From assembly GCA_902761275.1 (NCBI GenBank), contig CACWJS010000007.1, positions 1 to 38,958 of the forward strand: DNA of 38,958 nt. Direction: 5' to 3'. The position numbers were made by a program, and so were the translations under genes. Below are positions 1 through 38,958 of this stretch, one piece after another (the first letter of the stretch is position 1; the number at the start of each line of letters is the position of its first letter). The notes under the pieces were generated by a model that did not search any database, was not told where the DNA came from, and saw only the letters and a list, made by a program, of their open reading frames with translations. Source of the stretch: an uncultured bacterium. Its GTDB lineage: Bacteria; Verrucomicrobiota; Kiritimatiellia; RFP12; UBA1067.

Positions 1-1
1 C

Positions 2-556
<555 letters not shown>

Positions 557-571
557 GGAACATCCTGCTGC

Positions 572-2038
572 ATGAACGCGTCTGCCGCGAGCGTGGAGAG
601 CTGGCTCGGGGCCCAGTCGTTTGGCGAGCAGCGCGTCGGGCTGCTCGTGCGCGGCGAGATCGTTGACGAATGGCGCGTAGAAGCGTATCTCGGGCGAGGG
701 CTTTCTGCTGAAGTATATCGCGTGACGAATGTCCGCTTCGGGCACGACGGCGCACTTAAGCTTCTTGTCGACGGTTCGCGCGGGCTTGCGGCGCGTTTCG
801 CCACCGAAGCCGACGCGCTTCGATTCCTTTCGCTTCGGGCGCTTCCGCGCTTCATGGGCGGCGGCACGTGCAAAGGTGCGCCATACTATGTAATGGAGTA
901 TCTCCAGCCGCTGCCCGACCCGATGCCGCGACGCGAAGTGCCGCGCTTCATGAACAGGGTGGCGAAGGCGGTCCACACGCTTCACGATGCGGGCTACATC
1001 CATCGCGACTTGAAGCCCGGCAACATCTTGAGGCGCGCGAACGGAGAGCCGGTTCTCATCGATCTCGGGCTCGTCAAGCGACGCGGCACGATGGTGTCTG
1101 ACCCGATAGTGCGCCATGGCCGCGGCATATCGATCATCGACGGAAAGCCCGTTGGCGTCGGGACTCTCGACTATGCTGCGCCCGAGCAGCTCTTGAAGGG
1201 CGAGGCGTCGGTGCAGAGCGATGTCTTTGCGCTTGGGAAGATTCTCCGCGCGCTCTACGAGGGACGCCCGCCTGCGAGCGTGAAGCCGATCATTCGCAAG
1301 GCGACGCGCGAACTTCCTGGCGACCGCTATGAGTCGGCCGATGCTTTCGCTGCAGCGCTTCGCCATCGCAACTACTTCCGCTCTTTCGTTGGCGTCTTAC
1401 TGCTTGTCGCAGTTGTTGCGGGACTCGTCGCGCTTGGACACATCGATGACTTGCGCCGCTGGGCGGGAAAGCGATTTAACGCGCCGCCCCGCGTCCTCAC
1501 TGTTGCAAAGGCGCACGATGAGTCCTACGCCGCGTATTTCGTGCGCCTCAAGCAGCTTGCAGCCGATGGAAGTCCGGTGGCACAATGCGCACTTGCCGAG
1601 GCGTATATGTACGGACAGGGAACGGCGACAAATCTTGAGGAAGCTGTCCGCTGGTATCGCACTGCGGCCGCGGCGGGCAACTCCGACGCGCAGGCGTCGC
1701 TCGGGCTTTGCCTACTGCGCGGCTGGGGCTGTGAGAAGGACATCGATGGGGCGATAGTGTGGTACACTCGCGCTGCGGAGCAGAAGAACCTTTCCGCGAT
1801 GAACGACCTTGCGTTCTGCCGACTTCACGGCATAGGCGTCGAGAAGGACTCAGAGGGCGGCTTTGCCCTTGCGCTCGAAGCCGCGAAGAGCGGTCACGCT
1901 CCCGCGCAGGCGCTCGTCGGCGAATGCTACCTCGAGGGCATCGGCGTCGAGCAGGACATCGCCTCCGCCGAGACGTGGCTCTACCGCGCCGCACGTCTCG
2001 GCAACAAGCGCGCAAAGGCGCTCCTCGAATCACGCTGA
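572..2038 (+). CDS. Membrane Ser/Thr protein kinase with C-terminal Sel1 repeats
   Basis: A 488-residue Hanks-type kinase. Residues 35-265 form the kinase domain: glycine-rich loop GRGLSAEVY (41-49), ATP-binding Lys63, catalytic loop HRDLKPGN (144-151), DLG in place of DFG (164-166) and APE (203-205). The catalytic residues are all present, so it should be active. A single hydrophobic segment (about 268-291) follows, then at least four Sel1/TPR-like repeats (about 330-486), likely outside the cytoplasm and probably binding protein or peptide. This cytoplasmic kinase, one membrane pass and exported sensor plan is typical of PVC bacteria. It is paralogous to the kinase at 18846. No sigma gene is adjacent here, but the sigma factor at 9728 (minus) is an orphan and could be its partner (inference). 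The ATG at 572 has only a weak, distant AAGGA upstream. Confidence 0.88.
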   Translation: MNASAASVESWLGAQSFGEQRVGLLVRGEIVDEWRVEAYLGRGLSAEVYRVTNVRFGHDGALKLLVDGSRGLAARFATEADALRFLSLRALPRFMGGGTCKGAPYYVMEYLQPLPDPMPRREVPRFMNRVAKAVHTLHDAGYIHRDLKPGNILRRANGEPVLIDLGLVKRRGTMVSDPIVRHGRGISIIDGKPVGVGTLDYAAPEQLLKGEASVQSDVFALGKILRALYEGRPPASVKPIIRKATRELPGDRYESADAFAAALRHRNYFRSFVGVLLLVAVVAGLVALGHIDDLRRWAGKRFNAPPRVLTVAKAHDESYAAYFVRLKQLAADGSPVAQCALAEAYMYGQGTATNLEEAVRWYRTAAAAGNSDAQASLGLCLLRGWGCEKDIDGAIVWYTRAAEQKNLSAMNDLAFCRLHGIGVEKDSEGGFALALEAAKSGHAPAQALVGECYLEGIGVEQDIASAETWLYRAARLGNKRAKALLESR

Positions 2039-2061
2039 TAGAGCGCATGGCATGCGGATGG

Positions 2062-2091
2062 TTGACGGATTAGAGACCAATGCGCTATAAT
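2062..2091 (+). promoter_or_regulatory. Sigma-70-type promoter for the SGNH/alpha-beta hydrolase gene
   Basis: TTGACG (2062-2067), an 18-nt spacer and a perfect TATAAT (2086-2091). The predicted start near 2098 gives a leader of about 55 nt that carries GGAGA ahead of the ATG at 2153. It is the most conventional promoter in the window, with a -35 box and a leader holding a ribosome site, unlike the leaderless set. Confidence 0.7.
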
Positions 2092-2152
2092 GCCGCAACT
2101 CGAGAGGACACCGCGGCGAACGCGGATGAATCGTGAGTATGGAGAAAACGAG

Positions 2153-4021
2153 ATGAAGACATTGTTGATCGCGGCGCTTTTTGCGTCGCAAGCGGCGTTC
2201 GCCGACAGAATCGCGGAACTATACCCTGTCGCTGAAAACGTGCGCGGACACGAGAACATAGAGTGGTCTATAAGTTATGCCTACCATTTTACCGACGCGA
2301 AGAAAGATCTGCCGCGTGTTCTTCTGGTCGGCGACTCCATTTGCCAGGGCTATCAGGGCAAGGTGTGCGGCAAGCTCGACGGGAAGGTCAATGTCACCTA
2401 CTGGGCATCGTCCTATTGCGTCACAAGCCCGGGATACCTGCGGCTTCTCGCGTTCTATCTCGACGAGGCGAAGTACGATGTCATACACTTCAACAACGGA
2501 CTTCATTCGTGCGAAACGCCCGTCGCTGACTATGAAAAGTCATATCGCGCCGCGCTGCAGCTCGTGAAGGCGAAGCAGCCCGCTGCAAGGATCGTCTGGG
2601 CGTCTTCAACTCCGCTCAACACCGGGGACGCGGCAAAGGCGGGGAAGGTCGCCCAGCTCAATGATGCGGCACGCCGCGCCGTGCGTGCTGTCGGCGACAT
2701 CGGCGAGAACGATCTTTTCGCGCTGTTGAATCCGCTCGAGAGGAGTGCGTATTGGGTTGACACGCATCACTATTCAAATGCGGGGTATGAACTTATCGCG
2801 TCGCAGGTAGTCGAAAAGGTGACGGCGGCCGTTTCGCTCGGTACGAAGTCCGGCTTAGCTGGCGAGCGGTCCTATGCATCAGTCACAGACGGCGGCGCGG
2901 CGCTTTGGAAGGACGAACCTGCGATGTGGTGCGCGCCGAAGACATACGAGATCAATGAGCCGAACCCGGAAGGCGTCAGGTCCGTAGTCATTGAAGGCGA
3001 GATGTACAAGGGCATCCGCACGCGGTTCTTCGCCTGGTGGGCTCTTCCAAAGGGGGCGTCGAGCACGAACCGCGTGCCTGGCATCGTGCTTGTGCACGGC
3101 GGAGACGGAGCGGCCTTTTCGTCTTGGGTCAAGTCGTGGGCCGACCGTGGATATGCTGCGATCGCGATGGATACCTGCGGTGCATTTCCGAAGTCCGAGA
3201 AGTCGCTTGGCGGATGGCTTCGCCATGCGCATTCTGGTCCCGCCGGATGGGGGCGCATGTCTCTGGCCGACGACCCGCCGAAAGACCAGTGGCCGTACCA
3301 TGCCGTCGCGACCGTCATACGCTCGCATTCGTTCCTGCGTTCGCTGCCGGAGGTCGATCCTGATCGAATCGGGCTTACCGGCATTTCCTGGGGAGGGTAC
3401 CTGACAGCGTGCACGGCCGGCATAGACAGCCGCTTCGCCTTCGCCGTGCCTGTCTACGGTTGCGCGTTCCTGAAGGATCATTCAGTATGGTCCGCGCAGT
3501 TTGCGGGGCTTGGCGAAAAGGGCGTTCGTTGGGACGAACTGTGGGACGCGAGGAACTTCTTGCCGTTCGCCAAGATGCCGATTCTGTGGGTGACTGGATC
3601 GAACGACCACTTTTTCCCGCTTGACTCGCTGCAGCGCGGTTATGACCTGCTGCCGAAAGCACCTCGGCTTGCGGTGCGCGTGCGGATGCCGCACGGGCAT
3701 CCCCCGGCGGGCGATCCTGCGGAGATCAGGGCTTTCGCAGATCACTTTGCATTTGGGAAGCCGGCCTTTCCGGAATTTTCGACAGCACTCGATGGTAGTC
3801 GGCTTTCCGTGAAATGGAACGGTTTCGGGCGCAGGGCCGTGCGAGCCGAGCTGGTCTTTACCGCTTCGTCCGACGAGGTCTGGGAGAAGCGCGTATACGA
3901 AACGCTTCCCGTTCCATTCGCAAACGACATGCTGTCGGTCGACGTTCCGAAAGACGCGACCGTGTTTTGGGTCAATGTCACGTTCGACGACGGCATTGTC
4001 GCATCGACGCGGCATTGGTAG
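2153..4021 (+). CDS. Secreted two-domain esterase: SGNH hydrolase fused to alpha/beta hydrolase
   Basis: A 622-residue protein with signal peptide MKTLLIAALFASQAAFA. The ATG at 2153 was chosen over an in-frame one at 2090 because it begins the signal peptide, has GGAGA upstream, and 2090 lies inside the -10 box. Domain 1 (about 55-225) is an SGNH/GDSL hydrolase: block I GDSI with Ser62 and block V DTHH with Asp203 and His206. Domain 2 (about 290-540) is an alpha/beta hydrolase of the acetyl-xylan-esterase/prolyl-oligopeptidase type: VLVHGG, nucleophile elbow GISWGG (Ser412), Asp485 in GSNDHFFP and a His in MPHGHPP (514 or 516). A short beta-rich tail follows. Both catalytic sets look intact, so one secreted polypeptide may remove two kinds of acyl group from a polysaccharide. 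The substrate cannot be read from the sequence. Confidence 0.85.
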   Translation: MKTLLIAALFASQAAFADRIAELYPVAENVRGHENIEWSISYAYHFTDAKKDLPRVLLVGDSICQGYQGKVCGKLDGKVNVTYWASSYCVTSPGYLRLLAFYLDEAKYDVIHFNNGLHSCETPVADYEKSYRAALQLVKAKQPAARIVWASSTPLNTGDAAKAGKVAQLNDAARRAVRAVGDIGENDLFALLNPLERSAYWVDTHHYSNAGYELIASQVVEKVTAAVSLGTKSGLAGERSYASVTDGGAALWKDEPAMWCAPKTYEINEPNPEGVRSVVIEGEMYKGIRTRFFAWWALPKGASSTNRVPGIVLVHGGDGAAFSSWVKSWADRGYAAIAMDTCGAFPKSEKSLGGWLRHAHSGPAGWGRMSLADDPPKDQWPYHAVATVIRSHSFLRSLPEVDPDRIGLTGISWGGYLTACTAGIDSRFAFAVPVYGCAFLKDHSVWSAQFAGLGEKGVRWDELWDARNFLPFAKMPILWVTGSNDHFFPLDSLQRGYDLLPKAPRLAVRVRMPHGHPPAGDPAEIRAFADHFAFGKPAFPEFSTALDGSRLSVKWNGFGRRAVRAELVFTASSDEVWEKRVYETLPVPFANDMLSVDVPKDATVFWVNVTFDDGIVASTRHW

Positions 4022-4097
4022 ACTCTTCGGGCTCGACGCGCGGGTACTTGTCGAATCATGTTAACGGAACGCGGCACTTTTGCCGCGGGCGCGTTTT

Positions 4098-4106
4098 TGC
4101 TATAAT
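4098..4106 (+). promoter_or_regulatory. Extended -10 promoter of nnrD
   Basis: TGC followed by TATAAT (4101-4106). The predicted start at about 4113 leaves a 3-nt leader before the ATG at 4116. A possible TTGCCG at 4080-4085 gives a short 15-nt spacer. A small hairpin just upstream (arms GCGGCA/TGCCGC near 4071-4086) might end the preceding transcript, but no T-run follows it directly. Confidence 0.6.
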
Positions 4107-4115
4107 CACAGTTTA

Positions 4116-4955
4116 ATGGAAATGCCAAAGGAGATAGCAGGCGGCTTTCGTGCGCGTTCGCGCGACGCGCACAAGCGTTCCGTCGGCACTGTCACTGTCG
4201 TCGGCGGCTCGCATGGCTTCCCGCACGCGCCGGTGATAGCTGGCCTCGGCGCGCGCGCCGCTGGCGCGGGGCTCGTCCGTCTCGTCGTGCCTGAGGAGTC
4301 GCGACCGGCCGCAGGTGCGCTCTTGCCCGAGGCGACTGTATCCGATCTTGGCGGCGACATTCCGCTTTCTGACGTGACTGTCGTCGGGCCTGGGCTCGGG
4401 CTTGGCGAGGAAGCGTCAACTTTCGTGCGCGATCTTATTTGTAAAGAAGGGCGGCTTGTAGTCGATGCGGATGCGCTTACGCACCTCGCCGCGATATGCA
4501 AGTTGGGGAGCCGTGACAGAGGCGCGACGATCGTCCTGACGCCGCACGAGGGAGAGGCGGCGCGGTTACTTGGCGTTGCCGCTGCCGATATTTCTCGCGG
4601 CAGGATTGCCGCGGCAAAGGAGATTGCGCGTCGCTATCGCGCCACCGTTGTCCTGAAGGGCCCTGGTACGCTTGTCGTCTCTCCAGACGGTGAGAAGGTG
4701 TTCGAGAATTCGACGGGCAATCCCTTTATGGCGCTTGGCGGGATGGGCGATCTTCTTTCGGGCGTGGTTGCTGCGAGGTGGGCGTATCTTGGCGGCGACG
4801 CCTTTCTTCCAGCGGCGGCGTCAGCGTGGATTCACGGCGCTGTCGGCGATGCTCTTGTTGCAGACGGCGGTGACATGTCCATCGCGAACATGGCCGCCCG
4901 CATCGGTTCTATGCGAATCCTTCTTGATCGAATGTACTCAACTGACTTCAACTGA
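4116..4955 (+). CDS. nnrD: ADP-dependent NAD(P)H-hydrate dehydratase
   Basis: A 279-residue ribokinase-like repair enzyme that dehydrates damaged (S)-NADHX/NADPHX back to NAD(P)H using ADP. Diagnostic motifs: VVGGSHGFPHAPVIA near the N-terminus, GPGLG, VDADAL, LTPHEGEAARLLG, VLKGPGTLV and the nucleotide-site block TGNPFMALGGMGDLLSG, with the catalytic Asp at 212. It lacks the NnrE (YjeF_N) epimerase domain found fused in E. coli, so the epimerase must be elsewhere or absent. The ATG at 4116 sits 10 nt after the -10 box; ATG 4122 is an alternative. An upstream in-frame ATG at 4080 precedes the promoter and is rejected. The RND genes begin 11 nt downstream. Confidence 0.87.
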   Translation: MEMPKEIAGGFRARSRDAHKRSVGTVTVVGGSHGFPHAPVIAGLGARAAGAGLVRLVVPEESRPAAGALLPEATVSDLGGDIPLSDVTVVGPGLGLGEEASTFVRDLICKEGRLVVDADALTHLAAICKLGSRDRGATIVLTPHEGEAARLLGVAAADISRGRIAAAKEIARRYRATVVLKGPGTLVVSPDGEKVFENSTGNPFMALGGMGDLLSGVVAARWAYLGGDAFLPAAASAWIHGAVGDALVADGGDMSIANMAARIGSMRILLDRMYSTDFN

Positions 4956-4966
4956 AATTTATCGAT

Positions 4967-6151
4967 ATGTCAAAGACTGTCAATTGCATAGTGTTCGGGG
5001 CGGCAATGGTCGCCGTGGGTTGGTTTGGAAGGCAGCTTGTGCCGACAGGCGCGCATTCGCGTTCGGCGAAAAGCGAAGAAGCCGTGCCGGTTGTCGTAAC
5101 GACGGCAAGGTCGGTGGTGTTCAATCCGCCGACGGAGTATGTCGGGCATGTCGAGCCGGCGGAGACAACGGACATCCTTCCTCAGATCGACGGCTACATC
5201 AAGAAGGTATGCTTTGACGAAGGCGCGAAAGTCTCCACCGGCGACCTCCTCTTTGAGATAGACCAGGAGCAGTACCTCGCCTCGCGCAATCTGCGCTATT
5301 CGGAGGTTAGGAGCGCCGAAGCAAAGGTCGAGGTGGCCAAGTCGGACTTGGAACGCGCCGAGCGCTACTACCGCCGCCTGGCCGCCGCAGACGACCGCGG
5401 CATTACGGCGACCGAGCTGGACAACGCGGAAATGGCGCTCTCGTCCGCCAAGGCCACGCTCAATTCGGCAGTTGCCGCCGTCGAGCAGGCGAAGGCCGCC
5501 GCCGCGATAGCCGACTTTAATCTGAAGCACACCAAGGTGTTCTCGCCAATGTCCGGGCGAATCGGCAGGGCTTTCCACCACGTCGGCGACTACGTCTCGC
5601 CTTCCAAGTCCGCGCTGGCGCGCGTCGTGAAGCTCGATCCTATACGCGTCGTCTTTCCGATAACGGACCGCGACTACGACGCCTGGCAGTCCGCCGCCGA
5701 GCGCCGCGGCACGGAGCTAAACGCCTCGCGCCGCTTCCGCATACGGCTGCCCAACGGCGAGGAGTACGCGGAGCGCGGATCCATTGAGTTCGGCGACAAC
5801 GAGATGAGCCGCGAGACGGGGACTCTTGTGATGTACGTTTCGTTCCCGAACCCCTCCGGGCGGCTCGTCCCCAACGCGTTCGTGAGGGTTCTTTCCGACG
5901 AGGCGAATCCGCCGCGCGCGCTTGCGGTGCCGTCGGGAGCCGTTGTGCCGTGTGACGACGGCGTGCGCATATGGACCGTAGATGGCGAGAACAAGGCGCG
6001 CTCTGTCTTGGTGGAGACGGGAAAGACCTGGAACGGGGCGACGCTCGTCAAGTCGGGGCTTTCCGAAGGTGACAGGATCGTCTGCTCCGGAGCTTTCAAG
6101 CTCAAGGAAGGAATGGCGGTCGTCTGCCGCGAGGAGAACGAGGTCAGATGA
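4967..6151 (+). CDS. RND efflux periplasmic adaptor (membrane fusion protein)
   Basis: A 394-residue AcrA/MexA-type adaptor that would link an inner-membrane RND permease to an outer-membrane channel. It has an N-terminal membrane anchor (about 5-24, no lipobox), the first lipoyl half ending in EGAKVSTGDLLFEID (about 84-98), an alpha-helical hairpin of Ala/Glu-rich coiled coil (about 100-185), the second lipoyl half with FSPMSGRIGRAFHHVGDYV, then beta-barrel and membrane-proximal domains. The family match is clear. The stop overlaps the permease start by 4 nt (ATGA), so the pair is translationally coupled. No TolC-like gene follows, so an outer-membrane channel would have to be encoded elsewhere. 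Confidence 0.9.
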   Translation: MSKTVNCIVFGAAMVAVGWFGRQLVPTGAHSRSAKSEEAVPVVVTTARSVVFNPPTEYVGHVEPAETTDILPQIDGYIKKVCFDEGAKVSTGDLLFEIDQEQYLASRNLRYSEVRSAEAKVEVAKSDLERAERYYRRLAAADDRGITATELDNAEMALSSAKATLNSAVAAVEQAKAAAAIADFNLKHTKVFSPMSGRIGRAFHHVGDYVSPSKSALARVVKLDPIRVVFPITDRDYDAWQSAAERRGTELNASRRFRIRLPNGEEYAERGSIEFGDNEMSRETGTLVMYVSFPNPSGRLVPNAFVRVLSDEANPPRALAVPSGAVVPCDDGVRIWTVDGENKARSVLVETGKTWNGATLVKSGLSEGDRIVCSGAFKLKEGMAVVCREENEVR

Positions 6152-9126
6152 ACGCGGTCGAACTGCTCGTCCGGCGTCCATACTTTGCGATTGCCGTTGT
6201 TCTTCTGTCGGTCGTCGTCGCCGCGATCTCGTTCCCAAGGGCGCCCGTGTCGCTCTACCCGAACGTCGCGCGCCCAGCGATATCCGTGTCGTGCACCTAC
6301 CCCGGCGCGAATGCGCGCGAGGTGATGAACACCGTCGCCGGGCCCATCGAGGAGAAGGTGAACGGCGTCGAGGGCATGAGCCGCATGACAAGCTCGTGCT
6401 CTGACACGGGCGCCTATGCGCTGACCGTCTACTTCAACGTCGGCGTCGATCGCGACATGGCGCTCACAAAGGTGCAGAGCAAGGTTCAGCAGGCGCTTTC
6501 GCTTTTGCCGCAGGAAGTCAAGAACACTGGCGTGACGGTAGAGTCCGGCTCGACGGAGGAGCTGGGGCTCCTGACGCTGCGCTCCGCCGGTGGCAAGCTC
6601 GCGCGCGAGCAGGTCGTAGACTATGCCTATGGAGTCGTCAACCCAGCGATTCTTCGTGTCCCCGGCGTCGGCAGCTCTACTGTAAAGGACAACAAGGTCG
6701 CGATGCGCATCTGGCTCGACGCGAACAAGATGGCCTCGCACGGCATCACGTCGGAGGAGGTCGTCTCCGCGATCAAGTCGCAGAACGTCCAGGCGTCTCT
6801 CGGCAGCGTCGGCGCAAGCCCGACCGAAGAGCCGGGATGCCGCGTCGTGTCCCTGATCTCAAGGGGGCGTCTTGACACGGCGGAGGACTTTGAAAAGATC
6901 GTCGTCCGCACCGAAGGACGCGGCGGGCTCGTTCGGCTTGGCGACATCGCTCGTGTCGACAAGGGGCTCCAGGGCTATTCCTACGCCGCGTTATACGACG
7001 AGACCCCGGCGGTGTTTATACGCATAGTCAAGCTTCCCGGCATCGACGTGCGCAAGACGATGAAGCTCATAAAGGCGGAGTTGAAGAAGCTTGAACCGTC
7101 CTTCCCCGGCGACCTCGCCTGGGACATGACTTACGACACGACGCTCTACATGGACGCCGCGCTCGGTTCCGTCGTCAGGTCGCTTGTGCTTGCCTTCGCG
7201 CTGGCCGTCCTCGTCGCGGCGCTTTTCCTGCGGTCCGCGAAGTGGGCACTGCTCGTGGCGGTGTCGTCGGCTGTGCCATTGGCGATCGCGTTTTCCGTTC
7301 TTGTCGCCGCGGGCTGCTTCCTGAGCTTGATCTCGCTTTATGCGTTTATCGTCGCAACCGGTGTCTCGTTCGCGTTTTCGGCTTTCATGGCCTCGCGCAT
7401 CCGCGCCCTTGCGGGAGAGGGGATGGATCAGAGCGCTGCCGTGGTTTCGGCTGCGGGACGCTACGCGCCGCCCGTATGCGCCGCCGCCATTGCTATTGCG
7501 CTCGCCATGGTGCCAGTGGCGATGGTCGACGGGTTGCAGGGCGTCGTCTACCGCCAGTTCTCGCTTGTGCTCGCCGCTGCCGCGCTTGCGTCTGTGCTGG
7601 CGGCGGTCGTGATAGTACCGGCTTTTGCCGCGGTTATTCCAGTTCGGACGAAGCCGTGCGTCAGTTCGTCAGAGTCGCGGCAGGCGCTTCTCGCACCGGC
7701 AATCTTGTATATTGCGCTTGCGGCCTGCGCCGTCGCTGCGTGGGGAATCGGGAAGGGGCTTCCCGGCGAGTTCATCCCCGCTGAGGACATCGGCGAAATC
7801 GTCGTGGACTGCAAGATGGCGGAGGGAACTTCCATGCCGGTCACGGCCGACGTGATGCGCAGCATATACAGAAGGGTGCGCGACATCGGCGGCATAGAGA
7901 AGTCGACGACGCTTCTTGGCGAGAGCATCGTCAGCGGATACGGCGAAAACAACGCCAAGATGTATCTCGTTCTCAAGGACTGGGCAAAGCGCGACAAGTC
8001 GATGTTCGAAATCGCAAAGGAAATCGAGAAGGCCGTCGTCGACATTCCTGCGGCACAGGTCTTCACAATCTGCCCTCCGCCAATGCAGGGGCAGGGCAAC
8101 CAGGGTGGGCTGACAGTCCTTGTGCAGTCGATGGAGGATGCTGATCCTGTCCGCTTCGCCAACGAGATGCAGAAGTTTTGCGCCGCCCTTGCGCGTTCGC
8201 CGCTGGCGGACAGCGCCAACTGCGGAACCGTCGCCGACGTGCCCCACCTGCGCGTACACGTCGACCGCGAGAAGTGCGAGCTGATGCAGGTGCCGATGCT
8301 GTCGCTTTACACGACGCTCCAGCACGCGCTTGGCTCTGTGTACGTCAACGACGTGAACCTCGGCACCCAGGTGAACCGCGTAACTGTGATGTCAGACTGG
8401 TCCGCGCGCTCGTCGGCCGATCGCGTCGGCGATCTCTACGTTCGCTCAAAGACGGGGGATATGGTGCCGGTCGGCGCGCTTGTGACGTTCAGCGAGGAAC
8501 TTGGCGTTCGCGACTGCTACCGCTGCAACCAGTATCTCTACGCGACTTGCCAGTTCCTGCCGAAGGAGGGCGTTGCGTCTTCCGAGGCGATCGAGGAAGT
8601 GCGGCGGATTTCCGCGGCGAATCTGCCGCGCGGCTACGTCCAGGACTGGAGCGGGCTCATCTACGAGCAGTTCCAGAGTAGAGGGGACACGGGGCTTCTC
8701 ATGGGGCTCTCCGTGCTTGCCGTGTATCTTGTGTTGATGGTGATGTCTGGTTCGCTCGTCCGCCCGTTAGCGTGCCTTGTGCCGGCCGCGGCCGCGACGC
8801 TTGGCGCCGTAGTGCTTCATCTGGTGACCGGGGTTCCCATCTCGCTCTACTCACAGTTCTCGATGCTGCTGCTTGTAGTGACTTGCTCGGCTTTTGCGAT
8901 GCTTGCAGATTCGCGTGACGGCATGGCAGGCCGCGTCTTCCTGCCGCTTCTTATCGCCATTTCCTTCCTTCCGCTTGCGCTGTCGTCTGGGGCGGGCGGA
9001 GCGGGCAGCCGCTCGATGGGCATCACCTTGCTTGGCGGCTTCGCGTTCTTTGCGCTTGTCCGCGCCATGGCCGGTGGTCTCGGCCAGGAACAACGCGATC
9101 ACGCAATGTCATCCGCATCGGCTTGA
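6148..9126 (+). CDS. RND-family permease, proton-relay residues missing
   Basis: A 992-residue inner-membrane protein of the HAE-1/AcrB type. The N-terminus (RRPYFAIAVVLLSVVVAA, then APVSLYPNVARPAISVSCTY) and the YRQFSLVLAAAALASVL block are typical, and two large periplasmic loops separate the transmembrane clusters; twelve helices are likely. In AcrB, Asp407 and Asp408 (TM4), Lys940 (TM10) and Arg971 (TM11) carry the protons. Aligned by eye, the TM4 segment reads ATGVSFAFSAFMA, giving Ala409 and Phe410 for the two Asp, TM10 reads TCSAFAMLADSRD with Phe916 for Lys, and the Arg position reads Leu. The open reading frame is full and undisturbed, so this is not simple decay. It may work with a second, energised RND subunit or have another role. 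It is about 50 residues shorter than AcrB, mainly near TM10-11. Confidence 0.85.
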   Translation: MNAVELLVRRPYFAIAVVLLSVVVAAISFPRAPVSLYPNVARPAISVSCTYPGANAREVMNTVAGPIEEKVNGVEGMSRMTSSCSDTGAYALTVYFNVGVDRDMALTKVQSKVQQALSLLPQEVKNTGVTVESGSTEELGLLTLRSAGGKLAREQVVDYAYGVVNPAILRVPGVGSSTVKDNKVAMRIWLDANKMASHGITSEEVVSAIKSQNVQASLGSVGASPTEEPGCRVVSLISRGRLDTAEDFEKIVVRTEGRGGLVRLGDIARVDKGLQGYSYAALYDETPAVFIRIVKLPGIDVRKTMKLIKAELKKLEPSFPGDLAWDMTYDTTLYMDAALGSVVRSLVLAFALAVLVAALFLRSAKWALLVAVSSAVPLAIAFSVLVAAGCFLSLISLYAFIVATGVSFAFSAFMASRIRALAGEGMDQSAAVVSAAGRYAPPVCAAAIAIALAMVPVAMVDGLQGVVYRQFSLVLAAAALASVLAAVVIVPAFAAVIPVRTKPCVSSSESRQALLAPAILYIALAACAVAAWGIGKGLPGEFIPAEDIGEIVVDCKMAEGTSMPVTADVMRSIYRRVRDIGGIEKSTTLLGESIVSGYGENNAKMYLVLKDWAKRDKSMFEIAKEIEKAVVDIPAAQVFTICPPPMQGQGNQGGLTVLVQSMEDADPVRFANEMQKFCAALARSPLADSANCGTVADVPHLRVHVDREKCELMQVPMLSLYTTLQHALGSVYVNDVNLGTQVNRVTVMSDWSARSSADRVGDLYVRSKTGDMVPVGALVTFSEELGVRDCYRCNQYLYATCQFLPKEGVASSEAIEEVRRISAANLPRGYVQDWSGLIYEQFQSRGDTGLLMGLSVLAVYLVLMVMSGSLVRPLACLVPAAAATLGAVVLHLVTGVPISLYSQFSMLLLVVTCSAFAMLADSRDGMAGRVFLPLLIAISFLPLALSSGAGGAGSRSMGITLLGGFAFFALVRAMAGGLGQEQRDHAMSSASA

Positions 9127-9137
9127 TGCGAATTGGA

Positions 9138-9728
9138 CTAGTATTTTTCGTCGGTCATCGCTGCGACGAGGGCTGAGAGTCGTTGGACCATGCGTCGCTT
9201 GATCTGGTCGACGTTGGCGCGCGCGAGGCCGAACGCCGCGGCGACTTCGGCTGGCGGCTCGTGCATCAGCGCCACGTGGCGAAAGACTTCGCGGGCGCGC
9301 GCGTTCACCGATTCGTCGGAGAGCAGCTGCTCGAGCGCCGCGTTCATCGCCGCGAGCTTCCAGTCCTCCGGCTCTTCGTGGTTGCGCTCGGTTGATGGAT
9401 TTTCCAGCTCTGCAAGCCGGTCACGCTTGCCGCTTTCCCGTGCCTCGCGCCTCAGGGCGTCTTCGGCCTTGTGCTTTAGTATGCCTGTAAGGTAGTTGTG
9501 GAAGTGTCCGTTGCGGTCGGGAGTATAGTGGTAGTCTGGCATGCGCCGCGTTAGCGCGACCATCGTCTCCTGAATCGCGTCGTCTGCGTCGACCGACGGG
9601 AAGCGCGACTGTAGAAACGAGCGCATCGGCTGCTCGTAGATGCGGAAGAACTCGGCCCAGCGGGCGTTGTCTGTTCCGCTGGCGAGACCCTTGAGCAGAG
9701 TTATCGATGTGACCGGTGCGTTCGCCAT
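9138..9728 (-). CDS. ECF-like sigma-70 family RNA polymerase sigma factor
   Basis: A 196-residue sigma factor with regions 2 and 4 only. Region 2 contains DADDAIQETMVAL and the block GHFHNYLTGILKHKAEDAL. The C-terminal region 4 helix-turn-helix is EPPAEVAAAFGLARANVDQIKRRMVQRL. It should recruit RNA polymerase to alternative promoters. The start MANAPVTS at 9728 was preferred over the longer frame because a TGG-TAGAAT box lies just upstream and because its paralogue at 18263 begins MANVPETS and is also 196 residues. The gene converges on the RND permease with an 11-nt gap. No anti-sigma or kinase gene is adjacent. Regulation by a distant kinase, perhaps the one at 572, is inference. Confidence 0.83.
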   Translation of the reverse strand: MANAPVTSITLLKGLASGTDNARWAEFFRIYEQPMRSFLQSRFPSVDADDAIQETMVALTRRMPDYHYTPDRNGHFHNYLTGILKHKAEDALRREARESGKRDRLAELENPSTERNHEEPEDWKLAAMNAALEQLLSDESVNARAREVFRHVALMHEPPAEVAAAFGLARANVDQIKRRMVQRLSALVAAMTDEKY

Positions 9729-9735
9729 GCCGCGT

Positions 9736-9744
9736 ATTCTACCA
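9736..9744 (-). promoter_or_regulatory. Extended -10 promoter of the minus-strand sigma gene
   Basis: On the minus strand TTTGG is followed by TAGAAT. The predicted start at 9729 leaves a 1-nt leader before ATG 9728. It has the same layout as the promoters at 12634, 24762, 33124 and 34811. Confidence 0.55.
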
Positions 9745-9809
9745 AATGGCCGCGCACGATTGTTGAAAAATACTGAAATCAAGTTGCTTCACCCACGCGA
9801 CGGAAAATT

Positions 9810-9818
9810 TGGTATAAT
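9810..9818 (+). promoter_or_regulatory. Extended -10 promoter of the tRNA-Gly gene
   Basis: TTTGG followed by TATAAT (9813-9818). The predicted start near 9825 gives a 15-nt precursor leader ahead of the tRNA at 9840. Confidence 0.6.
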
Positions 9819-9839
9819 GTGCGCATTCCACGTTTAGAC

Positions 9840-9913
9840 GCGGGCGTAATTCAATGGCAGAATAGGAGCTTCCCAAGCTTCTTACGTGGGTTCGATTCCC
9901 ATCGCCCGCTCCA
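9840..9913 (+). tRNA. tRNA-Gly (anticodon CCC), CCA encoded
   Basis: A full cloverleaf can be drawn. Acceptor stem GCGGGCG (9840-9846) pairs with CGCCCGC (9903-9909), followed by discriminator T and genomic CCA (9911-9913). D stem is ATTC/GAAT, anticodon stem GGAGC/GCTTC with loop TTCCCAA giving anticodon CCC, and the T arm has the GTTCGATTC motif. It reads the GGG glycine codon. Confidence 0.95.
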
Positions 9914-9960
9914 CCTTTCCATGGCGGAACAGTTTTTTGGGGACATTGTCTTTTTCGTAG

Positions 9961-11547
9961 ATGCTGAACAAGCTTGCAGTTTCTAACCTTGCTGTCGTCG
10001 AGAAGGTCGAAGTAGCATTCGGGTCTGGGCTCAATGTCGTCACCGGCGAGACGGGCGCGGGAAAATCCGTCCTGATCTGGGCGCTCGAACTCGTGCTCGG
10101 AGGCCGCGCCGACAGCTCGGTAGTGCGCGACGGCGCGAAGGAAGCCGAGGTCGAAGCCGACTTCGGCGGTACTGTCGTCCGCCGCACCGTCACCGCCGAA
10201 GGCCGCTCGCGCGCATGGGTCAACGACGAAAGTGTCGCCGTCTCGGAGCTAAAGGAACTTGGCCGCCGTCTCGTCGACATACACGGCCCCCGCGCGAATC
10301 AGAACATCCTCGAAGAGAACTTCCAGCGCTCTACGCTCGACCGCTTCGGCGGCGTCGGGCTTTCAAAATACTCCGCCGCCTACGGCGAGTGGCGCAAGAC
10401 TGCCGACGAGATCGCATCTCTCGAAGGCGGCGCGTCTGTCGAGGACGAGATTGATCTCCTAAAGTTCCAGGTAGGCGAGCTTGAGGAGGCGAACGTCACT
10501 TCCGACGACGACGATATCGCGGAGCGCCACGCCGCAGCCGCGCACGCCGCTGAAATCGTCGAGGGCGCAAACGCGATCACCGAGGCGCTTGGCGGCGACG
10601 AAGGCGCGGAGACGGCGATCGCGAAGCTCGGCCCCGTGTTCGCTTCGGTTGCGAAGCATTTCCCCGCCGCGTCCGAATGGGCGGCGGAGGCAGAGGAGAT
10701 ATCCGTCCGCATAAACGAGCTTTCCCGCAGCGTCGCCGACGCGGTAAGCCGCATCGACGCCGATCCCGAGGCGTTCGACGAACTCGATCGCCGGCTCTCC
10801 GTCGTGAACCGCATGCGCCGCAAGTACGGCGACCCCGCGGCCGCGCTCGCAGAAAAGCGTGCGAAGCTTGATGCGCTCGAGCACCGCGACGAGCGTCTTG
10901 GCGAACTGAGGGCCCGTCTCGCGGAAGCCGAGAAGACCGTCAAGGCGGAAGGCGCAGAAGTCACGCGCCGCCGCCGCACTGCCGCCGCGAAGCTCGCGAA
11001 GGCCGTGACGAAGGAGCTACGCGACCTCGGCTTTCTCCAGGCGAAGTTCGATGTCGACATCCGCGAGGCCGCACCTGCGGCTCACGGTTGCGACTCCGTT
11101 GTCTACATGTTTGAGCCGAACCCCGGAGAGCCCGCGAGGCCGCTTGCGGCGATAGCGAGCTCGGGCGAGACGGCGCGAATCATGCTCGCGCTCAAGACCG
11201 TGCTTGCCGCGCACGACGAGACCGCGACTCTCGTCTTTGACGAGATCGACGCGAACATCGGCGGCGAAGTCGGCCGCGCGGTAGGCGAGAAGATGCGCTG
11301 CGTCGCCGCGTCGCACCAGGTAATCGCGATCACCCACCTGCCGCAGAGCGCAGTGTGCGGCGACAGGCATTTCGTGGTGGCAAAGGGCGTCTCGGGCGGG
11401 AGGACGCGCACTTGGATTTCGGAAGTTGAGGGCGAGGACCGTGTTTCGGAAATCGCGCGTATGCTCGGCGGCGAGAAGCTCACGAGCGTTACAAGGAAAC
11501 ATGCTGAAGAACTGCTCGAAAATGGCAAGAAAAAAGACAGAAGGTAA
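9961..11547 (+). CDS. recN: DNA repair protein RecN
   Basis: A 528-residue SMC-like ATPase that acts at double-strand breaks in recombinational repair. The N-terminal ATPase half begins LNKLAVSNLAVVEKVEVAF and carries Walker A GETGAGKS (29-36). The middle is a long charged coiled coil (about 150-360). The C-terminal half has the signature region LAAIASSGETARIMLALK, Walker B TLVFDEIDANIGGE, and ITHLPQSAVCGDRHF, all typical of RecN. It is slightly shorter than the usual 550 residues. The ATG at 9961 follows the tRNA by 47 nt and no ribosome site is obvious. The end overlaps the next gene's ATG at 11522 by 26 nt, implying coupled translation. Confidence 0.93.
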   Translation: MLNKLAVSNLAVVEKVEVAFGSGLNVVTGETGAGKSVLIWALELVLGGRADSSVVRDGAKEAEVEADFGGTVVRRTVTAEGRSRAWVNDESVAVSELKELGRRLVDIHGPRANQNILEENFQRSTLDRFGGVGLSKYSAAYGEWRKTADEIASLEGGASVEDEIDLLKFQVGELEEANVTSDDDDIAERHAAAAHAAEIVEGANAITEALGGDEGAETAIAKLGPVFASVAKHFPAASEWAAEAEEISVRINELSRSVADAVSRIDADPEAFDELDRRLSVVNRMRRKYGDPAAALAEKRAKLDALEHRDERLGELRARLAEAEKTVKAEGAEVTRRRRTAAAKLAKAVTKELRDLGFLQAKFDVDIREAAPAAHGCDSVVYMFEPNPGEPARPLAAIASSGETARIMLALKTVLAAHDETATLVFDEIDANIGGEVGRAVGEKMRCVAASHQVIAITHLPQSAVCGDRHFVVAKGVSGGRTRTWISEVEGEDRVSEIARMLGGEKLTSVTRKHAEELLENGKKKDRR

Positions 11548-12628
11548 GTACCCGATCGAGATCGTCGACGATGTGTTTGCAGAAGAAAACGCGACGCTCG
11601 CCAACACGCTTAAGGCCGTTGCCGGCACTGACGCGGCAAAGGTCGCGCTTGTCGCCGACGTCAACGTCGTGCAGCGCACCGAGGGGCTCGGGCTCAAGAT
11701 CGGCAAGTATTTCAAGGAACACGGCATAACGCTTGCGGCGAGCCCCGTGGTGATTTCCGGCGGCGAGAAGATCAAGGCGGACGGGTTTCAGAGCGCGACG
11801 CTCGTGGCGACTTCTCTCATCGATGCCAGGATCGGTGCGAACGACGTCGTGATCGCGCTCGGCGGCGGCACTGTGCTCGACGTCGCGGGCTACGCGGCCG
11901 CGCAGGTGAGGGGCGGGCTCAAGCTTCTCAGGATGCCGACGACTCCCGCCGCGATGCTCGACGCCGCCTTTGCCGATACCGCCGCTGTCGACGGCGTTGC
12001 GGTGAAGGACGCGCTTTCCGTCCGCTGCGAGCCGGCGGCGGTAGTCATCGATCCGTCTTTCACGAAGACTGTCCTAGACGGCGTGTGGTGCGCCGGGTTT
12101 GGCGAGGCCGTGCGCTATGCCGCTGTGTGCGACGCCGCTCTCATGAAGCGCCTCGCAAAGCGTGCCGAGGCCATCAAGACGCGTGACTTCGACGCCATGC
12201 GCGACACCATATCCGACTGCGTCAAGTCGAGGGGCGGCGCCTCGATTGCGCCGTTCGCGCAATGGTGCGCGGCGCGTCTCGAGTCGATGAGCGGCTACAA
12301 GCTTCCCCACGGTTACGCGGTCGCGATCGCTATCTGCATCGACTGCGCGTATGCCGTCAAAAAGGGTCTAATGGACGAGGACGACCAGGAGCTTGTGTGC
12401 AGGGCGCTCGCCGACTGCGGCGCTTTGGACAGCCTTTCCCACAGCCATTATCTTCTCGCCAATCACGAAAGCCTGATGAAGGGCATTGATGCGTGGGCTC
12501 TTGTGCGCGGTTCCGAGGCGATCCCCCTCCCAGGGGCCCTCGGCAAGTCTGTTGAGGAGAAGAAACCCGACCGCGCGGCCTACGCAGAAGTTCTCGAAGG
12601 TCTCCTTGCCGTCTCCCGTGGGGAGTGA
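11522..12628 (+). CDS. 3-dehydroquinate synthase-like protein with altered active site
   Basis: A 368-residue member of the dehydroquinate synthase / iron-alcohol dehydrogenase superfamily. Family marks are ALGGGTVLDVAGYAAA (NAD-binding glycines 114-116), RMPTTPAAMLDAAF, GFGEAVRYAAVCD (Glu195, a zinc-ligand position) and LPHGYAVAIAI (His263, another zinc ligand). However, the canonical DSSVGGKTGVN loop reads DAAFADTAAVDG, so the Lys is Thr153, and the LNLGHTFGHAIE block that supplies the third zinc ligand is replaced by QWCAARLESMSG, with no His. Ordinary AroB chemistry is therefore doubtful. It may be a divergent cyclase or a non-catalytic paralogue. ATG 11522 was chosen; ATG 11501 in the same frame is possible. 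It overlaps recN and is followed 22 nt later by bamA with its own promoter. Confidence 0.7.
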   Translation: MARKKTEGKYPIEIVDDVFAEENATLANTLKAVAGTDAAKVALVADVNVVQRTEGLGLKIGKYFKEHGITLAASPVVISGGEKIKADGFQSATLVATSLIDARIGANDVVIALGGGTVLDVAGYAAAQVRGGLKLLRMPTTPAAMLDAAFADTAAVDGVAVKDALSVRCEPAAVVIDPSFTKTVLDGVWCAGFGEAVRYAAVCDAALMKRLAKRAEAIKTRDFDAMRDTISDCVKSRGGASIAPFAQWCAARLESMSGYKLPHGYAVAIAICIDCAYAVKKGLMDEDDQELVCRALADCGALDSLSHSHYLLANHESLMKGIDAWALVRGSEAIPLPGALGKSVEEKKPDRAAYAEVLEGLLAVSRGE

Positions 12629-12633
12629 ATTTT

Positions 12634-12642
12634 TGGTACAAT
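12634..12642 (+). promoter_or_regulatory. Extended -10 promoter of bamA
   Basis: TTTTGG followed by TACAAT (12637-12642). The predicted start at 12649 leaves a 2-nt leader before ATG 12651. No purine-rich ribosome site fits in this space. Confidence 0.55.
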
Positions 12643-12650
12643 ATTAACCT

Positions 12651-15065
12651 ATGAAAACACATATTGCGCTTTTCGCGCTTGTCGCGGCCGCGACCGCATG
12701 GTCCGCGCAGGTTGTCGACGTCAAGTTCAAGGCGCTCGACGGGTTTGGTGGCGACACTGGTTCCATCGCAAGCCGCTGCCAGACGAAGAAGGGGCAGGAA
12801 TACGACCCTGCGACGCTGACGAGGGACGTTGGCGCGCTCAAGGATTCCTCCGAGTTCGAGGACATCTCGGCCGATGCGCAGCGTGTCGGCGATGGCGTTG
12901 AAATCACCTTCTACGTGAAGCGGAAGATGCGCTACAGCGCGCCCGCGACCGTAAAGGGCGCCAATGCCTTCAGCGTGTCCAAGGTTCTCAAGGAGGCGGA
13001 GCTCAAGGTCGGCTACCTCTATGGCGAGGCCGATCTCGCCGAGGCTGCCGATAGGGTCAGGACCGCCTACTACAAGAAGCACTACTACGACGCCAAGGTT
13101 TCGCCCGTCGTCGAAATGCTCCCTGAGGGCGACGGTGGGACGGTCACGTTCATAATCGACGAGGGGGTGCGCCAGAAGATCGGCTCGTACGTGTTTGCCG
13201 GTGCCGTTGGCGTTTCGGCGGACGAGCTTCTCGAGGCGATCAACGTGCTTCCGTGGTGGAATCCGCTTGGGTGGTTCTCCGACTCTCCCGTTACGCCCGA
13301 GCAGCAGGCGCAATGCGTGCCGAAGATCGAGGAGGTCTTCCGCAATCGCGGCTATCTCGACGTCAAGGTCGCCGGCCCCGAGCGCGTGCCGCGCGAGGAT
13401 GGCCGTGTCGACGTGCGCTTCGATATCGTCGAGGGCGTTCGCTATGTCGTTGGCGATACGAAGATCACTGGCCTTACGCGCTATCCAGAGGAGTCGGTGC
13501 GCGCGAAGAGCGACCTTCCCGCGGCGGGGGCCGTTGCGGGCGCGAAGGTTCTCGCGGACGCCGCTCGCCGCATCGAGATCGCCGTCGGCTCGGGCGATTC
13601 CGGCCTTGCTGACACGCATGTGACCGTGAAGCACTTCCCCTCCGAGTCCGATCCGTCGGTCGCCAACATCGTGTTTGACATCGCCGAGGGCGTGCCTGTC
13701 GTGATCAACAAGATCGAGATCCGCGGCAACGACTACACGAAGGACAAGGTCATCCGCCGCGAAATCACCCTCGGGCCCGGCGACCGCATGCTCGAGGACC
13801 GCGCCGAACAGAGCAAGCGCAGACTCGAGAACCTCGATTACTTCTCCCGCGTCCGCTACGAGCTTCAGCCGACCGACAGGGGCAAGGACGCGAACGGCGC
13901 CGAGTGGCGCGATCTTGTCTACGAGGTCGAGGAGAAGAACACCGGCAACTTCATGGTCGGCATCGGCGCCGGCTCGGTCGACTCCGTCTACGCTTACGCC
14001 GAGGTGCAGCAGTCCAACTTCGACCTCTTCGCACCGAGCAAGTTCTTCCGCGGCGGCGGGCAGAAGGGCCGTGTCTTCGTGCAGGCCGGTCCGCGCATCC
14101 AGAGCTACGAGGCGAGCGTGACAGAGCCCCACTTCCTCGACCGCTACCTCGAGCTCACCGGCGAGGTCTATCGCCGCAACAGGTGGTATGACGACTACGA
14201 CGTCATCCGCTCTGGCGGCGGCGCGACTCTCGCCTATCCTGCCAAGGTGTGGAACCCCAGGCGCTTCTGGGATCCCGAGGCCGACAAGTACGTCTCGTTC
14301 GGCAAGTTCGGCGTGCGTCTCGGCGGCGAGTTCATTCAGATGGACGACGTGGAGAACGCCTACTATATATACAAGGGCGTCGAGAAGCGGTGGCTCAAGG
14401 AGGAAGACCGCAAGTACGGCGACGCGGCCGAGGCCGTCGTCCGCTTCTTCTGGAGCCGCGACGACCGCGACAACTTCCGCGTGGCTACGCGCGGCTCTCG
14501 CTCGCAGGTGTTCCTCGACGTAGGCGCCGGTGACAACGAGTACTACAAGATTGGCATCAGCCACCGCCACTACTTCTCGCCGTGGAAGGGCGTCGTCTCG
14601 GGCGACAGCTGGCTCAAGCAGCATGTGTTCATGGTCGGTCTCCGCGCCGAGACCATCGACGGCTTCGGCTCGAACGACTACGTGCCGATCTACAACAGGA
14701 TGTTCCTCGGCGGCCCGAAGTCTATACGCGGCATCGAGTACCGCTACGTCTCGCCCTACATCAAGAAGGCGAACAGCAGGAGCGACTACATCCCGTGGGG
14801 TGGCCAGACGCTCTTCTGCATGAACTTCGAGTACACGGTGCCGATCGTGAAGATGATTCGCCTCGCGGTGTTCTCCGACCTCGGCAGCGTCGGCGAGGAC
14901 GATTTCGACCTGGACTTCAGCGACACCTTCGCTTGGTCGGTCGGCCTTGGCGTGCGGCTCGACATCCCGATGTTCCCGATTCGCCTCGACTTCGCGACGC
15001 CCATCGAGAAGCCCGACCACTGTGAGGAGGAGGTCTTCTCGTTCTCGGTCGGCTACGATTTCTAA
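12651..15065 (+). CDS. bamA: Outer membrane protein assembly factor BamA
   Basis: An 804-residue Omp85 protein, the central subunit that inserts beta-barrel proteins into the outer membrane. It has a signal peptide (1-19, MKTHIALFALVAAATAWSA), then about five POTRA domains (20-440; typical ends such as VTFIIDEGVRQKIGSYVFAG and VFDIAEGVPVVINKIEIRGN), then a 16-strand barrel. The conserved loop motif is FLGGPKSIRGIEYRY (the VRGF equivalent), and the protein ends in an aromatic residue (GYDF), the normal barrel signal. Position directly before skp and lpxD matches the widespread bamA-skp-lpxD order. An antisense frame of 887 codons covers the gene but is a codon-bias shadow. Confidence 0.94.
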   Translation: MKTHIALFALVAAATAWSAQVVDVKFKALDGFGGDTGSIASRCQTKKGQEYDPATLTRDVGALKDSSEFEDISADAQRVGDGVEITFYVKRKMRYSAPATVKGANAFSVSKVLKEAELKVGYLYGEADLAEAADRVRTAYYKKHYYDAKVSPVVEMLPEGDGGTVTFIIDEGVRQKIGSYVFAGAVGVSADELLEAINVLPWWNPLGWFSDSPVTPEQQAQCVPKIEEVFRNRGYLDVKVAGPERVPREDGRVDVRFDIVEGVRYVVGDTKITGLTRYPEESVRAKSDLPAAGAVAGAKVLADAARRIEIAVGSGDSGLADTHVTVKHFPSESDPSVANIVFDIAEGVPVVINKIEIRGNDYTKDKVIRREITLGPGDRMLEDRAEQSKRRLENLDYFSRVRYELQPTDRGKDANGAEWRDLVYEVEEKNTGNFMVGIGAGSVDSVYAYAEVQQSNFDLFAPSKFFRGGGQKGRVFVQAGPRIQSYEASVTEPHFLDRYLELTGEVYRRNRWYDDYDVIRSGGGATLAYPAKVWNPRRFWDPEADKYVSFGKFGVRLGGEFIQMDDVENAYYIYKGVEKRWLKEEDRKYGDAAEAVVRFFWSRDDRDNFRVATRGSRSQVFLDVGAGDNEYYKIGISHRHYFSPWKGVVSGDSWLKQHVFMVGLRAETIDGFGSNDYVPIYNRMFLGGPKSIRGIEYRYVSPYIKKANSRSDYIPWGGQTLFCMNFEYTVPIVKMIRLAVFSDLGSVGEDDFDLDFSDTFAWSVGLGVRLDIPMFPIRLDFATPIEKPDHCEEEVFSFSVGYDF

Positions 15066-15087
15066 GACACATCAACGGAGACAAGAA

Positions 15088-15654
15088 ATGAAGAAGATGA
15101 TGCTTGGCATGATGGTGCTCTGCGCGGCTACCGCGTTCGGAGACATCAAGATCGGCACGGTAGACATGATGGTGCTCGTCCGCAACCACAAGAGCTACGA
15201 CACCAACAAGAAGATGCTACAGGACTCCGAGAAGGACTACCAGAGGGAGCTCGACAGCATGAAGTCGGAGCTCGATGCGCTTCAGGACGAGGGCAAGAAG
15301 ATCGCGGACCAAGGGCGGAACCCGATGCTTTCGCAGGCCCAGAAGGACAAGATAGAAAAGGAGCTCCTCGACATACAGAACAAGTATGTCGCAGGGCAGC
15401 AGAAGCTTCGCAGCAAGGCGATGGAGTCGCAGCAGAAGCTTCAGGAGTTCGAGGCAAGGCTTCTTAAGGCCACTACCGAGGATATCCGCGCCGTCGTGAA
15501 CAAGTTCGCCGACGACAACGGCTACGACCTAATCATCGAGTCGACGGTTACGGCGTTCGCCAAGAAGTCGCTCGACGTTACCGACGGCATCCTCAAGGAG
15601 ATGGGCGTCGACCCCAAGTACGCCAAGGGCAGGGAGAAGGATGAAGGCAAGTGA
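15088..15654 (+). CDS. skp: Skp/OmpH-type periplasmic chaperone
   Basis: A 188-residue OmpH-family protein that would hold unfolded outer-membrane proteins in the periplasm and hand them to BamA. The signal peptide is [18 protein letters not shown], followed by the family start [16 protein letters not shown], a long charged coiled coil (about 35-145, the tentacles) and a C-terminal beta segment ([20 protein letters not shown]). The ATG at 15088 has CGGAGAC upstream. A longer frame starting in bamA (14947) is not real. The end overlaps lpxD by 14 nt. Confidence 0.88.
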
Positions 15655-16669
15655 GCTCGCCAAGGTCCTCGGCGGAACGCTCGAGGGGGACGACGTCGAG
15701 CTCTCGGCCTGCGGCGGGCTTGAAGAGGCCCGTCCGGGCGACTTGAGTTTCTGCAAGGACCCGAAGCACGTCAAGCTCGTCGAGTCCACCAAGGCGTCGG
15801 CCGTTCTGCTGCCGCCCGAATGGGACAAGGGCGCGCCGTGTTCCGTGATTCGCGTTGCAGACCCGAACCACGCCTGCATGACGGCCGCAAAGATGTTCGC
15901 CCCGCCTGAGCCCGTGCGTGCTCCCGGCGTCCATCCAAGTGCCGTGATCGACCCGTCTGTAAAGCTCGGCAAGGATGTGCACATCGGGCCTTTCACCGTG
16001 ATCGAGAAGGGCGCGGAAATCGGCGACGGCGCGGTTATCGAGGCGCAGGTCTTCATCGGCGAGGGCTGCAAGGTCGGCGCGAAGACGCATATCTATCCGC
16101 AGGTCACGCTTCGCGAGGGAACGATCGTCGGCGCGGAGTGCATCATCCACTGCGGCGTTCGGCTCGGCGGCGACGGCTACGGCTTCAACAACGGTCTGCG
16201 CGAAGACGGCTCGGTGTTTATCGAGAAGATTCCCCAGCTCGGCATCGTTGAGATTGGCGACGGCGTTGAGATCGGCTCCAACACGACGATTGACCGTGCG
16301 CGCATCGGCCGCACCTACATCGGCCCGATGACGAAGATCGACAACCTCGTGCAGATCGGCCACAACGTCAAGGTCAAGGGATATTCTGGTCTCATCGCCC
16401 AGTCCGGCGTCGCCGGCTCGACGGAGATCGGCTACGGCTGTCTCATCTGGGCGCAGGCGGGCATCTCCGGCCACATCAAGATCGCGGACGGCGTGCAGGT
16501 CGGTCCTCAGGCGGGCGTCCCTCAGTCGCTCGATGGCTCGCTCAAGTACGTCATCGGCGCTCCCGCCATGAGCATGAAGGATCTCGCCGCGATAACGCTC
16601 GCCCCGAAGATGATTCAAAAGCTCAAGGGCGAGGTCAAGGAACTGAAGGCGCAGCTCGCCGCGAAGTAA
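15641..16669 (+). CDS. lpxD: UDP-3-O-acylglucosamine N-acyltransferase LpxD
   Basis: A 342-residue enzyme of lipid A synthesis that adds the N-linked hydroxyacyl chain from acyl-ACP to UDP-3-O-acylglucosamine at the inner membrane face. The N-terminal uridine-binding domain includes [17 protein letters not shown] left-handed beta-helix of hexapeptide repeats (about 105-320; e.g. [20 protein letters not shown]) follows. The catalytic His is His241 in VQIGHNVKV, equivalent to E. coli His239, and GGDGYGF and [23 protein letters not shown] are family motifs. A C-terminal helix completes the trimer. The start overlaps skp. In many bacteria fabZ and lpxA follow; here an FmdB-like gene does. Confidence 0.94.
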
Positions 16670-16921
16670 ATGCCGCTCTACGTCTACGAAGCCGTCGAAC
16701 CGGAGAAGGGCTGCGCGAAATGCCGCGGCGGGTTCGAGGTCTCGCAGTCGATCAAGGACGACAAGCTGACGGCGTGCCCAGACTGCGGGGCGAAGATCCA
16801 GCGCATCATACAGGCCCCCGGCCTTGCTCACTCAAAGACCGATCTCCACTACCGTGCCAAGCGCGCGGGTTTCCATTCGCTCAAGCGCGTGGGCAAGGGC
16901 GAATACGAAAAGATGTACTGA
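16670..16921 (+). CDS. FmdB-family zinc ribbon protein
   Basis: An 83-residue protein that starts immediately after the lpxD stop. It opens MPLYVYEAVEPEKGCAKC and has two CxxC pairs (Cys15/Cys18 and Cys36/Cys39), the zinc-ribbon layout of the FmdB/regulatory-protein family. The tail SLKRVGKGEYEKMY is basic. These small proteins are widespread; a regulatory or RNA/DNA-binding role is assumed but not proven. The direct abutment suggests co-translation with lpxD. Confidence 0.8.
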   Translation: MPLYVYEAVEPEKGCAKCRGGFEVSQSIKDDKLTACPDCGAKIQRIIQAPGLAHSKTDLHYRAKRAGFHSLKRVGKGEYEKMY

Positions 16922-16933
16922 AAGGACGGCACG

Positions 16934-17434
16934 ATGAAAAAGCCTTTCTTCGCAGTTGCGCTCGCTTTGATGCTGTTTCCTGCCGCGTTTGCCGACGAGG
17001 AAGCGAGCAACGAAACCGGATGGTATTCGGGCGCTGCGGCGCAGCTCGTGCTGCCGCAGGGTGGTTCGCGCATGCATCGGCTCGGCGGCGCTGCGGCGCG
17101 TGTCGGCTACTACTTTACCGGCTCCCTCGCGTTCGAGGCCGAGGCCGCGTGGCTTGAGAACGCCGTGGGGCTTTCCGCCCGCGCTCTCTGGCATCTCCAC
17201 GGCTGGGATGAGTTCAACATGCTCTTCGGCTACGAGCGCTTCGACCCGTTCCTGTCGCTTGGCGCGCGCGGCTGGATACACGATGGGCAGGTTGGCCCAT
17301 CCGCCGGAGTAGGCGCGTTCTACTACCTCACCGACTTCTGGGCGCTGCGCTTTGACGCGGACGTGACGCTTGGACTCGACACCGACGTCGAGACGGCGTT
17401 CACGCTTTCCGCCGGTTTGCAGTATTCCTTCTAA
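16934..17434 (+). CDS. Small exported beta-barrel-like protein, unknown function
   Basis: A 166-residue protein with signal peptide MKKPFFAVALALMLFPAAFA, then alternating hydrophobic and polar stretches rich in Gly, Tyr and Phe (GYYFTGSLAFEAEAAWLEN, FLSLGARGWIH, GVGAFYYLTDFWALRFDADV), ending in YSF. A final aromatic residue and about eight amphipathic strands suggest a small outer-membrane barrel of the OmpA/OmpW size class, which fits its place after bamA, skp and lpxD. AAAGGA precedes the ATG. No specific family recognised. Confidence 0.65.
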   Translation: MKKPFFAVALALMLFPAAFADEEASNETGWYSGAAAQLVLPQGGSRMHRLGGAAARVGYYFTGSLAFEAEAAWLENAVGLSARALWHLHGWDEFNMLFGYERFDPFLSLGARGWIHDGQVGPSAGVGAFYYLTDFWALRFDADVTLGLDTDVETAFTLSAGLQYSF

Positions 17435-17468
17435 ATTGCTCTGCGACCCTGCGCCTCTGCGTTAAAAT
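17435..17468 (+). repeat. CTCTGCG-type simple repeat spacer
   Basis: The gap between the barrel gene and Hsp33 is made of degenerate copies of CTCTGCG/CCTGCGCC/CTCTGCGTTAAA with a period of about 9-10. I see no convincing promoter in it. Confidence 0.4.
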
Positions 17469-18260
17469 ATGAAAAACTGCCGAGAGGAATGGTACGACAA
17501 GGATGCGAAAGTCGCGGTGACTTTGGTTGACGTGACTGACGCGGCGCAGGCGCTCGCCCGCGGACATCTCTGCGGTCCGACGAGCGCCTACTTTCTCTCC
17601 AAGGCGCTTGCCGCCGCGGCGCTCCTCGGGGGCGAGATGTCAGAGGACGACGAGACTTTGATTCTCCAGATGAAGTGCAAGGGGCCGCTTGGCGGCTTCA
17701 ATGTCGAATGCACTGCGGCGGGAACATTGCGCGGCTACACTGAAAAGAAGATACTCGACGACTTCGACGGAATGGGAGTTCCCGACCCCAGGAAGGCGGT
17801 CGGCGAAAAGCAGCTGCAGGTCACGCGCTCTGTCCCTGGTCGCATACTCTCGCAGGGAATCTCCAACTCCCTCGACGGCTATCTCGCCGGGTCGCTTCAG
17901 CGCAAGGCCGTAATCTTCCTCGAAGCCGCGGTGAGCGACGATGTGGAGATTCTCGAGGCGCGCGGCGTTATGGTCGAGGAAATGCCCGACGCAAAGGACA
18001 CCGGCGTTCTGTCGGTCGATCTTCTCGGCAAGTCGCGCACGGGCTCTCTCGCCGTTGCCTCGCGCAACATCCTCGGGAAACTCGGGCTTAAAAACGCCGA
18101 GCTCCGCAAGACGACTCCGCTTTCGTTTGCGTGCCGATGCTCGCCCGACCGCGCGATCGCCATGCTCGCGGCCCTATCGCCAGAGGAGCGCGCTACGCTT
18201 CCGCCGACGATCGACATCACCTGTCACATGTGCGGCAGAACCTTCACGGTGCCGCGCTGA
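17469..18260 (+). CDS. hslO: Redox-regulated chaperone Hsp33
   Basis: A 263-residue cytoplasmic holdase switched on by oxidative unfolding. The N-terminal domain contains MKCKGPLGGFNVECTAAGTLRGY, and the middle YLAGSLQRKAVIFLEAAV. The C-terminal redox switch has Cys222 and Cys224 (CRC) and Cys252 and Cys255 (CHMC), that is CXC-X27-CXXC, exactly the zinc-binding spacing of the family. It is followed 2 nt later by the sigma gene, so chaperone, sigma factor and kinase may form one stress-related operon (inference). Confidence 0.93.
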   Translation: MKNCREEWYDKDAKVAVTLVDVTDAAQALARGHLCGPTSAYFLSKALAAAALLGGEMSEDDETLILQMKCKGPLGGFNVECTAAGTLRGYTEKKILDDFDGMGVPDPRKAVGEKQLQVTRSVPGRILSQGISNSLDGYLAGSLQRKAVIFLEAAVSDDVEILEARGVMVEEMPDAKDTGVLSVDLLGKSRTGSLAVASRNILGKLGLKNAELRKTTPLSFACRCSPDRAIAMLAALSPEERATLPPTIDITCHMCGRTFTVPR

Positions 18261-18262
18261 CA

Positions 18263-18853
18263 ATGGCGAATGTACCAGAGACTTCTACGACACTTTTGAG
18301 AAACGTCAGGGACGCGGAGCATCCGCGCTGGCCCGAGTTCGTCGCGAAGTACCGTCCGATGATGGAGGCATACCTCAATGCGCATTTTCCGACATTGGAG
18401 GCGGACGACGTAATCCAGGAGACTTTCGCCGCGCTCTGCGCCATTCTGCCGGGCTACATCTACGATCCGGATGAGAAGGGGCACTTCCGCAACTACCTGA
18501 CGGGCATCCTTCGCAACAAGGCGCGGCGTGCGCTCTGCAAGAGTGGTCGCCAGGCAGAGATAAGCGACATGACCGGAGCTGGCTCTATGACCGCGCCGCA
18601 AAGCGTTGTTCAAGACGACGACCAATCCTGGCGCGAGGCCATCTTCGAAATCGCTATGCGTCGCTTTCTTTCCGATAAGGCCATCGCCGACCGCACAAAA
18701 CGTATCTTCGAGCGTACGGCGCTAAACGGCGAGTCTCCCGAATCCGTCGCCGCCTCGTTCATGATGACGCGCCACGCCGTCGACCAGGCAAAGAGCCGTG
18801 CGATGGCCCGTCTGCGCGAGCTTGTCAAGGAACTGGAGTCCGTCTATGGATGA
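18263..18853 (+). CDS. ECF-like sigma factor, paralogue of the one at 9138-9728
   Basis: A 196-residue sigma factor with region 2 (LEADDVIQETFAAL, then GHFRNYLTGILRNKARRAL) and region 4 (ESVAASFMMTRHAVDQAKSRAMARLREL). The start MANVPETSTTLL at 18263 lies 2 nt after the Hsp33 stop. Length and the motifs DDVIQET and NYLTGIL match the minus-strand sigma factor closely, so the two are recent-to-moderate duplicates. Its end overlaps the kinase start by 8 nt, a strong sign that the two products work together. Kinase control of an ECF sigma by phosphorylation is known from other bacteria; that it happens here is inference. Confidence 0.84.
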   Translation: MANVPETSTTLLRNVRDAEHPRWPEFVAKYRPMMEAYLNAHFPTLEADDVIQETFAALCAILPGYIYDPDEKGHFRNYLTGILRNKARRALCKSGRQAEISDMTGAGSMTAPQSVVQDDDQSWREAIFEIAMRRFLSDKAIADRTKRIFERTALNGESPESVAASFMMTRHAVDQAKSRAMARLRELVKELESVYG

Positions 18854-20249
18854 GGATTCCATCTCGGCGATGTGTGCCGCGCACGGACCTGTCGCCTCCG
18901 CTTGTCGCTTTGCCGCTGGCACCATATTCGGCGACTGGCGGCTTACGGCGTTCATCGGTCGCGGCGGGAACGGCGAGGTATATTGCGCTGAGCACATTTC
19001 GCTCGGCACATCCGCCGCGCTCAAGGTGTTGGTGCGCGACGAGCCACGCGCAAAGGAGCGCTTCTTGTGTGAGGCGAAGCTGCTTTCGGAATTGAAGTCG
19101 GCGTCGTTTCCGCAATTCTATTCGTACGGCGAGGCGAACGGATGCCTATATCTCACGATGGAGCTGTTGGAGCCAGGCGAACTTCCATCTGGCGACCGAA
19201 ATGTCGCGCGCTTTCTTCTCTCGGTATGCGATGCCGTCGCCGAGCTTCATTCGCGAGGCTACATTCACCGCGACATCAAGCCATCCAACATTCTGTGGCG
19301 TACCGGGACAACGGGCGGCTCGCCCGTTGCAGTCCCCGTTCTCTCCGATCTTGGGCTTGCAAAGAAGATCGAGACTTCTAACCACCCAACCACCAAACTA
19401 CCAAACCACCTAACCACCATCGGCGTCGGCACTCCCGGCTATGGAGCTCCCGAGCAGATGGAGCGCGGCGAGGCGACAGTTGCGTCCGACATACACGCGC
19501 TCGGCGTCCTTGCAGATGCGTGCTTCGGCGGCAATCCGCCGCTCACGTGGGCGCGGATCATCCGCCGCGCCACGTCATCCATTCCCGCGCATCGCTATCC
19601 GTCCGTAGTCGCATTCGCAAGAGCAATTCGCCGCAGGAATTTGTTGCTTGGGGTTTCGGCATTCGTTGCGGTGATAGCGTTGTCTGGGCTATGCTTGTCG
19701 TGTTTTTATAGCTGGTGGACTCAAAGTGGCAGGGAAGTGTGGCGATGGAGGGCGCTTTGCGATTATGGGGAGATTGTGAGTGTATCCGGGATATGCGAGC
19801 CATTAGACGAAAGCCATCCAAAATATCCTGGAAGCATTGTTCGGTATGTTACAAACCGGGTTGACGGTACGATTCTTAATCTTCCCAAGGACACGCTTTC
19901 GTTTGCAAGACCGATTCTGCTTAAGCCGGGCGAATACCGCATAGTCGGTCCCGGGCGGCTTGACGCCGATCTGTCGGGGCCATCTAATGCAGTTGTCCGG
20001 TTGAAAGACTGCGTGTTGAACAATACGACATCCGTTCCATATCCGCAGAACGGCATTCATTATGTATTTGAGGGCGGGGCCTATCTCAATTTCGTGAACC
20101 TTGACAGGAACATTGAACACCGGCGATACATTCATTCGGATGGTAAGTCGCGCAATGCGCTTCGTTTCCGTGGACCGATGACGTTCAAGGAATTAGACGA
20201 AGAGCAGGCGCGCGAATACGAGCGTATGCTTCAACGCGATCTTCGGTGA
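18846..20249 (+). CDS. Membrane Ser/Thr protein kinase coupled to sigma factor, with repeat insertions
   Basis: A 467-residue Hanks-type kinase: GRGGNGEVY (38-46), Lys60 in AALKVL, HRDIKPSN (141-148), DLG (168-170), APE (201-203), one transmembrane segment (about 266-290) and a 175-residue exported domain. That domain contains GEYRIVGPGRLDADLSGPSNAVV, perhaps the start of a beta-helix, but I do not recognise it. The kinase core carries two unusual insertions: TGTTGGSPVAVP (153-164), encoded by a perfect palindrome between the catalytic loop and DLG, and ETSNHPTTKLPNHLTT (176-191), encoded by a tandem repeat inside the activation segment. Neither breaks the frame. The ATG at 18846 overlaps the sigma gene. 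The longer frame from 18798 lies within sigma coding sequence. Confidence 0.86.
   Translation: MDEDSISAMCAAHGPVASACRFAAGTIFGDWRLTAFIGRGGNGEVYCAEHISLGTSAALKVLVRDEPRAKERFLCEAKLLSELKSASFPQFYSYGEANGCLYLTMELLEPGELPSGDRNVARFLLSVCDAVAELHSRGYIHRDIKPSNILWRTGTTGGSPVAVPVLSDLGLAKKIETSNHPTTKLPNHLTTIGVGTPGYGAPEQMERGEATVASDIHALGVLADACFGGNPPLTWARIIRRATSSIPAHRYPSVVAFARAIRRRNLLLGVSAFVAVIALSGLCLSCFYSWWTQSGREVWRWRALCDYGEIVSVSGICEPLDESHPKYPGSIVRYVTNRVDGTILNLPKDTLSFARPILLKPGEYRIVGPGRLDADLSGPSNAVVRLKDCVLNNTTSVPYPQNGIHYVFEGGAYLNFVNLDRNIEHRRYIHSDGKSRNALRFRGPMTFKELDEEQAREYERMLQRDLR
19305..19336 (+). repeat. Palindromic element inside kinase gene (copy 1)
   Basis: Arms CAACGGGCG (19309-19317) and CGCCCGTTG (19321-19329) pair perfectly around a 3-nt loop; GGGA and TCCC extend the stem with a bulge. 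In frame it encodes TGTTGGSPVAV. A second copy lies at 23937-23973. Confidence 0.75.
19379..19418 (+). repeat. AACCACC-type tandem repeat inside kinase gene
   Basis: Five to six degenerate copies of an AACCACC/AAACTACC unit, period about 7-8, in frame within the activation segment of the kinase. Its composition differs sharply from flanking codons. Confidence 0.75.
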
Positions 20250-20389
20250 AAAGTTCCCGCGTGAGATTTCGCCGCGCGGTGGCAGTATGGGGTAGAGGAG
20301 AGGTCTGCCCTTTCCACGGAAGAAGGCGCGGAGTCGCAAATTGGCTGTTCGGATTTTCGCAGAATAATGCCCACAAAAGGCGGAAGTTT

Positions 20390-20398
20390 TGCTATAAT
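20390..20398 (+). promoter_or_regulatory. Extended -10 promoter of 6S-like RNA
   Basis: TTTTGC followed by TATAAT (20393-20398), predicted start about 20405. No good -35 box is seen. No open frame follows within 200 nt, which argues for a non-coding transcript. Confidence 0.55.
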
Positions 20399-20404
20399 TT
20401 GCAA

Positions 20405-20590
20405 TAGACAATTTAAGACTTTGCGTTCTACGCATCGTTTTGGCTCAGGTGAAATGTAGGAAGTTTCAACTGTAAGAGCCGGAACGGAGTGGAGAATGCG
20501 CCCCTTGGGCGCATCTTCTTCCGTGGTTCTTACCGGGCATCCTACAGCCTCACCTGGACCGCGGCAGGGGATAGCGCCCTCTTTCTTTTG
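20405..20590 (+). ncRNA. ssrS: 6S-like regulatory RNA candidate
   Basis: Downstream of a strong -10 box lies one long imperfect hairpin without an open frame. Closing stem: CAGGTGA (20446-20452) with TCACCTG (20550-20556), then TGTAGGA (20455-20461) with TCCTACA (20540-20546). An asymmetric central bubble follows (20462-20471 opposite 20534-20539). The terminal stem is GTAAGAGCC (20472-20480) with GGTTCTTAC (20525-20533), ACGGA with TCCGT, and a tip ATGCGCCC (20496-20503) with GGGCGCAT (20507-20514). Length near 185 nt, closing stem, open central bubble and terminal stem match the plan of 6S RNA, which mimics an open promoter and sequesters the housekeeping RNA polymerase. The 3' end is not defined. 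It could also be another structured leader for the lipoprotein gene. Confidence 0.5.
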
Positions 20591-20618
20591 CCGCAAACAG
20601 AACAAGGGCAAAAGAAAG
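20581..20618 (+). promoter_or_regulatory. Perfect 12-bp inverted repeat before lipoprotein start
   Basis: CTTTCTTTTGCC (20581-20592) pairs with GGCAAAAGAAAG (20607-20618) around a 14-nt loop. No T-run follows, so it is not a standard terminator. It ends 9 nt before the ATG at 20628 and includes part of the possible ribosome site AAAGG, so it could end or process the 6S-like RNA or hide the start of the lipoprotein message. Confidence 0.5.
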
Positions 20619-20627
20619 GTATGAGGC

Positions 20628-22637
20628 ATGAGCAAGTTAATGATTGCTGCATTCGCCGTTGCGGGGATTGTGGCTTTGTCGGGGTGCATGAGCCTGGAAG
20701 AACGCTTGGCATCGAGCGATCCTCGTGTCAAGAACGAGGCAGAGCACGAACTGATAGAATCAAGTCGCGAAAACAGTGACGAAACTGCGCGCATCGCGGC
20801 GGTCAAGCGAATAAGCAACAAAGATTATCTCTATGAGATTGCAGTTAAGGCAAACCAAGCGGAGAAGAATTCGAAGGGAGGTACGGTAAATACAGTCAAA
20901 GAAGGACTGGCTGCCGTTGATATGTTGTCTGGCGAGGATAAAATGCTTCAGCTTGCATTGGACGCGAAGTCAGATGAAATCAGGGCTGCGGCGTTTAATA
21001 AAATCACTTCTGACGATAGCTTCCTGCGCCTTGCAGAAAAGGCTGCCGATGCTGCGATAAGGCGTCGGGCTTTTGACAAAGTAGCAAATGAAGATGGTTT
21101 TGCTCACATCGTCAAATGTTCGGACGATGCAACAACGCGTATTATGGCCTATGACAAAATACAGGATCAAAAGCTTCTTCTGGAGTTGTTAAACACGAGC
21201 AATGATCGTCAACTAATTTTGAATGGAATCAAACGCATAGAGGACAAGGAAGGGATTATTCAACGTGTCTTTGCAGCTGTTTCACGCCCCGAGAAGGCGG
21301 AGAATAATTCAACGCCTGGAGTCGTTTACAGGAAAGGCAAGCATGGAAGGATGATTCCCGTGCCAGTTCCAGCGAACAAGGCAATAAAGAAAGACAGCCC
21401 TGCGCCAACTCCTGCGCAATCTTTTGACAAAGAATTGGTAGATGCTTTTATTGCGAACTGCTCGGATGATACGATACTTGCAAGGGTGGTTAAAAATTAT
21501 GGAGAAGGCTTTACGCCTGAGCAATGTGCGGCGATGAAGGCGAAGTCCAACAATGCCGAACTCCAGAATGCAATCGCAACGCTTTCAGACAAAAAAATTC
21601 TTCCAGACATATTGGCAGCTGAGAAGAAATTTAAAACGTATAGAAACGATCCCGACAAACAGGAAGAATCAAAGAAAGCGATTGAGACTATAATTAGCCT
21701 ATTCTCGCAGATACATAGTCCTGATACGAGAACGAAATACTTCATTAACGCGATGTCTTCTCAAAACGAGCTCTCTGCTGCGCTTGTGAGAATCGCGAAG
21801 CCAGAGGAGATTGTGTCAATCTTCAGGAATGCTCCTGAGAAAGCTCAAAAAGAGATCATAGAAAGGACGTCCGATGAGAATGTGCTTGGTCTTCTTGCCG
21901 CCGTGCTGAAAGACGGAGTGGCGTGGGAGACGATTGAACATCCATTCTACTGGCGCACCAATAAATTCAAGGACGTCAATCCGAAAGAGCTCAATGCGGT
22001 TCTTGTGCTTTTGCCCTCGACTCTTAAACAGGTTCACTTGAAAGGTTTCGTTGCAATGGCGGCAGATAATTCCCTTGATGATGCAGCCATTTCTCGATTC
22101 AAGTTTGCGGGTGTCAATAATCTGACGGTTCGTGAGGTATTGCAGACAGTTGCGCGGAAGTTAAACGCTGACGCCAAGAAAAAACTTTGCGATGCAGCAA
22201 GGAAAAAGGCTGAAGCGCAGAAGGGCAAGTCTGTTGTGTTCGGGCCATTCTACCTCGGCATGCCTTATCTTGACGCGCTTCTTCTTCAGGAAGAAATATG
22301 GGGTGTCGATAAGGGGATTGAAATCTGGAGTAATTATCAGGAAAAAGGCGAGCATAACATTAGTGATATGGCGAGTGTATGGAAAATCTCCTTTAACAAC
22401 AAGGCAAAATTCCAGTTCATCGACTGCAAGGATTCGCTTGTGTTGCCGCAGTTTATCCACCAGTTTGTCGAAGGTAAGCCAGGCAAGGTTAGCAGTGATT
22501 TTGGCTACTCCTCTGACATCAAAAGTGAATATGACGAAAAAGACGAAAGGATATATTCGGCATATTCTAACACGAAGCGTGGCATCAAAGTTCAATATTC
22601 CGCGAAGTATGGTATACTGAACATGGTGGAGCTTTAA
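20628..22637 (+). CDS. Large lipoprotein with HEAT-like helical repeats, unknown function
   Basis: A 669-residue protein starting MSKLMIAAFAVAGIVALSGC with the lipobox LSGC, so Cys20 should be lipidated. Residues 25-230 show about 25-residue helical units resembling degenerate HEAT repeats (e.g. LALDAKSDEIRAAAFNKITSDD, then LAEKAADAAIRRRAFDKVAN). A Lys/Pro-rich linker sits near 235-265, more helical repeats reach about 530, and a beta-rich end (VVFGPFYLGMPYLDALLL onwards) follows. I do not recognise the family. Base composition is clearly more A+T-rich than the surrounding operons and codon use differs, suggesting transfer. A scaffold or surface role is possible but unproven. Confidence 0.75.
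   Translation: MSKLMIAAFAVAGIVALSGCMSLEERLASSDPRVKNEAEHELIESSRENSDETARIAAVKRISNKDYLYEIAVKANQAEKNSKGGTVNTVKEGLAAVDMLSGEDKMLQLALDAKSDEIRAAAFNKITSDDSFLRLAEKAADAAIRRRAFDKVANEDGFAHIVKCSDDATTRIMAYDKIQDQKLLLELLNTSNDRQLILNGIKRIEDKEGIIQRVFAAVSRPEKAENNSTPGVVYRKGKHGRMIPVPVPANKAIKKDSPAPTPAQSFDKELVDAFIANCSDDTILARVVKNYGEGFTPEQCAAMKAKSNNAELQNAIATLSDKKILPDILAAEKKFKTYRNDPDKQEESKKAIETIISLFSQIHSPDTRTKYFINAMSSQNELSAALVRIAKPEEIVSIFRNAPEKAQKEIIERTSDENVLGLLAAVLKDGVAWETIEHPFYWRTNKFKDVNPKELNAVLVLLPSTLKQVHLKGFVAMAADNSLDDAAISRFKFAGVNNLTVREVLQTVARKLNADAKKKLCDAARKKAEAQKGKSVVFGPFYLGMPYLDALLLQEEIWGVDKGIEIWSNYQEKGEHNISDMASVWKISFNNKAKFQFIDCKDSLVLPQFIHQFVEGKPGKVSSDFGYSSDIKSEYDEKDERIYSAYSNTKRGIKVQYSAKYGILNMVEL
22610..22618 (+). 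promoter_or_regulatory. Possible extended -10 promoter for UDG-like gene
   Basis: TGG followed by TATACT (22613-22618) within the last codons of the lipoprotein gene. The predicted start at about 22625 would give a 90-nt leader to ATG 22715. Confidence 0.35.
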
Positions 22638-22714
22638 CATTGTGGGTGTTCGCGACGCATTCGTTTGTGTGGCACGAACACTCAATGTCTACATTCAAAG
22701 AAAGGTGTTTTGGA

Positions 22715-23617
22715 ATGGATTGGAGATTTGTCAAGTTTTGCCCAAGTCTGGCGGCTAAGAAGTCTGGTGATGGGAAATTGAGCTACGATTCCGTGGCTGC
22801 AATATTGGCGAGTAATCTATTCGCTGGGTGCACGAAGGCGAAAGAATTGCTATGCGCACGATATCGGCAGATGGTGGAGAACTATCTTAATGTGCCGCAT
22901 GATGATACAAAATGGGATTTGAAGATGGGTTCAAAGAGATTCAAGCGAGAAGGTAAAGATGAAGCAGCGCTTCTTCCTGTTCCGCAAAATGTGATGCCAG
23001 GGTGCCACCAGCTTGTGTCGCAGCTATGGAGTCATCCAGATTTTGGACACGACATGCCAACATGGATGGTAAAGCGCGGCGTGAAGAACCCACCCCGGGT
23101 GATGATCGTCTCGCAAGATCCGCTTCGCACGGATCAAAAGGATGGTAACCTTGTGCTGTCAACCCCGTTTGGGTTTCATAGTGCAGATTATCGGAATGTC
23201 TGCTGTCAGAATCCAATCCTATGCCGGATGGTGGAGCGATTGATAGAGGAATGTGATGCTTGCGTCTATCTGACGGACTGTATGAAGTTCTATACGAGTG
23301 ATAAGTTTGTCGAGCGCCACCTTAGCCGATTCCGCCAGATGTTTGATGAAGTGCTTCGGATGGAGAAGGATACATTTGCTCCTGATGCGATTCTGACGCT
23401 TGGAAATATAGCGGCTGACTTCTGCCATGTTAAACCGCCAAGGGATGGTTATCGGGCGCAAGATGTCGATGCGTGTAAATTCATTGCTTCATATCACACG
23501 GGAGTACGCCCCGCGCCAATTCGGAAGTTTGTGCCGTCTGGTTCGACAAACAGATACTTCAAGTTGGTGTTCGAAGAGGTTTGTAGCGCGTTGCAATTGT
23601 TGGCTTCTGTGAAGTAG
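22715..23617 (+). CDS. Uracil-DNA-glycosylase-fold-like protein, unknown role
   Basis: A 300-residue protein. PRVMIVSQDPLRTDQ (SQDP at 133-136) resembles motif A of uracil-DNA glycosylases (GQDPY), ILTLGNIAADFC resembles the central LWG/LG strand, and SYHTGVRPAPIRKF resembles the His-containing HPSP motif. The match is by pattern only, with Ser for Gly and no Tyr after Pro, so activity is uncertain; it could be an effector or repair enzyme of the superfamily. ATG 22715 was chosen because AAAGG lies 9 nt upstream. ATG 22685 and TTG 22640 in the same frame have no such site. Like the lipoprotein before it, the gene is relatively A+T-rich. Confidence 0.5.
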   Translation: MDWRFVKFCPSLAAKKSGDGKLSYDSVAAILASNLFAGCTKAKELLCARYRQMVENYLNVPHDDTKWDLKMGSKRFKREGKDEAALLPVPQNVMPGCHQLVSQLWSHPDFGHDMPTWMVKRGVKNPPRVMIVSQDPLRTDQKDGNLVLSTPFGFHSADYRNVCCQNPILCRMVERLIEECDACVYLTDCMKFYTSDKFVERHLSRFRQMFDEVLRMEKDTFAPDAILTLGNIAADFCHVKPPRDGYRAQDVDACKFIASYHTGVRPAPIRKFVPSGSTNRYFKLVFEEVCSALQLLASVK

Positions 23618-23621
23618 ATTT

Positions 23622-23813
23622 TCTCAGCCAGCTAACGAGTGCGACCTTTCGACGCTTACGGCGTCTGACTGGTGCAACGTTCTTGCGGTGCGTCCCGACC
23701 TTGCCAGCGAGTTTGAGGCGTCAACACACGACTGGGCGGCGGACAAGAAGTTGGTTTCCGGTGAAGATGCGGAGATGATACCCGCAGAGGAGTTTTTCAA
23801 AGACACGGAGTGA
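23622..23813 (+). pseudogene. 3' fragment of a CDxSxL-DW repeat protein
   Basis: An open stretch of 63 codons with no ATG, GTG or TTG start at its 5' end, preceded by an in-frame stop at 23610-23612. It reads ECDLSTLTASDWCNVLAV then RPDLASEF, which resembles one unit of the CDWSKLxGxDWxxLLxxQPxFA repeats common in large proteins of PVC and Bacteroidetes genomes, followed by an acidic tail ending EEFFKDTE. It is most likely the tail of a gene whose front was lost. Family assignment is from memory of the repeat pattern. Confidence 0.45.
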
Positions 23814-23976
23814 TGTCAGTTCCAGGCCGTGTCGTCCGTCGGCGCGAGCATCCGAGCGTGGCGGAGATGCTGCATTGTCGTGTTCGCGATACTGAAAAAT
23901 TGGCGGCAATTCAAACGCAAGAAACGGCAAGTTTGCGCCGCGACGGGCGTATCGCCCGTTGCGTACACGCGGCGAA
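23814..23976 (+). other. Degenerate spacer with a palindromic element
   Basis: After the fragment's stop the same frame continues open for about 65 codons through a short hydrophobic stretch (CCIVVFAILKNW) and then the palindrome, encoding ATGVSPVA. I see no start signal and regard it as decayed sequence. The toxin gene on the other strand ends at 23977. Confidence 0.35.
23937..23973 (+). repeat. Palindromic element (copy 2)
   Basis: CGACGGGCG (23941-23949) and CGCCCGTTG (23953-23961) pair with one G-T wobble around loop TAT. An outer stem GCCGCG (23937-23942) / CGCGGC (23968-23973) can form as an alternative. Core and translation (TG-x-SPVA) match the copy in the kinase gene. Confidence 0.7.
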
Positions 23977-24255
23977 TCAAAATAGATCGGAGTGTGTTCC
24001 GGTGTCGGAGAGGGTGAGAATCAGTTCGCCTGTAGTCGTGTAGAAATAGAAAAGCACCCAGTCGTTCTCGATGTGGCAGTCGCGAAGTCCCTCAAGGTCG
24101 CCGGAAAGCGCATGGTCTCGATATTGCGGCGGCAAGGTTTCACCCATGGCGAGCATACGGACAACTGCGGAAATCTTCCTGATGTCCTTTCCCCGTCTAA
24201 GCATCTTTTTGAGGCTTTTCCTGTATCGGGAGGTTTTGCGGATTCCGTATTTCAT
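23977..24255 (-). CDS. yafQ: YafQ-family mRNA interferase toxin
   Basis: A 92-residue RelE/ParE-superfamily toxin of the YafQ branch, a ribosome-dependent endoribonuclease. Residues shown to be important in E. coli YafQ are present: His48 in YRDHALSG, His61, Asp65 and Trp66 in RDCHIENDW, and His88 in DTGTHSDLF. The length is normal, so the toxin is probably active. It overlaps the antitoxin gene by 4 nt (ATGA), the usual arrangement for coupled production and neutralisation. Confidence 0.9.
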   Translation of the reverse strand: MKYGIRKTSRYRKSLKKMLRRGKDIRKISAVVRMLAMGETLPPQYRDHALSGDLEGLRDCHIENDWVLFYFYTTTGELILTLSDTGTHSDLF

Positions 24256-24521
24256 GCGAGAATGAACTCCTCGATCTTATCGGGATCGGTGCAGGTCGGA
24301 GCATTAGGATTGTTAGCTTCTTCCTTTGCCTCGTTATATGCGTCCAATATGCGCTGGTGCTTGCTCTTCCTGGCAAGCGCGAAAGGGATGCCGCCCACAT
24401 CGCGTATCTTGGCCAAAAAGCAGTTGAAGGCAGTCGACATGTTCATGCCGATGTCCTCAAGGATGTCCTCAACATCCGCCTTGAGCTCCGCGTCGGTGCG
24501 AAATGTAATGCTTGTCGTCAT
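24252..24521 (-). CDS. dinJ: DinJ/RelB-family antitoxin
   Basis: An 89-residue antitoxin with an N-terminal ribbon-helix-helix (MTTSITFRTDAELKADVEDILEDIGMNMSTAFNCFL pattern, residues 1-36), the motif GGIPFAL and an acidic, flexible C-terminus that would wrap the toxin. ATG 24521 is supported by AGGAG just upstream. A longer frame to 24746 crosses the promoter and is rejected. The dimer should repress its own promoter through an inverted repeat. Confidence 0.9.
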   Translation of the reverse strand: MTTSITFRTDAELKADVEDILEDIGMNMSTAFNCFLAKIRDVGGIPFALARKSKHQRILDAYNEAKEEANNPNAPTCTDPDKIEEFILA

Positions 24522-24523
24522 TG

Positions 24524-24564
24524 TTTGTACTCCTAATGTACGAAAGATTGCGAGCATTGTATCA
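24524..24564 (-). promoter_or_regulatory. Promoter and candidate operator of the toxin-antitoxin pair
   Basis: On the minus strand TGATACAAT (24556-24564) is an extended -10 box with predicted start near 24549, giving a 28-nt leader that contains AGGAG. An imperfect inverted repeat, TTTGTAC (24524-24530) and GTACGAA (24538-24544), lies in that leader over the ribosome site and is a candidate autoregulatory site. Confidence 0.5.
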
Positions 24565-24570
24565 TATATT

Positions 24571-24720
24571 TCAGATGCGTGCAATACGGTCAGATGCGAG
24601 AAGCTTCTCATGGAGGCGATTGAAAACAACATCCTGCGGAATGCCCTTGCCATTGGCGAATTCGCGGCGGGAGATTTCGATGTCGCGGGAAAGTTCGGTT
24701 CTGTTGAGGAACTTGTCCAA
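24571..24720 (-). pseudogene. Possible remnant of a second antitoxin gene
   Basis: On the minus strand, directly upstream of dinJ, an open frame of 49 codons from TTG 24720 reads ELSRDIEISRREFANGKGI then PQDVVFNRLHEKLL. The pattern of an acidic helix, a short Gly-containing turn and Pro-x-x-x-V-x-x-x-L resembles the C-terminal arm of Phd/YefM or RHH antitoxins. There is no ATG and no N-terminal DNA-binding part, so it looks 5'-truncated. It overlaps the M6 peptidase promoter region. Confidence 0.3.
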
Positions 24721-24761
24721 CGACTCGGTTGCTGTCCGATGCCCAATAGGTGGGCGGATTT

Positions 24762-24770
24762 TGGTATAAT
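24762..24770 (+). promoter_or_regulatory. Extended -10 promoter of the M6-type peptidase gene
   Basis: TTTTGG followed by TATAAT (24765-24770). The predicted start at 24777 leaves a 2-nt leader before ATG 24779. Confidence 0.6.
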
Positions 24771-24778
24771 CTACGCCG

Positions 24779-27274
24779 ATGAGACGTAGTATTACACTTG
24801 CGGCGGCGATACTCGCCGTGTTCGCGGCGACTGCCGCCCCGTCGAAGAAGGGCGAGAAGGCGTCGCCAGCCAAGAGCCGCGACGCCGATCGCTCCTCGGA
24901 GTTCCGCAACGGAACGATTACGAAGACGACTGCGGCGACGTTCAAGCCGGATCGCACCACTCCAGTCCAGACAGGCGAATTCCAGGTCGATCTCGTCGTG
25001 ATAGCATTCCCCGACTGCTTCCCGCCTGAATCTGTCGAGGCAGTCAAGTCGTCACTTAGTTCGCTTGACGGCTCGTCCACGATAACCGACTACTACAAGG
25101 ACTATTCGCAGGGCATAACGTGGCCTGTCCTCGACGTCTACCCGACCGTCTACATGGCGCCGCAGCCTTTCGGCTACTACTGCCGCTGGAATACGTTTGG
25201 GAACCTTATCGGCTACAAGGGCGACGGCGGAGAGCGGGCGCGCAAGCTGCGAGAGGATGCGCTCAAGTTCGTGCAGTCAAAGGGGCGATTGAAGAGGAAG
25301 GGCGCGTATACGTGCTACGTCTACTGCAATACGGTGAACAAGGATCCCGATCTCCTTGAAAAGCTCCTGCGCCCGCATTATCCGCCAAAGCCGTCGCCAG
25401 AGGCACTGGAGAGAGGGGTGTTGGACAAGCTCACGAAATACGATCCAAAGGTCATGTGGGCAGATCCGCTCTGGCCAAACTCCATTCCGCAGGTCACGTA
25501 TCCCGGGAACGGCCGCACGCTCGTCCACGAACTCGGCCACTGTCTCGGCTCGCCCGACTACTACCACGCGACGGAGGAGCACGACGGTCTCGAGGGTGCG
25601 CCGTGCCTGCCATGGGACTATGGCCCCACGGGGCCCGCCTACTGCCGCTACATCCACCACGCGTTCGTTCCGGCGGCCGCCTATCCGAAGATCGAGAAGC
25701 CGGGCGAATACACACTCGCCCCCCGTTCCGCGAAGTTCCCGATGGGCAAGGGGTCCGAGGGGCTTCCACCGCTCGGCATCTTTGTGCCGTCGACTCATCC
25801 CAACTATCTTTTCTACCTTGAGTACTGCCACAACGAAAAGCCGCCCGTCGGAGACTCGTCGGCCGAGGGGCTTCTCGTCCACGTCATAAACGTCACGATG
25901 ACCTCCCCGATGCTCGGGCCGCCAGACCTCTGCTATACGTACAGGAGCGGAGATCCCGACCACAAGGCCGTCGGCGAAGGCGTTGCGTACCTAAGGCCTG
26001 GCGACAGTTTCGACGAGAAGAGCGACCCTGCGGCAATTCTCCCCAACTTTCTTCCCGCCGGGATTGCGATATCGAACATAAAGACCGACAGCTCGGCCGG
26101 GACGTGCTCCTTCAAGCTCGACATGCCGGCGGCAAAATTCACGAAGCAGGATCTCGACTTCGCGCTTCTCCCGCAGACGGAACTCATCTCGCTCGATGCG
26201 CCCCTGCCGACGTCGTTCCGCGCGAAGCTCAACGTCAAGTACAGGGGAGAGCCGCTGCTGACGGAATACGGCTTCTGCTACGGGCTTAAGAAGGATCCGA
26301 CCGAGAAGACGGGGAAACTCTTCCCGCTCTACCATCGCGACCGCTACGAAGGGCGCATAATCGACTTGAAGCCGGGCGTCACGAATTTCGTACGTGCCTA
26401 CGCCCGCAACGCGAACGGCATAAGGTACAGCCGCAACCAGAAGGGCATCGTCCTTCCCGCAGAAGCGACCGCCAAGGGCGATGTGACGCTCTTTTCTGAG
26501 TCCGACCACCTTCTCTCCACCTGGTACATACAGCAATGGTATTTCGGGTTGAAGAACGACGTATTCAATTCGTCGAATCCTCTTTTGGCGCTGATGGCGA
26601 TTGCGAACTACTACCGTGCGCTCCCTGGCACCGAGTCTGGCAAGGGAGATTTCGACATGACGCGCGTCCACTCGAATCCGTCCGACTCGCGCCCGAAGTT
26701 CCGCCTTGCCGAGGTTGATCGGCTGCGTAGCGAGATGGAGGCGCTGGTCAAGGAATCTGGACTTGGCTTACTCGACTTCGAGCAGGCGAAGGAGAGCGAC
26801 GACGGCAAGGGCAAGAAGAAGCCGTCAAGGCCAGCGCCCCGCACTACGGGGAAGAAGAAAGGCGGGCCCGAATATGGCAAGAACGCCGAGTGGGTCGCAA
26901 AATGCGCGGCGGCGCTCAAGATCAAGTCGCCCGAGACAGTGTTCTTCAACTGCCCGACGGAAGATGCTCTCCTTGCGAAGAAGGACGAGATTCGCCGCTG
27001 GATTCTTCTCTCGCAGCCCGTCATGCTTGTTCGCCAGAGCCGTCCGCTAAGTGACGAGATCTCCCAGCGCTGGCCGCTCGATATAGCGATAATCGACGGG
27101 CTTGGCTTCGATTCTGAGACGTTCCACGTCGTCTTCCCAAGTGGTAGCGATCGCGGTCGCAAGGAGCAGACGGGCGGCTATCTAAAACTCGGCGAGCTTC
27201 TTTACCGCACATCCGACGCGATGCTCATGTTCTACCGCCCTGGCGCCACCGAGCCAACGAAGAAGAAGCGGTAG
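24779..27274 (+). CDS. Secreted M6-type zinc metallopeptidase
   Basis: An 831-residue protein with an N-terminal signal peptide (MRRSITLAAAILAVFAATAA). The zinc motif is VHELGHCLGSPD, with His250, Glu251, His254 and Asp260 (HExxHxxGxxD), as in M6/immune-inhibitor-A-like peptidases. The catalytic domain spans about 65-450, and the segment before it (DLVVIAFPDCFPPESVEAV, ITDYYKDYSQG) is characteristic of the family. The C-terminal 350 residues include an FN3-like stretch (about 475-560) and a Cys- and Lys-rich segment (about 650-720) before a domain containing PVMLVRQSRPLSDEISQRW, vaguely like a C39-type or papain-like fold (weak). It probably acts on extracellular or host proteins. Confidence 0.82.
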   Translation: MRRSITLAAAILAVFAATAAPSKKGEKASPAKSRDADRSSEFRNGTITKTTAATFKPDRTTPVQTGEFQVDLVVIAFPDCFPPESVEAVKSSLSSLDGSSTITDYYKDYSQGITWPVLDVYPTVYMAPQPFGYYCRWNTFGNLIGYKGDGGERARKLREDALKFVQSKGRLKRKGAYTCYVYCNTVNKDPDLLEKLLRPHYPPKPSPEALERGVLDKLTKYDPKVMWADPLWPNSIPQVTYPGNGRTLVHELGHCLGSPDYYHATEEHDGLEGAPCLPWDYGPTGPAYCRYIHHAFVPAAAYPKIEKPGEYTLAPRSAKFPMGKGSEGLPPLGIFVPSTHPNYLFYLEYCHNEKPPVGDSSAEGLLVHVINVTMTSPMLGPPDLCYTYRSGDPDHKAVGEGVAYLRPGDSFDEKSDPAAILPNFLPAGIAISNIKTDSSAGTCSFKLDMPAAKFTKQDLDFALLPQTELISLDAPLPTSFRAKLNVKYRGEPLLTEYGFCYGLKKDPTEKTGKLFPLYHRDRYEGRIIDLKPGVTNFVRAYARNANGIRYSRNQKGIVLPAEATAKGDVTLFSESDHLLSTWYIQQWYFGLKNDVFNSSNPLLALMAIANYYRALPGTESGKGDFDMTRVHSNPSDSRPKFRLAEVDRLRSEMEALVKESGLGLLDFEQAKESDDGKGKKKPSRPAPRTTGKKKGGPEYGKNAEWVAKCAAALKIKSPETVFFNCPTEDALLAKKDEIRRWILLSQPVMLVRQSRPLSDEISQRWPLDIAIIDGLGFDSETFHVVFPSGSDRGRKEQTGGYLKLGELLYRTSDAMLMFYRPGATEPTKKKR

Positions 27275-27325
27275 TTGCCTCGCCTGTGCCGTGATGCGTT
27301 GAGTTCCCCATTCCTCGCTGGAATG

Positions 27326-27334
27326 TGGTATAAT
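27326..27334 (+). promoter_or_regulatory. Extended -10 promoter of alr
   Basis: TGTGG followed by TATAAT (27329-27334). The predicted start at 27341 leaves a 3-nt leader before ATG 27344. Confidence 0.6.
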
Positions 27335-27343
27335 TTCCCTGCA

Positions 27344-28510
27344 ATGAAGAAGGATTGCAGGAATGCAGGGAAGCGCGAAACGCTGAAACGCCGCGTGCGT
27401 GTCGAGATTGATCTCGGCGCATTGGTCAGGAACTACAGGAAAATCGTCGCGCACGTGAAGCCGATGCGCGTCCTCTCCGTCCTCAAGGCGAACGCCTACG
27501 GTCTTGGCGTCGGAGCATACGCAAAGGCGCTCGCTGAGGCGGGCTGCCGCGAGTTTGGCGTTGCGGAGCCGTTCGAGGCGCTTGAACTTCTTGAAGTTTT
27601 GAAGCGCGGCGGATTTGCCGCGGACGTGCAGATTCTCTCGTCGATACTCCCTGACGAAATCGCGCCGATGGTGAAGGCGGGTGTCATACTCCCCGTGACC
27701 GATGTTGCGACGGCAAAGCTCATAAGCGATGCCGCGAAGCGTGCGAAAAAGACTGCGCGAGTCCACTTCAAGCTCGATACCGGCATGGGCCGCCTCGGCA
27801 TACTCGCGAAGGACGCGCTTGAGACGATACGTGCCGTGAGAACGCTCCCGAACCTCGACTGCGAGGGAATTTTCTCGCACTGCCCGATGGCGTACGACCC
27901 GAAAGACCCGTTTACGAAGAGGCAGATAAAGCTCTTCAAGTCGATAGTTGCGTCATGCGCTAAGGAGGGCATCTCGTTCCGCAAGGTTCACATGGCCGCG
28001 TCGGATGCGATCAACAACTTCCCGGAGACGGCGAAACCGCCGTTCACGATGGTGAGAACCGGCATCAACCTTCATGGCAGCTTCGACCCGAACGGCCGCA
28101 AGGCGCTTAATGTCGAGCCGGTTCTCTCGCTGAGGACGCGTGTCGCGCAGGTGCGCGAACTGCCCGCGGGCACGACGCTCGGCTACGGGCGCACCTGGTG
28201 CCTCGCGCAGCCGACGAAGGTCGCGACGATCTCGGCTGGCTATGCAGACGGGCTTCCGCTCGCGCTCACGAACCGCGGCCACGTCTTCATCGGCGGACGC
28301 CGCTGCAAGATAATAGGCCGTATTTCCATGGACTATACGACTGTCGACGTGTCTGACGTTCCGGGGGTGAAGGCGGGCGACGAGGTGGTCTGCTTCGGCT
28401 CTTGCGGGCGCGACTCGATAACGCCAGACGACTGGGCGATGCTGAAGGGAACGCACGCTTATGATATAATTTGTTCTCTCGGCTCGCGCGTCCAGCGCGT
28501 CGTGAAGTGA
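27344..28510 (+). CDS. alr: Alanine racemase
   Basis: A 388-residue PLP enzyme that makes D-alanine for peptidoglycan. The PLP Lys is Lys48 in VLKANAYGLG, the barrel contains FKLDTGMGRLGI, and GYADGLPL carries the probable catalytic Tyr300. GRISMDYTTVDVSD and GDEVVCFG mark the C-terminal beta domain. ATG 27344 follows the -10 box by 10 nt; the longer frame from 27275 runs through the promoter and is rejected. A second promoter lies within its 3' end for the following gene. Confidence 0.93.
   Translation: MKKDCRNAGKRETLKRRVRVEIDLGALVRNYRKIVAHVKPMRVLSVLKANAYGLGVGAYAKALAEAGCREFGVAEPFEALELLEVLKRGGFAADVQILSSILPDEIAPMVKAGVILPVTDVATAKLISDAAKRAKKTARVHFKLDTGMGRLGILAKDALETIRAVRTLPNLDCEGIFSHCPMAYDPKDPFTKRQIKLFKSIVASCAKEGISFRKVHMAASDAINNFPETAKPPFTMVRTGINLHGSFDPNGRKALNVEPVLSLRTRVAQVRELPAGTTLGYGRTWCLAQPTKVATISAGYADGLPLALTNRGHVFIGGRRCKIIGRISMDYTTVDVSDVPGVKAGDEVVCFGSCGRDSITPDDWAMLKGTHAYDIICSLGSRVQRVVK
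28462..28470 (+). promoter_or_regulatory. Extended -10 promoter inside the 3' end of alr
   Basis: TGA followed by TATAAT (28465-28470). The predicted start near 28477 gives a leader of about 60 nt with AAGGAG before ATG 28538, so this gene, unlike many neighbours, has a standard leader. Confidence 0.55.
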
Positions 28511-28537
28511 TTTAACGTCAAAACCAAGGAGAAGAAA

Positions 28538-29881
28538 ATGAACTACGCAGAGGCCAAGAATATGCTCGACAAGTGCGGACAGGGACATGTCCTCGCCTGG
28601 TGGAACAAGCTTTCGAAGAAGGGGCAGAGCGCCCTCCTTGAACAGATCGGGAAGATAGACCCGAAGAGCTTGGCCTACTGCCAGAAGGCGCTTAAGGCCG
28701 GCACGACCGCAATCGACAACTCGAAGGGCAAGGCCCCGAAGGTCGCCGTCCTCAAGGGCAAGAAGCTCGCCGATGCCGTCGCGCTCGGAGAGAAGGAACT
28801 TAAGGCCGGCCGCGTCGCCGCGCTTCTTGTCGCCGGCGGCCAGGGTTCGCGCCTCGGCTACGACGGCCCCAAGGGCTGCTACTCGATCGGCCCGATCACC
28901 GGCGCGCCGCTCTTCTACTTCCACGCTCGCAAGATCCTCGCGCGCACCATCCGCTACGGGCGCACGATTCCGTTCTACGTGATGACGAGCGAGGCCAACA
29001 ACGAGGCGACGATCCGCTGCTTCGAGGAGAACGAGTACTTCGGTCTCAACCCGAAGGACGTGTTCTTCTTCACGCAGGGCATGTGGCCCGGCATGACGCA
29101 GGACGGCAAGATCATCATGGACGCTCCTGGCCACGTCTTTATGAGCCCCGACGGCCACGGCGGCCTTCTCGCCGCGCTCAAGCGCTCGGGAGCCCTTGCC
29201 GACATGAAGAAGCGCGGCATCAAGTCGGTCTTCTTCTTCCAGGTCGACAATCCCCTCGTCGAGATCGCCGACCCCGCGTTCATCGGCTACCATGTCGCGA
29301 ACAAGTCGGAGTACTCGCTCAAGCTCTGCGCGAAGCGCGACCCCTTCGAGAAGGTCGGCATGCCGATGCAGTTCGGCAAGTCCTTCCGCATGGTCGAATA
29401 CACCGAGATGACGAAGGAGCAGTGCGTGCGCAAGGGCAAGGATGGCAAGCTCTACTTCCTCTACGGTTCGCCAGCGATCCACGTCTTCGACCGCGCGTTC
29501 CTCGAGCGCGAGGCCAGCAAGCCAATGCCGCTCCACCTCGCGTTCAAGAAGATCCCGTTCGTCGACGCGAAGGGCAAGGTCGTGAAGCCATCCGAGCCGA
29601 ACGGCTACAAGTTCGAGAAGTTCATCTTCGATGTCCTCCCGAACGCGCGCCGCGCGGCGTTCCTCGCCTTCGACCAGAAGGACGAGTTCTCTCCCGTCAA
29701 GAACGCAGAGGGCAGTGACTCGCCCGCGACGTGCAAGGCCGACATGCAGGCGAAATGGCGCCGCTGGCTCGCCGAGGCGGGCGTCGCGGTGAAGGACGGC
29801 GTTCCCGTCGAGATCGACCCCGCCTACGCGCTTGACGCGGCGGACATCAAGTCGTCCGGCATCGCCCTCGGCGCGGAGTGA
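28538..29881 (+). CDS. UDP-sugar pyrophosphorylase (UAP1/UGPase family)
   Basis: A 447-residue nucleotidyltransferase of the eukaryote-like UDPGP family, joining UTP and a hexose-1-phosphate (GlcNAc-1-P or glucose-1-P) to give a UDP-sugar. The signature is LLVAGGQGSRLGYDGPKGCY (about 104-123), followed by PLFYFHARKI, MTSEANNEAT, a GHGGLLAAL loop and VFFFQVDNPLVEI, typical of the UAP1/AGX branch. It differs from the usual bacterial GlmU. The place between alr and mraY suggests supply of UDP-GlcNAc for wall or lipid A. The specific sugar cannot be decided by eye. Confidence 0.85.
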   Translation: MNYAEAKNMLDKCGQGHVLAWWNKLSKKGQSALLEQIGKIDPKSLAYCQKALKAGTTAIDNSKGKAPKVAVLKGKKLADAVALGEKELKAGRVAALLVAGGQGSRLGYDGPKGCYSIGPITGAPLFYFHARKILARTIRYGRTIPFYVMTSEANNEATIRCFEENEYFGLNPKDVFFFTQGMWPGMTQDGKIIMDAPGHVFMSPDGHGGLLAALKRSGALADMKKRGIKSVFFFQVDNPLVEIADPAFIGYHVANKSEYSLKLCAKRDPFEKVGMPMQFGKSFRMVEYTEMTKEQCVRKGKDGKLYFLYGSPAIHVFDRAFLEREASKPMPLHLAFKKIPFVDAKGKVVKPSEPNGYKFEKFIFDVLPNARRAAFLAFDQKDEFSPVKNAEGSDSPATCKADMQAKWRRWLAEAGVAVKDGVPVEIDPAYALDAADIKSSGIALGAE

Positions 29882-29886
29882 GCGGG

Positions 29887-30102
29887 ATGAATTTCGAGGA
29901 CAACCTCAAGAAGCTCGAGCAGCTTGTCGCCAAGATGGAGTCTGGCGACATGAAGCTCGACGACATGATAAAGGCGTTCGAGGAGGGCCGCAAGCTCGTC
30001 GACACTTGCCAGAAGGACCTCGAGTCCATCAGGCAGCGCATCGAGAAGGTCACAAAGGGAGGCGGCGTCGAGCCGATAAAACCATCGCAGACATCGTCGT
30101 GA
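29887..30102 (+). CDS. xseB: Exodeoxyribonuclease VII small subunit
   Basis: A 71-residue protein with the family pattern NFEDNLKKLEQLVAKMESGD followed by LDDMIKAFEEGRKLVDTCQKDL, a two-helix hairpin that binds XseA in the exonuclease VII complex. ATG 29887 is preferred, with GGAG 8 nt upstream; a GTG at 29878 overlapping the previous stop is possible. xseA is not in the window. Confidence 0.92.
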   Translation: MNFEDNLKKLEQLVAKMESGDMKLDDMIKAFEEGRKLVDTCQKDLESIRQRIEKVTKGGGVEPIKPSQTSS

Positions 30103-30122
30103 AAGCGAGAGTCGCGAGATGG

Positions 30123-30164
30123 CTTTTCAACCTTTCAACTTTTCAACCTTTCAACCTTTCAACT
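30123..30164 (+). repeat. TTTCAACC-type tandem repeat
   Basis: Six copies of CTTTCAAC/CTTTTCAAC, period 7-9, end 4 nt before the ATG of the GHKL ATPase gene. They leave no room for a purine-rich ribosome site. Confidence 0.85.
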
Positions 30165-30168
30165 ATAG

Positions 30169-31209
30169 ATGAAACAGATATACGTCCAGGCGCAGCCAGA
30201 CCACATCGAGTCGCTTTCGAAGTCGGCTCCGATCGCGGCAGTCGAGGAGCTCGTGTGGAACGCGCTTGACGCAGATGCGCGAGAGGTCAAGGTCGACCTT
30301 ATCACCAATCCGCTTGGCGCGGTCGAGGCGGTGCGCGTGTCGGACGACGGCACGGGAATCGACGCCGAAAAGGCCGACGCGACCTTTGGCTCGCTCGGCG
30401 GCAGCTGGAAGCGCACGGCGACCCAGACGGAATTCAACGGACGTCGGCTCCACGGGCGGCACGGACGCGGGCGCTTCAAGGCGTTTGCGCTTGGAACGCA
30501 CGTCGAATGGCGCACTACGATTCGCAAGGAAGGCGGCGGTTTCATGTCGTACGTCCTCTCCGGCGACCTCTCGAAGCCAGGAGTCTTCGACCTCGACGAG
30601 AGCGCGAAGCCCGGTCCCGCGACAGGCACCGAAGTGAATATCACCAACATCAAGGCGACGTGCGACTCCCTGCTCAGCGCGGAGGAGACGGTGCAGACGC
30701 TCGCTGCGAAGTTCGCGCTTTACCTTAAGAGCTATCCTGACGTCAGGATCTACTTCAACGGGCTCCCCGTGACGCCCGTCATCGTCCAGCGTCGCACAAC
30801 CGACTACAAGCTGACGCTCGAGAATGGCGCGGAGGCGAAGCTCGAAGTCATCGAGTGGAAGCGCAAGTTCGTCGGTGCCGGGCGTCTCGTCTTTGCAGGC
30901 CCCGACGGCTTCCAGCTCCACGAGCAGTCCGCGCTTGTGCGCTCTGGAGGAATTCCCTACACGGCCTACCTCGTCTCGCCGCGCTTCCCCGCGCTCAACG
31001 CCGAGAACGCGCTTGTCATGGACGAGCTCAATCCAGAAGTGAGGATGTACATTGACGAGGCGAAGAAGGTGCTTAAGGCGCACTTCGTCGCGCTTGGCGA
31101 CGAGAAGAGCGAATTCGAGCGCGAGTGGGAAGAGCGCATCGCCGCTCTCTCGAAGGAAGAGCGCAAGACGCTCTACATGATGCTCAAGAAATCTCTTAAG
31201 GCAAAATAG
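30169..31209 (+). CDS. GHKL (HSP90/MutL-like) ATPase, short form
   Basis: A 346-residue cytoplasmic protein with a complete Bergerat ATP-binding fold: N box EELVWNALDADA (Glu26/27, Asn31, Asp34), G1 box DDGTGID (59-65), GSLGGSW, and the G2/lid segment LHGRHGRGRFKAFALG (94-109). The rest (about 110-300) is a MutL/HSP90-like second domain. It ends in a charged helix (SKEERKTLYMMLKKSLKAK). Related proteins known to me begin the same way but continue for 600-700 residues, so this looks like a C-terminally shortened form. It lies between xseB and mraY (5 nt before mraY), with only a tandem repeat upstream. Function unknown; relatives occur near DNA-repair and defence genes. Confidence 0.75.
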   Translation: MKQIYVQAQPDHIESLSKSAPIAAVEELVWNALDADAREVKVDLITNPLGAVEAVRVSDDGTGIDAEKADATFGSLGGSWKRTATQTEFNGRRLHGRHGRGRFKAFALGTHVEWRTTIRKEGGGFMSYVLSGDLSKPGVFDLDESAKPGPATGTEVNITNIKATCDSLLSAEETVQTLAAKFALYLKSYPDVRIYFNGLPVTPVIVQRRTTDYKLTLENGAEAKLEVIEWKRKFVGAGRLVFAGPDGFQLHEQSALVRSGGIPYTAYLVSPRFPALNAENALVMDELNPEVRMYIDEAKKVLKAHFVALGDEKSEFEREWEERIAALSKEERKTLYMMLKKSLKAK

Positions 31210-31214
31210 CCGCC

Positions 31215-32342
31215 ATGCTCTACTACCTATCTCAGTACCTCGTCCCTTATTGGGGTCCGTTCCGCCTTCTCCAGTCTCATGCGCTCTTGCTCGCGGGCGG
31301 CACATTTGCCGCGGCGCTTCTTGTATGGCTTCTTTTGCCGCGTGTCTGGAACCGTCTGCCGCAGGACCACGGCAAGGCGATTCTAAAGGACATGGGCGGC
31401 ATGCAGTCGCGCGGCAAGCCGACGGGCACAGGCCTCGCGGTGACGCTCATCTCTCTCCCAGTGATTATCCTCTTCGCGCCGCTCGCTTTCTGGGATTTGA
31501 TGGCCGTGCTCGCGATGTATGGCGCGATGCTATTCGGCTATCTTGACGACCGCGCGGCTGTTCCGTGGGGGGAGCTTAAGAAGGGGCTTCTTGATGCGGT
31601 CGTATCCGGAGCGATAGCGGTGTTTATCTTCCTCGGACACTCCGACGTCATCGACGGCTCGCATGTCATGGTGGCGTGGCTGCCGTTCGTGAAGGGCGCG
31701 ACGATGATCGGCGACGTGGGCGTGTGGCTCATCCCCGGTTGGGCGTATGTTCCCGTCGCGGCGGCGATACTCTGGTTTACGATGAACGCGACGAACTGCT
31801 CGGACGGCGTTGACGGGCTTGCGGGCACGCTTACAGTCATAACGCTTGCGATGCTCGCGGTGATCCTCTACATCGTCGTCGGCTATCGCCCCGTCGCGCA
31901 CTACTTCTTGATTCCGGTCTACTCCGAGGCCGCGCGCTGGGCAATCGTAGTCATGATTGTCGCGGGCGCGTTTGGCGGGTATCTCTGGTACAACGCCGAG
32001 CCCTCGAAGGTGTTGATGGGTGATGCGGGGAGCAGATTCCTCGGGATTCTCGTCGCCACCGCATCGCTGATGACGGGCAATCCGCTTCTCGTCCTCTTCC
32101 TCTCGCCTGTCGTTCTCGTCAATGGCGGCGGCGGACTCGGGAAGCTCGTCCTTCTCCGTGTCGCGAAGCGGCTCGGGTTCCAGATCGGCGACGACAGCGT
32201 AATTCGCAAGGTGCGCTTCCCGCTGCACGACCACTGCAAGAAGAACCTCGGCTGGTCAAACGCCCAGGTACTCATGCGCTTCGTCCTGCTGCAGCTCGCG
32301 CTCGTGCCGATCCTCCTCATGATCCTTATCAAGGTGAGGTAG
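31215..32342 (+). CDS. mraY: Phospho-N-acetylmuramoyl-pentapeptide transferase (divergent)
   Basis: A 375-residue polytopic inner-membrane enzyme (about ten helices) that makes lipid I from UDP-MurNAc-pentapeptide and undecaprenyl phosphate. Conserved acidic sites are present: GYLDDRAA (the DD pair), NATNCSDGVDGLAG and LMGDAGSRFLG. Two motifs differ from textbook MraY: the cytoplasmic segment KAGTPTMGG reads RGKPTGTGL, and the HHH motif reads PLHDHCKK (His338, Asp339, His340). The LGWSNAQV that follows still fits. It stands outside any division-and-wall cluster, so a WecA-like paralogue cannot be excluded, but MraY fits best. Confidence 0.8.
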   Translation: MLYYLSQYLVPYWGPFRLLQSHALLLAGGTFAAALLVWLLLPRVWNRLPQDHGKAILKDMGGMQSRGKPTGTGLAVTLISLPVIILFAPLAFWDLMAVLAMYGAMLFGYLDDRAAVPWGELKKGLLDAVVSGAIAVFIFLGHSDVIDGSHVMVAWLPFVKGATMIGDVGVWLIPGWAYVPVAAAILWFTMNATNCSDGVDGLAGTLTVITLAMLAVILYIVVGYRPVAHYFLIPVYSEAARWAIVVMIVAGAFGGYLWYNAEPSKVLMGDAGSRFLGILVATASLMTGNPLLVLFLSPVVLVNGGGGLGKLVLLRVAKRLGFQIGDDSVIRKVRFPLHDHCKKNLGWSNAQVLMRFVLLQLALVPILLMILIKVR

Positions 32343-33123
32343 TTTTGCCTGAATTTGACGTGTGCGCGTAAGGCAGTGTTCCGCACTGTGCATGCTGGTT
32401 TGCCTGACATCGTGCGGCTTGCTTCGCCGCAACGGTGCTCGCACCCCTGCTAGGGCATCCGCTTCGCGGACTCCTCCCTTCGGTCGTCGGGGGATACCGC
32501 GAGAAATGGCCGATTCGCGCGTCCTTGCGACCGCTCGCCCTCGCTTTCGCTTCGGGTTGACTCGTGCACCGCACGAGTCACCGACAAGCGGCGGTTACCG
32601 GCGTATGCATATACGCCTTCGGGTCGCAGTTCTGCGCGACTCGCCTCATTTTCGCGGGTTCCGCCCCGCTGGCGGCGGCGAAGCAAGCCGCGCATGGCAC
32701 CCTCGGGAGTTCGGCGCGGTGCTCGGGGTCTCGGCCTCTCTCCCGCTCCATGCACCGCCGCTCCCGTCGTCTTCGCGGCGATACGCGCCGCAATGCTTCG
32801 TCGCCGGGATACCGGCTCCTTGCCTTGCGACGTGTCTCACCGCGCATCCGACGAACCGCGGCGTTGCATGTCGCTCAGTTCGGCACTCGCCCCCTCGTCC
32901 CTTGCCTCACCTTCCAATAGGCGCGTTTTTCTTCGCAGCATCTGCGCTCGCCGACGTTTCGTCAGCGAGCTTAATCCACGACAAGTGTGCCGCGACGCCA
33001 TCCGACGCTATATGACCCTAATCGACTCTGACTGTCTCTCGCTTTATTTCGTTCGCACCGTAATCGCAGTTCCGCAGGTGCGGATATTTTGAAATCACAG
33101 CAAAATTTGTCCTTGGCGTAATT
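32343..33123 (+). other. Non-coding region with an array of hairpins
   Basis: About 780 bases with no credible gene; frames of up to 217 codons are Arg/Ser/Pro-rich, of low complexity and lack start signals. The stretch is packed with short perfect hairpins: 32374-32388, 32414-32430, 32434-32445, 32458-32470, 32559-32579 (9-bp arms GACTCGTGC), 32600-32617 (GGCGTAT/ATACGCC), 32623-32640, 32654-32669, 32775-32791 and 32803-32816, several with TTC or ATA loops. It ends with a repeat (32908-33030) found inverted at 34412-34533. No rRNA or tRNA is visible. Confidence 0.55.
32908..33030 (+). repeat. Dispersed repeat, copy A
   Basis: Shares long blocks with the reverse complement of 34412-34533: ACCTTCC, GCGCGTTTT, CTTCG, GCGCTCGCCGAC, TCGTC, GCTTAA, then ATCCGAC and CTAATCGACTCT, in the same order. 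It contains the hairpin GCTCGC/GCGAGC around a second short stem (32946-32970). Confidence 0.7.
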
Positions 33124-33132
33124 TGGTATAAT
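33124..33132 (+). promoter_or_regulatory. Extended -10 promoter of the DUF805-type gene
   Basis: TTTGG followed by TATAAT (33127-33132). The predicted start at 33139 leaves a 1-nt leader before ATG 33140. An in-frame ATG at 33131 is part of the -10 box and would not be transcribed. Confidence 0.6.
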
Positions 33133-33139
33133 GTGTGCC

Positions 33140-34210
33140 ATGTTTTGTAAGTCATGTGGAAGGGCGCTGTTTGAGAGCGGCGAAGATCGATTCTGCTGCC
33201 CCTACTGCGGCGTGGAAGTCGTAGAGGAGAGCATTGACACGAACGGCATGCCGAAGGAAGACGGCAAGTCGGCTGATTGCGGCTGCGGTGATTGGCATAG
33301 GCGTGCCAATCGCCGCGAGTATTGGCTCAAGACGCTCTTGGTTCTTTTTGCATTTATTTTGATCGCTTGGTTTGCAATGCCTTCTTTGCCGGTGAATTTG
33401 CCTATTCCTGTCCTGGTGCTTGTAGGTGTGTTGCTTTTTAATCTTGCCGCTGTGCTGTATTGGCTTTGCGACGCGGCGTGCAGGCGCTTGCACGACATAG
33501 GTCTGTCCGGATGGTGGATCGTGCTGTATGTGATCATCAATGTCGTTGTCAGAAATGTTGTCAGGAATTGTCCCGGGGCGTATGCGTTGGGCGATATATG
33601 GGAAGTGGTTGACTACGCGGCTCCGGTTGTTCTCGGACTGTGGCCGGGAATGAAGAAAAAGAACGAGTATGGCTCCGTTCCGCCGAAGAAATCTTTCCTC
33701 TTGTGGCCGTGGGGCAAGTCCACCGAAACTATGGATAGTCGGCAGGACGCCGAAGAGCGGGATATTGAGGAAGATGCCGAGGTCGAATATGCCAAGACCG
33801 ACGACGGCAAGGTCGTGTTGCGCGACGGAGTGTATGTTCACGAGGCGGAGGCCATTTGCCGCGAGCTCGAGCGCGCGAACATTCCATTTGAGCTTTGCCA
33901 TGTGTCTAAGGAAGGCGCCGGCATCGTCGAGTCGCATAAGAACAACTGGGCCACGGCCTTATGCATAGTGAGCAACTATTTCAACCAAGGTGGACTAGGC
34001 GTTTATCTTCGGATCCTCGTTCATCCCGAAGACGTCGAAATGGCGAACGAGGCGCTTTCCCCGAAGGACGGCAAAAGAGCAAAAAATGATACCAGGAAAA
34101 TCGTCATTTGGGTCGTCATTGCCGCCGCTGTGTTTCTCTTTTTCTATGCATTCTCCGCTCGCGCATTCAGAGAGCAGACGATGTGCATGGAGCGGTTTGA
34201 GTATCGATAG
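33140..34210 (+). CDS. Zinc-ribbon / DUF805 / DUF2007-like membrane protein
   Basis: A 356-residue inner-membrane protein of unknown role. An N-terminal zinc ribbon (Cys3, Cys6, Cys20, Cys23) is followed by a DUF805-type module (about 50-180): NRREYWLKTLL, RRLHDIGLSGWW and a closing WPGMKKKNEYG, with four hydrophobic segments. Then comes an acidic linker and a small soluble domain (about 225-310, EAEAICRELERANIPFELCH to VHPEDVEMANEAL) resembling DUF2007, a PII-like putative signal domain. A last hydrophobic helix (about 322-342) follows. Base use is more A+T-rich than neighbours, and inverted copies of a repeat flank the gene, so it may have moved as a unit. Confidence 0.72.
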   Translation: MFCKSCGRALFESGEDRFCCPYCGVEVVEESIDTNGMPKEDGKSADCGCGDWHRRANRREYWLKTLLVLFAFILIAWFAMPSLPVNLPIPVLVLVGVLLFNLAAVLYWLCDAACRRLHDIGLSGWWIVLYVIINVVVRNVVRNCPGAYALGDIWEVVDYAAPVVLGLWPGMKKKNEYGSVPPKKSFLLWPWGKSTETMDSRQDAEERDIEEDAEVEYAKTDDGKVVLRDGVYVHEAEAICRELERANIPFELCHVSKEGAGIVESHKNNWATALCIVSNYFNQGGLGVYLRILVHPEDVEMANEALSPKDGKRAKNDTRKIVIWVVIAAAVFLFFYAFSARAFREQTMCMERFEYR

Positions 34211-34411
34211 AGAGGAACTTGGGGGGCGGAACATCCTCATGGCGAGCCTTCGTTGGCAGTTGTCGCAAAATCTGCGACAGTTCAAAATGAGGGAGGTCGC
34301 CAAATAGTACGTCAAGTCTAACAGTTGGGGACCCGCGGAACCGTTGTAAAAACCATGTTTGCGCGTTGTTGCCTGATGGTGGCGATTAGTGGTGAATAGA
34401 GTCGGCACTTA

Positions 34412-34533
34412 GAGTCGATTAGAGTCTGATTGGTGTCGGATAGAAGCGCGGCCAAGCACGCAAACAGTTAAGCGAGCCGACGATAAGTCGGCGAGCGCTG
34501 AGGCTACGAAGGAAAACGCGCCATAGCGGAAGG
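34412..34533 (-). repeat. Dispersed repeat, copy B (inverted)
   Basis: The reverse complement matches copy A at 32908-33030 block by block. It carries GCCGAC/GTCGGC as a hairpin around GATAA. The two copies face each other across the DUF805-type gene. Confidence 0.7.
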
Positions 34534-34639
34534 TCGGGCTAACGGCGCATGTGTTTTTCGTCCGCAAGGAGTCGCCGCGCCGAACGATGGTCGGAGCGAA
34601 GCGCAGAGGCCGGAGAGCCGACTGGCGCACGAGAGCAGG

Positions 34640-34729
34640 TTTGCGGGCCCGGCGTGATTTTGACTATCGGCGTAAAGGGCGCGCGTGAAGGCGCGCGCGT
34701 CAAAATCATGCCGGTGGGGCGCCCGCAAA
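34640..34729 (+). repeat. 90-nt near-perfect palindrome
   Basis: Nested arms pair in order: TTTGCGGGC (34640-34648) with GCCCGCAAA (34721-34729), CCGGC with GCCGG, TGATTTTGAC (34655-34664) with GTCAAAATCA (34699-34708), and an inner GCGCGC/GCGCGC tip. Small bulges separate the blocks. It would form a very stable hairpin or cruciform. Confidence 0.8.
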
Positions 34730-34790
34730 CTGCGGGTCGGGCGAGCAGGTCGGGCGTAGGCCTCGCCATCGAGCGGCGCATCTGCCGCGC

Positions 34791-34819
34791 TTGAGGGCTT
34801 GCGCGGCATTTGGTATAAT
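34791..34819 (+). promoter_or_regulatory. Promoter of the GH3 gene, exactly leaderless
   Basis: TTGAGG (34791-34796), a 17-nt spacer ending in TGG, and TATAAT (34814-34819). The predicted first transcribed base is 34826, the A of the ATG. Confidence 0.7.
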
Positions 34820-34825
34820 TGGGGC

Positions 34826-37096
34826 ATGAAAACTGCCAATCTGAGGTTTGCCACGTTTGTGGCCGCTGCGTCTGCCGCAATTTCCTGTTTCGCAATGCTA
34901 GACGACGAGGCCGCTCTCAAGGCCGCCCGCGAGACGCTTGCCAAGATGACGCTCGAGGAGAAAGCGCTTCTCACCGGCGGGTCTGGCACGATGACTCTCT
35001 CTGCGATTCCGCGCGTGGGAATCACGAAGGAGTGGACGATGAGCGACAACTCTTCGACCGTCCGCCCGCAGATGAACCGCTGGGACTGGGACTACACGAA
35101 GCCGCGGAGCGAGAACACCAAGCTCCCGTCGCTCTCCGCGCTCGCCTCGACTTGGGACGTCGAGATGGCGCGGCTCCACGGCGAGGTGCTTGGAGCCGAG
35201 ATGCGCGACCGCGGCGTTGACGAGCTGCTAGGACCCGGCGTCAACATCGCCCGCACGCCCCTCAACGGCCGCAACTGGGAATACCTCGGCGAAGATCCCT
35301 GCCTCGCGGCGAAGATGTGCGTGCCGATGATCAAGGGCGTCCAGAGCTACGACGTCGCCGCGACCGTCAAGCACTTCTGCCTCAACGACCAGGAGTGGAA
35401 CCGCAACAACGTCGACACCCACTGCGACCTTAGGACGCTCCACGAAATCTACCTCCCTGCGTTCCGCGCGGCGGTACAGGAGGCGGGCGTCCTTTGCGTG
35501 ATGACGTCCTACAACAAGATCGACGGCATCTGGGCTTCCGAGAACAAGTACCTGCAGACGGGAGTCCTGCGCGACCGCTGGGGCTTCAAGGGCCTTATCG
35601 AGACCGACTGGGGCGGGCAGCACTCCAACTCGTTCTCCGCCAACAACGGCGGCGGCATCGAGATGGACCGCGGCGACCAGATCAAGTTCCACTACAACCC
35701 CAAGGCCGGGAAGTATCCGATTGTCGATGCGGTCAAGGCCGGGAAGATTTCCGAGGCGACCGTCGACGAGATGGCGCTCCACGTCCTCTTCGTGATGGCG
35801 AAGACGGGCTTTCTCACTGGCGCGCCGCGCAAGGCAGGCGAGCGCAACACGAAGAAGCATCAGGAGATTGCGCGTTTGATCGGCGAGGAGTCGATCGTCC
35901 TTGCGAAGAACGAGAAGGGCGTTCTTCCGCTCGACGCGAAGTCTCTCAAGAAGGTCCTCGTCATCGGCAAGAACGCCGCGGAGAAGCAGTGCCACAAGGG
36001 CTGCTCGGCCGAAGGCAACGTTCCCTACGAAATCACCTTCCTCGATGCGCTCAAGGCGCGTCTCGGCAAGAGCGTCGAAATCGTCCTCAAGCCGCTCCCC
36101 AAGGAAAAAGTCAAGAAAACCGACGATTCGCAGCTTGCCGTCGACCTGAGCGGCGTGGAGCGCGCGGGCGGGCATGTCGAGAAGGACGATGGCAAGGGAA
36201 AGGCCGAAGGCCCCGGGCTTGACGAGCTCAAGGCCCTCGCCCTCGCTTCCGACGCGACGATCGTCTTCACGGGTACCGAGCTCGGCTATGACGGCAACAT
36301 GGAGTCCGAGGGTCGCGACCGCAAGGACATGCTGGCCGATCCAGGCGAGGACGCCTCGATTTCGGCGATTCTCTCCTGGGGCGCCAAGAATACCGTCGTC
36401 ATCTCGCGCGCCGGCACGCCCGTCGGCTACACGTGGACTGACTCGGCGCCGACGATGCTCATGAGCTCCTACCTCGGCATGGAGGAGGGCAATTCCATCG
36501 CGCGCGTCGTCTTCGGCGACGTGAATCCCTCGGGCAAGCTCTGCCAGACCTGGCCGAAGCGCTACGAGGACACGGGCGTTGCGCAGATGGGAACCTACAA
36601 CGAAAAGGAAGTCGTCTACAACGAGCGCTTCTACGTCGGCTACCGCTGGTTCGACTACAAGAAGATCGAGCCGATGTTCCCGTTCGGCCACGGCCTCAGC
36701 TACACGACGTTCGACGTCTCCGGCGTCGATGTGAAGTCGGCTGGGCCCAACTGCTGGTCCGTGAGAGCAAAGGTCACGAACACGGGCAAGGTCGCCGGAC
36801 GCGAGGTCGTGCAGGTCTACGTGGCGTATCCCGAAGCCAAGGTCGAACGCTGCGTGAAGGACCTTCGTGGCTTTGCCAAGACGAAGCTTCTCAAGCCCGG
36901 CGAGAGCGAGGTAGTCACGGTGGAGCTCTCATCCTCGGACTTCGCCTACTTTGACGAGCTCACGCACCAGTTCACGACTGACCCGGGCAAATACGACATT
37001 CTCGTCGGTGTATCCTCGCGCGACATACGCGGCAAGGGCACGGCGGAGGTCGATGCGTCGATTGAGAACTTTCTGCGGTTAATTAAGAGGCTGTAG
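34826..37096 (+). CDS. Glycoside hydrolase family 3 beta-glucosidase-like enzyme
   Basis: A 756-residue secreted enzyme with signal peptide MKTANLRFATFVAAASAAISCFA. The N-terminal GH3 barrel has LLGPGVNIARTPLNGRNWEY, the KHFCLNDQEWNRN loop, and the nucleophile Asp261 in GLIETDWGG. The second alpha/beta domain begins near LIGEESIVLAKNEKGVLPL, and a fibronectin-III-like C-terminus (PFGHGLSYTTFDVSG, TNTGKVAGREVVQVYV) completes the usual bacterial beta-glucosidase layout. It probably releases terminal glucose, xylose or similar from plant or host glycans. ATG 34826 coincides with the predicted transcription start. The upstream in-frame ATG at 34799 is inside the promoter. Confidence 0.9.
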   Translation: MKTANLRFATFVAAASAAISCFAMLDDEAALKAARETLAKMTLEEKALLTGGSGTMTLSAIPRVGITKEWTMSDNSSTVRPQMNRWDWDYTKPRSENTKLPSLSALASTWDVEMARLHGEVLGAEMRDRGVDELLGPGVNIARTPLNGRNWEYLGEDPCLAAKMCVPMIKGVQSYDVAATVKHFCLNDQEWNRNNVDTHCDLRTLHEIYLPAFRAAVQEAGVLCVMTSYNKIDGIWASENKYLQTGVLRDRWGFKGLIETDWGGQHSNSFSANNGGGIEMDRGDQIKFHYNPKAGKYPIVDAVKAGKISEATVDEMALHVLFVMAKTGFLTGAPRKAGERNTKKHQEIARLIGEESIVLAKNEKGVLPLDAKSLKKVLVIGKNAAEKQCHKGCSAEGNVPYEITFLDALKARLGKSVEIVLKPLPKEKVKKTDDSQLAVDLSGVERAGGHVEKDDGKGKAEGPGLDELKALALASDATIVFTGTELGYDGNMESEGRDRKDMLADPGEDASISAILSWGAKNTVVISRAGTPVGYTWTDSAPTMLMSSYLGMEEGNSIARVVFGDVNPSGKLCQTWPKRYEDTGVAQMGTYNEKEVVYNERFYVGYRWFDYKKIEPMFPFGHGLSYTTFDVSGVDVKSAGPNCWSVRAKVTNTGKVAGREVVQVYVAYPEAKVERCVKDLRGFAKTKLLKPGESEVVTVELSSSDFAYFDELTHQFTTDPGKYDILVGVSSRDIRGKGTAEVDASIENFLRLIKRL

Positions 37097-37165
37097 ACCT
37101 CATCGCGGGGATCGAGCTTTGCGCGGCGGCGGTCTGCGGCCCATGTTGAAGCCGGCAACGAAATA

Positions 37166-37174
37166 TGCGATAAT
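37166..37174 (+). promoter_or_regulatory. Extended -10 promoter of the parvulin gene
   Basis: TGC followed by GATAAT (37169-37174). The predicted start at 37181 leaves a 2-nt leader before ATG 37183. Confidence 0.5.
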
Positions 37175-37182
37175 ATCGCCCA

Positions 37183-38121
37183 ATGAAAACAGCAGTTGTA
37201 AACGGACAGGAAATATCGGCGGAGGCGGTGAACTTTGAGCTCGACCGGCTCGTCCGATTCTATATGGGCCACGGCATGACGATGGCCGAGATAAGGCAGA
37301 ATCTCCCGAAGCTCGAGGCCAAGGCCCTCGACCAGGCGATTGGCGCAAAGCTGCTCCTCGACCAGGCCGCGCGGCTCGACATCCCCGTGACCGAGAAGGA
37401 CATCGACGCCGAAGTCGCGCGAGTCGTCCAGCAGGTCGGCGGCGAGGAGAACTACAAGAAGGCACTCGCCGCGCAGGGGATCTCGGAAGCCGATTTCCGC
37501 AAGGAACTCGAGAAGGGCGCGCGCGTAAACATGCTCGTCAACCAGGCGTGTGCGCATGTCGCGGACCCGACCGAGGACGAGGTGACGGCGTTTTACGAGG
37601 CGCACAAGGCCGAATACGTCGAGCCGCATCAGGTCCTCTGCCAGCACATTCTCGTCAAGGGCTCAAACGACGCCGCTCTCGACAAGATCAAGGAAATACG
37701 CGAGCGCATCGTCAACGACAAGGCGGACTTCGCAGAAGAGGCGAAGAAGCACTCCGACTGCCCGTCCGGCGCGCAGGGCGGCTCGCTCGGCTGGTTCGGG
37801 CGCGGCATGATGGTGCCGGAGTTCGACAAGGCGGCGTTCGAGATGAAGAAGGGCGAAGTCTCTGGAGTCGTCACGACCGAGTTCGGCTACCACATCATCT
37901 ACAAGGCCGACGAGCGCGGCGGCGGGCAGCAGACGATCGTCGACGTCCACGATCAGATCAAGGACCTCCTCAGGCACGAGGCGCGCGGCAAGGCGATGGA
38001 CGCTTATGTCGCTGAGCTTCGCGAGAAGGCGACGATCGAGTACAAGGACGTCAAGCACGAGTGCAGTTGCGGGCACGACCACGGGCATGGCCACGACTGC
38101 AGCTGTGGACATCACCATTGA
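37183..38121 (+). CDS. Parvulin-type peptidyl-prolyl isomerase with His/Cys-rich metal-binding tail
   Basis: A 312-residue SurA/PrsA-like foldase. The N-terminal helical chaperone part (1-140; EKDIDAEVARVVQQVGGEENY) is followed by a rotamase domain (about 145-245): VLCQHILVKGS, SDCPSGAQGGSLGWFGRGMMVPEFDKAAF and TEFGYHIIYKADE. No signal peptide is visible, so it may act in the cytoplasm. The last 21 residues read HECSCGHDHGHGHDCSCGHHH, nine His and four Cys, like the metal-binding tail of the unrelated isomerase SlyD. Metal storage or delivery, for example nickel or zinc, is inference. Confidence 0.88.
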   Translation: MKTAVVNGQEISAEAVNFELDRLVRFYMGHGMTMAEIRQNLPKLEAKALDQAIGAKLLLDQAARLDIPVTEKDIDAEVARVVQQVGGEENYKKALAAQGISEADFRKELEKGARVNMLVNQACAHVADPTEDEVTAFYEAHKAEYVEPHQVLCQHILVKGSNDAALDKIKEIRERIVNDKADFAEEAKKHSDCPSGAQGGSLGWFGRGMMVPEFDKAAFEMKKGEVSGVVTTEFGYHIIYKADERGGGQQTIVDVHDQIKDLLRHEARGKAMDAYVAELREKATIEYKDVKHECSCGHDHGHGHDCSCGHHH

Positions 38122-38188
38122 GAGTTTAAAGTGTAAAGTGCAAAGTTTAAAGTGTAAAGTGAAAAGTGTAAAACGAAAAGTGAAAGCC
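38122..38188 (+). repeat. AAAGTGTAAAGT-type tandem repeat
   Basis: Seven to eight degenerate copies of an AAAGTGTAAAGT/AAAGTTT motif, period about 7-10, fill the gap between the parvulin stop and the ribosome site AAGGAG (38189-38194). Confidence 0.85.
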
Positions 38189-38204
38189 AAGGAGTAATGT
38201 GACA

Positions 38205-38958
38205 ATGAAGAAGACATGCATAGCGATTGTTGCGGCAGTTGCCGCGCTTCCGATATTCGCCGAAATCAAGATGGGCGCTCCGTTTACGGATGGCGCAGTC
38301 TTGCAGCGTGGGATGAAGGTGCCAGTGTGGGGCAAGGTTACGCCCGCGCAGAGCAAGGTCCTGCGCAAAGTCAGGGTCGAGTTCGCCGGACAGGAGAAGA
38401 CGGCGGTCGTCGGCAAGGGCGGCGAGTGGAAGGTCGAGCTTGATCCGATGGATGCGTCGAAGGAAAGCCGCACGATGACCGTGAGCAGGGTTTCGCCGGG
38501 CTTCTTCTTCGATTCTGTCGCAGAGTCGGTAGAGATCAAGGACATCCTCGTTGGCGAGGTTTGGTTCGCCTCTGGCCAGAGCAATATGGAGTGCCCGATC
38601 TGGGGCGGCGGCACGCGCTACCGCGACATGAAGGGCGGGCTTATGACGACAATGACCTACCTTCCCAACATTCGCTACGTGAAGAGCCCGCACAGGTGGT
38701 CCGTTGAGCCAGTGGAACTCTCGGCTAAATGGTGCAAGTTCACTCCGGAGAGTCTTCAGCTTTTCCACCGCGAGGACGGAAAGCGCGGCACGGAACTTTC
38801 CGCGGTCGCGTTCTACTACGCGCGCGAACTCTATCTCGCGCTCGACGTTCCGATCGGCATACTCGACGCGAGCTGGGGTGGAACGAACATCGACGCGTGG
38901 ACGCCGCGGAGCGGATACGACGGATGCGACGAGTCCATAAAGGCCACGGCGGAGTATC
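38205..38958 (+). CDS. Sialate O-acetylesterase-like enzyme (3' end outside window)
   Basis: The visible 251 residues begin with signal peptide MKKTCIAIVAAVAALPIFA, then the family opening MGAPFTDGAVLQRGMKVPVWG, a beta domain (about 35-105) and the SGNH nucleophile block EVWFASGQSNMECPI with Ser126. Later YYARELYLALDVPIGILDASWGGTNIDAWT is block III of the SASA family. Such enzymes remove acetyl groups from sialic acids or from plant xylan. The neighbouring GH3 and two-domain esterase fit a glycan-degrading lifestyle. ATG 38205 has AAGGAG 10 nt upstream. The C-terminus with the Asp/His pair is not visible. Confidence 0.9.
   Translation, partial: MKKTCIAIVAAVAALPIFAEIKMGAPFTDGAVLQRGMKVPVWGKVTPAQSKVLRKVRVEFAGQEKTAVVGKGGEWKVELDPMDASKESRTMTVSRVSPGFFFDSVAESVEIKDILVGEVWFASGQSNMECPIWGGGTRYRDMKGGLMTTMTYLPNIRYVKSPHRWSVEPVELSAKWCKFTPESLQLFHREDGKRGTELSAVAFYYARELYLALDVPIGILDASWGGTNIDAWTPRSGYDGCDESIKATAEY

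What the first reader, a model, noticed from the sequence alone, without database searches (positions are those of the whole stretch)
6148..9126. Intact RND permease that has lost all four proton-relay residues
Seen: a full-length 992-codon frame coupled to its adaptor by ATGA. Aligned by eye with AcrB, the TM4 Asp pair is Ala409-Phe410 (7372-7380), the TM10 Lys is Phe916 (8893-8895) and the TM11 Arg is Leu. Known: these residues are required for proton-driven RND transport. Inference: this subunit cannot use protons alone; it may form a mixed trimer with an energised RND partner (mixed trimers are known, e.g. MdtB/MdtC), or act as a passive or sensory protein.
Basis: partly seen in the sequence, partly recalled or inferred. 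Interest (0 to 1): 0.7.

Follow-up and report, generated by a model that had tools for sequence, protein, structure and literature searches.

The report
Unpowered relatives of drug-efflux pumps
A family of efflux-pump proteins from animal-gut bacteria has lost the residues that let such pumps run on protons while the part outside the inner membrane stays strongly conserved, so they likely work as an unpowered, permanently docked piece of the cell envelope.

Summary
The window encodes an intact 992-aa RND permease (6148-9126) overlapping its adaptor gene by ATGA. The TM4 Asp pair is Ala409-Phe410 and the TM10 Lys is Ala915 (not Phe916); the TM11 Arg is alignment-dependent. It is a clade, not one odd gene: the window protein and the 120 listed relatives (121 of 121) lack an ionisable residue at D407, D408 and K940; 120 relay-bearing relatives have D/D in 120 and K in 119. 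In the tree the relay-less rows form one group, consistent with one loss. I found the gene in 11 of 161 genomes of the order, all with full-relay RNDs elsewhere. dN/dS is 0.06-0.13. Constraint is inverted: membrane helices loose, periplasmic part tight. Two cytoplasmic-side segments are shortened, and three positions that are pocket Phe in AcrB are mostly charged. The permease tracks its adaptor. Best reading: an adaptor-RND pair that assembles but cannot cycle; published relay mutants of MtrD and AcrB still bind their partners, which predicts a latched, unpowered complex. A mixed trimer is less supported: no tandem permease, 30-39% identity to the genome's other RNDs. My paper searches listed no such natural family.

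The parts
6148..9126 (+). relay-less RND permease, 992 aa
4967..6151 (+). RND periplasmic adaptor (membrane fusion protein), 394 aa, gene overlapping the permease by 4 bases
   Evidence: NCBIfam TIGR01730 216.4 bits, cut-off 94.9; directly upstream with a 4-base RTGA overlap in 8 of 8 loci holding both genes
7372..7377 (+). Ala409-Phe410, positions of AcrB D407-D408 (TM4)
8890..8892 (+). Ala915, position of AcrB K940 (TM10)
8932..8934 (+). Arg929, start of TM11; possible counterpart of AcrB R971 if the TM11 gap is placed otherwise
   Evidence: aligned to R971; Gly925 is aligned to R971
8941..8943 (+). Leu932, position of AcrB T978 (TM11) in most alignments
   Evidence: Ile936
6781..6822 (+). 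conserved segment of the inter-protomer arm, residues 212-225
   Evidence: AcrB 210-223 columns, 10 of 14 invariant in 82 of 82 members; that this is the arm is recalled
6559..6561 (+). Glu138, column of AcrB pocket Phe136
   Evidence: acidic in 78 of 82 non-redundant members
6685..6687 (+). Lys180, column of AcrB pocket Phe178
   Evidence: K or R in 56 of 82
7921..7923 (+). Glu592, column of AcrB pocket Phe615
   Evidence: acidic in 70 of 82

Best explanation
The gene encodes a relay-less RND permease, co-inherited with its adaptor, that likely assembles as a homotrimer on that adaptor and would act as an unpowered, permanently docked envelope complex rather than as a proton-driven pump. Shown: the relay is absent in all 121 rows examined; the protein is under purifying selection; constraint has moved from the membrane engine to the periplasmic part; the arm segment and docking domain are conserved; the adaptor travels with it. 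Inferred: trimer formation, docking to an outer-membrane factor encoded elsewhere in the genome, and lack of cycling. In published relay mutants of MtrD the assembled complex is inferred to stay together and seal the channel, because dissociation rather than assembly needs proton flux; a natural relay-less RND would therefore be latched to its adaptor and channel, serving most likely as a static strut or plug, less likely as a passive path for a polar ligand.
For: 121 of 121 rows lack an ionisable residue at D407/D408/K940; relay-bearing relatives have D 120/120, D 120/120, K 119/120. The relay-less rows form one group, SH-aLRT 100, stem 1.3 changes per site. dN/dS 0.132, 0.127, 0.057 to three orthologues; membrane helices 0.12-0.17. 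At matched 50-60% whole-protein identity: TM4 0.31 vs 0.87, TM5 0.40 vs 0.92, TM10 0.37 vs 0.85, all TM 0.37 vs 0.68; PN1 0.82 vs 0.61, PN2 0.62 vs 0.49, PC1 0.50 vs 0.38, DC 0.71 vs 0.66, periplasm 0.62 vs 0.52 (same direction with another, partly overlapping active set). Segments shortened: TM6-TM7 median 20 vs 36 residues, K940-T978 16 vs 37. Arm segment 10 of 14 invariant. 4-base overlap with the adaptor in 8 of 8 loci and Mantel r 0.91, p 1e-4. The adaptor keeps a hairpin-tip segment like that of adaptors of relay-bearing RNDs. Relay-mutant MtrD keeps its partner interactions and is inferred not to dissociate (PMC3664412, abstract and passages); AcrB D407A stays a trimer and binds AcrA and TolC (PMC3925222, passages).
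Against: No experiment; oligomeric state and docking are not shown. No outer-membrane factor gene was found beside the pair; the own genome's OMF matches over cut-off lie on C144, beside a relay-bearing RND, and on C21. One locus of nine with upstream context (L035) lacks the adaptor. DN, which holds the arm, is slightly less conserved than in the active clade (0.55 vs 0.61). The matched-identity contrast is relative: looser helices force a tighter rest. The MtrD mutants were charge swaps (K, K, E), not the neutral residues seen here. A predicted lock in the open (O) state was tested and not supported. The Mantel test has 8 genomes, three of them close to one another, and one partial permease.
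Confidence: 0.48

Rival explanations
1. Mixed trimer: the relay-less subunit joins a relay-bearing RND of the same cell, which supplies the energy, as MdtB is thought to do for MdtC.
For: All 11 genomes found with the gene carry at least one full-relay RND. The arm segment and PN1 are conserved and similar between the two kinds (dead versus active identity: PN1 0.56, DC 0.62). MdtB2C precedent (PMC4107485, passages).
Against: No tandem permease at the loci; known heterotrimers are tandem pairs with about 50% identity, confined to one clade (PMC10872679, passages), whereas here the genome's other RNDs are 30-39% identical. The relay-less permease follows its adaptor (r 0.91) better than the genome's L002-type RND (r 0.55). 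A linked AcrB trimer loses most activity when one protomer is disabled (PMC3925222, passage). L002-type RNDs are also in most genus members without the gene (about 43 of 51, read by eye from the rows, relay not checked in each), so presence is not specific.
Confidence: 0.2
2. Receptor: the periplasmic pocket, now charged, binds a ligand and signals through the adaptor or the membrane part, as sterol-sensing RND relatives are thought to do (recalled).
For: Columns of AcrB F136/F178/F615 are acidic in 78, basic in 56 and acidic in 70 of 82 members, with exactly E/K/E in 40 of 82; PN2 and PC1 are more conserved than in active relatives at matched identity.
Against: No signalling gene is a shared neighbour at the loci examined. 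The charged pocket may simply be a salt-bridge plug.
Confidence: 0.16
3. Active pump with another ion path, relying on other membrane residues.
For: A TM10 column (AcrB Q928) is Arg in 69 of 121 and Arg is common at the Arg929 column at the start of TM11 (59 of 82).
Against: No column of the membrane core with 30% or more charged residues is acidic in the 121 rows; helices are the least conserved part.
Confidence: 0.06
4. Decaying gene or assembly artefact.
For: The stem branch is long (1.3 changes per site).
Against: 120 listed relatives of 949-1010 aa, records from several assembly projects, dN/dS 0.06-0.13.
Confidence: 0.02

Closest known systems
HAE-1 RND permeases (AcrB, CmeB, OqxB type)
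   Different: No D407/D408/K940/T978 counterparts, shortened TM6-TM7 and TM10-TM11 segments, charged pocket columns, below the curated cut-offs of the NCBIfam RND models matched
Relay-bearing Kiritimatiellae RNDs (L037, L057/L060 type)
   Same: Nearest relatives in the tree (set with SH-aLRT 100); adaptor upstream at L037 and L060, adaptors with the same longer hairpin
   Different: Full relay D-D-K-R-T; 38-40% identity
MdtBC / MuxBC / SmeJK heterotrimeric RNDs
   Same: Idea of RND subunits with unequal energising roles
   Different: Those are tandem gene pairs with about 50% identity (PMC10872679, passages); here a single permease gene
Laboratory relay mutants MtrD D405K/D406K/K948E and AcrB D407A
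   Same: Same engine residues changed; partner binding kept, transport lost (PMC3664412, PMC3925222, passages)
   Different: Engineered and without efflux function; here a natural, selected family with neutral residues

Membership tests
RND superfamily, ACR_tran (PF00873) | Pfam gathering score | tested here: met
   568.6 bits against 28
RND superfamily, ACR_tran (PF00873) | 12 membrane helices and two large periplasmic loops, RND fold | tested here: met
HAE-1 proton-drug antiporters | Asp-Asp in TM4 and Lys in TM10 | tested here: not met
   0 of 121
HAE-1 proton-drug antiporters | NCBIfam subfamily cut-off (TIGR00915, NF000282) | tested here: not met
   559.9 of 940.35 and 637.8 of 1250 bits
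HAE-1 proton-drug antiporters | drug transport driven by proton flux | not testable with these tools
   needs an assay
Tripartite RND assembly | adaptor encoded with the permease | tested here: met
   8 of 9 loci with upstream context, 4-base overlap in 8 of 8
Tripartite RND assembly | outer-membrane factor in the operon | tested here: not met
   none seen beside the pair by similarity to the L002-type OMF and by the neighbours scanned; own-genome OMF matches over cut-off lie on C144 and C21; some known systems use an OMF encoded elsewhere (PMC10872679, passage)
MdtBC-type heterotrimer | tandem pair of permease genes, about 50% identical | tested here: not met
   definition from PMC10872679 passages
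MdtBC-type heterotrimer | physical mixed trimer | not testable with these tools
   no complex prediction offered

The most novel reading that the evidence does not exclude
A natural class of unpowered RND proteins ('RND struts'): selection removed the proton engine once and then kept the porter-docking part and its adaptor as a permanently latched trans-envelope complex, the pump equivalent of a pseudoenzyme.
Probability: 0.42. Interest if true: 0.78.

Novelty: new variant of a known kind. Interest (0 to 1): 0.6.

Why it matters
RND pumps are seen as proton-driven machines. A selected family that keeps the periplasmic machine and drops the engine would show that an RND-adaptor assembly can have a job that needs no transport energy. 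It offers a natural test of which RND parts serve assembly and which serve energy: the columns that stay fixed when the engine is gone. It also warns that Pfam-based counts of efflux pumps include proteins that very likely cannot pump.

Tried and rejected
Lock in the open (O) state: the relay-less model matched AdeB OOO best, and 24 of the 50 rows shown were chain C (that chain C is the O protomer in AcrB crystals is recalled). The control model of a relay-bearing relative had AdeB OOO at rank 12 and chain C in 19 of 50 rows. Not specific enough; dropped.

Specific co-occurrence with one active RND: an L002-type RND, whole or in pieces, is in 11 of 11 genomes found with the gene (G108 only as two contig-end fragments), but also in about 43 of 51 other genus members (read by eye). 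Not informative.

Functional clue from neighbours: flanking genes differ from locus to locus, such as gyrase A, GH20, amidase, AMP-binding enzyme, saccharopine dehydrogenase, pseudouridine synthase. No shared partner beyond the adaptor was seen.

First extraction of loci read several minus-strand loci on the wrong strand; the loci rows of that call are void and were redone. Its D407/D408/K940 counts for the 121 proteins are the same as later; its R971 and T978 columns were misaligned.

Viral fold library: no match at E 0.001 or below.

Literature: the listings (titles and starts of abstracts) showed no report of a naturally relay-less HAE-1 family; one search returned nothing. Only open-licence papers are held. 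Passages were read in five papers (PMC8277102, PMC4107485, PMC3664412, PMC3925222, PMC10872679); none was read whole.

Full report
Observation. The frame 6148-9126 is open for 992 codons and is an RND permease by Pfam (568.6 bits, profile positions 3-926 of 1021). Its start overlaps the stop of the adaptor gene 4967-6151 by ATGA; the adaptor scores 216.4 bits against TIGR01730. T978 falls on Leu932 or Ile936. The Arg of TM11 cannot be settled by sequence: R971 falls on Gly925 or on Arg929, because TM11 and the segment before it are shortened.

A clade. The first protein search listed the best 120 of 3060 hits, 46-98% identical. With the window protein these are 121 rows, 82 after removing those 90% or more identical. 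None of the 121 has D, E, K, R or H at the D407, D408 or K940 columns, and none has Thr at the T978 column. A second search, seeded with a relay-bearing relative (L060), listed 120 of 8000 hits: D 120/120, D 120/120, K 119/120, R 120/120, T 120/120. In a tree of 29 rows the 12 relay-less rows are one side of a branch with SH-aLRT 100 and a stem of 1.3 changes per site, inside a set (SH-aLRT 100) that also holds the relay-bearing L037 and L057 types. The tree is a quick one without bootstrap, AcrB and L001 are long branches in it, and which of the two types is closest is not resolved.

Distribution. Within the order, 17 of 161 genomes passed E 1e-300; 10 of these hold the relay-less form and 7 the relay-bearing sister form (relay of the 7 read). 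An eleventh genome (G008) holds it in two pieces around a run of N. Relay state was read in all 11, in G008 for TM4 only. In named records, 10 of the 12 loci found belong to the clade and 2 (L057, L060) bear the relay; titles say Kiritimatiellae, Verrucomicrobia or uncultured bacterium for the 10, three of them with yak caecum, water deer rectum or goat ileum. In a sample of 387 genomes of the phylum only 3 relay-less matches, all of the window's genus, and one sister-type match passed E 1e-290. All 11 genomes found with the gene carry at least one RND with D-D-K-R-T elsewhere.

Selection. Nei-Gojobori dN/dS of the permease is 0.132, 0.127 and 0.057 against G051, G003 and G030 (dS 0.46, 0.44, 1.27; the last is near saturation). 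In the membrane helices, with approximate limits, it is 0.162, 0.168 and 0.124. The adaptor gives 0.187 and 0.168. Four more distant members among themselves give 0.15-0.24 at dS 0.94-1.53.

Inverted constraint. For pairs of similar overall divergence (50-60% identity; 600 sampled of 729 relay-less and 600 of 1778 relay-bearing pairs), regional identity, relay-less then relay-bearing, is: TM4 0.31/0.87, TM5 0.40/0.92, TM6 0.45/0.80, TM7 0.20/0.19, TM8 0.48/0.82, TM10 0.37/0.85, TM12 0.44/0.46, all membrane helices 0.37/0.68; PN1 0.82/0.61, PN2 0.62/0.49, DN 0.55/0.61, PC1 0.50/0.38, PC2 0.52/0.38, DC 0.71/0.66, whole periplasm 0.62/0.52. TM7 and TM12 thus do not differ. Another, partly overlapping relay-bearing set gave the same picture (400 sampled of 717 relay-less pairs, 96 relay-bearing pairs). 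Region limits in AcrB numbering are recalled. Because pairs were matched on overall identity, looser helices imply a tighter rest; the result is a shift of constraint, not an absolute rise. In the core of the membrane helices only two columns are charged in 30% or more of the relay-less rows, and neither is acidic; the relay-bearing set (118 rows) has D407, D408, K940 and a TM12 column.

Other changes. The TM6-TM7 segment, which holds a helix (residues 522-547) in the relay-bearing model, has a median of 20 residues against 36; the stretch from after K940 to before T978 has 16 against 37. The columns of AcrB pocket residues F136, F178 and F615 are acidic in 78 of 82, basic in 56 of 82 and acidic in 70 of 82; relay-bearing relatives are mixed there, mainly Gln/Phe/Met, Tyr/His and Phe/His/Asn. 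Exactly E/K/E is found in 40 of 82. Ten of the 14 positions 212-225, in the inter-protomer arm, are invariant. Three periplasmic cysteines (49, 84, 710) are in 82 of 82, and in 10, 16 and 8 of 23 relay-bearing rows.

Operon. Permease and adaptor overlap by four bases (ATGA or GTGA) in 8 of 8 loci that hold both. In a ninth locus (L035) the upstream gene is a glycoside hydrolase; in L030 and L053 the contig ends. Other neighbours are not shared. Permease distances follow adaptor distances (Mantel r 0.91, p 1e-4, 8 genomes) more closely than those of the genome's L002-type RND (r 0.55, p 0.009). Three of the 8 are close to one another, the G008 permease is partial, and some L002-type sequences are partial or hold stops. 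The adaptor hairpin tip resembles that of relay-bearing systems; its hairpin is longer by two blocks of seven columns than in the three L002-type adaptors aligned, as in two adaptors of the sister type.

Mechanism. In AcrB, replacing one of these residues abolishes extrusion (PMC8277102, passages). Relay-mutant MtrD still binds its partner and is inferred not to dissociate, sealing the channel, so that energy is needed for dissociation and export but not assembly (PMC3664412, abstract and passages). AcrB D407A remains a trimer that interacts with AcrA and TolC (PMC3925222, passages). From these I infer that the natural relay-less permease forms a stable, non-cycling complex on its adaptor. Whether it then serves as strut, plug, passive path or ligand-bound receptor is not decided; strut or plug is my first choice, because the MtrD mutants seal the channel.

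Novelty. The listings of my paper searches showed no natural relay-less HAE-1 family; they cover open-licence papers only. Known heterotrimers are tandem pairs of one clade (PMC10872679, passages). The finding is a new, conserved variant within the RND superfamily, not a new kind of fold.

Noticed in passing
P0233: A single 1544-aa protein holds a full ACR_tran domain (15-1037) and an outer-membrane factor domain (best OEP stretch 1361-1537): an RND permease fused to an outer-membrane channel protein. Open frames of 1512-1627 aa around RND matches in G038, G066, G069, G073 and G074 may be the same.
   Followed up: partly
own genome contigs C109 and C144 (L027, L026): Two RND gene pieces overlap with 88.6% DNA identity over 913 bases: two copies or two strains in the assembly, not one split gene.
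   Followed up: partly
window 6292-6294, 6397-6399, 8275-8277: Three periplasmic cysteines (49, 84, 710) are invariant in 82 of 82 relay-less members and mixed in relay-bearing relatives; a disulfide between 49 and 84 is possible but untested.
   Followed up: partly
window 9138-9782, minus strand: A convergent sigma-70 region 2 protein follows the permease gene.
   Followed up: no
window 572-2038 and 18798-20249: Two protein-kinase-domain genes, the first with Sel1 repeats.
   Followed up: no
G013:C203 and G001:C3: L002-type RND genes with in-frame stops or split matches in genomes that hold the relay-less gene; may be assembly errors or real breaks.
   Followed up: no
L107, L114, L115, L117, L118: More distant RNDs of the same genomes carry one TM4 Asp only (D-A, D-S or D-N in place of D-D).
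   Followed up: no
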